From an uncultured Monoglobus sp. (lineage in GTDB: Bacteria; Bacillota; Clostridia; Monoglobales; Monoglobaceae), in contig CANRHV010000012.1 of assembly GCA_947630505.1 (NCBI GenBank), positions 1 through 53,814 on the forward strand: a DNA stretch of 53,814 bases, in the 5' to 3' direction. The position numbers and the translations under genes were made by a program. Of the stretch, positions 1-53,814 are shown one piece after another. The notes below the pieces were generated by a model. The model saw only the letters and a list, made by a program, of their open reading frames with translations, had not been told where the DNA came from and ran no database searches. The stretch's first letter is position 1; the number at the start of each line of letters is the position of its first letter.

Positions 1-26
1 TATGGAGTGATAAGAAAAAATTTAAC

Positions 27-71
27 ATGAGTAAACCCACGTAAAAACGTACTTTTCGGAGTTTTGCTCAT
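27..71. promoter_or_regulatory. Imperfect inverted repeat upstream of relB (putative antitoxin operator)
   Basis: ATGAGTAAA at 27-35 pairs with TTTGCTCAT at 63-71 with one mismatch. Between them lies a smaller ACGT-AAAA-ACGT repeat at 39-50. The element sits just before the relB ribosome binding site, where RelB-type antitoxins usually bind to repress their own operon. The operator role is inferred; the promoter lies partly outside the window. Confidence 0.4.
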
Positions 72-103
72 GGCTAATACTAATTTTAAAGGAGTTGATT
101 TTT

Positions 104-370
104 ATGGCATCGACAAATGTCACAATAAGAATGGACAAGGACTTAAAAAATCAGGCGGATGAATTGTTCTCGGTGCTCGGACTGAGTTTTTCCACGGCTG
201 TCGGCGTTTTCTGCCGCCAGGCGGTAATGCGCGGCAAGATCCCCTTTGAGCTTGCGGCCGAAAAGCCCAACCCCGAAACCCTCGCCGCGATCGACGATGT
301 GAACAACCACAGAAATCTCAGTAAGGCCTATGACGATATCGACGAGTTAATGAGGGATCTAAATGCTTAA
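104..370 (+). CDS. relB: RelB/DinJ-family antitoxin
   Basis: An 88-residue protein with the RelB/DinJ pattern: an N-terminal ribbon-helix-helix DNA-binding segment (about residues 4-45, with VTIRMDKDLK and GLSFSTAVGVFCRQAV), the PFEL turn, and an acidic C-terminal tail that would wrap the toxin. An upstream TTG at 95 is in frame, but ATG 104 is preferred because AAAGGAG at 88-94 lies 9 bases before it. The gene overlaps the following toxin by 8 bases, the usual translationally coupled arrangement. The antitoxin neutralises the toxin and, with it, represses the operon. Confidence 0.9.
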   Translation: MASTNVTIRMDKDLKNQADELFSVLGLSFSTAVGVFCRQAVMRGKIPFELAAEKPNPETLAAIDDVNNHRNLSKAYDDIDELMRDLNA

Positions 371-638
371 AGTAAGATTTTCAAACAAATTTAAAAAAGA
401 TTATAAACTGGCGGTCGTTAAACGCGGCTATGACCAAAATCTCTTTAGAGAAGTTGTTATGCTGCTGCGAGATCAGGCTCCCCTGCCGCAAAAATATCGC
501 GATCACGCTTTAAAAGGCGAATACGTCGGACATCGGGAATGTCATATAACTTCCGATTGGCTGTTGATCTATAAAATCGAACAGGATATATTGACGCTTA
601 CTTTGACACGTACCGGAACGCACAGCGACTTGTTTTAA
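363..638 (+). CDS. yafQ: YafQ-family mRNA interferase toxin
   Basis: A 91-residue RelE-superfamily toxin closest to YafQ, a ribosome-dependent endoribonuclease. The residues known to matter in the E. coli enzyme can be placed: His48, His61, Asp65-Trp66, Arg83, His87 and terminal Phe91, in the segments KYRDHALKGEY, HITSDWLLIYK and TRTGTHSDLF. The gene is complete and ends shortly before an ordinary intergenic region. Together with relB it forms a complete type II toxin-antitoxin module with no sign of decay. Confidence 0.92.
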   Translation: MLKVRFSNKFKKDYKLAVVKRGYDQNLFREVVMLLRDQAPLPQKYRDHALKGEYVGHRECHITSDWLLIYKIEQDILTLTLTRTGTHSDLF

Positions 639-677
639 ATTTTATCTGCTCCCATGAAAAAATTGCGGATTTGCGCC

Positions 678-706
678 TTGCGCGGACGGCGCGGCGGTGA
701 TATAAT
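678..706 (+). promoter_or_regulatory. Promoter of the family-9 pectate lyase gene
   Basis: -35 TTGCGC at 678-683, a 17-base spacer, and an extended -10 (TGATATAAT, with TATAAT at 701-706). The start codon follows about 38 bases later with a GGGGAG ribosome binding site at 730-735. Confidence 0.6.
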
Positions 707-743
707 TTAATTTGGAAATAAATAATATCGGGGAGATGTGTTT

Positions 744-3041
744 ATGAAACGTATGTTTTTAATAACAATTCTGTGTATCGCGCTGGTCGTTCCGGCGCTG
801 CCCGCGGCGGCGTATCCGCCCGACTCGGAATATAACGTGTCGGACATGGCGTCCGCCAACATAACCGCCGAAACGCCGATGGGAGATTTCACGATAATTC
901 CCGCCACCGACGGCGGCAGCGAGGTCGTCAAGATCGACGGCAGTAATAAGACCGGCTCGGTTACAAAGATCAAGTATACCAAGCGGCTCAAGACCGGCGC
1001 GACCGGCAGCTACACCAACCGCGCCGTGCGCTTCTCGACCGAGGGCCCCGCGGTGCTCTATCTTGACTGCGGCTCGGCCAACAGCAAAAACAGCCGCACC
1101 GGAAAAATTATCGACAGCAATAACAACGTTATTGAGTCGCAGGAAGTCAAGCCCGGCATGGCGTACTACAAATTTCTTGTGCAGGAGGCCGGAGACTACG
1201 CCTTTGTAAGTGAGGGCGGCGGAATCAACATATATTATCTGAAGCTGTCCTACGACCTGCCCGAGCCCGAGCCGGATTTTGAGGACTTAAAGCCCGTTGT
1301 CGGCGAGCAGCTGAGCGAGATATACACCGCGCCTCTGGCGCCCGCAAACGGAAAGGGCACCAAGGACGAGCCGATGAGCGTGGCCTCGGCGATCGCAAAC
1401 ATCGCGCCCGGCGGAGTTATATACTGCGAAGGCAGATATATGTTTAACGACTGCCTTTATATCCCGTTCGGCAACAACGGCGCGGAGGGCGCCGAAAAGC
1501 GCATAGAATGCCCCGACGGCGCTGTGTTTGACTTTTCATATGAGCCCTACGGCGGCAACGGCAGCGCCCGAGGCCTGCAGATGGACGGTAACTACTGGCA
1601 CATCAAAGGACTTGAAGTCTACATGGCCGCGGACAACGGATTTTTTGTGAGCGGCAAGCACAACACGCTCGAGCTGTGCCGCGCCAACGCCAACCGCGAC
1701 ACCGGAATACAGATCAGCCGCCGCGCCTCCAACCAATCGAAATTCGACGACTGGCCGAGCGACAATCTGATACTGAACTGCACGTCTTACAACAGCTTTG
1801 ACCCGGACACGGGTGAGAACGCCGACGGCTTTGCGGCCAAGCTGACCTGCGGAAACGGCAACGTGTTTGACGGCTGCATCGCCTACAACAACTGCGACGA
1901 CGGCTGGGACTGCTATACCAAGTCGGAGACCGGGCCGATCGGAACCCTGGTGTTCCGCAACTGCGTGTCGTTCCGCAACGGGCAGACCACCGACGGCGCT
2001 TTCACCGACAACAGCGACGGCAACGGCTTTAAGATGGGCGGCGCGAAAATAGCTGTCACCCACTACATGTACAACTGCGTTTCGTTTGAAAACGCCAACC
2101 ACGGCTTTACCGACAACTCGAACCCCGGCCCGATATATCTTTACAACTGCACCGCTTTTAACAACTCGCTCAAGGGCGGCACCAAAAAAAGCAATTTTGA
2201 CTTCGCCAGAGACAAAGAAAAATCAAACAACACGATTGAAAACTGCCTGTCCTACACATCGCAGAAAATCGCGGCGGACAAGTTTTTGGGCACGATAAAG
2301 AACTCGGTCGTGTATAACAACAGCAAGGGCCTGTATTACTACTACGAGGACTTTCCGCCGATCACCAATTGGAACGACAAGCTGGGCGAAGTTCTGCCCT
2401 CGGGCACAATGGACACCGTCTCGGAATCGACGTTTGTCTCGGTCGAGGCTCCGACTCTCGGCGCCGACGTCCACAAGCTCTGGAGAAACGAGGACGGCTC
2501 GATAAACCTCGGCGATTTCCTAAAAACAGCCGAAGGCACGGCGATTCGCGAAAAAAACATAGGCGCCGACCTCTCGGGTGCGCCGATCGAATATCCTTCC
2601 GCTTCGCCCGAGCCGAGCGCGGTTCCGTCCGGCGAGCCTAAACCTTCAAACTCGCCCGAACCGAGCGCGATTCCAACCAACGAGCCTCTGCCCTCGAACC
2701 CGCCCGAACCTAGCGCTGCGCCGAGTAATAAACCCGATTATGTTCTCAAAGCCGCTCCCGACGATGAAGTCAACGGCATGTTCAATGTGCGTTTTGAAAA
2801 CAACACCGACGCGCAGATCGAGCCGTATATAATAGCCGCCGCATATAAAATAATAGATGGAAACGAGCTGCTTGTGGATTTTGAGGACGAGATGATAACC
2901 GCCGACGGCGGCGCGGAGATTTTTAACATATCATTAAGCGGCGCCGCGAAAAACGGTGACTTTGACATAATCAGGATATTCGCCCTGAGCGGTTATGAAA
3001 ATCCGAGGCCGCTCACCGATCGCGTTGAAATAAATAAATAA
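744..3041 (+). CDS. Secreted pectate lyase, polysaccharide lyase family 9, multidomain
   Basis: A 765-residue exported enzyme expected to cleave polygalacturonate by calcium-dependent beta-elimination. Residues 1-23 are a signal peptide ending in PAAA. About 30-175 is a beta-rich, carbohydrate-binding-like domain. About 190-590 is a right-handed beta-helix with PL9 signatures: NADGFAAK, DDGWD and DGNGFKMGG. By comparison with Pel9A, the calcium ligands would be Asp361, Asp385, Asp386 and Asp389, and the catalytic base Lys430; the 24-residue spacing from Asp361 to Asp385 matches. A Pro/Ser/Glu linker with three imperfect EPSA repeats (about 610-660) leads to a C-terminal beta module of about 100 residues. 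ATG 744 is chosen over GTG 738 because of GGGGAG 8 bases upstream. It is a single-gene unit ended by the hairpin at 3061. Confidence 0.9.
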   Translation: MKRMFLITILCIALVVPALPAAAYPPDSEYNVSDMASANITAETPMGDFTIIPATDGGSEVVKIDGSNKTGSVTKIKYTKRLKTGATGSYTNRAVRFSTEGPAVLYLDCGSANSKNSRTGKIIDSNNNVIESQEVKPGMAYYKFLVQEAGDYAFVSEGGGINIYYLKLSYDLPEPEPDFEDLKPVVGEQLSEIYTAPLAPANGKGTKDEPMSVASAIANIAPGGVIYCEGRYMFNDCLYIPFGNNGAEGAEKRIECPDGAVFDFSYEPYGGNGSARGLQMDGNYWHIKGLEVYMAADNGFFVSGKHNTLELCRANANRDTGIQISRRASNQSKFDDWPSDNLILNCTSYNSFDPDTGENADGFAAKLTCGNGNVFDGCIAYNNCDDGWDCYTKSETGPIGTLVFRNCVSFRNGQTTDGAFTDNSDGNGFKMGGAKIAVTHYMYNCVSFENANHGFTDNSNPGPIYLYNCTAFNNSLKGGTKKSNFDFARDKEKSNNTIENCLSYTSQKIAADKFLGTIKNSVVYNNSKGLYYYYEDFPPITNWNDKLGEVLPSGTMDTVSESTFVSVEAPTLGADVHKLWRNEDGSINLGDFLKTAEGTAIREKNIGADLSGAPIEYPSASPEPSAVPSGEPKPSNSPEPSAIPTNEPLPSNPPEPSAAPSNKPDYVLKAAPDDEVNGMFNVRFENNTDAQIEPYIIAAAYKIIDGNELLVDFEDEMITADGGAEIFNISLSGAAKNGDFDIIRIFALSGYENPRPLTDRVEINK

Positions 3042-3060
3042 ATAAAAAGATAATACAAAA

Positions 3061-3087
3061 GGCATACCGAAAAATTTTCGGTATGCC
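3061..3087. terminator. Bidirectional terminator between the pectate lyase gene and the dap operon
   Basis: GGCATACCG and CGGTATGCC form a 9-base-pair stem extended by A4/T4. It has TTTTGTTTT on the plus side and A-rich sequence before it that gives T residues on the minus side. It sits between two convergent genes and can serve both. Confidence 0.85.
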
Positions 3088-3102
3088 GCTTTTGTTTTAT
3101 AA

Positions 3103-3558
3103 TCATTTTTCCAGTATCTTTTTGGCGGTCTCGACGTCTTTGATGTCTATCAGGCATGATATCTCGGTCTCGGCCGTGGTTATCAGCTTGACCCTTATAT
3201 CCTCCTCCGCCAAAAGCGTAAACAGCTGCGCCGCCACGCCCGCCTCGCTGCGCATTCCCTCGCCGCTGAGCAGGATTTTTGTGTTGTTGCCGTTTATGTC
3301 GGCCGAAACCTTAGGCGACAGCGATTTGAACTTGCCCGTGAGACCGATCACCGCGGCCAGGTCGTCCTCGGACAAAGTGAACGACAGGTTGATGCTGTCC
3401 TTATAGGGCGCGGTCTGGCTTATCATGTCGATGCTTATGCCGTTTTCCGCGATTATTTCCAAAATGCGGGCCACGCTGCTCGGGTCGTTGGGAACGTTGT
3501 TGAGCGTCACGATAGCGATGCCCGAGAAAAATTTAATGTCTGTGATGGTTTTTATCAT
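3103..3558 (-). CDS. Stand-alone tandem ACT-domain protein, aspartokinase regulatory type
   Basis: A 151-residue protein consisting only of two ACT domains. They match the C-terminal regulatory half of aspartokinase: NVPNDPSSVARILEIIAENGISIDMISQ in the first, ILLSGEGMRSEAGVAAQLF and ITTAETEISCLID in the second. There is no kinase domain and none is encoded nearby. It is the last gene of the asd-dapA-dapB operon, with an AGGAGG site 7 bases before the ATG and a 16-base gap after dapB. It probably binds an amino acid (lysine or threonine) and regulates an enzyme of this pathway, perhaps like the small beta subunit of aspartokinase II. The partner is not shown by the sequence. Confidence 0.8.
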   Translation of the reverse strand: MIKTITDIKFFSGIAIVTLNNVPNDPSSVARILEIIAENGISIDMISQTAPYKDSINLSFTLSEDDLAAVIGLTGKFKSLSPKVSADINGNNTKILLSGEGMRSEAGVAAQLFTLLAEEDIRVKLITTAETEISCLIDIKDVETAKKILEK

Positions 3559-3574
3559 AATATAACCTCCTGAA

Positions 3575-4333
3575 TTAAGAGTTTTTGATCAGATCCTTCA
3601 TGCTGTACATGCCGGCGGGCTTGCCCTTCATAAAGGCGGCCGCCTTGACGGCTCCCACCGCGAACACCTCTTTTGACGCGGCCGAGTGCTTAAGCTCGAT
3701 CACCTCGTCGGTGCCCGCGAATATCACGTCATGCTCGCCGACAATTGTTCCGCCGCGCACCGCATGGAGGCCGATCTCGGTCTTGCCTCTCTTTTGGCGC
3801 ACCGAATGACGGTCGTAGACATACTCGGGACTCATGCTCACTGATTCAGATATCGCGTCGGCTATGGCCAGCGCGGTGCCGCTGGGCGCGTCCAGCTTTT
3901 GGTTATGGTGCTTTTCTATGATCTCGATATCAAAGTTGTTTTCAAGCAGCCGCGCCGCCTTGCATGCCAAGTCGATCAAAAGATTGATGCCGATCGACAT
4001 GTTTGCCGAAAAGAATATGGGCGCCGACTTTGCCGCCTCGGCCATTTTAGACTTCTGACCGTCGCTGAGACCTGTGGTGCAGATGACCGCGGGAGTGTTT
4101 GTGCTGACCGCGCAGTCAATTATCCCGTCGAACGCCGACGGGTGGGAGAAGTCTATAATAACGTCAAACTCCTCTTTGACCTCGCTTGGTTTAGCATAGA
4201 TCGGGAACTTTTCGCTGCCGTCGGTATGTATGTCGCATCCGGCCGTGATCTCAACGCCGGAGGTTTTCTCGCAGACTCTCGCCACGGCTTTTCCCATGTG
4301 GCCGCCCGCTCCGCTAAGTAAAATCTTTGTCAT
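3575..4333 (-). CDS. dapB: 4-hydroxy-tetrahydrodipicolinate reductase
   Basis: A 252-residue NAD(P)H-dependent reductase of the diaminopimelate/lysine pathway. The N-terminal Rossmann motif GAGGHMGKAV, the SHPS segment, and the active-site block EKHHNQKLDAPSGTA (the catalytic His-His and Lys of DapB) are all present, and the length is typical. A GTG at 4342 is possible, but ATG 4333 follows GGGGTGA at a better distance. It lies 17 bases after dapA and 16 before the ACT gene, so it is surely cotranscribed with them. Confidence 0.95.
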   Translation of the reverse strand: MTKILLSGAGGHMGKAVARVCEKTSGVEITAGCDIHTDGSEKFPIYAKPSEVKEEFDVIIDFSHPSAFDGIIDCAVSTNTPAVICTTGLSDGQKSKMAEAAKSAPIFFSANMSIGINLLIDLACKAARLLENNFDIEIIEKHHNQKLDAPSGTALAIADAISESVSMSPEYVYDRHSVRQKRGKTEIGLHAVRGGTIVGEHDVIFAGTDEVIELKHSAASKEVFAVGAVKAAAFMKGKPAGMYSMKDLIKNS

Positions 4334-4350
4334 TTGTATCACCCCGGGAA

Positions 4351-5244
4351 TTAATTTAATTTGCAGCTGACGCCCATGCTGTCAAGCGCCTCTTTAAGAA
4401 TCTCCTTGTTGCCTTCATCCATATCGCATAGCGGCATTCTGAGGGGTCCCGCGCCGTAGCCCAGCATATTCATGGCGGTCTTTATCGGAATGGGATTTAC
4501 CTCGATGAACAGCTTGTGTATCAGATCAAGATGCTTTAAAAACAGCTCTCTGGATTTTTCGAGCTCGCCGCTCTCAAACAGGGCGCATATGTCGTGGGTC
4601 TCCTTGGGCAGGATGTTGGCGAGGACAGAAATAACGCCCTTGCCTCCGAGCGACATAACCGGAACGATTATATCGTCGTTGCCCGCGTAGATGTTAAGAT
4701 CGGTCTCGGCTGCCACCTCGGCCACAAACGCCAGGTCGCCGGTGGCTTCCTTTATGGCGTTGACATTGGGCAACTGCGCCAGCTTTTTGAGCGTCTCGAT
4801 CTTGAATCCGAGACCGCCCGTTCTGCTCGGGATATTGTAAAGTATTATCGGGAGCTTAACGCTTTCGGCTATCAGCTTTGTGTGTGCGTAAAGTCCTTTC
4901 TGGGTCGTTTTGTTATAATACGGAGTGACGATAAGAAGTCCGTCGGCGCCCACGCTCTCGGCGTATTTGCTCAACTCGACCGCGTGAGCCGTGTCGTTGC
5001 TGCCGGTGCCGGCGATAACCGTAATCCTGCCCGCCGCTTTCTCGACCGTGTAGCGTATGACCTCCTTATGCTCATCATCGGGCATTGTGGCCGACTCGCC
5101 CGTGGTGCCGCACACTATGATCGCGTCGGTCCCGAGAGCGACGTGCATCTCGATCAGCTCGCCCATCTTGTCGTAATTAACTCCGTTTTCGGTGAACGGC
5201 GTGATTATCGCCACGCCGCTGCCGGTGAAAATAGGCTCTTTCAT
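4351..5244 (-). CDS. dapA: 4-hydroxy-tetrahydrodipicolinate synthase
   Basis: A 297-residue TIM-barrel aldolase that condenses pyruvate with aspartate semialdehyde. The Schiff-base lysine is Lys165 (NAIKEATGD) and the catalytic Tyr is Tyr136 (LYNIPSRTG); the N-terminal GTTGES loop is also present. The ATG at 5244 follows AAAGGA. An upstream extension in the same frame has no ribosome binding site and runs into the end of asd. The gene is second in the operon, directly after asd, whose product is its substrate. Confidence 0.95.
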
Positions 5245-5290
5245 ATACGAAAATCCTTTCTTATTATATAATATATCAGTCAAAAATATA

Positions 5291-6391
5291 TCAATCCAAA
5301 TAACCTTTGGCGGCAAGCAGCTCCGCCATGAGCACCGCTCCGCCGGCCGCGCCGCGCAGAGTGTTGTGGCTCATCGAAACCATCTTGTAGTCATACTGCG
5401 CCGACTCTCTCAGTCTGCCGCAGGATACGGCCATTCCGCCGTCTATCTCTCGCGCCTCTTTGATCTGAGGCATATCGGGATTATCTTTTTCCGTGTACAC
5501 ATATATGAAGCGCTTGGGGGCGTGGGGCAATTTAAGCTTCTGCGGCTCGCCCTCAAACTCTCTCCACATGTTCTCGATCTCCTCGACCGAGGGCTTGTTT
5601 GCGCTGTCTTTGAAACTGAAGAATATCGCGGCCGTGTGACCGTCCGAAACGGGAACTCTGTAGGTCTGGCACTCGATGCTCAGCTTATCCGACGGCACTA
5701 TCTCGCCGTCCTTTATCTCGCCCATTATCTTGTTGGGCTCGACCTCCGACTTCATTTCCTCTCCGCCAATATAGGGGATCAGGTTGTCTACCATCTCGGG
5801 CCAGCTCTCAAACGTCTTGCCCGCGCCCGATATCGCCTGATAGGTGGTGACGAGCGCCTTATCGATCGGGTATTTCTCGTTTATGACCGCCAGAGCGGGC
5901 AGATACGACTGCAGCGAGCAGTTTGACTTGACCGCAATAAAGCCGCGCTTGGTGCCCAGACGCTTTTTCTGCGCCTCTATTATCTCGAGGTGCTGCGGAT
6001 TGATCTCGGGAATGATCATCGGCACATCGGGAGTATGGCGGTGAGCCGAGTTGTTTGAGACAACCGGGCACTCGGCCTTGGCGTATTTTTCCTCAAGCGC
6101 CTTGATCTCGTCCTTTTTCATATCGACCGCGCAGAACACGAAGTCGACCTGCTCGGCGATCTTTTCAACGTCCGCCGCCGCGTCGTACACGACCATGTCG
6201 CGCACCGACTCGGGGATCTCAACGGGCATTGACCAGCGTTTTCCGACCGCCTCGGTATACTTTTTGCCGGCGCTTCTCGGCGAGGCGGCCAGCAGCTTTA
6301 TATTAAACCAGGGATGGTTATAAAGCAGGGTTATGAACCGCTGCCCCACCATTCCCGTGGCTCCGATAATTCCAACGTTAAACTGTTTCAA
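5291..6391 (-). CDS. asd: Aspartate-semialdehyde dehydrogenase, archaeal/fungal-type subfamily
   Basis: A 366-residue NADPH-dependent dehydrogenase that makes L-aspartate 4-semialdehyde, the branch-point precursor of lysine, threonine and methionine. [13 protein letters not shown] (about residues 8-20) is the nucleotide site and Cys158 in KSNCSLQSY is the active-site thiol. The overall pattern ([33 protein letters not shown]) belongs to the long archaeal/fungal branch rather than the E. coli type. Translation appears to start at a TTG, 10 bases after GGAGG; no ATG is available nearby. It is the first gene of the operon, with a consensus promoter 36-64 bases upstream. Confidence 0.93.
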
Positions 6392-6426
6392 AACTTATAT
6401 TCCTCCTTGAATCATTCGTATATATA

Positions 6427-6455
6427 ATTATATGACATTATCCTTATTATGTCAA
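6427..6455 (-). promoter_or_regulatory. Consensus promoter of the asd-dapA-dapB-ACT operon with an inverted repeat
   Basis: Read on the minus strand: TTGACA (6450-6455), 17 bases, TATAAT (6427-6432). TGACAT at 6433-6438 and ATGTCA at 6449-6454 form an inverted repeat that covers the -35 box and spacer, so it could be an operator. The 3' half shares a 16-base sequence with the galE promoter. Confidence 0.8.
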
Positions 6456-6574
6456 ATGGTTTTTTCGCCTCGGGTGTAAATTTTTGAGAGCCCGCGGGCG
6501 CGGTTTTTATACATTATATTGTAAAGCAAGTCTCGCGGGGCGGAAAAATATTGCAAAATTTTTTTAAAAAACTC

Positions 6575-6603
6575 TTGCAATCTTTAAAATATAGTGGTAT
6601 AAT
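6575..6603 (+). promoter_or_regulatory. Promoter of rpsT
   Basis: TTGCAA at 6575-6580, a 17-base spacer, and TATAAT at 6598-6603. An A/T-tract (6558-6572) just upstream could act as an UP element. Confidence 0.8.
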
Positions 6604-6653
6604 ACCAGTTACTGATGTAAAAATCAAATTGAAATTTGTCTGGAGGTGAAAAA

Positions 6654-6914
6654 ATGCCTAACATTAAATCAGCTAAAAAAAGAGTTAAGGTTATCGCGAC
6701 AAAGACTCTCAGAAATAAAATGAACAAGTCTCAGCTCAAGACCGCTGTCAAGAAGTTTGAGGATTCTTTGAAGCAGGGCAAGGACGCTGCCTCCGAAGCT
6801 TATAAAGCGGTTGTTAAAAAGACTGACCAGGCCGTGGCTAAGGGTATTCTGCACAAGAACACCGCCGCCCGCAGAAAGAGTCAGTACGCAAACATGATGA
6901 ACAAGCTCTCGTAG
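6654..6914 (+). CDS. rpsT: 30S ribosomal protein S20
   Basis: An 86-residue, Lys-rich helical protein that binds 16S rRNA in the body of the small subunit. The start MPNIKSAKKRVKV and the later segment KGILHKNTAARRKSQYANMMNKL are typical of S20, and the length is normal. ATG 6654 follows GGAGGTG closely. It is monocistronic: its own promoter at 6575 and a strong terminator at 7023. Confidence 0.97.
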   Translation: MPNIKSAKKRVKVIATKTLRNKMNKSQLKTAVKKFEDSLKQGKDAASEAYKAVVKKTDQAVAKGILHKNTAARRKSQYANMMNKLS

Positions 6915-7022
6915 CTTAAACCCCCGCGGCGGGGCAAACGCCGCTAATAATTCGACTTCACGCCCGCGTTGCGAAAAGCGCGGTATCTGACACTTGAAGT
7001 CATCACAAACTCTACAAACACG

Positions 7023-7045
7023 GAGCAGCGCCGCTGCTCTTTTTT
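7023..7045 (+). terminator. Terminator of rpsT
   Basis: GAGCAGCG (7023-7030) and CGCTGCTC (7032-7039) form an 8-base-pair stem followed directly by six T residues. It ends about 110 bases after the rpsT stop codon; the intervening leader-like sequence contains additional hairpins (6954-7001). Confidence 0.85.
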
Positions 7046-7058
7046 CTTATATAAAACC

Positions 7059-7087
7059 TTGAAATATATATCGAATTATGTTATAAT
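7059..7087 (+). promoter_or_regulatory. Promoter of the nitroreductase-lipoprotein pair
   Basis: TTGAAA at 7059-7064, a 17-base spacer, and TATAAT at 7082-7087. The nitroreductase start follows about 33 bases downstream. Confidence 0.75.
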
Positions 7088-7119
7088 TATTATATATATT
7101 CTGAAACGGAGTGATAAAT

Positions 7120-7641
7120 GTGAACGAAACAATCAAAACAATTATCTCCCGCCGCAGCATTCGCAAGTTTAAGCCCGACCCGATAGAGAAGGACAAGCTT
7201 GACGCGATACTTGAGGCGGGGACCTACGCGCCGACCGCGATGGGCAGACAGGCGCCCGTCATGGTGGTCGTGACCGACCCCGAGATGATCGACAAAATGG
7301 AAAAGATCAACGCGAGCTTTACCGCGAATGAGCATCCGTTTTACGGCGCCAAAACCGTTATCGTGGTTCTGGCGGACACGCGCCTTTCGGGAAACAACGC
7401 GATGCAGGACGGCAGTCTGGTTATGGGCAATTTGATGCTGGCCGCGCACTCGCTGGGCGTTGACTCATGCTGGATCAACCGCGCCACCGAGACTTTCAAA
7501 ACGCCCGAGGGCATTGAGATGCTCAAAAAGTGGGGGCTTGACGAAAACTTCGTCGGCGTCGGCAACTGCGTTCTGGGCTATCGCGACTGCGATTATCCGG
7601 AGCCGAAGCCGCGCAAGGAAAATTATATAATTTGGGACTAA
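7120..7641 (+). CDS. Nitroreductase-family FMN protein
   Basis: A 173-residue protein of the nitroreductase family, which reduces nitro-compounds, quinones or similar substrates with NAD(P)H and FMN. The FMN phosphate-binding start is SRRSIRKFKPDPI; YAPTAMGRQAP, GSLVMGNLMLAAHSLGVDSCWI and the C-terminal GYRD fit the family. The C-terminus PKPRKENYIIWD is common in Clostridia members. GTG 7120 is preferred to GTG 7111, because GGAGTG at 7108-7113 would be its binding site. It lies 20 bases before a lipoprotein gene. The physiological substrate is not evident. Confidence 0.87.
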   Translation: MNETIKTIISRRSIRKFKPDPIEKDKLDAILEAGTYAPTAMGRQAPVMVVVTDPEMIDKMEKINASFTANEHPFYGAKTVIVVLADTRLSGNNAMQDGSLVMGNLMLAAHSLGVDSCWINRATETFKTPEGIEMLKKWGLDENFVGVGNCVLGYRDCDYPEPKPRKENYIIWD

Positions 7642-7661
7642 AACCCTATGGAGGTCATGTT

Positions 7662-8465
7662 ATGAAATTAAAATTGATTTTAAAAACCGCCGCGCTTGTT
7701 ATGGCGGCGGTCGTGGCGGCGGCGTCTCTCAGCGGCTGCGGAGTTTCGAAGTCGGAATTCAACAGCCTGAAGGAGCGCGTCGCGGCGCTTGAGGATATGT
7801 ACGGCACGGATATTCCCGAAACCGCATCATCGGGATCAAGCAGAGCTTCAAAGGCCACCCCGAGACCCACCGAGGAACCCGAACGCGACGACAGAAGCTC
7901 CGACGAGAACAACAAGAGCAGCGAGAAATTTGATTCCGACACCGTGGGCGAGGATATTGATGTAATCGAGTATGATTATCTGGACAACGACGGCAAAAAG
8001 TTCGCGTTTTTCGTGTTTGACAACGATTCGGACTACGACGTTGACGCCGATATTTCAATCGAATGCAGAGGCTCAAATGATAGAAATCTCGGCAAGGACA
8101 GCAAGACCCTCAAAAATCTTGAAAGCGGCCAGCGCAGCTATGTCGGATTTGAGCTGGACGAGGATACCGAGACTATCGTTCGCACCGTTAATTATAACGA
8201 AAGCCGCCTCCGCGGCACGCGTTTGAGCGATATCGGCGCGAGAGCCGCCAGAGCGCAGGGCGGCGTTAATCTGACCGTCACAAACAACGGAGCCGACGAT
8301 GCCGACGACCTTAAATATCTTGTGATATTTTTTGACGGCAGCAGCATGGTCGGCTTTGACTCAAACAATTTGCCGAACCTGAAAGCCGGCGAAAATGTGA
8401 CCCTGCCCTCTGTCTGCTACGAGGATTTCGACCGCGCCGACGTGTTTATCGCGGTTACCGATTAA
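7662..8465 (+). CDS. Putative lipoprotein with coiled-coil stalk, function unknown
   Basis: A 267-residue protein with a lipoprotein signal: a basic N-terminus, a hydrophobic run, and the lipobox LSGC with Cys26. A short coiled coil (SLKERVAALEDMY) and a Ser/Pro/Glu/Asp-rich spacer (about 45-95) lead to a C-terminal region of about 170 residues with repeated beta-like, FxxF/NDSDYDVD elements resembling the FxLyD-type domains of extracellular proteins. GGAGGT at 7650-7655 sets the ATG. The nitroreductase gene is immediately upstream. I do not recognise the specific family. Confidence 0.75.
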   Translation: MKLKLILKTAALVMAAVVAAASLSGCGVSKSEFNSLKERVAALEDMYGTDIPETASSGSSRASKATPRPTEEPERDDRSSDENNKSSEKFDSDTVGEDIDVIEYDYLDNDGKKFAFFVFDNDSDYDVDADISIECRGSNDRNLGKDSKTLKNLESGQRSYVGFELDEDTETIVRTVNYNESRLRGTRLSDIGARAARAQGGVNLTVTNNGADDADDLKYLVIFFDGSSMVGFDSNNLPNLKAGENVTLPSVCYEDFDRADVFIAVTD

Positions 8466-8483
8466 GAAATAACATATCAAAAA

Positions 8484-8507
8484 GGCTCCCGAAATTGGGA
8501 GCCTTTT
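8484..8507. terminator. Bidirectional terminator
   Basis: GGCTCCC (8484-8490) pairs with GGGAGCC (8497-8503), followed by TTTT on the plus side and preceded by AAAAA, which gives T residues on the minus side. It lies between the convergent lipoprotein and giant surface-protein genes. Confidence 0.85.
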
Positions 8508-8547
8508 GCGTTTTATTTGCATTTTAATTGGGAAGAATTAATTGTTT

Positions 8548-11500
8548 TTAAAGTATCTCGCTCGCGGCGGACATGGGCGTCATGTCGCTCAGGCCGTTCC
8601 AGACCATGAGTTTTATGCTGCCCACCTCGACGTTCTCGGGGATATCTACCGTGTTTGTGAACACGTAGTTAAGGTCGCTCAGATCAGCGTCCATTGTCGA
8701 CATGCTTACGAGGCAGTCGTTTCTGTCGTATACCGCCATGATTATGTTCACGGTCACGGGCTCGATCGCCGCGTCTCCGCTCGCGTTCTCAAGCGTCACG
8801 TTCGCCGTTACCTCGCCTTTCACTTTCGCGCTGTCCGTTATGTCGTTGCCGCTCGCGTCGGTCAGCATTACGTCAGACTTGAGCTCAAGATTCGAGTTTA
8901 TCGAGCCTATCAGCGTTATCGCTCCGTCGGTTATCTCGATATTGAATTTATCTTCGGTCTCGGTCTCTATCTTAACGCTGTCCTTCACTATCGTGATCGG
9001 GTACTCGCCGTCCTCGTCGCTCTCAAGCGCCTTCAGGTTTATATTGCATACCTCGCCGCTCTCTATCGCGGCTCCGCTGTACAGCACCGTCACCGCGCCT
9101 CCGTTTGCCGATGTGAACAGATCGGCCGCCGACGCTCCCTCGGCGGGTGTCACCGATTGATACTCAAACTTTGACGCGTCATAATTCAGCGTGAATCTGT
9201 AATCGGTTATGCCGCTCTCGCCTTCCATAAACAGGTATACCGGCACGGATATCGCGTCTCCCGCAGCTCCAGACGCCGAGCCTACAGATATCGCCGCGCT
9301 TCCCGGCTCTATCTTCGGCACCGTGTACGCCGCCTCGAATACTCCGCTGTTTTTGTATCCGTCCTTCACGGCTATCGCCTTTATCGTGACGTCGTCGGTT
9401 ATCGCTATGCCGCCCGAATATCTCCTGCTCTCGGTCGTGGGCTCGCTGCCGTCCGTGGTGTAGTAGATCATCGAGCCCGCCGTCTCGGAGCGCAGTGTTA
9501 TAACCGTGCCTACCTCAAGCTGTCCCGCGCTGTGGCTGGATATCGGCGTTTCGGTATTGCCGACGGTTATCTTGCCGCCCGCGATCTTGCTGGGATTCAT
9601 TCCCTCTTTAACGGCTATAGCCTTTACCGAGGCTGTCTCGGTCAGCGTTATCGGGCCGTCGTAGAGACTTGAACCTGTGCTTGGCGCGGAACCGTCAAGC
9701 GTGTAGTATATCTGCGCGCCCTCGGTGGCCGTCGTCAGCGTCACGGTCTTGCCGCCTATAAAGCTCGATATGCTTATCTTGGGCGTCTCGGCCGTTCCGC
9801 TCGTCTGTTCCTTCGCAGACACTGTCACGGTGAACGCCGCCGAAAATCCGTTATACGATACGCTTATAGTCTGACTGCCCGCATAGTTCGGGTCGTAGCC
9901 CGAAACGCTGTAGTCGCTGATCTCCTCGCTTGTGCCGTTGTTGTACATCGCGGTCACGATCATTCCGGTCGTGTCAAGCGCCTCGCCCTGTATGTAAGCG
10001 CGCTTGTCGGGCTTTTGCGTAACCGATATGCCTATGAGCTTCTTGGCCTCGACCGTTATTTCAAACGTCGTCTTAAAACCGTTATACTCAACGTTGATCG
10101 TCTGCTTGCCCAAAGTGTTCGGCTCGTAGCCGCTCAGCGTGTAATCGGTGATTTCCTCGGCCTTGCCGTCGCTGTATACCGCCTCAACTTTAAGACCGCT
10201 TGTGTCAAGCGCCGTACCCTCGACCGCGGTCATTTTCGCCGGCGCGGATTTTACGCGTATGCCCGTGATCTCGGCCTTCGGCGGCTGAGTCGGAGCAAGG
10301 GTCGGAACGGGGGTCGAAACGGGCTCGCTGTCTGGTGTAAATGTGAAGGCCTTAAACTTCGCATCGCCCGTGCCGTAGCTGTAGAGAACGTACTCCACGC
10401 CTTTTTCGAGATATGCGCTCACAGGCGCCAGCAGGTGGTTCTCGCTGCCCTCGTTTACGACCGAGGCGACGGCTTGGCCGTCGGCGTATTTCGCGAGTAC
10501 GCCCTGTTTGTTGTTCCTGGGGATGAGCATAAGCGACGAGAACGTGCCGCTGACCTTCGGCGTTATCTTGATATAGCTGTAGCCGCCGTCTCTGTCAAAA
10601 TACCATTCGGGCTGCGCTCCCTCGGTCGGCGGGCCGTATCTGGCGCAAAGCTGTATTCCTATGACATTATAGGACACACCTTTGTTATAGCTTGTGCCCA
10701 TAAAGTCAAAGGTCTCGTTCGGTGTTCCGGTCTTCCATGTAACGCCGACCGTCGCGCCGTTGTCCTTCGCTCCGCTTAGGGCGAGCGTGATATTCTCGTC
10801 GTCGTACAGCACATCCTTTGAGCCGTAGGTCATATCTCTCATATCGTCAGGCACGATCCACTCGCTGGTTTTTTCAGCCGGCGGCTCCGTCGCCTTAGGC
10901 GGCGTGCTTGTGGGCTTGGGCGCCGCTGTAGGTACAGCCGTAGGCACCGCTGTAGGCGCAGCCGTGGGCACCGCTGTAGGTGCTGCCGTGGGTGCCGCTG
11001 TAGGCGCGGCCGTGGGCGCCTGAGTAGGTACTGCCGTGGGCGCGAGGGTCGGAACGGGGGTCGAAACGGGCTCGCTGTCGGGTGTAAATGTGAAGGCCTT
11101 AAACTTCGCATCGCCCGTGCCGTAGCTGTAGAGAACGTACTCCACGCCTTTTTCGAGATACGCGCTCACAGGCGCCAGCAGGTGGTTCTCGCTGCCCTCG
11201 TTTACGACCGAGGTGACGGCTTGGCCGTCGGCGTATTTCGCGAGTACGCCATATTTTCCGTTCCTGGGAATGAGCATAAGCGACGAGAACGTGCCGCTGA
11301 CCTTCGGTGTTATCTTGATATAGCTGTAGCCACCCTCTCTGTCAAAATACCATTCGGGCTGCGCCCCCTCGGTCGGCGGGCCGTATCTGGCGCAGAGCTG
11401 TATTCCTATAACATCATAGGACACACCTTTGTTATAGCTTGTGCCAATAAAGTCAAAGGTCTCGTTCGGTGTTCCGCTCTTCCATGTGACATCGACCGTC

Positions 11501-14500
11501 GCGCCGTCGTCCTTCGCTCCGCCGAGGGCGAGCGTGATATTCTCGTCGTCGTACAGCACGTCCTTTGAGCCGTAGGTCTTATCTCTCATAATGTCGGGCA
11601 CGATCCACTCGCTGGTTTCTTTAGCCGGCGGCGGAACATCGCTGTTTGTCATTTCGTACGGTCCGTATGCTAATATATTTCCGCTCAGAACGTCAATGTC
11701 AATGCTGCATCCGGCAGAAAGGTTGATCGACGTATTAGATATGGCAACTGCCGCTTTCTCCTCGATCAAACCTCCGCCGCGGTTTTTGATCTTATATGTG
11801 ACATATTTATAAGGATGGGATTTCATCATCAAATTAAGACTTTTAGCGTAAGTATTTTTGAAACTTATATGCTCGTTCGCCCGCATGACGCTTTTGAACA
11901 GCGCGGGATCATCGCGCTTTTCAGCTGTCATGCCCTTTATGAGCGTCACATCTATCGGGCCGAGCAGCGGCGTCACCGCGACGCTTTCAAACGCCTCTAT
12001 TTTTATCGATGACCCTTCGTTATCCGTGGAGTAGGACTTGACATTTCCGTCTCCGTCATAGACCGTCATGTCATACTTGCGCGACTTTATCAGCGCATCC
12101 GCTGCGCGAACATTGTTGTTGGTGATCACCAAAGTCTCGCCCTTTCCCGCGCTGTGGCGCTCATAGGCCGGGCTTTGGGACGCGGATGTTTCAAAAGAAT
12201 CTCTGACGCAGTGCACCTCAACATCCGAAAGAGCGGTTATTGTGGCCTCGGCGCCGGCGGGAATTGATATTTCTCTTTCATAATTAACATTAAGGTCGTG
12301 CTCTCCGCTCGCGTATGTGCCGTTGGCGTTGTAGATAACATAGTCCGCCGTGCGATCTACGCCGTATTCAATCGCTTTGGTGATATAAACGCTTGCGCTC
12401 CCCGTCATGATGTTTTTGACTTTCACGCTCTCCCCGGGGCTCAAAAACTTCCGGTAATACGCTTCGCTCTCTCCCTCGGTTTCGCTAAAGAAACTCAAAG
12501 GATATGTGATATGCAGATTTGTTCCGGGTTGATAGCCCGCCGCTGTTATTCTAAGAGAGCAGTTTGCGGGAATCGTGAGGCTTAATTCTTGGCTGCGCGC
12601 CGTGCATTGCTTAACTGTTCCGTCATCACTGTATATCACGTAATCATACGTATAATATTCGCCATAAAGCGTAAGCATCGGGTCAATATATACATCGACA
12701 TTATATGCTGAGGTGTTTTTAAACACGCTCGTGCTCTTTGCCGCAACATGCGAGATTTTATATATCGGGTCGATCTCGGTTACCGAAATCGCGTCGGCCG
12801 CATTCAGGGCAAAGGTCACATGAGGAGTCACAAGTGCGTATCCGTTTACCGGAATAGTTATCGACGAATTGTAATCAGCGGCGTGACCGATAAAGGTGTT
12901 ATTCTCGCCGTATAAGATATAGTCAAACACCCCGTAGTTTGGCAAAGTATAATCGGCGGCGCCATTGTTGGTTATTTTGTAGCTTTTATCGGCGGCAAAC
13001 TCGGTATAAGAGGCGGCGCTTGTGTGGGTAATCGCGAAGTCATCATAACATGAAGATACTTCGTGATAACTATTGCCATCGGGTGAGATTTCCAAAGTGT
13101 CTCCGGCGGGAACCCTTTGATAGTTATCGCCGCTGTAAGCGTAAGACCAACTGTTGCCTTCTTTGACAAGGTTACCCAGATTGTCATACAGTTTATATGG
13201 GCCGTTATATTCTACCTTTGATGCAACTGATGATATATTCTTAAATGAGTATGTTTGACCGGGATTCACATAGATTTCTCTATAGACCGGAGTCTCGCTC
13301 TCGCTTATATCAAAGCATCCCCACGGCGCATACACTCTTATGCTTTGCTCACTTCTATTGGAACATTCAAAACTTCTAAGCTGAGTTATTTTCACGTATC
13401 CACCTGCAGGAACATTCAGCTCACTATAATTATTTTTCGCAATTGACAAAACGTCATCTAAATTAACGCGCTCGCCCGCCGCGTTATAAACCGCGCAATC
13501 GGCTCTGCTATTATAGGCATTCTCACAAAATACTTTCTGTTCTTTTGTCGTCTTGTTTTTATAAATATATGAGTCCCCGTGAGCGTAAGTCCGCGCGTCG
13601 AAAACAGGGTCGGTATCCTTTTCAACTTTAAACACGCTGTTGGCTGCGTATATATCGCAGTATTCCTTCGCGGTAATTTTGAGGGTATAATGCGCCGGCA
13701 CCGTATAACCATCACGCAAAGTTACGTCTGTGCCTTGAACGGAAATTCTTCCGCCCGCGTCATAAAGAGCGTATGATACACTATGGAGAGTGCTACCGCC
13801 GCCCAAAACGGGATATGCGTTATCGGTAGTGTTCTCTATTGAATAGCTGTCTCCGGGTTCGACGGGAATAACAGTCGCCACAGGCTCGTCAAGCTTTTCG
13901 ATTTTAAGCCGCGCGGGCGAATCGCTGAAGGTATAAGGCCGCAGCAGAAGCGCCTCGACTCTGTATCCGGGCTTAATGTCAATATCATAAGAACTGCCTT
14001 TGCTGATGCTGTCGATCTCACCCGAAGCGTTATATAAAACCTCCACGCCGTAAATATCTTCAACTCTTTGGGTTGAATTTGTCATGTTTGTTATTGAATA
14101 ACTCTCATTCGGTCTGCCGTAAATCACATCAAGAGCGGTGCCGTCTGTCTGCTCAACGGTGAAAACGCCGTTCAGAGCGCCGATTTCCATACAATTCTCT
14201 CGCGAGGTGATCTCGGCGGTATATCCGGCGGGAACGGAAAGCGATGAGTCGCTATAAGGTGTTCCCGAGCTTGAATAATTCCCCGCCGCGTCATATAGAA
14301 CATAATCGCAAAAATACCAATTATTCCATTTAAAAATTAAATTTGCGGGGGCGTCGGTGGTATTCTTAAAACGACGGGTCTCTCCGGTGAGCAGACCGAT
14401 ATGCGTATAGACCGGCTCGTCGACCGCAGCGACGGTTATTGCGGCCGAGGTGTAAGAATACGAGGTGCCGGACTCCGCGGTAACAACAGCCCGGCCTCGG

Positions 14501-14868
14501 GCCGGTACCGTTATGGTTTGTGAAGAGTCATAAATGCAAAACGAGTGGCTCTCGATCGTATCGTCGGCATAATAAATAACATAGCTCAGCGAATAGTTGT
14601 ATGTCTGTTTCAATGTGACATTCTGCGGCGTGCCTCCTGTGTTTTTGAACTCGACCGTAGCGCCCGCCTCGATCGAGCCGTCCGCTGCGGCCTCAGCCAC
14701 ATCCTCTGCGGCTTCGGCCACAGGCTGTTCGGACAAGTCCTGCGGCGCCTCCGCCTCGAGCGCGATCTGCTCGGGCGCGGCCTGCTCCTCGGCAAAGGCC
14801 GGGACGCAAAGCGTCGAAAGCACAAGCGCGAACGCCAAAAACATTGTCAGTAGTCTTTGCTTTTTCAT
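8548..14868 (-). CDS. Giant secreted multidomain surface protein with cohesin-like domain
   Basis: A 2106-residue exported protein. Residues 1-26 are a signal peptide ending PAFA. About 45-1075 holds eleven imperfect repeats of roughly 94 residues, each with an F/YxxxN(T) strand, a YxxYdaxG centre and a VPAGyxxxIT strand; I cannot assign them to a family. Residues about 1080-1275 and 1329-1524 are two almost identical copies of one module (ETSEWIVPD to FTPDSEPVSTPVPT), separated by a PTAAP/PTAVP linker. Then come two bacterial Ig-like domains (about 1526-1690), two chitobiase/hexosaminidase C-terminal-like domains with YYTxDGSxP (about 1700-1860), a cohesin-like domain (about 1870-2005) and a C-terminal beta module. 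ATG 14868 is preferred to 14874, which overlaps the GAGGA site. No enzyme domain or LPXTG anchor is visible; it is probably an adhesin or scaffold. Confidence 0.85.
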   Translation of the reverse strand: MKKQRLLTMFLAFALVLSTLCVPAFAEEQAAPEQIALEAEAPQDLSEQPVAEAAEDVAEAAADGSIEAGATVEFKNTGGTPQNVTLKQTYNYSLSYVIYYADDTIESHSFCIYDSSQTITVPARGRAVVTAESGTSYSYTSAAITVAAVDEPVYTHIGLLTGETRRFKNTTDAPANLIFKWNNWYFCDYVLYDAAGNYSSSGTPYSDSSLSVPAGYTAEITSRENCMEIGALNGVFTVEQTDGTALDVIYGRPNESYSITNMTNSTQRVEDIYGVEVLYNASGEIDSISKGSSYDIDIKPGYRVEALLLRPYTFSDSPARLKIEKLDEPVATVIPVEPGDSYSIENTTDNAYPVLGGGSTLHSVSYALYDAGGRISVQGTDVTLRDGYTVPAHYTLKITAKEYCDIYAANSVFKVEKDTDPVFDARTYAHGDSYIYKNKTTKEQKVFCENAYNSRADCAVYNAAGERVNLDDVLSIAKNNYSELNVPAGGYVKITQLRSFECSNRSEQSIRVYAPWGCFDISESETPVYREIYVNPGQTYSFKNISSVASKVEYNGPYKLYDNLGNLVKEGNSWSYAYSGDNYQRVPAGDTLEISPDGNSYHEVSSCYDDFAITHTSAASYTEFAADKSYKITNNGAADYTLPNYGVFDYILYGENNTFIGHAADYNSSITIPVNGYALVTPHVTFALNAADAISVTEIDPIYKISHVAAKSTSVFKNTSAYNVDVYIDPMLTLYGEYYTYDYVIYSDDGTVKQCTARSQELSLTIPANCSLRITAAGYQPGTNLHITYPLSFFSETEGESEAYYRKFLSPGESVKVKNIMTGSASVYITKAIEYGVDRTADYVIYNANGTYASGEHDLNVNYEREISIPAGAEATITALSDVEVHCVRDSFETSASQSPAYERHSAGKGETLVITNNNVRAADALIKSRKYDMTVYDGDGNVKSYSTDNEGSSIKIEAFESVAVTPLLGPIDVTLIKGMTAEKRDDPALFKSVMRANEHISFKNTYAKSLNLMMKSHPYKYVTYKIKNRGGGLIEEKAAVAISNTSINLSAGCSIDIDVLSGNILAYGPYEMTNSDVPPPAKETSEWIVPDIMRDKTYGSKDVLYDDENITLALGGAKDDGATVDVTWKSGTPNETFDFIGTSYNKGVSYDVIGIQLCARYGPPTEGAQPEWYFDREGGYSYIKITPKVSGTFSSLMLIPRNGKYGVLAKYADGQAVTSVVNEGSENHLLAPVSAYLEKGVEYVLYSYGTGDAKFKAFTFTPDSEPVSTPVPTLAPTAVPTQAPTAAPTAAPTAAPTAVPTAAPTAVPTAVPTAAPKPTSTPPKATEPPAEKTSEWIVPDDMRDMTYGSKDVLYDDENITLALSGAKDNGATVGVTWKTGTPNETFDFMGTSYNKGVSYNVIGIQLCARYGPPTEGAQPEWYFDRDGGYSYIKITPKVSGTFSSLMLIPRNNKQGVLAKYADGQAVASVVNEGSENHLLAPVSAYLEKGVEYVLYSYGTGDAKFKAFTFTPDSEPVSTPVPTLAPTQPPKAEITGIRVKSAPAKMTAVEGTALDTSGLKVEAVYSDGKAEEITDYTLSGYEPNTLGKQTINVEYNGFKTTFEITVEAKKLIGISVTQKPDKRAYIQGEALDTTGMIVTAMYNNGTSEEISDYSVSGYDPNYAGSQTISVSYNGFSAAFTVTVSAKEQTSGTAETPKISISSFIGGKTVTLTTATEGAQIYYTLDGSAPSTGSSLYDGPITLTETASVKAIAVKEGMNPSKIAGGKITVGNTETPISSHSAGQLEVGTVITLRSETAGSMIYYTTDGSEPTTESRRYSGGIAITDDVTIKAIAVKDGYKNSGVFEAAYTVPKIEPGSAAISVGSASGAAGDAISVPVYLFMEGESGITDYRFTLNYDASKFEYQSVTPAEGASAADLFTSANGGAVTVLYSGAAIESGEVCNINLKALESDEDGEYPITIVKDSVKIETETEDKFNIEITDGAITLIGSINSNLELKSDVMLTDASGNDITDSAKVKGEVTANVTLENASGDAAIEPVTVNIIMAVYDRNDCLVSMSTMDADLSDLNYVFTNTVDIPENVEVGSIKLMVWNGLSDMTPMSAASEIL
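10298..10884. repeat. 587-bp direct repeat, copy A, inside the surface-protein gene
   Basis: Nearly identical to 11045-11631 at an offset of 747 bases, a multiple of three, so the reading frame is kept. It encodes the second of the twin modules in the protein. Differences are scattered single substitutions, suggesting recent duplication or ongoing gene conversion. Confidence 0.9.
10920..11043. repeat. 12-base-period repeat encoding the Pro/Thr/Ala linker
   Basis: On the plus strand this is a run of variants of GCTGTAGGCGCA and GCCGTGGGC, which encode PTAV/PTAA units on the minus strand. It lies between the two 587-bp copies and is prone to slippage. It is coding and not a CRISPR array. Confidence 0.85.
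11045..11631. repeat. 587-bp direct repeat, copy B, inside the surface-protein gene
   Basis: The partner of 10298-10884. It encodes the first of the twin modules in the protein. The ends are sharp: homology starts at AGGGTCGG and ends at GCCGGCGGC. Confidence 0.9.
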
Positions 14869-14945
14869 AATCATTCCTCACTTTGTATTATATTTTTAAC
14901 ATTTTATTGCTCATCACTGTTTTTTTAAGTATAATATTTACTAAC

Positions 14946-14974
14946 ATTATACTGGATTTTGTTCAAATTGTCAA
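14946..14974 (-). promoter_or_regulatory. Consensus promoter of the giant surface-protein gene
   Basis: On the minus strand: TTGACA (14969-14974), a 17-base spacer, and TATAAT (14946-14951), about 80 bases before the start codon. The AT-rich stretch 14975-15045 beyond it holds no gene that I can see. Confidence 0.85.
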
Positions 14975-15053
14975 GGAAAATTTGAGTGTTTTTTTCAAAA
15001 TATTTAAAATTTTGTGTTTTTGTTATTTAACCCGACGTAATATAGTGATCAGA

Positions 15054-15206
15054 ACACCTCATCAGTCGCCTTCGGCGCCAGCTTCCCCTCAAGGGGAAGC
15101 CTATCTTGCCTTCCCCCCAAATCCGTAGGGGCGGATATCATCCGCCCGCCTGCCTCGCCCAAACCCGTAGGGGCGGACGACCCCGGCCGCCCGCCTGCCT
15201 CGCCCC
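15054..15206. repeat. Intergenic palindromic repeat with a 42-base tandem duplication
   Basis: It begins ACACCTCATCAGTCGCC, the same end sequence as the element at 16582, followed by TTCCCCTCAAGGGGAAG (15083-15099). Two tandem copies (15123-15164, 15165-15206) of a unit starting CCGTAGGGGCGGA and ending CGCCTGCCTCGCCC follow. Related units occur at 49174 and, degenerate, at 51057. No open frame is supported here. Confidence 0.75.
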
Positions 15207-15381
15207 TTGGGGAGAGGTGCCCGCTTGCGGGCGGAGAGGGGTCAACATAGAAACTAGGAAATAGGTACTAGATACTAGGAATATAGCTGTTATTTTCAAT
15301 CCTAGTCCCTAGTTACTAATCACTAGTCCCTATGTTGACCCCTCTCAGTCGCCTTCGGCGACAGCTCTCCCCAAGGGGCGA
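15200..15381. mobile_element. 182-bp near-palindromic MITE-like element
   Basis: The ends are a perfect 17-base inverted repeat: TCGCCCCTTGGGGAGAG (15200-15216) and CTCTCCCCAAGGGGCGA (15365-15381). Inside are two small hairpins, then a second perfect 17-base inverted repeat: GAGAGGGGTCAACATAG (15234-15250) and CTATGTTGACCCCTCTC (15330-15346). The core is rich in CTAG/TACTAG words. No transposase is encoded, so mobility would need help in trans. The class is inferred from structure only. Confidence 0.6.
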
Positions 15382-15433
15382 GCCTTTCTTTTCCTTAATA
15401 TATAATTGATTTTCTATTTTCCACGCAAAAAAA

Positions 15434-15455
15434 GCTCCCGAAATCGGGAGCCGTT
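15434..15455 (-). terminator. Terminator of galE
   Basis: GCTCCCG (15434-15440) and CGGGAGC (15445-15451) form the stem. On the minus strand it is followed by TTTTTTT (complement of 15427-15433). It lies 12 bases beyond the galE stop codon. Confidence 0.85.
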
Positions 15456-15463
15456 TGTTCGTC

Positions 15464-16477
15464 TTAATTCAAGCCGTTGGGATTGTTTTTCTGCCAGTTC
15501 CAGGTGTCGCGGCACATGTCCTCTATGGTGAGCTCGGCCTTCCAACCCAGGCAGCGCTCCGCCTTTGACGGGTCGGAGTAGCACTCGGGAATGTCGCCGG
15601 GTCGACGGGGCTGCATCTCGTAATTCAAATCAATATCATTGACTTTGATAAAGCTCTTTACTATGTCGAGCACGCTGTAGCCCACTCCGGTGCCAAGGTT
15701 GAACGCCTCGACGCCCTTGTGCGCCGCCGCGTAGTCTATCGCTTTGGCGTGGCCCTTGGCGAGATCGACAACGTGGATATAGTCACGGACGCAGGTGCCG
15801 TCGGACGTCGGGTAATCATTGCCGAAAATTCCCAGCTTGGGCAGCTTGCCGACCGCCACCTGTGAGATATAGGGCATCAGATTGTTGGGTATGCCGTCAG
15901 GGTCCTCGCCTATCCTGCCGCTCTTGTGCGCGCCGATGGGATTGAAATATCTCAGCAGCACAACGCTCAGCTCGGGATTCGCCGCGCATGCGTCGGTCAG
16001 GATCTGCTCTATCATCAGCTTGGTCCTGCCATAGGGGCTGCCGCTGGTGAGCGTCGGCATGTCCTCGGTCAGCGGCATTTTGTCGGAATCGCCGTACACC
16101 GTGGCAGACGAGCTGAACACAAAGTTATTAACGCCGTGCTTTTCCATGGCCTCGAGCAATGTCAGGGTCGAGTCGATATTGTTTCTGTAGTACCTGAGCG
16201 GTATTTTGCAGCTCTCGCCCACCGCTTTGAGACCCGCGAAATGGATAACGCAGTCGATATTGTTTTCCGAGAACAGCTTATCCACAGCCTCTCCGTCGCA
16301 AACGTCGATCTCGCAGAACACGAAGTCCTTTCCGGTGATCTCTTTGATTCGGTTCAAAGCCTCGGGCTTGGAGTTTGAAAAATTGTCGGCTATCACGACG
16401 CTGTGGCCCATGTCAAGCAGCTCGATCGCGGTGTGCGAGCCGATATATCCCGCGCCGCCGGTCAAAAGTATATTCAT
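15464..16477 (-). CDS. galE: UDP-glucose 4-epimerase
   Basis: A 337-residue short-chain dehydrogenase/reductase that interconverts UDP-glucose and UDP-galactose with bound NAD. The N-terminal TGGAGYIGSH (residues 6-15) binds NAD; the active-site SSSATVYG and Tyr149-x-x-x-Lys153 (SPYGRTK) are intact. LLRYFNPIGAHKSGRIGEDP is typical of bacterial GalE. The ATG follows AAAGGATG. It has its own promoter and terminator and stands alone between palindromic elements. It could serve galactose use or envelope polysaccharide synthesis. Confidence 0.96.
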   Translation of the reverse strand: MNILLTGGAGYIGSHTAIELLDMGHSVVIADNFSNSKPEALNRIKEITGKDFVFCEIDVCDGEAVDKLFSENNIDCVIHFAGLKAVGESCKIPLRYYRNNIDSTLTLLEAMEKHGVNNFVFSSSATVYGDSDKMPLTEDMPTLTSGSPYGRTKLMIEQILTDACAANPELSVVLLRYFNPIGAHKSGRIGEDPDGIPNNLMPYISQVAVGKLPKLGIFGNDYPTSDGTCVRDYIHVVDLAKGHAKAIDYAAAHKGVEAFNLGTGVGYSVLDIVKSFIKVNDIDLNYEMQPRRPGDIPECYSDPSKAERCLGWKAELTIEDMCRDTWNWQKNNPNGLN

Positions 16478-16528
16478 TTTTTGTCATCCTTTCATATTAT
16501 AATACGCCGATATATTTTCGGTATAAAC

Positions 16529-16557
16529 ATGATACTCCAAAATAAGGATAATGTCAA
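16529..16557 (-). promoter_or_regulatory. Promoter of galE
   Basis: On the minus strand: TTGACA (16552-16557), a 17-base spacer, and TATCAT (16529-16534). The segment TGACATTATCCTTATT inside it recurs exactly at the asd promoter in the opposite orientation. Confidence 0.75.
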
Positions 16558-16581
16558 TATAAAAGTTGTAGGGCAACGTTG

Positions 16582-16696
16582 ACACCTCATCCGACTTTTT
16601 GCCCATTCGGGCAAAAACCCACCTTCCCCTCAAGGGGAAGGCAAAATAGGCTTCCCCTTGAGGGGAAGCTGTCGCCAAAGGCGACTGATGAGGTGT
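16582..16696. mobile_element. 115-bp palindromic MITE-like element with 9-bp terminal inverted repeats
   Basis: ACACCTCAT (16582-16590) and ATGAGGTGT (16688-16696) bound the element. Inside are the hairpins TTTTTGCCCATTCGGGCAAAAA, CTTCCCCTCAAGGGGAAG, CTTCCCCTTGAGGGGAAG and GTCGCCAAAGGCGAC. It lies between galE and the end of the WG-repeat operon, where the hairpins may also end transcription. One end sequence is shared with 15054. Confidence 0.65.
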
Positions 16697-16716
16697 CCTA
16701 TTCCCTATTCCCTACG

Positions 16717-18714
16717 TTAGAAGAAATAATACGCGATTATGTTCTCTATGGGGTTTTCGGAGTCGGTTTTTTTGTCTCTCAGGCTGCCCATTGAAAGCTC
16801 GTACGCCTGGATCAGTCCCAGTGCGTGCTCGGGCTCGGCGGCTCTGTCGGGGTCGGCCGCGAAATCAGTCGGCATATAGCACGAAACATACGGCTCTATC
16901 TCGCTCTTTTGTATCTGCTTGTCCGATCCCGCGATCGACTTGCCGCTTCTTATATAATCCGCGGTTATGCTCAGCGCTTCGCCCTCGGTCATAGGCTCGT
17001 CTGTGCCCGAAGCGTCGGCCGCGGCGATATCACCCTGCCCGGCGGCCTTGCCGAGCATTTTTAAAAACTCGCCTTTGGTAACGGTCTCGGGAGCCGCTTC
17101 ATCAATAATATCAAGCTCTTTCAGATACTCTCCTGTCTCGGAAAACGCCTCGTCGGCCATATCGACCATCGGAACCGTCACGGGCTCCTCCGCCACGTCG
17201 GCCAGCACCTTGTAACCCGAAACCGGCAGGCTGACAAGCAGCCGTCCGTCTTTTGAGTTTATATCGGTATACGGGCCCGCTATAACCTCTCCGCGCGCGT
17301 CGGCAAGATACATGCCGCCGTCCTCCGCGCGGAACGTGAAAAACACTCTGTCCGAAAGATCGATCACGCGGCAGCCCGAAAGACTGTCGCTCTCCCATGT
17401 CGGCTCGATTATAATATTTCCCGCGTTGTCGGTCACTCCGATTTTTCCGTCCTTCATTACAAACGGGAAACTTATTTCGTCATATTCGCGGGGCAGGATC
17501 TCCCGTCCGTCGGTTCCTATCAGGCCCCATCTGCCGCTGTCGCAGACCCTTATCGTGCCGCAGCTTACGCTCATATCTCCCGCGTCGACGGCGGCTAAAA
17601 AATTCCCGTCTGTGTCGAACATGTCAAATCCCGACAACACTGTGCCGTCGGGCGTCTCGGTCATCTCGCTTCCTCTGCGGCCGGCAAAGAACACGGGCCG
17701 AGCCTCCGCTCCGTCTGCCCAAACCAACGCGAGCCGCTCGCCGCCGACACCGACATAATTCAGCGAATAATATTCGCTTCCGTCCAGTATAACATCGCCC
17801 TTTGAGTCTATCAGCATATCGGTCTCGCCGTCTATTGTTTTCTCGCCGCTTGCGCTTTCGGAATACGTCAGCATAGCCGCGAGAAATCTGTCGTCACGCA
17901 CCATTTCTATTCCCGCGCAGCCGCTAAGCTCAAGCAGGAGACCGCCCTCGCTGTCATACAGCTTGGACACGAATTCATTTTCGTTTGTGACCGTGAAATA
18001 TTCGTTGCTGAGTATCTTGATCGTGTCGGTCGTCAGCGGAATGATCTCCTCGCCGCTTCTCAGGTCAAGCACCGTGTAGCCGTAGTCTCTGCCGACCACG
18101 GTAGTATCGCAGGAGTAATCGCTGTCGAACTCCGCCAGCTGAGACCTGGAAAACGCCGAAACATAATCGTATTTCGGCTCGATAATAACTTGTCCGTCCT
18201 TGGCAGCGTAGCCGTAGTTGCCGCTGAAATCCATAATACGAATTATTCCGTTTATCTCGCAGACCTCGTTATACCGAGGCGTGATCAAAAGCCCGCCGTC
18301 TGATTTGCTGACGGCGCCCCACATGCCGTCCCTTTTGACCGAAACGGTCTCGGGATCGGACTCAAAATCACCCTGGAGCGAGGCGGACGCGCCGCTCTGC
18401 TTGGGATTCTCGCTTCCCAGTGAGGCGAGCAGCCTGCCGACGGGTGTATTGAGCTGAATATCGTCCCACTCGTTTTCGCAAATTATGTCATCGCCTATTT
18501 TGAGGCCGTATTTTCCGTCCTCGCCTTGCGTGAAAATCGGCTCCGCGGCCTTTTCCTCGATATAACGCTCGGCGTTGACAAGATTGACGCTGCCGCCGCG
18601 GCTCAGGCTGCACTCTATATATCTGTCGGCCTCGGAGCCCGCGAACGCCGGGACAGCCGCCGCGACCGCCAGCGCCAGCGCGGACGCCGCCGCGATAAGT
18701 TTTTTGAATCTCAT
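16717..18714 (-). CDS. Secreted WG-repeat protein of the BlaI/M56 operon
   Basis: A 665-residue exported protein with a signal peptide ending VPAFA (residue 25 or so). It contains at least five degenerate WG/KWG beta-repeats: for example DGMWGAVSKSDGGLLITPRYN, GNYGYAAKDGQVIIEPKYD, GRWGLIGTDGREILPREYD and DGKIGVTDNAGNIIIEPTW. The last 150 residues contain an SLH-like stretch (YLKELDIID then VTKGEFLKMLGKAAG), perhaps for cell-wall contact. It is the last gene of the operon, 15 bases after the M56 gene, with GGGGGTGA before its ATG. The function is unknown; the context suggests an envelope role sensed or induced through the BlaI/M56 pair. Confidence 0.8.
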   Translation of the reverse strand: MRFKKLIAAASALALAVAAAVPAFAGSEADRYIECSLSRGGSVNLVNAERYIEEKAAEPIFTQGEDGKYGLKIGDDIICENEWDDIQLNTPVGRLLASLGSENPKQSGASASLQGDFESDPETVSVKRDGMWGAVSKSDGGLLITPRYNEVCEINGIIRIMDFSGNYGYAAKDGQVIIEPKYDYVSAFSRSQLAEFDSDYSCDTTVVGRDYGYTVLDLRSGEEIIPLTTDTIKILSNEYFTVTNENEFVSKLYDSEGGLLLELSGCAGIEMVRDDRFLAAMLTYSESASGEKTIDGETDMLIDSKGDVILDGSEYYSLNYVGVGGERLALVWADGAEARPVFFAGRRGSEMTETPDGTVLSGFDMFDTDGNFLAAVDAGDMSVSCGTIRVCDSGRWGLIGTDGREILPREYDEISFPFVMKDGKIGVTDNAGNIIIEPTWESDSLSGCRVIDLSDRVFFTFRAEDGGMYLADARGEVIAGPYTDINSKDGRLLVSLPVSGYKVLADVAEEPVTVPMVDMADEAFSETGEYLKELDIIDEAAPETVTKGEFLKMLGKAAGQGDIAAADASGTDEPMTEGEALSITADYIRSGKSIAGSDKQIQKSEIEPYVSCYMPTDFAADPDRAAEPEHALGLIQAYELSMGSLRDKKTDSENPIENIIAYYFF

Positions 18715-18729
18715 ATCGGCTCACCCCCC

Positions 18730-20400
18730 TCAGTAATATAATATCTCTGCCCTGGCGGACGTGTGTATTTCAAGAGTATAGCTTCCGTTCGGACTGAGAC
18801 CTTTTATCGTGTATGAATTGTAGGCTCTGGGTGTAAAATATATTCTGTTGAGCGTATCGCCCGAGCCGGAGACGACACGCGCTCCTATCATATCCGAAGT
18901 GCGGCTGTCGATATAGAAATTGATCGTTCCGTCGGCGCCGCTTTTAACGCTTATGTTGTTGTCTCCCGCTGTTACGGTCCGACGTTTGGCGCCGGGGTGC
19001 TCGCTCTCCACGTCGTCGATCGTGGTGCCGGGCAGCAGGTCGTTTCTGGACGCGAAAACCGAGTCCGCGTCGTCCCGCGTTTGGGTCTCCGCGTCGGCCC
19101 CTGACTCTATAACCGTTGTGCGTTCCTCGGGTCGGGAGCCGTCCGCGGTTTGCGGAACCGTCTCCCACGTATGCGCGGAAATGTCCGCCGCGCCCGAATC
19201 CGAGCCCGAACGCGCTTGGCCGCCGCCCGGGTCGGAAATCGTTTGTTTGACCGACGCTTCCTCATAATACGGCTCTTCAGCCGTTTCGTCGATAAAAGCA
19301 TAGAGCTCGGTCTCGCGCTGAGGTTCGCTCTCGGCGATTATCGGCTCCCGCGGCGAAAACTCGCGCTCGTCGGGCGAAAAATTTTTGGCTATCCCTCCGA
19401 ACAGCGGCTCGGGCTGCAGCGCCTCGGGAAGCTTGGCGTTGGTAAGCCCGGTGAAGCCCAACACAAGAACGGCCGTCACTCCGATAATTCGCAGCGCGGC
19501 GCAGGGCCGTTTGAATTTTGAAATTTTAATTATCCTGCGGCGCAGATTGCTTTTTCTGTCGGCCATGCCCATAACGGCGCCGAACCTTTGAATCGAGAGC
19601 CGCGCCGAGGTGTTTATCAGCGCTCTGCCGTAGTCCTTGTTCTCGCCCGCGCCGATGTACATCATGACTTTCTCGTCGGTGGCAAGCTCCGCGTCGCGCA
19701 TGGCGCAGGCCGTGAAGTGCCACACAAGCGGGTTAAACCAATGAAGGCTGCGCACGATGATCACCAGATATTTATATAGAATATCGCGGCGCTTCATGTG
19801 GCACAGCTCATGCATTAATATGTACTTTATTTCCTCGTCGGGAAAGGCGCGGACTTCCTCGGTGAGCAGGATCTTGGGCCTAAAAAACCCGATCAGCGCC
19901 GGGGTCTTAAAGCGCGTCTGGAACACATACGAAACGCGGCGGCTTACGCGGAGCCGCGTTGAGCATTCATCAAGTATTTTCGATATCCTGCCGTCACCGC
20001 CCGAAGGGCGCAGACTCATTTGTATCTGCATGATGATCTGGGGCGCCGCGAACCACAGGAAAACAGCCGCGCACACAACAAGCCAGATCACGGCGCAAAT
20101 CGACACAACAGGCACGCCGACAGGCGCTGCAGCGGATACTCCCGCGCTCTCAAGGACGCGGCTGCCCGTTTCCAAATTCGCCGTCTCCACGCCGCCGGGC
20201 AGCAGATTGAACATGCTGAATCGGCTTTCGGGCGCGAAAGGCAACAAAAACCTAACGGTCACTATAACCCAGAACATGAACATCGCCGAGGCGGGCAGCT
20301 GTTTTTTCAAAAGCTTGCCCAACGCCCAGACTATGGCGCCCATGATAGTGCCGTACAGAGCCGCGCTTAGACACAGCAAAAAAAGTTGTTTTATAATCAT
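18730..20400 (-). CDS. BlaR1/MecR1-type M56 membrane metalloprotease without penicillin-binding domain
   Basis: A 556-residue membrane protein. Several N-terminal transmembrane helices surround a zinc protease domain with HELCH (His197-Glu198, His201) and the downstream RDAELATDEKVM glutamate, as in BlaR1/MecR1. A final helix lies near residues 305-325 (RIIGVTAVLVLGFTGLTNA). The remaining 230 residues are outside and low-complexity (Glu/Ser/Arg/Asp), ending in a small FN3-like beta domain; the beta-lactam-binding serine domain of true BlaR1 is absent. ATG 20400 is chosen with AGGTGA before it; GTG 20409 is the alternative. It would cleave or inactivate the BlaI-type repressor encoded just upstream. 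The signal sensed is unknown. Confidence 0.88.
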   Translation of the reverse strand: MIIKQLFLLCLSAALYGTIMGAIVWALGKLLKKQLPASAMFMFWVIVTVRFLLPFAPESRFSMFNLLPGGVETANLETGSRVLESAGVSAAAPVGVPVVSICAVIWLVVCAAVFLWFAAPQIIMQIQMSLRPSGGDGRISKILDECSTRLRVSRRVSYVFQTRFKTPALIGFFRPKILLTEEVRAFPDEEIKYILMHELCHMKRRDILYKYLVIIVRSLHWFNPLVWHFTACAMRDAELATDEKVMMYIGAGENKDYGRALINTSARLSIQRFGAVMGMADRKSNLRRRIIKISKFKRPCAALRIIGVTAVLVLGFTGLTNAKLPEALQPEPLFGGIAKNFSPDEREFSPREPIIAESEPQRETELYAFIDETAEEPYYEEASVKQTISDPGGGQARSGSDSGAADISAHTWETVPQTADGSRPEERTTVIESGADAETQTRDDADSVFASRNDLLPGTTIDDVESEHPGAKRRTVTAGDNNISVKSGADGTINFYIDSRTSDMIGARVVSGSGDTLNRIYFTPRAYNSYTIKGLSPNGSYTLEIHTSARAEILYY

Positions 20401-20418
20401 ATCATTCACCTAATAAAA

Positions 20419-20787
20419 TTATCCCTCAAGAATTTTTTTGAGCTCGTCGATCTCTTCCTTGTCAAGATCGTTGTCTTTGATGAATCCGGTCAACATCATG
20501 TTGAGCGAACCGTCATACATCTTGTTGATGAAATTCTTGGTGGCATTTGACTTGTACTCCTCCTCGTCGATCGCCGCCGAATAACGGAACGCGCGTCCGT
20601 TGATCTTCTCGATCGAAAGAGCTTTTTTGGCGACAAGACGGTTAATAAACGTTCTTATCGTTTTGTCGTTCCAGTCGTTGGTCTCGGAGACTATGTTAAC
20701 TATCTCGGTTCCCATAAGACTGCCGTGCTTCCACAGCACATTCATGACCTCAAGCTCCGCCGGAGAAATTTGCGGTAATTTTGACAT
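20419..20787 (-). CDS. BlaI/MecI/CopY-family transcriptional repressor
   Basis: A 122-residue winged-helix repressor: ISPAELEVMNVLWKHG at the N-terminus, the recognition region NDWNDKTIRTFINRLVAKKAL, and a C-terminal dimerisation helix region (residues 80-122). It is the first gene of the operon and carries AAAGGAG before the ATG. A BlaI-box lies in its own promoter, so it most likely represses itself, the M56 protease and the WG-repeat protein until the protease is triggered. Confidence 0.93.
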   Translation of the reverse strand: MSKLPQISPAELEVMNVLWKHGSLMGTEIVNIVSETNDWNDKTIRTFINRLVAKKALSIEKINGRAFRYSAAIDEEEYKSNATKNFINKMYDGSLNMMLTGFIKDNDLDKEEIDELKKILEG

Positions 20788-20866
20788 GATAACTCTCCTT
20801 TCACTGATTTAATTATATTTTTTTATTATAATTTTATCTAATTACGAGCGTAAACCTCACATTACT

Positions 20867-20895
20867 ATCTTACACTTGTAGTAACCATTTGTCAA
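20867..20895 (-). promoter_or_regulatory. BlaI-type operator-promoter
   Basis: On the minus strand: TTGACA (20890-20895), a 17-base spacer, and TAAGAT (20867-20872). The spacer contains TACAAGTGTA (20871-20880), which matches the TACAnnTGTA core bound by BlaI/MecI. It is also flanked by TTACTA/TAGTAA arms. This placement blocks RNA polymerase when the repressor is bound. Confidence 0.8.
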
Positions 20896-20973
20896 GCATT
20901 TTTTCAAAATTTTTTAAATTATTGAAAAATATCCAAAAAATCGGCGCCGCTACGGCATTATCGGACGCGTATA

Positions 20974-20989
20974 TTGTAAAATATTACAA
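20974..20989. promoter_or_regulatory. Inverted repeat upstream of the sirtuin promoter
   Basis: TTGTAA (20974-20979) and TTACAA (20984-20989) separated by four bases, 26 bases upstream of the -35 box of the sirtuin gene. It may bind a regulator, for example the MocR-type protein of the same operon. This is an inference. Confidence 0.35.
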
Positions 20990-21014
20990 ATTTTCATTAA
21001 ACTCGCAAAGGGTA

Positions 21015-21072
21015 TTGACTGTTTTAGTTTTTTGGTGTATTATATTAATGTCAATTTAATAAAATTGGCATT
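21015..21072 (+). promoter_or_regulatory. Promoter of the sirtuin-MocR operon with a start-site inverted repeat
   Basis: TTGACT (21015-21020), a 17-base spacer, and TATTAT (21038-21043). The sequence AATGTCAATTT (21047-21057) and AAATTGGCATT (21062-21072) form an 11-base inverted repeat with one mismatch, covering the expected transcription start, a position suited to a repressor. Confidence 0.6.
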
Positions 21073-21114
21073 ACATTTTAATGAAACCTTAAATATTAAA
21101 ATTTTCTTCGGATT

Positions 21115-21152
21115 GGGGCAATGCCGCCTGGGGGTGTTGCCCCTCTTTCTTT
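21115..21152 (+). terminator. Terminator-like hairpin in the sirtuin leader (possible attenuator)
   Basis: GGGGCAA (21115-21121) pairs with TTGCCCC (21137-21143), followed by TCTTTCTTT. It lies between the promoter and the ribosome binding site of the sirtuin gene, so it could terminate transcripts early. No competing antiterminator was worked out. Confidence 0.45.
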
Positions 21153-21173
21153 AAATCAAAAGGAGATGTCTTT

Positions 21174-21917
21174 ATGAGCGAAAGCGCTAAACTTCTTGCG
21201 GAGGCAATAAAAAAATCAAATAACATGGTATTTTTCGGAGGCGCGGGCGTTTCCACCGAGAGCGGGATCCCCGATTTCCGCAGCAGCGGCGGAATTTACA
21301 ATCAGAAATACCGCTATCCTCCGGAGCAGATCGTGAGCCACACCTTTTTTGTGTACAGCCCCGAGATATTTTTCGAATTTTACAAAGAAAAAATGATATA
21401 CGAGGACGCGAAGCCCAACAAGGCGCATATCGCGCTGGCGGAGCTTGAGAATATGGGCAAGCTCAAGGCGGTCATAACCCAGAACATCGACGGCCTGCAC
21501 CAGGCGGCGGGCAGCAAAAACGTGTTCGAGCTCCACGGCAGCATACATCGCAACTACTGCACAAAATGCGGAACTTTTTACGGTCTTGACGCGATCGTGA
21601 ACTCAAAAGAGGTCATACCCAAATGCGAAAAATGCGGAGCGATAATAAAGCCCGACGTTGTGCTCTACGAGGAAGGCCTCGATGGAAAGGTCATAGACGG
21701 CTCGGTGCGTGCGATACGCAAGGCCGACACCATGATAATCGGCGGTACATCGCTCAACGTGTACCCCGCCGCGGGACTTATCCACGATTTTTCGGGCCAC
21801 ACTCTTATACTGATAAACAAGAGCGCCACCCCCGCAGACTCCCGCGCAGACATAGTGATCCGCGAGCCCATAGGCGAAGTCATGGGCGAGGCGATGGATA
21901 TCGTGAAAAACGGTTAA
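21174..21917 (+). CDS. cobB: Sirtuin NAD-dependent protein deacylase
   Basis: A 247-residue Sir2-family enzyme that removes acyl groups from lysine, consuming NAD. Motifs: [14 protein letters not shown] (NAD site), [12 protein letters not shown], catalytic His121 (ELHGS), zinc ligands Cys129, Cys132, Cys151 and Cys154, and [19 protein letters not shown] 8 bases upstream of the ATG defines the start. It is followed after 14 bases by a MocR-type regulator, an uncommon neighbour. A terminator-like hairpin in its leader hints at attenuation. Confidence 0.95.
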
Positions 21918-21931
21918 CGCGGAATTTAAGT

Positions 21932-23299
21932 ATGATCTACATTAATTTTGACAAGTCCTCGGGCGAGCCGCTTTATATACAGGCGTTCACCCAATTGGCA
22001 GACAAGATAAATCACGGCGAGATCGAGCCGGGCTCAAAGCTGCCGTCGCAGCGACAAATGGCGAGGGATATGAGCGTGTCGGTCAACACGATAACAAACG
22101 CTTATAACATGCTGGCGCAGTACGGATATGTCTCGGCGGCCGAGCGCTCGGGCTATTATGTCAAGAGCGCGGAAAAGGCCGCAGACGTGCCCGACCGTTT
22201 GTGGCGCAGCAATGCGCCTTATGTTTATAACTTCAGCCGAAACGGAACCGATCTGAGTATTCCCTCGGCTTTTCGCCGCGCCTACAGACAGACCGCGAGG
22301 CTTGACGAAAACAAATTCACATATCCCGACTATAACGGCGACTATGACCTGCGCAAGCAGATCTCATACATGCTGAACAAAACACAGGGGATAAAGGCGA
22401 GCCCTGTTCAGATAATAATAGGCACCGATATAACACGGCTTTTGGACTGCCTAATGCGCGTTATCGGCGGCGAGGCGGTTTTCGGACTCGAAAATCCCGC
22501 CTACAATAAAATAGCTCAGTTTATGAACCTGGGAGCCCACAAGATGAATTATCTCAATATCCCGGAGAGCGGCATAAATGCCGAAGCTCTCAAAAACTTT
22601 GACGCCGATGTTCTCTTCCTGATGCCTTTCCACCACTATCCGCTCTACTATAAAATGGACCACGAGCAAAAGCGCGCGGTCCTTGACCGGGCGGGAGACA
22701 AGAGATACATAATAGAATATAACTACGATATGGACTTTGTTTACTCAAATCCGTCGGAGCCGCTTTTCTCAATGACCGAAAACAAAAACGTTATTTTCGC
22801 GGGGGACTTTACGCGGACCGTCTCGCCCTCTCTGAGCGCCGCGTACATGGTGCTGCCCGAGTTTATGCTGGCAAAATGGAAAAGAGTGTTCTACACCTAT
22901 CATTCATGCGTCGGCAGGCAGGATCAGGCGTTTATCACCGAGATCATAAGGGACGGCAGCTATTACTCAAACATAAACCGCCTGCGCAGAATATACAAGA
23001 AAAAAAGGGACCTGCTGATCGGCGCGATAAAGCGTCATCCGTTCGGCAAAAACATTGAGATCTTAAACGCCGAGTGCGGCACGACGCTGCTGCTCAGGCC
23101 GCTCATTGACGCGGACGAGGAATTTTTGATCGACATCGCCCATCAAAACGGCGTTAAGCTCTCATTCATCAAAAACGCCCTCGAAAAGCCCAACCCGATA
23201 ATCTCGGACAGGCTGTTTATCTTAGGTTTCGGCGAGCTCTCGGACGAGGACATAGTCCTCGGAGCAAACAAACTCCTGGATATATGGTCCTCAATTTAA
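21932..23299 (+). CDS. MocR-type (GntR/aminotransferase-fold) regulator lacking the PLP lysine
   Basis: A 455-residue fusion of an N-terminal GntR winged helix (about residues 1-75: PLYIQAFTQLADKINHGEIEPGSKLPSQRQMARDMSVSVNTITNAYNML) with a fold-type-I aminotransferase-like domain. In the family the cofactor lysine lies in a GTFSK motif; here it reads GDFTR, so the position is Arg295. The Asp that contacts the pyridine nitrogen is Tyr263 (IEYNYD instead of EDDYD). The domain therefore probably cannot hold PLP in the usual way. The start ATG has only a weak GGAA site and may be coupled to the sirtuin. It may control this operon; the ligand is unknown. Confidence 0.87.
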   Translation: MIYINFDKSSGEPLYIQAFTQLADKINHGEIEPGSKLPSQRQMARDMSVSVNTITNAYNMLAQYGYVSAAERSGYYVKSAEKAADVPDRLWRSNAPYVYNFSRNGTDLSIPSAFRRAYRQTARLDENKFTYPDYNGDYDLRKQISYMLNKTQGIKASPVQIIIGTDITRLLDCLMRVIGGEAVFGLENPAYNKIAQFMNLGAHKMNYLNIPESGINAEALKNFDADVLFLMPFHHYPLYYKMDHEQKRAVLDRAGDKRYIIEYNYDMDFVYSNPSEPLFSMTENKNVIFAGDFTRTVSPSLSAAYMVLPEFMLAKWKRVFYTYHSCVGRQDQAFITEIIRDGSYYSNINRLRRIYKKKRDLLIGAIKRHPFGKNIEILNAECGTTLLLRPLIDADEEFLIDIAHQNGVKLSFIKNALEKPNPIISDRLFILGFGELSDEDIVLGANKLLDIWSSI

Positions 23300-23330
23300 A
23301 ATAACCGTGTTTGTGTAACCTAATTTTAAT

Positions 23331-23359
23331 TTGAAAATGTTGTAATATTGTGGTATTAT
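23331..23359 (+). promoter_or_regulatory. Promoter of the small peptide gene
   Basis: TTGAAA (23331-23336), a 17-base spacer, and TATTAT (23354-23359). A transcript from here would have a leader of about 155 bases with several hairpins: GCAG/CTGC near 23367, GCGG/CCGC near 23386, and the folded block 23456-23509. Confidence 0.7.
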
Positions 23360-23455
23360 GTAATTGGCAGTTTTTGCTGCAAGTGCGGTATATTCCGCGC
23401 GGAGAAACACTTTGATGTAAATAAAATATGTCAATTTAAAAGGCAGACATAGAAA

Positions 23456-23509
23456 CGTAAGGACGGTTGGCCGCTTCTTCTTTGCGAAACATAATCGTTT
23501 CAGCTTACG
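23456..23509 (+). promoter_or_regulatory. Structured leader before the small peptide gene
   Basis: CGTAAG (23456-23461) and CTTACG (23504-23509) close a domain containing the hairpin CGG-TTGG-CCG (23464-23473) and the hairpin GAAAC (23486-23490)/GTTTC (23497-23501). The closing stem ends one base before the AGGAGG site, so folding could affect access to it. No known riboswitch class was recognised. Confidence 0.5.
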
Positions 23510-23519
23510 AAGGAGGACG

Positions 23520-23609
23520 ATGCCTATGAAAAATTGGGCTTTAAAAGCAGCGGTAATGCTGTTTGTTATCGTTATAATACTTATAGCGTTTGCGCCTGTG
23601 GTGCAATAA
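23520..23609 (+). CDS. Small hydrophobic single-helix peptide, candidate type I toxin
   Basis: A 29-codon open frame (27 residues if the second ATG, at 23526, is used; that one lies 9 bases after a perfect AGGAGG at 23511-23516, a strong argument for it). The peptide has a short polar start (KNWALK), one hydrophobic helix (AAVMLFVIVIILIAFA) and ends in PVVQ. It has its own promoter and a structured leader, and its 3' end coincides with a terminator used by an opposing consensus promoter. This matches the plan of membrane-acting type I toxins such as Fst/Ldr, but there is no sequence match I can name. The toxic role is inferred. It is unrelated to the flanking regulator and pectate lyase genes. 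Confidence 0.6.
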   Translation: MPMKNWALKAAVMLFVIVIILIAFAPVVQ

Positions 23610-23704
23610 AAATAACAACCGATCCAAAGTTTAGCCGCCGAGGATCGGTTGATATTTAACCCATTCGAAGCGGTCAAACCGTTTTTACGCTCTGCCGTTT
23701 CTCT
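23610..23704 (-). ncRNA. Predicted convergent antisense RNA at the small peptide locus
   Basis: A consensus promoter on the minus strand (-35 TTGACA at 23734-23739, 17 bases, -10 TATAAT at 23711-23716) should start a transcript near 23704. It would run to the stem CAACCGATCC/GGATCGGTTG (23616-23625 with 23642-23651) and end in the T-rich tract complementary to 23605-23615. The resulting RNA of about 95 bases is complementary to the 3' end of the peptide mRNA if that mRNA reads into 23690. No protein frame explains this promoter. Confidence 0.6.
23616..23651. terminator. Shared terminator hairpin of the peptide gene and the opposing RNA
   Basis: A perfect 10-base-pair stem with a 16-base loop. 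The minus-strand product is followed by TTATTTTTATT, a good terminator tail; the plus-strand product by ATATTTA, a weaker one. A second plus-strand possibility is GCGGTCAAACCG followed by TTTTT at 23670-23686. Confidence 0.75.
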
Positions 23705-23710
23705 TTTATT

Positions 23711-23739
23711 ATTATATATTATTCTTTTGCTTTTGTCAA
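23711..23739 (-). promoter_or_regulatory. Consensus antisense promoter at the small peptide locus
   Basis: TTGACA (23734-23739), exactly 17 bases, TATAAT (23711-23716), read on the minus strand. It is the only promoter here matching both consensus hexamers without a coding gene downstream of it. Confidence 0.75.
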
Positions 23740-23771
23740 GAATTTTATTAAATCTGATTTAAAATTATTTT

Positions 23772-23804
23772 TCTGCTACCATAAAAATTTTTGTCATCTG
23801 CTAC
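23772..23804. repeat. Two TCTGCTAC direct repeats upstream of the pectate lyase pair
   Basis: TCTGCTAC at 23772-23779 and 23797-23804, 25 bases apart, just before the probable -10 TATAAT (23829-23834) whose -35 is poor. That arrangement suits an activator-dependent promoter. The regulator is unknown. Confidence 0.4.
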
Positions 23805-23855
23805 TTTACCCCCGGCTTAAAGTGCTTGTATAATAATATTATAGGGGGAATTTCT

Positions 23856-26735
23856 ATGAGAAAAATATTATCCGCAATGCTGTGTTTGATCTTGGCGGCC
23901 TCTGCCGCGCCGCGGACGGTGTTTTCGGAAGCCGAAGCCGTGACGATCACCGAAGCCTCCGGCTGGTTTGAATCGGCTTACGCCGAGTGGAGCGGAGCGG
24001 GCATCGACACCGTGAACGCATATATCAAACCCGAAGGCGGTGAATACGCGCCTATCGACCGCGAGCTTTTGCGCGAATACAAAAACGGAACTTGCCGCGT
24101 TGACGCGGTCGGTCTTTCGGCCGGAAGCTATCGAATAAAAATAGTTCCCGCGGAAAACGGCGCCGAGGATGAGAGCCTCGCGACGGAAACCGAAATACTC
24201 TCGGTCGGCTCTTACCCGAGAGAAGGATTCGCTTTCAGCTCGCAATCCCCCGAAAAGGACGCGAGCGGCGGCTATAAGCCTGACGGAACGCCCAAAGACG
24301 GCGCGGACATAATTTACGTTTCAAACGGCAACAAAGACCGCGTTATGATAGACGATATACCCAAAGACGGCATCGGGCTCGTGAGCATATTTGACTTCCG
24401 CGAGCGGAACAAGATCACAACGCCGCTGATCGTGCGGCTTATCGGCAGAGTTGACATGCCCGAAGGCATGCAAAAATATCTGCTCGGTATCCGCAATACC
24501 AAAAACGTGACAATAGAAGGCGTAGGCGAGGACGCGGCTATCCACGGGTGGGGAATAACTTTCAAAGAGTCCTCGAATATCGAACTGCGCAACTTCGCGA
24601 TAATGTGGTACGGCGGCGGAACCGACAGTGACGCCACGGCTCTTGACGGAAACAACGACAACATCTGGATACACAATCTTGAATACTTCTACGGCGCTCA
24701 CGGCCCCGATAGCGATCAGAGCAAAGGCGACGGCAGCATTGACATGAAAAATCAGTCGGACTATGTGACGATATCATACAATCATTTCTGGGATTCGGGA
24801 AAGACCACATTCACCGACAGCCCCGACGGCGCCTCGGACAAAACCCACGTCACCTATCACCACAACCACTTTGACCACTCGGATTCGCGCCACCCAAGGT
24901 GCGTGGGAAGCGACGTTCATATGTACAACAACTATTATGACGGCGTTTCAAAATACGGCATAGGCGCGGCCAAAGGCTCCTGCATATTCGCCGAGAACAA
25001 TTATTTCAGATACTGCGCCAGACCCATGATAATCTCAAGTCAGGGCAGCGACGTTTATAACTCAAGCAAAAAGAATTACAGCGGCGACGGCACGCTGTCC
25101 GGTCAGGCGGGCGGAATGATAAAAGCCTTCGGCAATCATATGGGAGAATACGAGAGGTTTTACACTCAGCTTGACACTCCGAGCGACTTGGCTCCGGGAC
25201 TGAGCAACGCCGGCCACCTTGACTGTTATCTTGTCTCAGACCGGGACGAGAAGGTACCCGATACCGTCAAAGCGCTCAAGGGCGGCGCTGTGTATGACAA
25301 CTTTGACACTGCGGCTGACATGTATGAATATAGCGCCGAGACAGCCGAAAGCGCCGTTGAGACCGTTAAAAAATACGCCGGACGAATGAACGGCGGAGAT
25401 TTTGAATACACCTTTGACAATTCGATCCAGGACAAAAATTATGACACGATACCCGAGCTTCAGACTTTGGTCGAAAACTATGATCCGCCGATCGCCGAAG
25501 TCGGCGGAGACGCGTCGCTGATTGTCGAGCAGCCGCCCGAGCCGTCCGACGACAGGATCACGCATAATTTTACAACTCAAGGCACCGCGAGCGGCGTTTT
25601 TGAAATAAAAGGCTCGATTACAGACCTGTTCGGCATAATGCGGTACGACGCGGTCAATTTGACAAAATCCCTCAAATTCGAGGGCAGCTCATATATAAAA
25701 TTCACGGCGGTGCAGTGCGGTATAATGACCCTGCTCGCCAATCCGTACCGCGGCTCGGTCAATGTCAAGGTAAACAACGAGGTCGTCCGCGGCGATCCCG
25801 AGACGGGGCTTATACAATTTAACGTCGAACCCGGCGAGACATATAACATCACACGAGACAGCGTTTCGTATCTGTTCTATCTGATTCTGGAATACGACCC
25901 GAACAGCCCGATGATAACGCCGCACCCCACGCAGGCTCCCACATCCGCGCCCACCGCGAAACCGGGAAATCCGACGCAAACACCGAGCGGAGGCTCTCCC
26001 GATATTCCCGCAAGCGGCGGATATATACATAATTTCACCGAAAGCGATATGCGGAGCGATTTTTATACAATAAGCGGTGCAACATCAAAGGACAGAGGCT
26101 CTTTGGAATACAGCGGCATGACGCTCACAAACGCTTTTAAGCTGGGAAGCAGCTCGCACATAAGCTTCGCCGCTCCCGGAAACGGCGAAATGCTTTTGGT
26201 TTTCGGCTCATCGAGCACGCCGACGGCAAAGATCAACGGCACGGCCTTGATAGGCAGCGGAAACACCTTGACATTTCCCGTAGAAGGCGGCGAGAGCTAT
26301 GAGATCACAAAAAACAGCGGCGAGCAGCTCATATACTACATGGCGCTGACTCTTGACGCTGCGCCGACCGACGCTCCGCCGACCGAGGGACCCGCCGCAA
26401 CAACTGAGCCGAGCGACGCTCCATCGACTGAGACACCGACCGAGGAACCGAAAAACGGCGGATATTCGATAAAAGGATCCGACAGTTCAAACAGCGGTCT
26501 GACCGCGGCTGTGGAATACAGCGGTACAGGTGCGCCGAAAGCAACGCTGCTTGCCGCGAAATACAAAAACGGCGCGCTTACCGCCTTTGGTAACCCGATC
26601 GAATTAAACGGCGAAGGAGAATATTTAATAGAAAACTTCGCGGCGGAAAACGGCGAAAACATTGTTTTGTATATTTGGAACGATACCGACAAGATAAAGC
26701 CGCTGTGCGAAAAATTTGAATTAAATAATAATTAA
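23856..26735 (+). CDS. Secreted pectate lyase, polysaccharide lyase family 1, multidomain (first of pair)
   Basis: A 959-residue exported enzyme acting on polygalacturonate. After a signal peptide (to about residue 25) there is an FN3-like domain (about 28-115), then the PL1 beta-helix (about 130-560) with GDGSIDMK and YVTISYNHFWDSGKTTF, YHHNHFDHSDSRHPRC (catalytic Arg345) and HMYNNYYDG. Two similar beta modules of about 110 residues (starting HNFTTQGTASG and HNFTESDMRSD) are probably carbohydrate-binding. Thr/Pro linkers separate these, and a C-terminal module of about 90 residues ends in VLYIWNDTDKIKPLCEKFE. ATG 23856 follows AGGGGGAA. It is cotranscribed with the next lyase, 19 bases downstream. 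Confidence 0.9.
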   Translation: MRKILSAMLCLILAASAAPRTVFSEAEAVTITEASGWFESAYAEWSGAGIDTVNAYIKPEGGEYAPIDRELLREYKNGTCRVDAVGLSAGSYRIKIVPAENGAEDESLATETEILSVGSYPREGFAFSSQSPEKDASGGYKPDGTPKDGADIIYVSNGNKDRVMIDDIPKDGIGLVSIFDFRERNKITTPLIVRLIGRVDMPEGMQKYLLGIRNTKNVTIEGVGEDAAIHGWGITFKESSNIELRNFAIMWYGGGTDSDATALDGNNDNIWIHNLEYFYGAHGPDSDQSKGDGSIDMKNQSDYVTISYNHFWDSGKTTFTDSPDGASDKTHVTYHHNHFDHSDSRHPRCVGSDVHMYNNYYDGVSKYGIGAAKGSCIFAENNYFRYCARPMIISSQGSDVYNSSKKNYSGDGTLSGQAGGMIKAFGNHMGEYERFYTQLDTPSDLAPGLSNAGHLDCYLVSDRDEKVPDTVKALKGGAVYDNFDTAADMYEYSAETAESAVETVKKYAGRMNGGDFEYTFDNSIQDKNYDTIPELQTLVENYDPPIAEVGGDASLIVEQPPEPSDDRITHNFTTQGTASGVFEIKGSITDLFGIMRYDAVNLTKSLKFEGSSYIKFTAVQCGIMTLLANPYRGSVNVKVNNEVVRGDPETGLIQFNVEPGETYNITRDSVSYLFYLILEYDPNSPMITPHPTQAPTSAPTAKPGNPTQTPSGGSPDIPASGGYIHNFTESDMRSDFYTISGATSKDRGSLEYSGMTLTNAFKLGSSSHISFAAPGNGEMLLVFGSSSTPTAKINGTALIGSGNTLTFPVEGGESYEITKNSGEQLIYYMALTLDAAPTDAPPTEGPAATTEPSDAPSTETPTEEPKNGGYSIKGSDSSNSGLTAAVEYSGTGAPKATLLAAKYKNGALTAFGNPIELNGEGEYLIENFAAENGENIVLYIWNDTDKIKPLCEKFELNNN

Positions 26736-26754
26736 TATAAACGGAGGTATAGAA

Positions 26755-29421
26755 ATGAAAAAGAAGATATGTTTGATTTTGTCAATGCTCATGATTTTGG
26801 CGTCGGTTCCGGTCGCGCTAGTCGGCGCGGCGGACACGGTCGTGATAACGGCTTCAAACGGCTGGCTCGAGTCGGCCTACGCCGAGTGGACGCCGATCGA
26901 CGGAGCCGACGGCTACAACGTTTACAGCAAAAAATCGGGCGGCGAATACGTTAAGCTGGACGCTCCGCTTGTGCGCGAGTATCCCGATTATTTCCGCGCC
27001 GACGCGCTCGGGCTCTCGGCCGGAGATTATACGCTTAAAATCGTCCCGGTGAAGGACGGCGCGGAGATGGCTGACGCGGCGGCGGAGACCGGAACGCTCA
27101 AGGTTTCGGCGTATGACAGAAGCGGATTCGCGTTTTCGAAAAATTCGCCCGTCGGCACCGCGAGCGGAGCCTATAACGACGACGGAACATTAAAAGAAAA
27201 CGCCGACGTGATCTATGTCACGAACGGCAACAAGGACACGGTGACTGTTGGCGGCGACCCTTCGCAGGGAATAGGCCTGCCCGAGATCCTGCACTACCGC
27301 CAGCAGAAAAAGATCACCAAGCCTCTGGCAGTGCGCCTTATCGGCAGGGTCGAGGACCCCGCGGGGCTTACGCGCCACACAGTCCAGATTCAGGGCTGGG
27401 AGCAGAAAACCACGCCCATGGTAGGCCAGAGCCTGACGATCGAGGGCGTGGGAGACGATGCCGCGGTGTACGGCTGGCTGATGTGCTTAAAGCGTATGGT
27501 CAACGTTGAGATACGAAACCTGGCCGTTATGTACGCCGGAGAGGGCGCCGAGGCGTCCTCGATAGAAATGGACACCGACAACTTTAACATCTGGGTCCAC
27601 AACTGCGACTTTTTGTATAACGCGCCCGGAAAGGACGCCGACCAGGCAAAGGGTGACGGCGCGGTGGCGTTTAAGTCGGGCTCGAGCTATGTGACGGTCT
27701 CGTACAACCACATGTGGGACCTGGACAAAAATTTTGTCTCGGGCGGCCCGTGGGAAAACAGCAATATGTATAGTCCCGAGGCTCACTACTACGCCACATA
27801 TCACCACAACTGGTTCGATCACGGCGACGCGAGAATGCCTCGCTGTGTCGTTGGCGACAATCACGTTTATAACAACTACTACGACGGCGTCGCCATGTAC
27901 GGCATAGGCGCAGCGATGAAAACCTCGGTGTTCTCGGAGCGCAACTATTACCGCAACGTGCCGAGGCCGATAATAATCGCCTCTCAGGGCAGCGACGTCT
28001 ATGACAGCGCGACAAACACCTATCCCGAAAAGGGCACGCTTTCGGGTCAAATGGGCGGCATGGTAAAGTCGTGGGAAGATGTGTTTATAACGCCTCAGAA
28101 AAACTGGTGGCCCCACGGAAAAGAAAAAGACACGGGCGAGTTTGACGTTTATACAGTCAATGACCGCAATGAAACCGTTCCTTCCACCGTGCAGGCAAAA
28201 GTCGGCGACGACCGAGGCAAAGGCGTTTACAATAACTTTGACACCGATTCGAGCATCATGTATGAATATACGTCGGAATCTGCGGAAGATGCGGTCAATA
28301 CCGTTAAGAAATACGCGGGCCGCGTTGAGGGCGGAGACTTTGAGTGGACGTTTGACAACGCGGTCGATGATTCGCACCACGGCATAAATCAGGCGCTGCT
28401 TGACAAAATAACGAACTACGCCTCGAAGGTCGTCTCGGTGGGCGGCGGACTTCCGCTGATCCCGCCCGAGCCAGAGCCGACGGCGACGCCCGATCTCGCG
28501 GCGACAGCCGACCCAAGCGCCACGGCTAAGCCCACAAGCGCGCCCGTCGCGCCTCCCGAGGGAAACGTTAAGCCGATACCCATTGGCGCGGACAGCTTTG
28601 CCAAAGACTGGAACAGCGGACAGAGCATGTCGGCGGGCGACATATCGGCCGACGGATATGTGGGCTGCTATAAGGGCAAAGGCAACGGCTACAAGAGCAA
28701 CAGCTTCAGCGTCGACGGTGTTTCAATAACAAGAGGCTATCAGGCAAAGAGCGTCGACAGCCGCTCGTTCTACATCATTCCCGAAAGCGAATGTATGATT
28801 ACCGTTTATTTCTACTCGGGCGGCAAGAACACGCTGGGTCTGCACCTGAGCCCCTCGGCCGAGCCTGACGCGGTGTGCGCTCCAGACCACGGCGGCGGCG
28901 ACTACTCGTTCACCTATCACTTTAAAAATCCCGGCTCCGCGCTCTATATCGCGGGCCCGATGGGTGACATAAACATTGCGGGAATATCGGTCCGCGCGGT
29001 GCCCGGCGGCTCGACAGCCGAGCCCACAAAAGAACCTGCCGCAACGGCCGAACCAACAAAAGAGCCGACCACAACGACAGAGCCCACCAAAGAGCCGAGC
29101 GAGCCTTCAAGCGCTCCGTCGGCCGAGCCACCCGCAACGCAGGCGCCCGAGGCGGAGGGATATTCGGTTATAAGCGCGGAAACAGGCGCGGACGGCCTGA
29201 CCGCCAAAGTTGATTATGTCGGCGCGGCGGCTCCCGAGGTGCGGCTGATAGCTGCCAAATACAAGGACGGCGCACTGAGCGGAATAAAAGACACGGCGAT
29301 TAAATGCGCCGGTGACTACGCCATACCCGATTTTACACTGAGCGAAGGCGAAACATACGCGCTCTACATCTGGAGCGATCTAAACGGCATAAAGCCATAC
29401 AGCGAAAAATTTGAAAAATAA
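26755..29421 (+). CDS. Secreted pectate lyase, polysaccharide lyase family 1, multidomain (second of pair)
   Basis: An 888-residue homologue of the preceding enzyme with the same N-terminal plan: signal peptide (to about 26), FN3-like domain, PL1 beta-helix with KGDGAVAFKSGSSYVTVSYN, YHHNWFDHGDARMPRC (catalytic Arg360) and HVYNNYYDGVAMYGIGAA. It then differs: an Ala/Thr/Pro linker, one beta module (about 615-755, starting IGADSFAKDWNSG), a second linker with TKEP repeats, and the same C-terminal module (ALYIWSDLNGIKPYSEKFE). GGAGGT precedes the ATG. The pair looks like a duplication followed by exchange of binding modules, giving two enzymes with different substrate reach. Confidence 0.9.
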   Translation: MKKKICLILSMLMILASVPVALVGAADTVVITASNGWLESAYAEWTPIDGADGYNVYSKKSGGEYVKLDAPLVREYPDYFRADALGLSAGDYTLKIVPVKDGAEMADAAAETGTLKVSAYDRSGFAFSKNSPVGTASGAYNDDGTLKENADVIYVTNGNKDTVTVGGDPSQGIGLPEILHYRQQKKITKPLAVRLIGRVEDPAGLTRHTVQIQGWEQKTTPMVGQSLTIEGVGDDAAVYGWLMCLKRMVNVEIRNLAVMYAGEGAEASSIEMDTDNFNIWVHNCDFLYNAPGKDADQAKGDGAVAFKSGSSYVTVSYNHMWDLDKNFVSGGPWENSNMYSPEAHYYATYHHNWFDHGDARMPRCVVGDNHVYNNYYDGVAMYGIGAAMKTSVFSERNYYRNVPRPIIIASQGSDVYDSATNTYPEKGTLSGQMGGMVKSWEDVFITPQKNWWPHGKEKDTGEFDVYTVNDRNETVPSTVQAKVGDDRGKGVYNNFDTDSSIMYEYTSESAEDAVNTVKKYAGRVEGGDFEWTFDNAVDDSHHGINQALLDKITNYASKVVSVGGGLPLIPPEPEPTATPDLAATADPSATAKPTSAPVAPPEGNVKPIPIGADSFAKDWNSGQSMSAGDISADGYVGCYKGKGNGYKSNSFSVDGVSITRGYQAKSVDSRSFYIIPESECMITVYFYSGGKNTLGLHLSPSAEPDAVCAPDHGGGDYSFTYHFKNPGSALYIAGPMGDINIAGISVRAVPGGSTAEPTKEPAATAEPTKEPTTTTEPTKEPSEPSSAPSAEPPATQAPEAEGYSVISAETGADGLTAKVDYVGAAAPEVRLIAAKYKDGALSGIKDTAIKCAGDYAIPDFTLSEGETYALYIWSDLNGIKPYSEKFEK

Positions 29422-29454
29422 TATAATATGATTTCTTCCCAATTATAAAAGCAT

Positions 29455-29486
29455 GACCCCGACGCGCGTCGGGGTCTCACTTTTTT
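29455..29486. terminator. Terminator of the pectate lyase pair
   Basis: GACCCCGACG (29455-29464) and CGTCGGGGTC (29467-29476) form a 10-base-pair stem, with TTTTTT at 29481-29486 on the plus side. It lies between the convergent lyase and rluD-like genes and may also end the latter, although the minus-strand T tract is short. Confidence 0.85.
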
Positions 29487-30391
29487 CTCAATATATCAAT
29501 AACTCTTTGAAAATCGTCCGGCAGACCGCAGGTAAACTCCATATACTCGTTTGTGTCGGGGTGGATAAAGCCAAGCTTGTAGGCGCAGAGCAGCTGGCCG
29601 TTCAGATTAAACTCCTCTTTTTTAACGCCGTAGGTCTTGTCCCCGACGATGGGGTGGCCGTTTTTGGACATATGCACGCGTATCTGGTGCGTCCTGCCCG
29701 TCTCCAAAACGCACTCGACAAGAGTGTATTTCGAAAACCGCTCGAGCACATTGTAGTGGGTGACCGCCTCTCTTGAGTTTTTGCCGGTGATCGTCATTTT
29801 TTTCCTGTCGGTCGGGTGCCGCCCGATCGGCGCGTCTATCGTTCCGCTGTCCTGTTTTATGTTGCCGTGGACCAGCGCCTTATACGCCCTCGTCAGACTG
29901 TGCTCCTTGATCTGTTCAGACAGCTTTTGATGGGCGTTGTCGTTTTTTGCCACCATCAAAAGACCGGTGGTGTCTTTGTCTATTCTGTGAAGTATTCCCG
30001 GGCGCTTTTCGCCGTTTATGCCCGACAGACTGTCTCCGCAGTGGAACATCAGAGCGTTCACCAATGTTCCCGAATAATTCCCGGGCGCGGGGTGCACGAC
30101 CATGCCGCGCGGCTTATTGACGATCAGCATCGAGCTGTCCTCGTACACAACATCGAGCGGTATGTTCTCGGGCGTGATCTCAAGCTCCTCTGGGTCGGGC
30201 AAAACTACTTTTATTTCATCGCCCGCCTTAACCTTTCGGTTGGGCTTTGAAATTTCGCCGTTCACGGTCACGCCGCCGCTTTCTATAAGTTTTTTTATAT
30301 AAGAGCGCGTCGTGCCCCCGAGTTGATCCGACGCCAGTTTGTCAAGCCTGCCGCTCATTTCTTCAGAAACGATTATCGTTTTAGTTTCCAT
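29477..30391 (-). CDS. rluD: RluA/RluD-family pseudouridine synthase
   Basis: A 304-residue enzyme that isomerises uridines in 23S rRNA or tRNA. An N-terminal S4 RNA-binding domain (about 8-80) precedes the catalytic domain with HRIDKDTTGLLMVAKN (catalytic Asp) and GRTHQIRVHM. ATG 30391 lies within the last codons of lspA, typical coupling; the longer frame upstream is the lspA region. It is the last gene of the sepF-divIVA operon. RluD is the closest assignment, but the exact target site is not determined by sequence. Confidence 0.9.
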   Translation of the reverse strand: METKTIIVSEEMSGRLDKLASDQLGGTTRSYIKKLIESGGVTVNGEISKPNRKVKAGDEIKVVLPDPEELEITPENIPLDVVYEDSSMLIVNKPRGMVVHPAPGNYSGTLVNALMFHCGDSLSGINGEKRPGILHRIDKDTTGLLMVAKNDNAHQKLSEQIKEHSLTRAYKALVHGNIKQDSGTIDAPIGRHPTDRKKMTITGKNSREAVTHYNVLERFSKYTLVECVLETGRTHQIRVHMSKNGHPIVGDKTYGVKKEEFNLNGQLLCAYKLGFIHPDTNEYMEFTCGLPDDFQRVIDILRKK

Positions 30392-30866
30392 TGTCCGCCT
30401 CGCCCTCGAATTTTTTCGGCTTTTCCGCACCGCCGCCGAACAGGAAATGTATAACCAGAGCCGCCGCTCCGACGCACACCGCGATGTCCGCCACGTTGAA
30501 CACGGGAAAATTGATCAGCCTGAAATCCAGAAAATCAACCACATATCCCTTTGACACTCTCTCGATCAGATTGCCGACCGAGCCCGAGATCACCAGAGCG
30601 GCGCCCAGCTTGAGCCACACGTCACGGCGCGGGACCTTCAGCAAATATACAAAAAGCGCCGCAAGAATAATAACGGATAATGTTATAAACACTATCCGTT
30701 TATTTTCCATCATGCCGAAGGCGATACCGGTGTTTTCGACATAAGTCAGATGAAACACGCCGGGTATCAGAGGTATTCCCTCGCCCGCCGCAAGCGCGCC
30801 AAGCGCCCAATGTTTTGATATTATGTCAAGAATCAGGACCAAGATCCCGATTATTATATAAAGCAT
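30381..30866 (-). CDS. lspA: Lipoprotein signal peptidase II
   Basis: A 161-residue membrane aspartyl protease with four helices that removes the signal peptide of prolipoproteins. The conserved blocks are VENTGIAFGM, GNLIERVSKGYVVDF (first catalytic Asp region) and FNVADIAVCVG (second Asp). ATG 30866 follows AAGGAG; the upstream extension in frame overlaps divIVA and is not used. It overlaps rluD at its 3' end. It would process the lipoprotein encoded at 7662, among others. Confidence 0.95.
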   Translation of the reverse strand: MLYIIIGILVLILDIISKHWALGALAAGEGIPLIPGVFHLTYVENTGIAFGMMENKRIVFITLSVIILAALFVYLLKVPRRDVWLKLGAALVISGSVGNLIERVSKGYVVDFLDFRLINFPVFNVADIAVCVGAAALVIHFLFGGGAEKPKKFEGEADNGN

Positions 30867-30879
30867 AGATCGCTCCTTT

Positions 30880-31524
30880 TTACTTGGCGGCGACATACTC
30901 GCCCTTGTCGTTAAGCTCGATCTTGGGCAGCTCCTGCGTCGCCTTTTCAAGGGCGGCCACCACTCTCTGATTGGCCGTGGGCTGAACGTCCTCGGGCAGA
31001 TCGGGTATATCGTTTACCTCGTTCTTTATTATCTCGACCGCCTCGGCGCTTGAGCGTATCTCGGAATCGGCCGCCGTGTTGAGTTTGGTGTAGTCCTTTA
31101 TTATCTCAAGCTGGGAATTGAGCAGCGAGACCATCTTGGCGCGGAACACCTCGACGCTGCGCTTCATTTCCTCGTATCTGTAATTTATGTCGGCGACCTC
31201 CTTGGCGGCGCGGTTGATTATCTCCGCCGCCTTGGTCTCGGCGTCGCGTATGATGACCTGCGCCTGGCCCTGGGCGTTTGTCTTTATGTCGTCGCCCGCG
31301 CCTTTCGCGACCGTCAAGGCGTTTTTGAGCGTGTCCTCCATGGCCTTGTACTGTTTCACCGCGTCGCTGAGCATGCCTATCCTGTCCATTGCCGAGAGGT
31401 TCTCGCGGTATATTTTGTCATAGTCGAGGGCGACCTCTCTCATAAAGTTGTTGACCTCGGATATGCTGTAGCCGCGCATTTCTTTTTTAAATTCTTTGTT
31501 TTCTATGTCTGTGGGTGTTATCAT
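30880..31524 (-). CDS. divIVA: DivIVA-family cell-pole/division protein
   Basis: A 214-residue protein with the N-terminal DivIVA lipid-binding segment (TPTDIENKEFKKEMRGYSISEVNNFM) and a long coiled coil (about 30-165). It recognises curved membrane at septa and poles and recruits partners. Met at 31524 is preferred to 31536 because GGAGG lies 5 bases before it. Neighbours sepF and ylmH on one side and lspA on the other repeat the usual Gram-positive order. Confidence 0.93.
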   Translation of the reverse strand: MITPTDIENKEFKKEMRGYSISEVNNFMREVALDYDKIYRENLSAMDRIGMLSDAVKQYKAMEDTLKNALTVAKGAGDDIKTNAQGQAQVIIRDAETKAAEIINRAAKEVADINYRYEEMKRSVEVFRAKMVSLLNSQLEIIKDYTKLNTAADSEIRSSAEAVEIIKNEVNDIPDLPEDVQPTANQRVVAALEKATQELPKIELNDKGEYVAAK

Positions 31525-31557
31525 ATTATCCTCCATACATCTTTATTTGCGAATATA

Positions 31558-32310
31558 CTAAATATACTTGTCTATTATAACGCTTACGCGGCCTTTTCTG
31601 GTGGCGCCGCGGATCTCCGAGAGCCTGAACCTGCCGAAGCCTCTGATCGAGAGCATGTCGCCCTCCTTCACGGGCGCGGACGAGCTTTTGACCGTCTCGA
31701 AATTGAGCTTAACATTCTCGCTTTTTATCATGTCCGCCGCCTTGCCGCGGGCGATCCCCGCCGCCGCCGACACAACGCAGTCCAGTCTGAGACTTGAAAC
31801 GGTCGCCGAGATCGGCTTGACCGGCTTTTTGGGGATATGAATTTCCGACAAATTTCGCCGCGAAATGCGCACGCCGTGACGGCCGATCTTTGTCAGATTT
31901 TCTCCGACATAACTCAGCATCGCGGGTTTTATAAAAACATAGCATTTGTCGGGCATCGGCGCTATATCTCCGATATTTTCGCGCTTTATCCCGAGTCCCA
32001 TAAGGCTGCCCAGAAAGTCGCGGTGGGAGAGCTCGGATATGTCCCTGCCGGTTATCTCAAGGACGGTTATTATCTCGTCATAGTCCGCCTCGACATATTC
32101 CGGACGGCAAATCAGCATCCGCCTCTCGGCCTCGTCATATCCGCCGAAAAACTCCCACTTTATATCCGAAGAAGCCGCGAACCTGATCTCTTTTTCGATA
32201 AGCAGCCTCTCCCTCGGGTCGAGGAATCCGAGAGACTTGACCGAATACTGCCTCTCGCACAAATTCAGCGCGTCAAGAGCCTTTTTTATTATAAGCTTGT
32301 CGTCTTGCAA
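31558..32310 (-). CDS. ylmH: YlmH-type S4-domain RNA-binding protein
   Basis: A 250-residue protein with a central photosystem-II S4-like region and a C-terminal S4 RNA-binding domain (about 180-245: SLRLDCVVSAAAGIARGKAADMIKSENV). It lies between sepF and divIVA, as ylmH does in other Firmicutes, where it is linked to division and ribosome rescue. The predicted start is a TTG 10 bases after the sepF stop with no clear ribosome binding site, so the exact N-terminus is uncertain and translation may depend on sepF. Confidence 0.87.
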   Translation of the reverse strand: MQDDKLIIKKALDALNLCERQYSVKSLGFLDPRERLLIEKEIRFAASSDIKWEFFGGYDEAERRMLICRPEYVEADYDEIITVLEITGRDISELSHRDFLGSLMGLGIKRENIGDIAPMPDKCYVFIKPAMLSYVGENLTKIGRHGVRISRRNLSEIHIPKKPVKPISATVSSLRLDCVVSAAAGIARGKAADMIKSENVKLNFETVKSSSAPVKEGDMLSIRGFGRFRLSEIRGATRKGRVSVIIDKYI

Positions 32311-32320
32311 ATTATATCGA

Positions 32321-32770
32321 TCAGCGGCCGTAGCCGTATTCCTCGGCCGCGTCCTCCTCTACTCCCACGTTGCAGGGAGTGATCAGAAATATGTGATTCG
32401 CTACCTTTCTGATGTCGCCGTCTAAGGCGTATACCGCCCCGCTCAAAAAGTCAACTATCCTGCGCGACACGGTCTTGTCCACATACTCAAGGTTTACAAC
32501 GATCGGCTTTCTCTCCTTGAGGTGGTTCGCGATATCGCGGGATTCCTCAAAGTTCCCGGGCTGCATGATAACCAGCTTCATCTGAGGCGAGTCCTCGAAT
32601 TTGCTGGCGCGGGAGCTGCGCGCCGCCGCTCTGCGGCTGGGCATATAGCTCTCGTTCGGCATCGGCTCGTCATAGTCGCCGCGATAATCGTCGTAGTATT
32701 CCTCTTCCTCATATGTGTCTCCGACGTCGACACCCATCATACTGTATATCTTGTCCATTATATTTCCCAT
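32321..32770 (-). CDS. sepF: Cell division protein SepF
   Basis: A 149-residue cytosolic protein that bundles FtsZ and tethers it to the membrane. It has an N-terminal amphipathic start (GNIMDKIYSMMGV), an acidic and Arg-rich linker (20-60), and the C-terminal SepF fold: KLVIMQPGNFEESRDIANHLKERKPIVVNLEYVDKTVSRRIVDFLSGAVYALDG. The ATG follows GGAGGAG. Confidence 0.96.
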   Translation of the reverse strand: MGNIMDKIYSMMGVDVGDTYEEEEYYDDYRGDYDEPMPNESYMPSRRAAARSSRASKFEDSPQMKLVIMQPGNFEESRDIANHLKERKPIVVNLEYVDKTVSRRIVDFLSGAVYALDGDIRKVANHIFLITPCNVGVEEDAAEEYGYGR

Positions 32771-32833
32771 TATTTTCTCCTCCTGAATATCAGTATTTTT
32801 AGTATATTAAAATTTAATAATTTACAAATTAAT

Positions 32834-33508
32834 TTATTTTGCGCCGTAGTCTCTGGCTCCGAATATGGCGGTTCCGACGCGCACCATGGTGGCTCCGCAT
32901 TCTACAGCCTCGACGTAGTCATGGGTCATTCCCATCGACAATTCTTTAAGGCCGAACCTGTCCGCCAGTTTTTTAAGTTCCGAGAAAACCGCTCTGTTTT
33001 CGTCGGGCGCGCTGCCCGCGATCGAGATCGTCATAAGCCCCACGGGCTCAACATTCTCCATAGTCTTTATCTCATCAATAAGGCCCTCGAGCTCGTTCGG
33101 CGCTATGCCCGACTTGGTTTCCTCTCCGGTTATGTTGACCTGTATCAGCACTTTCTGAACCACTCCGGCGGCCTTCGCCCGCTTGTCGATCTCAAGCGCC
33201 AGGGCCACGCTGTCTACCGAGTGTATAAGAGCGCATTTGCCCACAATATGGCGAACCTTGTTGCGCTGGAGCGTTCCTATCTGGTGCCAGCGCAGCTCGG
33301 GCATTTCCGCCTGCTTCGCGACAAGCTCCTGCGGTCTGTTTTCGCCGAAGTCGACCGCTCCGGCCTCCGCCGCCTCGCGCACATACTCTATCGGCTTGGT
33401 TTTTGACACCGCGATAAGCCGCACGCTTTCCGGATCCCTGCCGCAGTTTTCGGCGGCCTTTTTCACGCTTTCAAGTATTTTCAGATAGTTCTGTTTTATA
33501 TCCGGCAT
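32834..33508 (-). CDS. yggS: YggS-family PLP-binding homeostasis protein
   Basis: A 224-residue single-domain alanine-racemase-like TIM barrel that binds pyridoxal phosphate at Lys36 (AVSKTKP) and is needed for PLP balance. FGENRPQEL, WHQIGTLQRNK and LSMGMTHDYVEAVECGATMVRVGTAIFG are typical. ATG 33508 follows GAGGGGTGG. It sits directly before sepF, as in many Gram-positive division clusters. Confidence 0.94.
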   Translation of the reverse strand: MPDIKQNYLKILESVKKAAENCGRDPESVRLIAVSKTKPIEYVREAAEAGAVDFGENRPQELVAKQAEMPELRWHQIGTLQRNKVRHIVGKCALIHSVDSVALALEIDKRAKAAGVVQKVLIQVNITGEETKSGIAPNELEGLIDEIKTMENVEPVGLMTISIAGSAPDENRAVFSELKKLADRFGLKELSMGMTHDYVEAVECGATMVRVGTAIFGARDYGAK

Positions 33509-33531
33509 ATCCACCCCTCGATTCTCGCGGT

Positions 33532-34824
33532 TTATTGCCGCACCACTTCGCCATCGGTTATTCCCTTGGTGTTTATTATTACCTCGTCGTATATCTCAAG
33601 CGTCTCGTCATAATCCGAGTTAAGCACGGGCTCGATTATCGCCCACTCCTTGTTGTTGTATATCAAATTCACGGGCACGAATCTGGCGACGCCGAGGCGC
33701 ACCACGTACACGCCCTGCTGTCCGTCTATCACTCTGAGCGACTCGGACGGCACTTTAAAGCCCTCGGCGCTCTCCACAAACAGCTCGGCTGACACCTTGC
33801 TGGTGGTATAGATAGAGTCGACATAGCTGCTCGAGTGGACCGTGACGGCCACGTTTCCGCCCTCGGGTCTTGAAATTTTGTCTACCGTGCCGTATATCAC
33901 CGAGTCGGACAAATCATAAAACTTCATTTTTATTGTCTGCCCTTCCTCAAAGTTGACGGCTTCTTTTTCGGATATTATACCCGAAAAATACCATTCATAA
34001 TTATTTATGACCTTGCACACATTCTCGCCCGCAGTGACCGTATCGTTCACCGAAACATCGGACGGTTTTAGACCGCTCAGGTAACCGGGCGTCGCGTTAT
34101 CGAGCATCGAGGTGCTCAGCGCTTCCTCGTATCCGTCAATATGCGACGAAAAGACACCGGGAGTCGGCGAATATATATACTGACCGCTGTACTCGCCCGA
34201 CGACTCCAGCGCGTGAAGCCGCGCCTGAAGCTCGCCCAGACGCTCCTCATCGGTTTTTCCGCCGCTTGTGGATGACTGCTTGGCGGCGATATATCCGTCG
34301 ATAATATCCTTCTCACTCGCTATATCCGAAAAATTGCCGCCGCTTCTTTTTCGCGCCATTTCCCGCGCCTGCTCGGCAATGCTGACCTCGATCCTGGAGG
34401 CGCTGCCCGAAAACACATCAGCCGAAACGCGCGCGTTTTCTATTTCGCTGATCTTCTTTTGTATATCGGCTATTTCCTCGATAGCCGCCGCGTTGACCGC
34501 GTTTTGATATACGGACGCAAGCGTGGCGCCTTCAATAACTCTTTCGCCCTCCTCGGCAACGCACTCAAAATATCCGTCCGCGGGAGACTCAACCAGCGTC
34601 TGGTCTCTGAAAATAAAACCGTCAGAGACGATATATTCCTCTATTTTTCCGTTAAGAGCGGTATATGTGCTGACAGCACTGCCCGCTCTGATAAACATCG
34701 TTATTATAAGAAAGAAAATTGCGAAAACCAGAACGAGCTTAGGTACCAAAAACATGCTCTTTTTAATTGTTCTTTTGCGCCTGTTACGCAATCTTTTATC
34801 TGAGTTGTCGGTAGTATTAGCCAC
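33532..34824 (-). CDS. HlyD-like membrane-fusion adaptor protein
   Basis: A 430-residue protein: a basic cytosolic start (RLRNRRKRTIKK), one transmembrane helix (about 26-46), a lipoyl/biotinyl-like half (ESPADGYFECVAEEGERVIEGATLASVY), a coiled-coil insert (about 110-195), the other half and a beta-barrel C-terminus. GTG 34824 is preferred because GGAGG is 7 bases upstream; the longer TTG start has none. It is the first gene of the yggS-sepF operon. No ABC ATPase or permease is in the window, so its partner is unknown; a cell-envelope role tied to division is inferred from context. Confidence 0.75.
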   Translation of the reverse strand: MANTTDNSDKRLRNRRKRTIKKSMFLVPKLVLVFAIFFLIITMFIRAGSAVSTYTALNGKIEEYIVSDGFIFRDQTLVESPADGYFECVAEEGERVIEGATLASVYQNAVNAAAIEEIADIQKKISEIENARVSADVFSGSASRIEVSIAEQAREMARKRSGGNFSDIASEKDIIDGYIAAKQSSTSGGKTDEERLGELQARLHALESSGEYSGQYIYSPTPGVFSSHIDGYEEALSTSMLDNATPGYLSGLKPSDVSVNDTVTAGENVCKVINNYEWYFSGIISEKEAVNFEEGQTIKMKFYDLSDSVIYGTVDKISRPEGGNVAVTVHSSSYVDSIYTTSKVSAELFVESAEGFKVPSESLRVIDGQQGVYVVRLGVARFVPVNLIYNNKEWAIIEPVLNSDYDETLEIYDEVIINTKGITDGEVVRQ

Positions 34825-34920
34825 AAGACTGCCTCCAATCAACTAACACTTTGGCAATCGCCGTTAAACTCCGCTAAGCCTTTCGTAATACGGAGCATAA
34901 ATATCCAGTATCACTAATAT

Positions 34921-34949
34921 ATTATAAATCGCCTACCGAATGATGTAAA
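34921..34949 (-). promoter_or_regulatory. Promoter of the hlyD-like-yggS-sepF-divIVA operon
   Basis: On the minus strand: TTTACA (34944-34949), a 17-base spacer, and TATAAT (34921-34926). It is the only good promoter seen before the gene at 34824. Confidence 0.65.
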
Positions 34950-34995
34950 TAATCCTCGCTGATTTGTTGAATAAATGTAACTTAATTGTAAAATA

Positions 34996-35059
34996 AAAAA
35001 GTCGTTTTCCGCCGCTCCCGATCAGTTTTCACATCACGGAAAGCCGAAAATGACTTTTT
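34996..35059 (-). terminator. Probable terminator of the mutSL-miaA operon
   Basis: AAAAAGTCGTTTTC (34996-35009) pairs with GAAAATGACTTTTT (35046-35059) with one mismatch and a 36-base loop, overlapping the miaA stop. T-rich sequence follows on the minus strand. The long loop makes it less than certain. Confidence 0.5.
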
Positions 35060-35930
35060 AAATATTTATTCGGATTATGTTTTTGTTTCGTTTAAACCAC
35101 GTTATCTGACGCTTGGCGTATCTTCGGGTCTCCTGTTTTATTTTTTCGACCGCGTCGTCAAAAGAGAGCTCGCCGCGTATATATTCCGCCATCTCTTTGT
35201 AGCCTATGGCCTGCATGGCCGTCGAGTTTATATCCGCTCCGTTTTCCAAAAGGCCCCGCACCTCGCCTTCAAGACCCGCCTTGATCATCATGTCGACCCT
35301 TATATTTATGCGCTCGTACAGTTCCTCGCGCGGACGGCTTATTTCATATATCTCCGCGTCATAAAGCGGCTCGCCTCTCTGCTCGACATCAAGCTCCGAC
35401 TTGGGCCTGCCGCTCAGATGATATATCTCAAGCGCCCGTATGACGCGGCGCACGTTGTTCGGGTGGATCTTTTCGGCCGACTCGGGGTCTACCCCGCGCA
35501 GCATGCCGTGCATATATTCCACGCCCTTTTCGTCGGCCAGTTTTTTCAGGCTCTCTCTGTACTCCGGGTCGCTTTTGGTTTCGGTAAAGCTGATATTGTT
35601 GACAACGCTGTCAAAATAAAGGCCGGTTCCACCGCAGAGTATCGGCAGTCTGCCGCGGCTTAAAATATCGTCGATGCACCCGCGCGCCATTTTCACGAAT
35701 TTTGCGGCGCTGAAATCCTCATTCACGTCGCAGATGTCTATCATGTGGTGAGGCACGCCGCGCATCTCATCTTTTGTCGGCTTGGCGGTGCCTATGTCCA
35801 TGCCGCGGTATATCTGCATCGAGTCGCAGGAGACCACCTCGCCGTTTTTTTCAAGGGCCAATCTCACAGCGTAATCGGTTTTTCCCGAGGCTGTGGGGCC
35901 GACGACCCCGACTATTTTCGGCTTGCTCAC
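35058..35930 (-). CDS. miaA: tRNA dimethylallyltransferase
   Basis: A 290-residue enzyme that adds a dimethylallyl group to A37 of tRNAs reading UNN codons. P-loop GPTASGKT (11-18), CDSMQIYRGMDIGTAKP, GGTGLY and the C-terminal RRYAKRQITWFKRN are characteristic. It starts with GTG after AGGAGG and lies 13 bases beyond mutL. Its product is modified further by MiaB, encoded in the same operon. Confidence 0.96.
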   Translation of the reverse strand: MSKPKIVGVVGPTASGKTDYAVRLALEKNGEVVSCDSMQIYRGMDIGTAKPTKDEMRGVPHHMIDICDVNEDFSAAKFVKMARGCIDDILSRGRLPILCGGTGLYFDSVVNNISFTETKSDPEYRESLKKLADEKGVEYMHGMLRGVDPESAEKIHPNNVRRVIRALEIYHLSGRPKSELDVEQRGEPLYDAEIYEISRPREELYERINIRVDMMIKAGLEGEVRGLLENGADINSTAMQAIGYKEMAEYIRGELSFDDAVEKIKQETRRYAKRQITWFKRNKNIIRINI

Positions 35931-35943
35931 AGCAATGCCTCCT

Positions 35944-37881
35944 TTACACTATCCGACCGAACATTTTTTCGATCTTTGTTTTGGAAAGGCTTATGACTAT
36001 CGGCCGCCCGTGGGGACAGGTCTTGATCCCGCGCCTGCGCAGGTCCTCGACCTGCTCGACCACCTTGTTCATCTCGGGCAATGAAAGCCTGTCGCCGCCC
36101 TTTATCGCCTTTTTGCATGAGATCATATCGAGGGCTTTTTCCTCAAAATCCGCCACCGGATGCCTGATATTGTCCAAAATCGCGTTTAATATCTCATACA
36201 GCAGCGACTTTATCTCCTCGTCGGGTGCGATTATGGGCGTCTCATTGATCACTATCGAGCCGCCGCCGAAATCCGCTATCTCAAAGCCGAATTTTTTGAA
36301 GGTCTCAAGATTTTCCATGACCGCGCCGTACTCGGCGTGGCTGAGGCTGACGGCTATCGGCGTAAGCAGCAGCTGCGACAGCCTCTCGTTTTTGCGGTAC
36401 GCCTCTTTAAGCTCCTCGAACCCGAATCTCTCGTGAGCCGCGTGCTGGTCTATCAGATACATTTTGTCGCTCGACGCCAGGATTATGTAAGTGTTAAACA
36501 CCTGACCGATTATCTTGCAATCGGAAAATAACGCGGCGTCGGGCTCGTCGAGCCCCAGCTGAACGTCAAAATCATTGGCGTCCGCGGCGGGACTTGAATC
36601 GCCGCCGATATCGTCCGCCTTATCAAGCGGAGGAATATCATCCGTCTTATCGACGGGGCGGATATCCTCGAGCCGCGGAATATTTTCCGCTTCGCTTTCG
36701 GAAACAACCTTTTCTGGCATATGAATTCCGCCCGTTATTTTGGGCTTGGTATATTCAAGATAGTCGCGCACGACCTTTTTGTTTATTTTCTCACTCTCGC
36801 GCGGAAGGTATGCGCTCGCTCCGCTGTCTCTCAGAACCGCGCGGCTCTTTTTCGCGTCTTTGCTTTGCTCCGATTTTTCGGCGGGTCTGCCGCCGTAGAG
36901 AGCGTTTTTCATCGCGTGGTAAATTATGTCGTAGAGCGCCTTCTCGTTGGCGAACTTGACCTCGGTTTTCGCGGGGTGCACATTGACGTCGACAAGCTCA
37001 GGCGGCATTTTTATGTCAAGCACAAAAAACGGGAACCTGCCGACCATAAGGGCGTTGCGAAACGCTTCCTCGGCTATCTTGGCTATGACGTGATTTTTAA
37101 TATATCTGCCGTTGACAAACACCGTCTGTTTTGTTCGGTTGCCGAACGACAGCTGCTCGGGCCGCCCCGCCGCTCCGTTGACGCGGACGCCGCCCTCGGC
37201 GTAGTCAACGGGCATGACCGCCTTCGCGAATTTCAGGCCGTAGACCTTGAGTATCACGTTTTTTATGTCGCCGTCGCCGCTTGTGACAAACACCGTGCTG
37301 CCGTCGCAGATATACTCAAAGGCGATATCGGGCTTTGAGAGCGCCAGCCTTGTCATAAGGTCGGACACATAGCCCGCCTCGGTGCTGTCTTTTTTCAAAA
37401 ACTTCATGCGGGCGGGAACGTTTAAAAACAAATCCTCGACCGACATTATCGTGCCGACGCCGCAGGCGATCTCGTCCGCCTCGCCGCACACGCCGTGATC
37501 AACGACATAGTGGGCGCCAAGCTCCTCTGTCTCGGTTCTGGTTATGACCTCTACTCTCGCCACGGCGCAGATGCTTGACAGCGCCTCGCCGCGAAAGCCC
37601 ATGGTGGATATGCTGTAGAGATCGCTCTCGCTTCTCAGCTTGCTGGTCGCGTGGCGCAGAAACGCGGTCTTGACCTGCTCCTTCGGTATTCCGCAACCGT
37701 TGTCGGTGACGCGTATCAGCTTGACGCCGCCGTTTTTTATCTCAACGGTGATCTTGTCCGCCCCCGCGTCGATGGCGTTTTCGGTCAGTTCCTTGACGAC
37801 GGCGCTCGGCCGCTCCGCCACCTCTCCGGCGGCTATTTTGTCGGCCACCTCCTCGGGAAGCACCCGTATTTCATTCGGCAT
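35944..37881 (-). CDS. mutL: DNA mismatch repair protein MutL with endonuclease motif
   Basis: A 645-residue GHKL ATPase that couples MutS to strand incision. The N-terminus has KIAAGEVAERPSAVVKELTENAIDAGA, VTDNGCGI and STMGFRGEAL. The C-terminal domain contains DQHAAHERFGFEE, the DQHA(X)2E(X)4E endonuclease signature, plus SCKKAIKGGD and CPHGRP, as in organisms without MutH. ATG 37881 is chosen after GGGGTGA. A charged, Asp/Pro-rich linker (about 370-440) joins the halves. It is 19 bases after mutS. Confidence 0.96.
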   Translation of the reverse strand: MPNEIRVLPEEVADKIAAGEVAERPSAVVKELTENAIDAGADKITVEIKNGGVKLIRVTDNGCGIPKEQVKTAFLRHATSKLRSESDLYSISTMGFRGEALSSICAVARVEVITRTETEELGAHYVVDHGVCGEADEIACGVGTIMSVEDLFLNVPARMKFLKKDSTEAGYVSDLMTRLALSKPDIAFEYICDGSTVFVTSGDGDIKNVILKVYGLKFAKAVMPVDYAEGGVRVNGAAGRPEQLSFGNRTKQTVFVNGRYIKNHVIAKIAEEAFRNALMVGRFPFFVLDIKMPPELVDVNVHPAKTEVKFANEKALYDIIYHAMKNALYGGRPAEKSEQSKDAKKSRAVLRDSGASAYLPRESEKINKKVVRDYLEYTKPKITGGIHMPEKVVSESEAENIPRLEDIRPVDKTDDIPPLDKADDIGGDSSPAADANDFDVQLGLDEPDAALFSDCKIIGQVFNTYIILASSDKMYLIDQHAAHERFGFEELKEAYRKNERLSQLLLTPIAVSLSHAEYGAVMENLETFKKFGFEIADFGGGSIVINETPIIAPDEEIKSLLYEILNAILDNIRHPVADFEEKALDMISCKKAIKGGDRLSLPEMNKVVEQVEDLRRRGIKTCPHGRPIVISLSKTKIEKMFGRIV

Positions 37882-37900
37882 GGTTTTCACCCCTTATGTT

Positions 37901-40540
37901 TTACTCATTTTGCGCCTCGGCCTTAAGCTCGTATAATTTTGTAAGCGCCTCGATCGGCGTTATCGTGTTCAGATCCATCTGTTTCAGCTTCGACACAACG
38001 GGGCTTTCGGCTTGAGCGAAAAAGTCAAGCTGATTTTCGTCCCGTTTTTTTTGCTTGTCGGCAGCTGTTCTGATATTCTTTGTGCTTACCTGCTTTTTGT
38101 CGCGGCTCTCAAGATCGGCGGCTATCTCCTTGGCGCGGCGGATCACGGATTTTTTGACTCCCGCCAGCGCGGCGACCTCAACGCCGTAGCTCTCGTCGGC
38201 TCCTCCTCTTATGATTTTTCTGAGGAAGGTTATGTTGTCACCCTTTTTGCGCGCCGCAATGCAGTAGTTCTTTACGTTCTTTATCTTGTCCTCAAGCTCG
38301 GTCAGCTCGTGGTAGTGGGTCGCGAACAAGGTTTTCGCGCCGCACTTTTTCACGTCGGCTATGTACTCGACGACAGCCCGGGCAATGCTCAGTCCGTCGT
38401 AGGTGCTGGTTCCTCTGCCGATCTCGTCGAGGATTATCAAGCTGTTTCTTGTGGCGTTGTTTAAAATATACGCCACCTCTTTCATCTCGACCATGAACGT
38501 ACTGTCGCCGGAGCTCAAATCATCGCTTGCGCCCACGCGGGTGAATATCCGATCAACAATTCCGATCTCCGCCGAGGCGGCAGGAACGAAGCTTCCCATC
38601 TGCGCCATAAGGGCTATAACGGCGATCTGCCGCATGTATGTGGATTTTCCCGCCATGTTGGGGCCCGTTATGATCGCAATCTGGTTCTCGCGGTTGTCAA
38701 GCTCCGCGTCGTTCGGGATAAACAGCGCCGAGCGGTTCAGCGCCTCCACCACCGGGTGGCGGCCGTCTTTTATCACTATTCTGTCGGAGTTTGTCATGAC
38801 CGGCATGACGTAGTTCCGCTCCTCTGCGACCTTGGCAAGAGAGCTCAGCACGTCGATCATTGCCACCGCCGAGGCGGTCTCGCGCACGCGCTCGCAGCTC
38901 TCGCCCACTTTGTCGCGCACGCGGCAGAACATCTCATACTCAAGATCGGTCACCTTGGAGTCGGCGTTTAATATCTGCTCCTCCAGCTCTTTTATCTTTG
39001 GCGTTATATATCTCTCGCCGTTTACCAATGTCTGTTTTCTTATAAAATAATCGGGCACGTTTTCGGTCTGGGCGTTGCTGACCTCTATGTAATAGCCGAA
39101 AACCTTGTTAAATCCCAGTCTCATGGTTTTGATCCCGGTGTTTTTCTTTTCCTCCTCAACCATATCGATCAACCATTTGCGACCGTTGTCCCGCAGATCG
39201 CGCAGCTTGTCAATCTCCTCGTCCGCTCCGGTTTTTATCATGTTTCCGTTTCTCAGCGAGACAGGCGCCTCGGGGTCGATAGATTCAAATATCAGCTGCC
39301 TCAGATCGCTCAGATCGTCCAGACGGCGCAGTTGCTCCCGTATCAGCTTGCTGTCGCAGCCGCCGAGCAGCTTTTTAAGCGCGGGCAGGTTCTCAAACGA
39401 ATTCATCAGATTCAGCAGATCATGACAATTTGCTGTTTTGTACGCGACCTTGGTTATCGTTCGCTCTATATCCTTTATGCCGCTCAGCAGCTCGGCCGTT
39501 TCCTCCCGCAACATCGGGTTTTTGAAAAACTCGTCTACCGCTATGTGGCGGTTGGTTATCGCTATTCGATTGAGCAGCGGCGCGGTTATCATTCTGCGCA
39601 GCATGCGGCTTCCCATCGCGGTTCGGGTGCGGCTCAGCACGCTGAGCAGACTGCCTCTAAAGCTTCCGCCTCTGATAGTCTCTGTGATCTCCAGATTCCT
39701 CATGCTGTACGCATCGATCAGCATGGTCGGGCTCTCGCTTATTATCTCGGGTGTTTTTATGTTTTTAAGCTCGGTTTTCTGGGTCTCGGTCAAAAATGCC
39801 AGCGCGCCGCCCATAGCGCGGTACATCATACTGCGGCCAAGCTTCAGATCGCCCGCCGTCTCGTCTCCGAAACGCTCGGGCACCGTCTTGTCGGCCTGCT
39901 CCTCGGAAAACGCCCAATCGTAGTAATTGCGCACAAAGCAACCGAACCTGTTTTTGATATCCTCGACAAATCCCGTGTTTTCGTAGGCCTCAAGATTCAT
40001 TATAATTTCAACGGGACTGAACCGCGTGAGCGCGTCAATGGTCTTGCTCACCGCGTCGTCTCCGAAATATTCTCCGGCGTAGGTCTCGCCCGTGGTTATA
40101 TCGGCGAAAACAAGCCCAAAAGCGCCGCCGCTTTTCGCGAAGGCGCACAGGTAGTTATTCTTCTTGTCGTCAAGGGCGGCCGTGTCCATTATCGTGCCCG
40201 GGGTTATCACGCGGATAACCTCGCGGCGGACTATGCCCTTGGCCTCGGCGGGATCCTCCGCCTGCTCGCACACCGCCACGTTGTAGCCGGCGGCCACGAG
40301 CTTTACTATATAACTATCCACAGAATGGAAAGGCACGCCGCACATGGGCGCCTTTTCCTCAAGGCCGCAGGCGCGGCCCGTCAGAGCTATGTCAAGGACC
40401 TTGGACGCGGTAAGCGCGTCCTCGAAAAACATCTCGTAGAAATCCCCCAGGCGATATAGCAGTATGCTGTCGGGATAATTGTCCTTGACCTCAAAATACT
40501 GACGCATCATCGGCGTCAGATTGTTTTTGTCTATTATCAT
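37901..40540 (-). CDS. mutS: DNA mismatch repair protein MutS
   Basis: An 879-residue mismatch-binding ATPase. The N-terminal mismatch-reading motif is GDFYEMFFEDA; the Walker A is TGPNMAGKSTYMRQ, followed by GDSTFMVEM, the DEIGRGTSTYDGLSIARAV Walker B region and FATHYHEL. The start at 40540 overlaps the TGA of the upstream ricA-like gene by one base; ATG 40549 is a possible alternative, three codons longer. Directly upstream of mutL in the operon. Confidence 0.96.
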   Translation of the reverse strand: MIIDKNNLTPMMRQYFEVKDNYPDSILLYRLGDFYEMFFEDALTASKVLDIALTGRACGLEEKAPMCGVPFHSVDSYIVKLVAAGYNVAVCEQAEDPAEAKGIVRREVIRVITPGTIMDTAALDDKKNNYLCAFAKSGGAFGLVFADITTGETYAGEYFGDDAVSKTIDALTRFSPVEIIMNLEAYENTGFVEDIKNRFGCFVRNYYDWAFSEEQADKTVPERFGDETAGDLKLGRSMMYRAMGGALAFLTETQKTELKNIKTPEIISESPTMLIDAYSMRNLEITETIRGGSFRGSLLSVLSRTRTAMGSRMLRRMITAPLLNRIAITNRHIAVDEFFKNPMLREETAELLSGIKDIERTITKVAYKTANCHDLLNLMNSFENLPALKKLLGGCDSKLIREQLRRLDDLSDLRQLIFESIDPEAPVSLRNGNMIKTGADEEIDKLRDLRDNGRKWLIDMVEEEKKNTGIKTMRLGFNKVFGYYIEVSNAQTENVPDYFIRKQTLVNGERYITPKIKELEEQILNADSKVTDLEYEMFCRVRDKVGESCERVRETASAVAMIDVLSSLAKVAEERNYVMPVMTNSDRIVIKDGRHPVVEALNRSALFIPNDAELDNRENQIAIITGPNMAGKSTYMRQIAVIALMAQMGSFVPAASAEIGIVDRIFTRVGASDDLSSGDSTFMVEMKEVAYILNNATRNSLIILDEIGRGTSTYDGLSIARAVVEYIADVKKCGAKTLFATHYHELTELEDKIKNVKNYCIAARKKGDNITFLRKIIRGGADESYGVEVAALAGVKKSVIRRAKEIAADLESRDKKQVSTKNIRTAADKQKKRDENQLDFFAQAESPVVSKLKQMDLNTITPIEALTKLYELKAEAQNE

Positions 40541-40932
40541 CAGTGACATCCGCCGCAGGTCGCGCAGCTTCCGCTACAGCCCTCCTGCTCTCCCGCGATA
40601 AAGTGCTTGAGTATTCCGTCCATGCGGCCCAGCAGCATTTCGTAATCCCTGGCGGCCTCCAGATATTCCTTGATTATCGGATTCACCGTCAGCTTTTCAA
40701 ACTCGCGCTGGAGATAGTCGTTGACCTCCTGCGCTTCCTCCTTTGTGGGGGTCTTGTTTGAATACTCAGCCATTTTTTCCTCTCTGATTCTGTTGTAGTT
40801 ATCGATCAGGCCCTTTGCCTCGTCGTCCTCCAAAAGAGCGCGGCCGGTCTCGTCGGAGCGTTTTTTTGTCTCGCTGCTTCTTATGAGCTCGCCCAGCTCT
40901 CTCGCCTTTTCGAAAATTTCCTCGTTTTGCAT
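40540..40932 (-). CDS. YlbF/YmcA-family protein, RicA-like, with Cys-rich tail
   Basis: A 130-residue all-helical Com_YlbF-family protein. Its place between miaB and mutS equals that of ymcA/ricA in Bacillus, where Ric proteins form a complex that helps RNase Y process mRNAs and carries Fe-S clusters. The C-terminus GCSGSCATCGGCH has four Cys and could bind a metal or cluster. The other Ric partners are not in the window. GGAG precedes the ATG at 40932. Confidence 0.82.
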   Translation of the reverse strand: MQNEEIFEKARELGELIRSSETKKRSDETGRALLEDDEAKGLIDNYNRIREEKMAEYSNKTPTKEEAQEVNDYLQREFEKLTVNPIIKEYLEAARDYEMLLGRMDGILKHFIAGEQEGCSGSCATCGGCH

Positions 40933-40953
40933 ATATTTATCTCCTTTGAATTA

Positions 40954-42396
40954 TTATCCGTTGATTATCTCACCGATGAGCGACCATGTCTGAGCGCCCG
41001 TTATCCTGACATTAACAAGCTCGCCTGTCAGCGCGTCCTTCTCGCAGTCTGTGAGGTTCGGGCAGCCGATATTCACGATCTTTCCGCCCTCGGTCCTGCC
41101 GGTCACTGTCTCGGGGTTGGTTTTGCTCCGTCCCTCGATGAGCACGATCTGCTCGGTATCTATATATTTCAGGTTCTTTTGCTTTGAGATCTCGTTCTGC
41201 ACCTTGAGCATCTCGTCAAAATTCCTGTGCTTTTCCTCGTCTGTCAGGCAGTCGGGCATTTCCGCAGCGGGCGTGCCCACGCGCCTTGAATATATAAACG
41301 AGAATATCATGTCGTACTCCGCCTCGCGCAGCGCGCTGAGCGTCTCGGCAAAATCCTCGTTCGTCTCGCCGGGAAACCCGCAAATTATGTCGGTCGTCAG
41401 CACTATATCGGGCATCGCCGCCCGAATTTTGCGCAGCTTTTCCATATACTCGGCTCGGGTGTATTTTCGGTTCATCGCCTTTAGCACCCTGTCGGAGCCC
41501 GACTGTATCGGCAGATGCAGCTGCTTGCAGATCTTGGGTTCCTCCGCCATCGTTTTGATAAGCTCGTCCGATATGTCCTTGGGGTGGCTGGTCATAAAGC
41601 GTATGCGCTCAATGCCGTCGATTTTGCATACCTCCCGCAGCAATCCGGCGAACGTGAGGCCGCCGCTCAGGTCGTTTCCGTAGGAATTGACGTTTTGGCC
41701 CAGCAGCATAATTTCGCGGTAGCCCTGATTCGCGACGCTCTCGCACTCGGCAAGTATGTTTTCGGCCGAGCGGCTGCGCTCTCTGCCGCGAACGTATGGC
41801 ACCACGCAATATGTGCAAAAGTTGTTGCAGCCGTACATGATCGGCACTTTAGCAAGAGGCGGAACATCCCGCTCAAGCGGCACGTTTTCAACGATATCTC
41901 CCCTCTCGCCCTCTATGTCAACGACCCTGCCGCCCTCTAAGGCCTCGCAGAGTATCTGAGGAAATCTGTAGAGCGCGTGGGTGCCGAACACCATGTCCAC
42001 ATGCTTATATTTTTTCCCGATAGTCTCGGCGATATGCTTCTGCTGTATCATGCAGCCGCAAACTCCGATGAGCATATCCGGATTCCTGCGCTTGTTGTGT
42101 TTCAGCGCGCCGAGGTTTCCAAACACCTTGAGCTCGGCGTTTTCGCGCACGGCGCAGGTATTGAATATCACAAGGTCCGCGCCCTCGACGGAACCAACAA
42201 GTCTGTAGCCCATGTCACGCAGCATTCCCGAAAGCTTCTCGGAATCGCTGACGTTCTGCTGGCAGCCGTAGGTCTCAACAAACGCCGCGGGCGGAACCTC
42301 CCTCATACGGTTAAGCTCCAGGACCCGCGCCATAAAATCTCTCTGCCGCGCGGGAGCCGAAGCCCCCAACGCGGCGGAACTATTCAAATTATTCAT
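40954..42396 (-). CDS. miaB: tRNA-2-methylthio-N6-dimethylallyladenosine synthase
   Basis: A 480-residue radical-SAM methylthiotransferase that completes the A37 modification begun by MiaA. The N-terminal UPF0004 domain has three cluster Cys (ETYGCQQN, NTCAVRE, GVCGCM), followed by the radical SAM motif CNNFCTYC and a C-terminal TRAM domain. The start lies one base after the prs stop; the GGAGAG site is a little far, so coupling with prs is likely. The first 30 residues are poorly conserved, so a later start is possible. Confidence 0.95.
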   Translation of the reverse strand: MNNLNSSAALGASAPARQRDFMARVLELNRMREVPPAAFVETYGCQQNVSDSEKLSGMLRDMGYRLVGSVEGADLVIFNTCAVRENAELKVFGNLGALKHNKRRNPDMLIGVCGCMIQQKHIAETIGKKYKHVDMVFGTHALYRFPQILCEALEGGRVVDIEGERGDIVENVPLERDVPPLAKVPIMYGCNNFCTYCVVPYVRGRERSRSAENILAECESVANQGYREIMLLGQNVNSYGNDLSGGLTFAGLLREVCKIDGIERIRFMTSHPKDISDELIKTMAEEPKICKQLHLPIQSGSDRVLKAMNRKYTRAEYMEKLRKIRAAMPDIVLTTDIICGFPGETNEDFAETLSALREAEYDMIFSFIYSRRVGTPAAEMPDCLTDEEKHRNFDEMLKVQNEISKQKNLKYIDTEQIVLIEGRSKTNPETVTGRTEGGKIVNIGCPNLTDCEKDALTGELVNVRITGAQTWSLIGEIING

Positions 42397-42397
42397 G

Positions 42398-43540
42398 CTA
42401 TACCGTCTCTCCGGATTTATATCTTTCCAGAATTCTGTTGATCTTCTTCATCGGCGTGAGCAGCTCGCTGATCGAGCAGTCGCCGTTAAGCTGCCTTATG
42501 ATAAGGCCGATAAACTTCGACATATCGACCTCGTGGTACCACTCGCAGTCCTTGAGCTCGGGGCGCCTGTAGACCGTGTTTGTGGTAAACACCGCGTCGA
42601 TCAGACCCTCGGCGTAGGCCTTGTTGAACTTCTCGACTCCCTCGGTGAAAAGGCCGAAGGACGAGAACACGATAACTCGTTTCGCGTGGCGCTTTTTGAG
42701 CTCCTTGGCAACGTCCAACAGCGACTCGCCCGAGGCGATCATATCGTCGACCACTATAACGTTTTTGTCGTTTATGTCTTTTCCCAAAAACTGATGAGCC
42801 ACGATCGGGTTCTTGCCGTTTACCACTCTTGAGTAGTCGCGGCGCTTGTAGAACATAACAAGGTCCATGCTCAGCACCGACGAATAATACATACATCTGC
42901 CCATCGCTCCCTCGTCGGGCGACACGATAAGCGTTTCGTCGGGTTTTAAAATAATATCCGAGTTGTATCTGAGGCACGCCTTTATCATCTGATACGTGGG
43001 ACGCACGTTCTCGAAGCTCTTTAGAGGTATCGCGTTTTGCACTCTCGAGTCGTGGGCGTCAAACGTGATAAAATTGTCGACTCCCATGTTCGTCAGCTCC
43101 TGAAGCATCATTGCCGCGTCCAGAGACTCGCGGGCGATCCTTCTGTGCTGTCTGCCCTCGTACATCATCGGCATGATAACCGTTATGCGCTTGGCCTTGC
43201 CGCCCAGAGCCGAGATTATTCTCTTTAAGTCCTGATAGTGGTCGTCGGGGCTCATGGGGTGGTCGGCGCCGTACATCTTGTAGGTCACGCCGTAGTTGAA
43301 CGGATCACATATAATGTAAATATCATAAGTTCTTACCGAGTGGGAAATAACGGCTTTGGCCTCGCCCGTGCCGAAACGCGAGCATGTTGCGGGGATCAGA
43401 AACGAGCCCGTCTCTATGCCGCTTTTGGCGCAGAAGTTTATAAGGTGCCTGTCCACCTTTTCGGCCAGCTCCTCGCAGCCTTTCATGCCGATGATTCCCA
43501 GTCTGTCCAGGTTGTAAGCTTGCAATGGATTCTCTTGCAT
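42398..43540 (-). CDS. prs: Ribose-phosphate pyrophosphokinase (PRPP synthetase)
   Basis: A 380-residue enzyme that makes PRPP from ribose 5-phosphate and ATP. It is a divergent, longer Clostridia-type form: the PRPP-binding loop VIVVDDMIASGESLLDVA and the MYEGRQHRRIARESLDA flexible loop are clear. It lies 37 bases after pncB, whose product uses PRPP. The ATG follows AAAGGA. Confidence 0.93.
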   Translation of the reverse strand: MQENPLQAYNLDRLGIIGMKGCEELAEKVDRHLINFCAKSGIETGSFLIPATCSRFGTGEAKAVISHSVRTYDIYIICDPFNYGVTYKMYGADHPMSPDDHYQDLKRIISALGGKAKRITVIMPMMYEGRQHRRIARESLDAAMMLQELTNMGVDNFITFDAHDSRVQNAIPLKSFENVRPTYQMIKACLRYNSDIILKPDETLIVSPDEGAMGRCMYYSSVLSMDLVMFYKRRDYSRVVNGKNPIVAHQFLGKDINDKNVIVVDDMIASGESLLDVAKELKKRHAKRVIVFSSFGLFTEGVEKFNKAYAEGLIDAVFTTNTVYRRPELKDCEWYHEVDMSKFIGLIIRQLNGDCSISELLTPMKKINRILERYKSGETV

Positions 43541-43577
43541 TATAATATCCTTTCTTTATGTAAGATAAATTAATTGG

Positions 43578-45008
43578 TTACTCGTTATAGCTTTTGAGCA
43601 GATCATATCTTATATCCCACAGCTTTTGCGAAAGATCCACATAATAGGTGTGGGGATTATTGAACCTTTTTACCTCGTCCCATATAAGGCCGAGCTCCTT
43701 TTCGGCGTAATCTTTTATCTCGCCGAGAGTCGGCGACTCATACACCAGCTTGCCGCCCCTGAATATCGGGACCTGAAGCTCAACGGCGCTGAAATCGGTG
43801 ACCGTCTTGCGCTTCCAGGTGTTCTGGGGGTCGAATATCTCATAGGGCGCGCTTTCGTCGATCTTCTCGTCATACGCCGTCAGCACGTCGGCTATCGCCA
43901 TGCCCGTCTCGTTTGAATACAGGCGGACGACCTTTTTAAAATACGGGTTTGTAATCTTCTGCACGTTCTCGCTTATTTTGATGCGCGGAACGATCTCTCC
44001 GTCCTTCTCGATCGCAACCAGCTTGTACACTCCGCCGAACACCGGCTCGGACTTTGACGTGATGAGCCTTTCGCCCACGCCGAACGAGTCGATCTTAGCT
44101 CCCTGCCTGAGAATATCGCGGATTATGTACTCGTCAAGGGAATTTGACGCGCACACCGCGGCCTCGGTCCATCCGGCGTCATCAAGCATCTTTCTGGCTT
44201 TTTTTGACAGATAGGTTATGTCGCCGCTGTCTATCCTTATGCCGCACTTTTTGATTCCCATAGGTTTAAGCACCTCGTTAAACACGCGGATGGCGTTGGG
44301 TATGCCGCTTTTTAACACGTTATAGGTGTCAACCAGCAGCGTGCAGTTTTCGGGATAGCACTTCGCGTAGGCGAGAAAAGCCTCATACTCGCTGTCGAAG
44401 CTCTGAACCCAGCTGTGAGCCATCGTGCCGAGCGCAGGTATATCGAACATGCGCTCGCTTATCGTGCAGGCCGTGCCGACAACGCCCCCGATATAGGCGG
44501 CTCTCGAGCCGTAGATCGCTCCGTCGTAACCCTGAGCGCGCCTCGAGCCGAATTCCATAACGGGAATACCGTTTGCCGCGCGGACAATACGGTTGCTCTT
44601 TGTGGCGATCAAACTCTGGTGGTTAACGGTGAGAAGAACCATGGTCTCGACAAACTGAGCCTGAATGATCGGGCCGCGGACGGTCACAAGGGGCTCGCCC
44701 GGGAAAATCGGCGTGCCCTCGGGAATAGCCCACACGTCGCATTTGAATTCAAAATCTCTGAGATAATTTAAAAACTCCTCGCAGAACATATTTTTTCCGC
44801 GGAGATACTCTATATCGTCATCGGTAAACTTAAGCTCGGACAAATATTTGATCAGCTGCTCCACGCCGGCCATTATCGCGAATCCCGCCCCGTCGGGAGC
44901 CTGACGGAAAAACATGTCAAAATAGGCGATACGATCACCCATTCCGCACTCCAGATAGCCGTTCGCCATAGTGATCTCATAAAAATCCGTAAGCATTGTA
45001 TAATTCAT
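43578..45008 (-). CDS. pncB: Nicotinate phosphoribosyltransferase
   Basis: A 476-residue enzyme of the NAD salvage pathway that joins nicotinate and PRPP to form nicotinate mononucleotide, with ATP hydrolysis. The N-terminus LTDFYEITMANGY, EFGSRRAQGYDGA, the phosphorylated His198 (GTMAHSWVQSF) and RIDSGDI are all present. The first gene of the operon, with GAGGTGAG before the ATG. Its partner prs follows directly. NAD made here would also feed the sirtuin at 21174. Confidence 0.95.
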   Translation of the reverse strand: MNYTMLTDFYEITMANGYLECGMGDRIAYFDMFFRQAPDGAGFAIMAGVEQLIKYLSELKFTDDDIEYLRGKNMFCEEFLNYLRDFEFKCDVWAIPEGTPIFPGEPLVTVRGPIIQAQFVETMVLLTVNHQSLIATKSNRIVRAANGIPVMEFGSRRAQGYDGAIYGSRAAYIGGVVGTACTISERMFDIPALGTMAHSWVQSFDSEYEAFLAYAKCYPENCTLLVDTYNVLKSGIPNAIRVFNEVLKPMGIKKCGIRIDSGDITYLSKKARKMLDDAGWTEAAVCASNSLDEYIIRDILRQGAKIDSFGVGERLITSKSEPVFGGVYKLVAIEKDGEIVPRIKISENVQKITNPYFKKVVRLYSNETGMAIADVLTAYDEKIDESAPYEIFDPQNTWKRKTVTDFSAVELQVPIFRGGKLVYESPTLGEIKDYAEKELGLIWDEVKRFNNPHTYYVDLSQKLWDIRYDLLKSYNE

Positions 45009-45052
45009 TGAAACTCACCTCATAGCCCGTGTCGGCATATTCTTACGCTATA

Positions 45053-45081
45053 AGTATACCATTTAAGTCGATATTAAACAA
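45053..45081 (-). promoter_or_regulatory. Promoter of the pncB-prs-miaB-mutSL operon
   Basis: On the minus strand: TTGTTT (45076-45081), 17 bases, and an extended -10 TGGTATACT (TATACT at 45053-45058). It is the only evident promoter for the seven minus-strand genes from pncB to miaA. Confidence 0.55.
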
Positions 45082-45194
45082 GCAAAAATTTAACACAAAT
45101 ATTACAAAAGATTAACCCACGCTCATAAAAAAGTTGACAAAACAACCAAAAATTTTCAAAGGCGCAAAAAAACCGTAAAACACAACAAAATAAA

Positions 45195-45224
45195 TTGACA
45201 ATGTCGGCGCGTAAATGTTATAAT
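45195..45224 (+). promoter_or_regulatory. Promoter of the NusG-II/Gx transporter pair
   Basis: TTGACA (45195-45200), an 18-base spacer, and TATAAT (45219-45224), 29 bases before the start codon at 45253, divergent from the pncB promoter. Confidence 0.8.
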
Positions 45225-45252
45225 TTAAGGGTTAGAAAGGTGCGGAACACCG

Positions 45253-45630
45253 ATGAAAAATAAAGTACTGATAACAATTTTCGCGCTGGCGCTCGCGCTG
45301 TGCGCCGCTGTCATCCTGATTCGAGGCGGCGGAAAAGGCGAGGCGAAAACCGCCGAGATACTGCTAAACGGCGAGGTCGAGCGGACGATAGACCTGAGCG
45401 CCGCGGCGGAGCCTTATGATCTCAGGATCGAGAGCGAAAACGGATACAACATCGTGCATGTCGAGCGCGGCGCCGTCTCGGTGACCGAGGCAGACTGCCC
45501 CGACAAGGTCTGCGTAAAGCAGGGCAGGATCACGGGGAGCGCATATCCCATAGTCTGCCTGCCCCACAAGCTGACGATTCGGATAGTGTCGGGCGGGGGC
45601 GGCGAGATCGACGCGGTGACCGGGAGGTAA
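45253..45630 (+). CDS. NusG domain II-containing exported protein
   Basis: A 125-residue protein with one N-terminal membrane segment (about 6-24) followed by the NusG domain II fold, outside the membrane, with DLRIESENGYNIVHVERGAV and the conserved DCPDKVCVKQGRI block and CLPHKL. In Clostridia such proteins lie beside Gx transporters and often in electron-transfer or isoprenoid clusters; their task is not known. The following gene starts 5 bases after its stop. Confidence 0.85.
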   Translation: MKNKVLITIFALALALCAAVILIRGGGKGEAKTAEILLNGEVERTIDLSAAAEPYDLRIESENGYNIVHVERGAVSVTEADCPDKVCVKQGRITGSAYPIVCLPHKLTIRIVSGGGGEIDAVTGR

Positions 45631-45635
45631 ACAGA

Positions 45636-46154
45636 GTGGACAAAAAATTCGGTATAAGACGAATAACGCTGATGGGCGTGCTGACCGCGATCGCGCTGAC
45701 GATATTTGTGCTCGAGGCGCAGATACCGCCGCTGACCGCGATTCCCGGAATCAAGCTCGGCCTTGCGAATATAGTGACGCTGTTCGCGCTGGCGGCGCTC
45801 GGGCCGAGAGACGCGTTTATTATCCTGACAGTCCGCGTGTTTTTGGGCAGCGTATTCTCGGGCCAGATAATGACCTTGGCCTACAGCATGACGGGCGGCC
45901 TGCTCTGTCTCGCCGCGGAGAGCCTGCTCATAAAAACGCCTCTTAAAAAAAACCTCTGGGCGATAAGCGTGATCGGCGCAATTATCCACAACGCGGCGCA
46001 GATCTGCGTGGCCGTCATTATCACCTTGACGCCCGGCATCTTCTGGTACCTGCCGTATCTCATAATCGCGGGAATAATCACCGGAGCCTTCACCGGAGCC
46101 TGCGTGCAGCTCACCCTCAAAAAAGGCGAAAAAATAATAAGCAAGCTGCTGTAA
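45636..46154 (+). CDS. Gx transporter family membrane protein (HepS-I-like)
   Basis: A 172-residue membrane protein with about five hydrophobic helices. GVLTAIALTIFVLEAQIPP, GIKLGLANIVTLFAL and the Gly-rich VFLGSVFSGQIM are characteristic of the Gx transporter family, often annotated heptaprenyl diphosphate synthase component I. GTG 45636 follows GGGAGGT, which lies in the last codons of the NusG-II gene. A link to quinone precursor supply or flavin/vitamin uptake is suggested for the family, not shown here. Confidence 0.87.
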   Translation: MDKKFGIRRITLMGVLTAIALTIFVLEAQIPPLTAIPGIKLGLANIVTLFALAALGPRDAFIILTVRVFLGSVFSGQIMTLAYSMTGGLLCLAAESLLIKTPLKKNLWAISVIGAIIHNAAQICVAVIITLTPGIFWYLPYLIIAGIITGAFTGACVQLTLKKGEKIISKLL

Positions 46155-46235
46155 ACAACGCGGCCGGCTTTTTAAATTCCACAAAAATCACACAAAGCAA
46201 ACATATTCTTCACACAATGCGGCGGTATTATTGAT

Positions 46236-46264
46236 CCGTAATCAAAAATATTACAAAATTACGG
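46236..46264 (+). promoter_or_regulatory. Inverted repeat next to the ribosome binding site of the repeat protein
   Basis: CCGTAAT (46236-46242) and ATTACGG (46258-46264) pair perfectly around a 15-base loop and end directly before AAAGGAG (46265-46271). It could regulate translation or be an operator. Not tested by folding. Confidence 0.4.
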
Positions 46265-46280
46265 AAAGGAGCTGCTTTAT

Positions 46281-46859
46281 ATGAACAGCAAAACAAAAAA
46301 ATTATGCGCGGTCCTGTCGGCCATAGCTCTGACAGCATCTATGGGTACGGCCTTCGCCGCGGAGAGCACGGAGGATTACGGCTACAAACAGGGAAAGGCA
46401 AACATCTACGGCACGGGCGGCGAGCAGACATTTGTTTATGACGAAAACTCGGCCGACGCGGACTACGGCTACAGACAGGGAAAAGCGACGCACTACGGCA
46501 CAGGCGGCGAGCAGACATTTGTTTATGACGAAAACTCGGCCGACGCGGACTACGGCTACAGACAGGGTAAGGCTCACCGCGGAGGCGCGGACAGCCGCCA
46601 CATCGACAGCGAGGCGCTTGTTGAGGCCGGCATAATCGACCAAGCGACCGCCGACGCCATAGCCGAATACGCGTCAAAAAAGCATGAGGATATAAGCGCG
46701 CTGCATGAGAACGCGGCAAACATGACCCCCGAGGAACGCTCGGCGGCGTTTGAGGAGAGAAAAGCGCAGCGCAAAGACGGAGTCGATGAGCTTGTTGAGG
46801 CGGGTATCATAACCGAGGAACAGGCTGAGGCGATCAAGAACTACACTCCCGAAGAATAA
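46281..46859 (+). CDS. Exported protein with 29-residue tandem repeats
   Basis: A 192-residue protein with a signal peptide ending AFAA (residue 27). Then come two and a half copies of a 29-residue unit centred on DYGYRQGKA and YGTGGEQTFVYDENSADA; the 87-base DNA unit (at 46416 and 46503) is nearly identical between copies. The C-terminal half holds two copies of an LVEAGIIxxxxAxAIxxY helix pair, as in DUF2680-like proteins. The specific function is unknown. AAAGGAG precedes the ATG and a strong terminator follows. Confidence 0.8.
   Translation: MNSKTKKLCAVLSAIALTASMGTAFAAESTEDYGYKQGKANIYGTGGEQTFVYDENSADADYGYRQGKATHYGTGGEQTFVYDENSADADYGYRQGKAHRGGADSRHIDSEALVEAGIIDQATADAIAEYASKKHEDISALHENAANMTPEERSAAFEERKAQRKDGVDELVEAGIITEEQAEAIKNYTPEE
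46416..46590. repeat. 87-base tandem repeat in the exported repeat protein gene
   Basis: The unit beginning GGCGGCGAGCAGACATTTG occurs at 46416 and again at 46503 with only a few substitutions, keeping the frame. Suggests recent expansion. Confidence 0.85.
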
Positions 46860-46873
46860 AGATCAACAAATCC

Positions 46874-46900
46874 GAGGCGCGGCGGAGCCGCGCCTCTTTT
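46874..46900 (+). terminator. Terminator of the repeat-protein gene
   Basis: GAGGCGCGGC (46874-46883) and GCCGCGCCTC (46887-46896) form a 10-base-pair GC-rich stem with a 3-base loop, followed by TTTT. Confidence 0.9.
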
Positions 46901-46904
46901 CCGA

Positions 46905-46933
46905 TTGAAAAAATCTCGGAGCTGTGATATAAT
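46905..46933 (+). promoter_or_regulatory. Promoter of the two-component system
   Basis: TTGAAA (46905-46910), 17 bases, and an extended -10 (TGATATAAT, TATAAT at 46928-46933), directly after the preceding terminator. Confidence 0.8.
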
Positions 46934-46971
46934 AGTTTATAATAAAAACACTTGAAAAAGGATCGGTGGCA

Positions 46972-47640
46972 ATGGCTAAAATATTGATCGTTGACGACGA
47001 GCCCGATATACGCGCGCTCGTGCGCAGGTACGCCGAGCGCGAGGGCTACGAGACGCGCGAGGCCGCGAACGGCATCGAGGCGGTCTCGATGTGCCGCGAG
47101 GATGACTTTGACGTTGTGATAATGGACGCGATGATGCCCGAACTTGACGGATTCTCGGCCTGCAAGGAAATACGGGCGGAAAAGGACGTCCCGGTTATCA
47201 TGCTTTCCGCCCGCGGCGAGGAATACGACAAGCTGTTCGGCTTTGAGACGGGAGCCGACGATTATGTGGTAAAACCGTTTTCGCCGCGCGAGCTGATGGC
47301 GCGCGTCAAAGTTGTGATCGGGCGGCGCGGCGCAAAGGATAGCGGCGGCGTCAAGATCGGTAACATCAGGATCGACACCTTAGGCAGGCTCGTTTATATA
47401 TCGGGCGAGAAAACCGAGCTCACCGCAAAGGAATACGACCTGCTGCTTTATCTCATAGAAAACAAAGGCATTGTTCTGACGCGCGAGCAGATCATGAACG
47501 CCGTTTGGGGCTGCGATTATTTTTCCGCCGACCGCACGGTCGACTGGCAGATAAAGCAGCTGCGCGCGCGTTTGGGAGATTGCAGAAATTACATTGTCAC
47601 TGTGCGAGGGGTGGGATATAAATTTGAAACCGAAAACTAA
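46972..47640 (+). CDS. OmpR/PhoB-family response regulator
   Basis: A 222-residue DNA-binding response regulator. The receiver domain (1-115) has the acidic pair Asp8-Asp9, phospho-acceptor Asp52 (VIMDAMMPELDG) and VVKPF; the C-terminal winged helix has LTAKEYDLLLYL and VRGVGYKFE. ATG 46972 is preferred to GTG 46966 given AAAAGGA. It is followed by its kinase with a 17-base overlap. Target genes are not shown. Confidence 0.94.
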   Translation: MAKILIVDDEPDIRALVRRYAEREGYETREAANGIEAVSMCREDDFDVVIMDAMMPELDGFSACKEIRAEKDVPVIMLSARGEEYDKLFGFETGADDYVVKPFSPRELMARVKVVIGRRGAKDSGGVKIGNIRIDTLGRLVYISGEKTELTAKEYDLLLYLIENKGIVLTREQIMNAVWGCDYFSADRTVDWQIKQLRARLGDCRNYIVTVRGVGYKFETEN

Positions 47641-49057
47641 ATCTATCGGATTTAAGTTGTGGATATATTTCACCGCTTTCGCGGCGGTCATACTGGCGGT
47701 TCTGTGGCTGCTGCAAACCGTCTTTTTGCAGAGCTTTTACACCGGTATGCAAAAGCACAGGATAAGCAATATCGCCGAAAAAATCAGCGATGCCGGAGAC
47801 GGCGCGGAATACGCCATAGACACGTTGGCCGCGCAAAACTCGATACTGATACTTTTGACCGACGGCGAGGGCAATATCCTGCACAGCGCCGACGAGTACA
47901 GCCCGTCGTACGGCGCCGACACGCACAGCCACGGCGGCGGCAAAAACCCATACAAGGCGGGAGAGGCGCAAAACTGGCAGGAGCAGGCATACCGCCGGCT
48001 GCCCGAGCACTACGACGATTTTCTGGATAAGCTGGGCTCAAACGACAGCGTGTGCTACACTATCGACCGAGAAAACGGAGACGGCACGCTCGTGTACGGA
48101 CGGCGGCTCGATGACGGAAATATCCTGTACATAAACACCGTTTTGGGCGCGGTCGGCTCCGCGGTGTCGATAATCAGAATACAGCTGTGCGCCGTCACGC
48201 TTCTTGCGCTCCTTATCGGCCTCGCGATCGCGATCTGGATATCAAAAAGATTTTCAAAGCCGTTTTCGGAACTGTCACGGCAATCGCTCAAAATGGCGGG
48301 CGGTGATTTTGACGTGAAATTCAACAGAGGCTTTTGCGCCGAGACCGACGAGCTCGCCGATTCCCTCGAATATGCCGCGGGCAGGATCGCCGAGACCGAC
48401 AAGCTGCGCCGCGAGCTGATGGCTAACGTGTCCCACGATCTGCGCACGCCCCTCACCATGATAAAAGGCTATGCGGAGCTTATACGCGACCTTGACGGCT
48501 CGGAAGACTCGGCCAAGGACGCGGATGTCATAATCCGGGAATCCGACAGACTGACGCTGTTGGTAAACGATATACTCGACTATTCAAAGCTGCAGTCGGG
48601 CGCGGCGGCGTTTGAGTTCGAGCGCTTTGACCTGAGCGCACTCGCGCAAAGCACAGCGGAACAATTCGCGGCGGTATGCGAAGCGGAAGGCACCGAAATA
48701 ATCACCGAGATCGAGCCGCAAAAATACGTCTCGGCGGACAAGCGCAGGATAGAGCAGGTGCTGTATAACCTGATCTCAAACGCGGCCGCCCACGCGGGCG
48801 AAGACAAGCGCGTTTATGTCTCGGTCAAAGACAGCGGAGAGTTCGCTCGGGCCGAGATATGCGACAACGGCAACGGCATAAGCCCCGACGATCTTCCGCA
48901 TATTTGGGACAGATATTTCACGTCAAAAGAGCGCGGCTCAAACGGGCTGGGTCTCTCGATAGTGAAAGAGATACTGACCGCCCACGGCGCTAGGTTCGGA
49001 GTTGAAAGCGAGGAGGACCGCGGAAGCGTCTTTTGGTTCGAGTTGAAACGCGATTGA
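47624..49057 (+). CDS. Membrane sensor histidine kinase
   Basis: A 477-residue kinase partner of the preceding regulator. Two transmembrane helices (about 10-30 and 185-208) flank an extracellular sensor region of about 150 residues rich in Gly/His/Asp (DTHSHGGGKNPYK); then HAMP, the HisKA box with His271 (ANVSHDLRTPL) and an HATPase domain with N (NLISNAAAHA) and G boxes (GLGLSIVKE). The likely start is TTG 47624, which has GAGGGGTGGGA 7 bases upstream and overlaps the regulator by 17 bases. The His-rich loop might sense a metal; that is a guess. Confidence 0.9.
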   Translation: MKPKTKSIGFKLWIYFTAFAAVILAVLWLLQTVFLQSFYTGMQKHRISNIAEKISDAGDGAEYAIDTLAAQNSILILLTDGEGNILHSADEYSPSYGADTHSHGGGKNPYKAGEAQNWQEQAYRRLPEHYDDFLDKLGSNDSVCYTIDRENGDGTLVYGRRLDDGNILYINTVLGAVGSAVSIIRIQLCAVTLLALLIGLAIAIWISKRFSKPFSELSRQSLKMAGGDFDVKFNRGFCAETDELADSLEYAAGRIAETDKLRRELMANVSHDLRTPLTMIKGYAELIRDLDGSEDSAKDADVIIRESDRLTLLVNDILDYSKLQSGAAAFEFERFDLSALAQSTAEQFAAVCEAEGTEIITEIEPQKYVSADKRRIEQVLYNLISNAAAHAGEDKRVYVSVKDSGEFARAEICDNGNGISPDDLPHIWDRYFTSKERGSNGLGLSIVKEILTAHGARFGVESEEDRGSVFWFELKRD

Positions 49058-49171
49058 TCGGGCGGCCTATATGCGCGGCTTTGAAAAAAGGCCGCGTATT
49101 TTACGCGCAAATTTTTACAAATCGGGAACTTTTTCCAAATTTTTGTCGTCTTACATATAGAGCATACAAAA

Positions 49172-49470
49172 CGCCGTAGGGCGGATGACCCCGGACGTCC
49201 GTCTGCCTCGCCCTCCGGGGAGGGAAAGGTGGCGCCGAAGGCGACTGAAAGAAAAACCCCTTCCACCGCAAGCGGTCCCCTCCCCCACTTACGCAGGGGA
49301 AGCTAATGTTAGGCTCCCCTTCCTTTAGGAGGGGGAGCTGTCGGCGGAGCCGACTGAGGGGGTGGCCCTAGTATCTAGTATCTAGTATCTATTTCCTAGT
49401 CCCTGCGTTCCCACCTCCGTCAGGCTGCGCCTGACACCTCCTCCCGGGAGGAGGCAAAAAAACGGCTGCG
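49172..49470. repeat. Palindrome-rich intergenic repeat region after the kinase gene
   Basis: This 490-base gene-free gap holds a unit starting CGTAGGGCGGATGACC (49174), related to those at 15123 and 15165, hairpins such as GGCGCCGAAGGCGACTG, a GGCTCCCCTTCCTTTAGGAGGGGGAGC hairpin near 49312, and CTAGTATC words tandemly repeated three times (49368-49390), which also occur in the 15200 element. It ends with a CAGGCTGCGCCTG and CCTCCTCCCGGGAGGAGG pair. No gene is seen from 49058 to 49546. Confidence 0.65.
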
Positions 49471-49546
49471 ATTACGAGACGTCGACCAAAGTGCGCGAAA
49501 CGCCATAGGGACGGAATTCCAAATTTTATATAAGGAGAGATAATAC

Positions 49547-50950
49547 ATGAAAAAGAATATAGTAATATTGACAATTATATTAACTTTATTCTCCATGAAT
49601 GTGTATTCAAGCGACTTGCAAATTGAATGCGAGATAATTGATAAAGGAGACAACTTTGTTTATCAATATAATGGCAAAGATATATTTTTAGGCAGCAATG
49701 GGCGTGAGGAAAATATTTGGTGGACGGGAAAGGAGTATATTTGGTTTAATGATTTAAACGGAAAGTACGAAAAGAGCACGGATGCGAGCAATTGGGAAGA
49801 TCTATATATTCAGCCGGATGTCAGCGATAAACTTTTTAATCTTGATTATATGGAAATTTGTTACTGTGACGGTGTATATATTGCCCGAAGTTCCCTATAT
49901 GATTCCCCGAACCAAATAATATCCGCCTTGGACCATGATATGTTAAATACAGATTTTGATCCTGTATATTATCTAAATGAAAACTTTGAGATAATAGGAG
50001 AAACAAATTTCGAATATCCTGTTACGGCTTTTAGTTATTACGATGGCAGGTTTTATATAAGAACACAGGACTATAAAACAAACTACGCCGAAAATACTTA
50101 TGTTGTCTCAAATTCGGAACATCAGCCGATCAATTATGTGTATGTTTCAAATGACGGCATATCATGGAATTTAGACGAATATTTGCAGGAAGTTCCGCTA
50201 TATAGCGACGGAAAATTAATGACCTTCGGCAAAGGGAATTATGTTCGCGAAAAATATTCCGATTTATACTATTCATTAAATGATATATCGGTTGGATTTG
50301 AGAATAACAGTTCCGCAAAAGTTATATATGAACAGACCCCGTTTGGCTCATTTTCAGTTGTTGACGGATTATTCCTATCTTATGACGGATTAGAGCGAAA
50401 CAAAAAACCGGTATCTTATTTCAGCGTTTCAAACGACGGGGTATATTGGTATAATGTGAAGTTTCCCGATTTTTATGACGGTGAGATCTTGACAAGGGTA
50501 TTCGAATTTAAGGATTCGTTTTTATTTAAAACCGGCAAAAGATTATTTAGATATGATCTCGATGACATTAAAAAGGAGCTGTCCGGTGATCCGATTTATG
50601 TAAAGCTCGATAACAATATCCTCGGCTTTGCGCAGCCGCCGGTTATGGAAAGCGACAGAATACTGGTGCCGATGCGTTTCCTGTTCGAACAAATAGGGGC
50701 CGAAGTAAATTGGAACGACGAAACCCAGACAGCTATAGCAACAAGCGCTCGTGACGGAGGCGAAAATACCGTAACATTTTCAATCGACAACACCACCGCC
50801 TATGTAAACGGCGCGGAAACCCCCATGGACGTCCCCGCCCGCCTCATAAACGACCAAACCTTCGTGCCTTTGCGTTTCCTATCCGAAAACCTAGGCTGCA
50901 CCGTCGAATGGGACGAAGCCGCAAACACCGCTGTAATAACAACTGAATAA
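49547..50950 (+). CDS. AT-rich exported protein with copper amine oxidase N-like C-terminal domain
   Basis: A 467-residue protein with a signal peptide (to about residue 22). The first 340 residues look like a beta-propeller or sialidase-like array of short repeats (YVYVSNDGISWN, YFSVSNDGVYWYN, STDASNWED), with no named family recognised. The last 110 residues are a copper amine oxidase N-terminal-like domain (VPMRFLFEQIGAEVNWNDETQTA and VPLRFLSENLGCTVEWDEAANTAVI), common in surface proteins of this group. Codons in the first part are strongly AT-rich and unlike the neighbours, whereas the tail is of normal composition, suggesting domain fusion or transfer. AAGGAG before the ATG. Confidence 0.75.
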   Translation: MKKNIVILTIILTLFSMNVYSSDLQIECEIIDKGDNFVYQYNGKDIFLGSNGREENIWWTGKEYIWFNDLNGKYEKSTDASNWEDLYIQPDVSDKLFNLDYMEICYCDGVYIARSSLYDSPNQIISALDHDMLNTDFDPVYYLNENFEIIGETNFEYPVTAFSYYDGRFYIRTQDYKTNYAENTYVVSNSEHQPINYVYVSNDGISWNLDEYLQEVPLYSDGKLMTFGKGNYVREKYSDLYYSLNDISVGFENNSSAKVIYEQTPFGSFSVVDGLFLSYDGLERNKKPVSYFSVSNDGVYWYNVKFPDFYDGEILTRVFEFKDSFLFKTGKRLFRYDLDDIKKELSGDPIYVKLDNNILGFAQPPVMESDRILVPMRFLFEQIGAEVNWNDETQTAIATSARDGGENTVTFSIDNTTAYVNGAETPMDVPARLINDQTFVPLRFLSENLGCTVEWDEAANTAVITTE

Positions 50951-50986
50951 AAAATGATTTTTGGAAATATATATTCCACATAGTTA

Positions 50987-51008
50987 GGCGGCATGACCAC
51001 ATGCCGCC
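50987..51008. other. Perfect hairpin between convergent genes
   Basis: GGCGGCATG (50987-50995) and CATGCCGCC (51000-51008) with an ACCA loop and no T tract. The following 51057-51084 is a decayed GTAGGGCxxACGACTCCGG repeat. It may stabilise the 3' end of the gene at 49547. Confidence 0.5.
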
Positions 51009-51106
51009 GCGGGACGCCGAGGTCGTTGTCACTTACGACTATAGCACGCAAAATGTCGTAGGGCAAACGACTCCGGCCGCCCGACAATCAATCGCGGGCA
51101 TTTTGT

Positions 51107-51457
51107 TTATTCAAAAACATTTTTAAAAACATCGTCTCCGTATTTATCATAAAGCTTTGCGGCAATTCGATAGCAATAATCATCATCTCTTTGTGAAACG
51201 ACGATTATATTCATAACGCGCTCCTCAAAACCAAGTGTATATACCACACGTATTCCTATGCCGCGATATTTTATTTTAAAAAATCTTGTAAGATTATGCC
51301 CGTCTTTATTTCCGAGCGGCTTGCCGTAACCATCAGGCGTCGGCAGCGGATTTAAACTGACTTTGGCAATTCCCTTAAGCACTTGTTTTTTGAAAGAATT
51401 ATCTAAATCCGCAATATCTTTTTTGGCCTCATCCGTAAATTTTACGCTCCACATCAT
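51107..51457 (-). CDS. RelE/ParE-superfamily toxin
   Basis: A 116-residue protein with the RelE fold pattern: VKFTDEAKKDIADLDNSFKKQVLKGIAKV, then LTRFFKIKYRGIGIRVVYTL and IIVVSQRDDDYCYRIAAKLYDKY. It is probably a ribosome-dependent mRNA interferase. Its start overlaps the antitoxin stop. Compared with RelE of E. coli it is somewhat long at the C-terminus. Confidence 0.85.
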   Translation of the reverse strand: MMWSVKFTDEAKKDIADLDNSFKKQVLKGIAKVSLNPLPTPDGYGKPLGNKDGHNLTRFFKIKYRGIGIRVVYTLGFEERVMNIIVVSQRDDDYCYRIAAKLYDKYGDDVFKNVFE

Positions 51458-51825
51458 TCGATCTCCATATCGTCAAGATCGTCGAATATCTCATCATATG
51501 TGAATCCGAATTCTTCTATAACATCATTAAAATCGGTCATCTCTGTTTTTTTGCCGAGTCTGGCTTCCGCCGTTTTCAAAAGTCTGCTTTCCTCGATTTT
51601 GTCCATAAGCGTCTCCATTTTTGCCGCTTTTTCCAAAAGTTCGCGATAACTGTCAATAGAAATAACAAGCGCTGTCGGCTGATTGTTTTTAAGCACAACA
51701 TATTCCGCGTTATTATTTTTTACATCGTCAAAAATCTGAGAGGTTTTGCCCTTACTGAAATCCGAGATCGGTATAAGCCGATCGGTTAGATCGAGGATCC
51801 CCGTATGCGCCGAATTAATACTCAC
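51454..51825 (-). CDS. Phd/YefM-family antitoxin
   Basis: A 123-residue antitoxin. The N-terminal Phd/YefM DNA-binding region (RLIPISDFSKGKTSQIFDDVKNNNAEYVVLKNNQPTALVISIDSYRELLE) is followed by an acidic C-terminal region that should bind the toxin. GTG 51825 is chosen because GAGGTG lies 6 bases upstream; GTG 51834 is the alternative. It overlaps the toxin by 4 bases. Confidence 0.85.
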   Translation of the reverse strand: MSINSAHTGILDLTDRLIPISDFSKGKTSQIFDDVKNNNAEYVVLKNNQPTALVISIDSYRELLEKAAKMETLMDKIEESRLLKTAEARLGKKTEMTDFNDVIEEFGFTYDEIFDDLDDMEIE

Positions 51826-51856
51826 GTTTCTCACCTCGCATTAAAAATGTATTTAT

Positions 51857-51884
51857 ATTATATCACAATGCTACAAAAAGTCAA
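51857..51884 (-). promoter_or_regulatory. Promoter of the Phd/RelE-type module
   Basis: On the minus strand: TTGACT (51879-51884), 16 bases, and an extended -10 TGATATAAT (TATAAT at 51857-51862), about 32 bases before the start. Confidence 0.75.
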
Positions 51885-51891
51885 CATAATT

Positions 51892-51911
51892 TACCTAAAA
51901 ATTTTTAGGTA
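51892..51911. promoter_or_regulatory. Perfect 20-bp palindrome upstream of the toxin-antitoxin promoter
   Basis: TACCTAAAAATTTTTAGGTA, ending 8 bases before the -35 box (minus orientation). It is a likely site for the antitoxin or antitoxin-toxin complex. Confidence 0.55.
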
Positions 51912-51940
51912 TTAAATACTTAAATGAGTTTTCACGCAAA

Positions 51941-51968
51941 AAAAGAGCCGCAGCGCGGCTCTTTTGGT
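51941..51968. terminator. Terminator of the EF-G-like gene
   Basis: GAGCCGC (51945-51951) and GCGGCTC (51955-51961) are extended by A4/T4, with T-rich sequence on the minus strand. It lies 15 bases beyond the stop codon of the EF-G-like gene. Confidence 0.85.
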
Positions 51969-51975
51969 TTTTTTA

Positions 51976-53814
51976 TTATTTGCCGGAATCGGCTATGATC
52001 TTCTCGACTACGTTCTGAGGAGCTTCCTGATAACGCTCGAACTCAAATTCGAAGTCGCCTCTGGCCTGGGTCATTGAGCGCAGGTCGGACGCATAGGTGT
52101 GCATCTCCGCCATGGGGATCTCGCCCTCTATCATCGTCATGCCTCCGCCGATAGGCTCCATGCCCAGCATCTGGCCGCGGCGCTTGTTGATGTCGCCGAT
52201 GATGTCGCCGGTGTAGTTGTCGGGCGCGTAAACCTTCAGATGTCCGATAGGTTCAAGTATTGCGGGCGAAGCCTGGGGCATACCCGCCTTGTAAGCCAGC
52301 GAAGCCGCCGTCTTGAACGCCATTTCGGACGAGTCGACCTCGTGGTACGAGCCGTCTACCAGCGTGGCCTTGAGGCCGACCATGGGATAACCGGCCAGAA
52401 TACCGTGCTTCATCGCTTCCTGCAGGCCTTTTTCGACCGCCGGGAAATAGCCCTTGGGAACGCTGCCGCCAAAGATCTTCTCCTCGAACGTCAGGCCTTC
52501 CTCAGTGGAGGGCTCAAACTCGATCCAAACGTGGCCGTACTGGCCGTGTCCGCCCGACTGCTTCTTGTGCTTGCCCTCTACCTTTACCTTCTTGCGGATC
52601 GTCTCGCGGTAGGGAACCTTGGGCGTCTCAAACGAAATGTCAACGCCGAACTTGTTCTTAAGCTTTGAAACGATAACGTCAATATGCTGGTCGCCGAGAC
52701 CCTTGAGCAGCTGCTGGCGCGTCTCTTTGTTGGTTTCAAACGCGAAAGTCTGATCCTCGTCCATCAGCTTTATGAGGCCCTGAGCGATCTTGTCCTCGTC
52801 GCCCTTCTTCTGGGATACGACCGCCAGCTCCATGTTGGGCTTTGAGAATTTGATTCCGTCAAGCATGCAGGGATTGCCAACGCGGCTCAGCGTGTCGCCG
52901 GTCTTGGTCTTTGAAAGCTTGGTGACCGTTCCGATGTCGCCCGCGTTGAGCTGAGCGATCTCGGTCTGCTTTTTGCCCTGCATGGTGTATATCTTGCCTA
53001 TCTTCTCGTTGCAGTCGCGGTTTAAGTTATAAACCGTGGTGTCGGGCGTCATAACGCCCGAGAATACCTTGAAGTATGACAGCTTGCCCACATACGGGTC
53101 GGCGACTGTCTTGAATACCAGCGCGCTCAGCGTGTCGCCCGAATCTACCTTAAGCTCGATAACCTTGTCGCCGGGGCCTTTGGCGCTGATGTTCTCAGCC
53201 TTGTCGTTGGGAGCCGGGAAGTAAGCGTTGATCGCGTTAAGCAGCGAGGGGATGCCCAAATTCTTGGTCGCGCTTCCGCAGAGGACCGGAACGATGTCGC
53301 CCTCGGCCACGCCGGTGCGCAGCGCGGAATACATCTCGGGCAGAGTGAACTCCTCGCCCTCAAAATATTTCTCCATAAGCTCTTCCGACTGCTCGGCGAC
53401 CGCCTCTTTGATCATCTCGCGGTTTTCCTCGAGCTCGTCCTCTATGCCCGCGGGCATCTCGCCCGTGATCGTGCGGTTACCGTCAAAAATTCTGGCCTCC
53501 TGCTCAACCACGTTAACAAAGCCCGTGATCTTGTCGCCTTCCTTTATGGGAAGCTGGAAGGGCGCTATCTTCTTGCCGTACTTATCCTTGAGCTGCTGCA
53601 GGACCTTCTGATAATCAACGCGGTCGTCGTCGACCTTGTTGATGAATATCATCTTGGGAATGCCGTAATCCTCGCAGTATTTCCAAGCCTTCTCGGCGCC
53701 TACCGAAAGGCCGGCCTCGCCGGAGATTACGATGATCGCCGCGTCGGTAACGCGCAGGACCTGCTGCACCTCGCCCACAAAGTCAAAATATCCGGGCGTG
53801 TCGAGAATATTCAG
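51976..53814 (-). CDS. EF-G-like translation GTPase (FusA2 type), 5' end outside the window
   Basis: The last 612 codons of an elongation-factor-G-like GTPase; the frame is open to the window edge, so the real start is beyond it. LNILDTPGYFDFVGEV is the G3 region, with Tyr where classical EF-G has the catalytic His (DTPGHVDF). INKVDDD is G4. Domains II-V follow, including KKQSGGHGQYGHVWIEFEP and GKLSYFKVFSGV. These features suit the FusA2/EF-G-like branch rather than the canonical translocase. A terminator lies directly downstream. Confidence 0.9.
   Translation of the reverse strand: MNILDTPGYFDFVGEVQQVLRVTDAAIIVISGEAGLSVGAEKAWKYCEDYGIPKMIFINKVDDDRVDYQKVLQQLKDKYGKKIAPFQLPIKEGDKITGFVNVVEQEARIFDGNRTITGEMPAGIEDELEENREMIKEAVAEQSEELMEKYFEGEEFTLPEMYSALRTGVAEGDIVPVLCGSATKNLGIPSLLNAINAYFPAPNDKAENISAKGPGDKVIELKVDSGDTLSALVFKTVADPYVGKLSYFKVFSGVMTPDTTVYNLNRDCNEKIGKIYTMQGKKQTEIAQLNAGDIGTVTKLSKTKTGDTLSRVGNPCMLDGIKFSKPNMELAVVSQKKGDEDKIAQGLIKLMDEDQTFAFETNKETRQQLLKGLGDQHIDVIVSKLKNKFGVDISFETPKVPYRETIRKKVKVEGKHKKQSGGHGQYGHVWIEFEPSTEEGLTFEEKIFGGSVPKGYFPAVEKGLQEAMKHGILAGYPMVGLKATLVDGSYHEVDSSEMAFKTAASLAYKAGMPQASPAILEPIGHLKVYAPDNYTGDIIGDINKRRGQMLGMEPIGGGMTMIEGEIPMAEMHTYASDLRSMTQARGDFEFEFERYQEAPQNVVEKIIADSGK

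What the first reader, a model, noticed from the sequence alone, without database searches (positions are those of the whole stretch)
23331..23739. Small hydrophobic peptide gene with convergent consensus antisense promoter: candidate new type I toxin-antitoxin locus
A 27-29-residue single-helix peptide (23520-23609) with perfect AGGAGG has its own promoter (23331-23359) and a folded leader. Opposite it, a perfect TTGACA-N17-TATAAT promoter (23711-23739) reads toward it and stops at a 10-bp hairpin (23616-23651) beside the peptide stop codon. That is the plan of Fst/par-type loci: short membrane toxin, antisense RNA, shared terminator. In addition, a segment near the peptide mRNA start (CGTAAGGACGGTTGGCCGC, 23456-) recurs, as an inverted DNA repeat, near the start of the antisense RNA (CGTAAAAACGGTTTGACCGC read on the minus strand, from 23697). 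So both RNAs would carry a similar 5' hairpin in the same sense. I do not know of a described family with this peptide or this arrangement.
Basis: partly seen in the sequence, partly recalled or inferred. Interest (0 to 1): 0.8.

Follow-up and report, generated by a model that had tools for sequence, protein, structure and literature searches.

The report
Multicopy RNA-controlled toxin–antitoxin family
This is one of about ten copies, in a Monoglobus-like gut bacterium, of an undescribed gene pair in which a tiny membrane peptide, probably a toxin, is kept silent by a small antisense RNA that copies the start of the peptide's own messenger; the pattern of gene loss shows that the RNA can survive without the peptide but not the reverse.

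Summary
The locus is one of about 10 copies in this genome and about 61 in the rabbit-gut Monoglobus genus and a sister genus. Supported by comparison (no expression data): a 27-codon peptide under purifying selection; covarying leader hairpins that hide the Shine-Dalgarno sequence (SD); a minus-strand sRNA gene with conserved promoter, near-invariant 5' domain and a terminator whose wobbles fit only the minus strand. The sRNA persists without the toxin at 13 copies (about 8 independent loci). No intact toxin is known to lack it; one pair is split by an insertion. This is the genetic signature of a toxin–antitoxin pair.

Two corrections. The hairpin is the sRNA's terminator, not a shared one. 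The 'inverted repeat' makes the mRNA's 3' tail complementary to its own 5' leader (three segments, about 35 bp), so the sRNA 5' domain mimics the leader. Folding predicts that sRNA capture of the tail tightens SD hiding in 37/37 copies, like SR4 on bsrG. Two other toxin classes share this layout and, in Monoglobus, the toxin promoter.

It resembles TxpA/BsrG-type systems mechanistically but is not an Fst family member. Toxicity is untested.

The parts
23314..23330 (+). Conserved box TGTAAC-N5-TTAA(C/T) next to the -35 of the toxin promoter; candidate regulator site
   Evidence: Aligned in the copies; genus-wide search: 62 hits against 3 for the reversed control pattern; nearly all loci inspected are TA loci of three classes
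23331..23359 (+). Toxin promoter TTGAAA-N17-TATTAT, extended -10 TG; start near 23366
   Evidence: conserved in copies
23367..23400 (+). Two 5' leader hairpins (23367-23380, 23383-23400)
   Evidence: Covariation: helices 1 and 2; whole leader structure has 33 cells changed on both sides against 7.0 in shuffles, 0/500
23402..23408 (+). Leader segment a (GAGAAAC), pairs with tail a' 23697-23703
   Evidence: Invariant in 37 copies; pairs in minimum-energy folds
23442..23447 (+). Leader segment b (GGCAGA), pairs with tail b' 23691-23696
   Evidence: helix 1, 94.5% of cells paired
23456..23477 (+). Leader segment c (CGTAAGGACGGTTGGCCGCTTC), pairs with tail c' 23667-23689
   Evidence: 22 pairs, 99.3% of cells paired, compensatory C-G to U-A at two pairs; duplex -39 to -51 kcal/mol in intact-leader copies against about -18 for shuffles
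23478..23516 (+). Hairpin hiding the Shine-Dalgarno sequence; SD AAGGAGG at 23510-23516
   Evidence: Helices 3 and 4; SD paired in predicted folds
23526..23609 (+). 27-aa single-helix peptide (candidate toxin) MKNWALKAAVMLFVIVIILIAFAPVVQ
   Evidence: 47 ORFs of family members all 27 codons from the aligned start, dN/dS about 0.39; peptide profile finds 48 full-length members
23606..23704 (-). Antisense sRNA (antitoxin), about 98 nt; 5' domain 23704-23667 near-invariant
   Evidence: 57-copy alignment; covariance-model search
23616..23651 (-). Terminator hairpin of the sRNA, U-tract over the peptide stop codon
   Evidence: 36 G-U wobbles fit the minus strand against 2 for the plus strand
23667..23703 (+). 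3' tail c'b'a' of the toxin mRNA, complement of the sRNA 5' domain and of leader segments a, b, c
23711..23739 (-). sRNA promoter TTGACA-N17-TATAAT
   Evidence: 12/12 consensus; conserved in nearly all copies

Best explanation
A chromosomal, multicopy type I toxin-antitoxin family. The + promoter makes a toxin mRNA whose SD lies in a leader hairpin and whose 3' tail pairs back on three leader segments (5'-3' long-distance pairing). The minus promoter makes a sRNA of about 98 nt, fully complementary to the 3' part of the mRNA from the stop codon to the tail; its 5' domain is a contiguous copy of the three leader segments, so it displaces the leader from the tail. The freed leader arm then extends the SD-hiding hairpin, and the long duplex is presumably cut by RNase III: translation block plus decay, as for SR4 on bsrG mRNA. 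If sRNA synthesis stops, remaining mRNA is translated into a 27-aa transmembrane peptide that damages the membrane. Because the sRNA 5' domain is near-invariant among paralogues, any copy, including solo sRNA genes, should silence any toxin of the family. Shown by comparison: both genes, the peptide reading frame, leader hairpins, strand of the terminator, 5'-3' pairing, loss asymmetry. Inferred: toxicity, transcription, RNase III, displacement, cross-silencing.
For: Multicopy conservation. ORF: 27 codons in all, dN/dS about 0.39. sRNA 5' domain near-invariant in 57 copies; terminator wobbles 36 against 2 for the sRNA strand. Leader hairpins covary. Leader-tail pairing 99.3% with compensatory changes, -39 to -51 kcal/mol. 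Loss asymmetry: 13 solo sRNA copies at about 8 loci, 48 full toxins of which 47 have the sRNA adjacent and one is split from it by an insertion; three copies without sRNA have dead or missing toxins. Solo sRNA unchanged over about 100 nt in three orthologues whose flanks differ. Tail capture makes SD harder to open in 37/37 (6.6 to 10.5 kcal/mol median).
Against: No expression or toxicity data. Compensatory changes in the leader-tail helix are few (2 pairs; 50/500 shuffles reach that number), since both arms are highly conserved; support rests on wobble direction, energies and the independent second class. The predicted SD tightening is thermodynamic only and the copies are related. In most copies the SD is hidden in every state modelled, so how the toxin is ever translated is unclear. 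Sequence invariance of the sRNA 5' domain could partly reflect gene conversion.
Confidence: 0.78

Rival explanations
1. Same type I TA, but hok/AapA-like: the 5'-3' paired full-length mRNA is the inert form, and a nuclease must trim the 3' tail before translation; the sRNA acts on whatever mRNA escapes.
For: Leader-tail pairing is strong; in AapA/IsoA the 5'-3' interaction keeps full-length mRNA silent until 3' trimming (PMC6733600).
Against: Removing the tail in silico hides the SD more, not less, in 37/37 copies, and a trimmed mRNA would lose most of the sRNA's target.
Confidence: 0.2
2. The peptide is not a toxin but a small membrane regulator or stress protein whose level is set by an antisense RNA.
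For: No toxicity data; many single-helix small proteins are benign.
Against: Solo sRNA genes persist and intact toxin without sRNA is not seen; multiple layers of silencing; several unrelated peptides in the same layout.
Confidence: 0.12
3. A miniature mobile element that spreads for its own sake, with peptide and sRNA incidental.
For: Dispersed copies; empty sites at orthologous loci; one intergenic site occupied in opposite orientations in different species.
Against: No terminal inverted repeats or consistent target duplication in the sites examined; internal parts evolve as genes.
Confidence: 0.05
4. A member of the Fst/par family.
For: Convergent promoters, SD-hiding leader, short membrane peptide.
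Against: Peptide motifs and charged tail absent; hairpin serves one strand; repeat is inverted, not direct (PMC7472228); no Rfam match.
Confidence: 0.03

Closest known systems
TxpA/RatA, BsrG/SR4, BsrE/SR5 (Bacillus subtilis type I TA)
   Same: Convergent genes, sRNA of about 100 nt complementary to the 3' part of the toxin mRNA, SD hidden in the mRNA; SR4 binding at the 3' end extends SD hiding (PMC6562991), which is what folding predicts here
   Different: No detectable sequence relation in Rfam, Pfam or NCBIfam; toxin only 27 aa without charged C-terminus; many chromosomal paralogues sharing a near-invariant sRNA 5' domain; solo sRNA genes; sRNA 5' domain copies three leader segments
Fst/par (RNA I / RNA II, pAD1)
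   Same: Convergent promoters, short single-helix peptide, SD-hiding leader hairpin
   Different: Direct repeats there give complementary RNAs and there is a bidirectional terminator; here an inverted repeat gives like RNAs and the terminator serves the sRNA; no PxxxG(C) motif or charged tail
hok/Sok and AapA/IsoA
   Same: 5'-3' long-distance pairing of the toxin mRNA; multicopy chromosomal families (AapA)
   Different: There the antisense RNA covers the 5' region including the SD; here it covers the 3' part. AapA/IsoA antitoxins are strictly locus-specific (PMC6733600), here cross-silencing is predicted
zor/orz of E. coli
   Same: Antitoxin-only copies but no toxin-only copies (PMC11264685)
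   Different: Antitoxin acts on an upstream leader site; unrelated sequences
Clostridioides difficile CD2517.1/RCd8 and relatives
   Same: Convergent 3'-overlapping chromosomal type I TA in a Clostridia member
   Different: Toxins 34-59 aa with lysine-rich tails, often on prophages (PMC6563280); direct homology was not tested, no family match was found here

Membership tests
Type I toxin-antitoxin (general) | Short hydrophobic membrane peptide gene | tested here: met
   27 codons, conserved hydrophobic pattern, dN/dS 0.39; membrane location itself not measured
Type I toxin-antitoxin (general) | Antisense RNA gene with its own promoter overlapping the toxin mRNA | tested here: met
   Promoter 12/12, 57 aligned sRNA copies, strand-specific terminator wobbles; transcription not measured
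Type I toxin-antitoxin (general) | Toxin translation guarded by mRNA structure | tested here: met
   SD hairpin with covariation
Type I toxin-antitoxin (general) | Antitoxin can be kept without toxin, not the reverse | tested here: met
   13 solo sRNAs; 48 full toxins, one of them (L156) split from its sRNA by an insertion at a contig end
Type I toxin-antitoxin (general) | Peptide toxic on overexpression and neutralised by the RNA | not testable with these tools
   Needs an experiment
Fst/par | PxxxG(C) motif and charged C-terminal tail | tested here: not met
   Column profile of 47 peptides ends ...VQ with no PxxxG and no charged tail
Fst/par | DNA direct repeats DRa/DRb giving complementary RNA segments | tested here: not met
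   Repeat is inverted; the two RNAs are alike
Fst/par | Bidirectional terminator shared by both RNAs | tested here: not met
   36 against 2 wobbles favour the minus strand; leader-tail pairing requires read-through; mRNA 3' end not measured
TxpA/BsrG group | 3'-end overlap of about 100 nt between convergent RNAs | tested here: inconclusive
   sRNA 23704-23606 lies wholly opposite the mRNA 3' part if the + RNA reads through, as the pairing implies; RNA ends not measured
TxpA/BsrG group | Sequence homology of toxin or antitoxin | tested here: not met
   No Pfam/NCBIfam match above cut-off; no Rfam match incl. RatA for the window
AapA/IsoA or hok | 5'-3' long-distance interaction in the full-length mRNA | tested here: met
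   (predicted and comparatively supported)
AapA/IsoA or hok | Antisense RNA covers the 5' region of the mRNA | tested here: not met
   sRNA covers stop codon to 3' tail only

The most novel reading that the evidence does not exclude
A so far undescribed organisational class of type I TA in Clostridia: the antitoxin's 5' domain is a mimic of the toxin mRNA's own 5' leader, so that leader and antitoxin compete for the mRNA tail. Three unrelated toxin classes use it (window class; GGTTAGCC class; GCGGTACAGCC class), in Monoglobus under one common toxin promoter with a TGTAAC-N5-TTAA box. In the window class the near-invariant mimic domain works as a family-wide antitoxin that explains the selected solo sRNA genes, and the long-distance helix may double as the mRNA's terminator stem.
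Probability: 0.45. Interest if true: 0.75.

Novelty: new variant of a known kind. Interest (0 to 1): 0.62.

Why it matters
Type I systems in Clostridia outside C. difficile are almost unstudied, because neither the peptides nor the RNAs match known families. Here comparative data alone supply the genetic signature, the strand of the RNA and the pairing scheme, in a gut lineage. A family of about ten paralogues with a near-invariant antitoxin domain makes a clean test of whether one RNA can silence many toxins (AapA/IsoA and C. difficile systems are mostly locus-specific) and of what solo antitoxins are for. The leader-mimic layout gives a searchable rule (two convergent RNAs that begin alike) for finding further unknown type I systems.

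Tried and rejected
Rfam scans of the window and relatives: no family reaches its threshold; best sub-threshold hits are chance-level. Pfam and NCBIfam with the peptides: nothing above cut-off. IMG/VR, phage and PLSDB plasmid collections: no copy of the window family. Intermolecular palindrome pairing of the two like hairpins as the recognition step: considered by eye and dropped once the same segments proved complementary within the mRNA with energies near -45 kcal/mol. hok-like activation by loss of the tail: not favoured by folding. Mobile-element ends: no inverted repeats or consistent duplications at the compared sites. A first own-versus-other pairing matrix for the second class was invalid because it mixed orientations; repeated correctly. 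The covariance-model hit in G033 looks spurious; the G034 hit belongs to the second class.

Full report
WHERE IT IS. The window lies in a 2.7-Mb draft genome. The locus sits between an ORF ending at 23299 and one starting at 23826.

THE OBSERVATION. All named features are present. Searching the own genome with 23330-23760 gave 11 places, and 10 of 12 genomes of the genus have matches. A covariance model of the sRNA found 10 copies in the own genome, 58 in nine genomes of the genus, and three in a sister genus (G013, G014); nothing elsewhere in the 51 genomes of the order except one weak hit that belongs to another class. A 27-residue profile found 10 full toxins in the own genome and 48 overall. 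The family is absent from IMG/VR, phage and plasmid collections.

THE PEPTIDE. 47 ORFs aligned at the start codon all have 27 codons (one, L005, starts one codon earlier); there are no insertions or deletions, codon positions 1 and 3 vary more than 2, and pooled dN/dS is about 0.39. Two subtypes exist: MK.WALKAAVML.... (window) and MK.FFKILIALLVIIVLFAIFA..VQ. The second ATG is the likely start, because in many copies the first ATG is out of frame.

THE sRNA. In 57 copies the 5' domain AAAGAGAAACGGCAGAGCGTAAAAACGG is nearly invariant, and the promoter is recognisable in nearly all copies. The terminator stem differs between copies. Its imperfect pairs are G-U on the sRNA strand 36 times, and C-A on the sRNA strand (G-U on the mRNA strand) 2 times. 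The hairpin is therefore maintained for the minus RNA.

THE mRNA. Leader hairpins covary strongly: 33 cells changed on both sides against 7.0 expected, 0 of 500 shuffles. These include the hairpin that hides the SD. Leader variants AAGG, AGAG, AGGG and AAGA all still pair with UUUU. L029 and L044 have C-G to U-A compensations. Shuffles reach the number of compensated pairs in 50 of 500, so that statistic alone is weak. Minimum-energy folds add segments a (GAGAAAC with GUUUCUC) and b (GGCAGA with UCUGCC). The sRNA 5' domain is thus a contiguous copy of three separate leader segments, and the mRNA must read through the sRNA terminator.

AN INDEPENDENT CHECK. A motif from a different TA class seen in passing (GGCTAACCGTTTN0-2ACGG) was found in 13 of 391 genomes of the class, including two genomes of another family with 11 and 16 copies; control patterns gave 3 hits. 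Those of these loci in which a peptide was recognised encode unrelated 22-32-residue peptides (for example MEYVYIIIFMIVFITLIESIKK, MLNTILKIIVAVVIFFIIVSTKAI) in the same layout. In 19 of 20 the variable part of the leader pairs better with its own tail than with the average of other loci's tails (mean -18.7 against -12.0 kcal/mol). A third class (MKYAFRILFIVSLIHIFFAIFAKTVI and relatives) has the same look by eye.

LOSS PATTERN. Of 61 sRNA genes of the window class, 47 stand next to an intact toxin and 13 do not, at about 8 independent loci: L025/L031/L043, L055/L059/L062, L064/L065, L047, L049, L056, L057, L082. The remaining one is the L083/L156 pair, split by IS-like sequence at contig ends. 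Three copies lacking the sRNA have frameshifted, truncated or absent toxins (L058, L070, L041). The solo sRNA at L055/L059/L062 is identical over about 100 nt while flanking DNA differs. The same asymmetry is known for orz in E. coli (PMC11264685).

MOVEMENT. The L003 site is empty in two other species and carries a subtype-A copy in the opposite orientation in two more; the L002 and L004 sites are also empty in relatives. Inserts are about 0.5 kb with no shared ends seen, so this is not a remnant of a larger element.

REGULATION. The toxin promoter with TGTAAC-N5-TTAA occurs 62 times in the genus (control 3); nearly all loci inspected are TA loci of three classes.

MECHANISM. Folding with the 3' part removed, as if captured by the sRNA, raises the cost of opening the SD from a median 6.6 to 10.5 kcal/mol, in 37 of 37 copies. 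This matches what is known for SR4 on bsrG (PMC6562991) and argues against a simple hok/AapA-like scheme, though it is only a prediction. RNase III cleavage, toxicity and displacement are inferred. The long-distance helix followed by U-rich sequence might end the + transcript; this is a conjecture.

VERDICT. A new multicopy type I TA family, mechanistically closest to BsrG/SR4, not an Fst member; toxicity untested.

Noticed in passing
G000:C2:50407, G000:C5:46908, G000:C25:28661 (L185, L195, L202): Three loci of a second TA class (peptides like MLNTILKIIVAAIIFFITVSIKAI) in the window's own genome, with the same toxin-promoter box.
   Followed up: partly
L189, L190, L198, L199, L204, L205, L207 (G195, G376): Second-class sRNA motif in 11 and 16 copies per genome in a distant Clostridia family; L199 encodes MMLDVFTLFFMLALAWGINIACWIIIYYTTKK.
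   Followed up: partly
L208 (NZ_OY725742.1, 152807-155303): Three second-class copies in tandem, the first with a decayed leader, on a 176-kb Monoglobus pectinilyticus plasmid; none annotated in the table shown. G002 also has three close together.
   Followed up: partly
L212, L216, L219, L222, L234, L235: Third TA class (MKYAFRILFIVSLIHIFFAIFAKTVI, MKHILRIIFLTIMFLVLFTIKAM), leader GCGGTACAGCC against tail GGCTGTACCGC.
   Followed up: partly
L013, L046, L032, L052, L053, L054, L060, L061, L063: In these copies the SD-hiding leader half is replaced by a module of about 190 nt containing a strong terminator-like hairpin (ATCGCCTGCGATTTTTTT); the same module occurs in third-class loci. Possibly an inserted repeat that silences the toxin.
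   Followed up: partly
L082 (G013:C5:24472 region): Between a toxin promoter and a window-class sRNA lies a different small-peptide gene (MDLNIIFILLVLIAILEIIKNIKK) with its own hairpin: apparent toxin swap, compared with L156.
   Followed up: no
L156 and L083 (G014): Toxin and sRNA parts of one locus lie on two contig ends with IS-like sequence at the terminator.
   Followed up: partly
upstream of L025, L031, L043: Conserved leader-like sequence GGTGGAGGATTACGTCCGGTCC...AACCCTGAGAGATGCAGGAGAATGGGACGCC next to the sRNA, perhaps a riboswitch; not identified.
   Followed up: no
intergenic, e.g. L172, L173, L170: Many dispersed short repeats (AACGTAGTGATTAGTGATTAGCGAATAG and GGGGCGGATATTATCCGCCC types) in this genus.
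   Followed up: no
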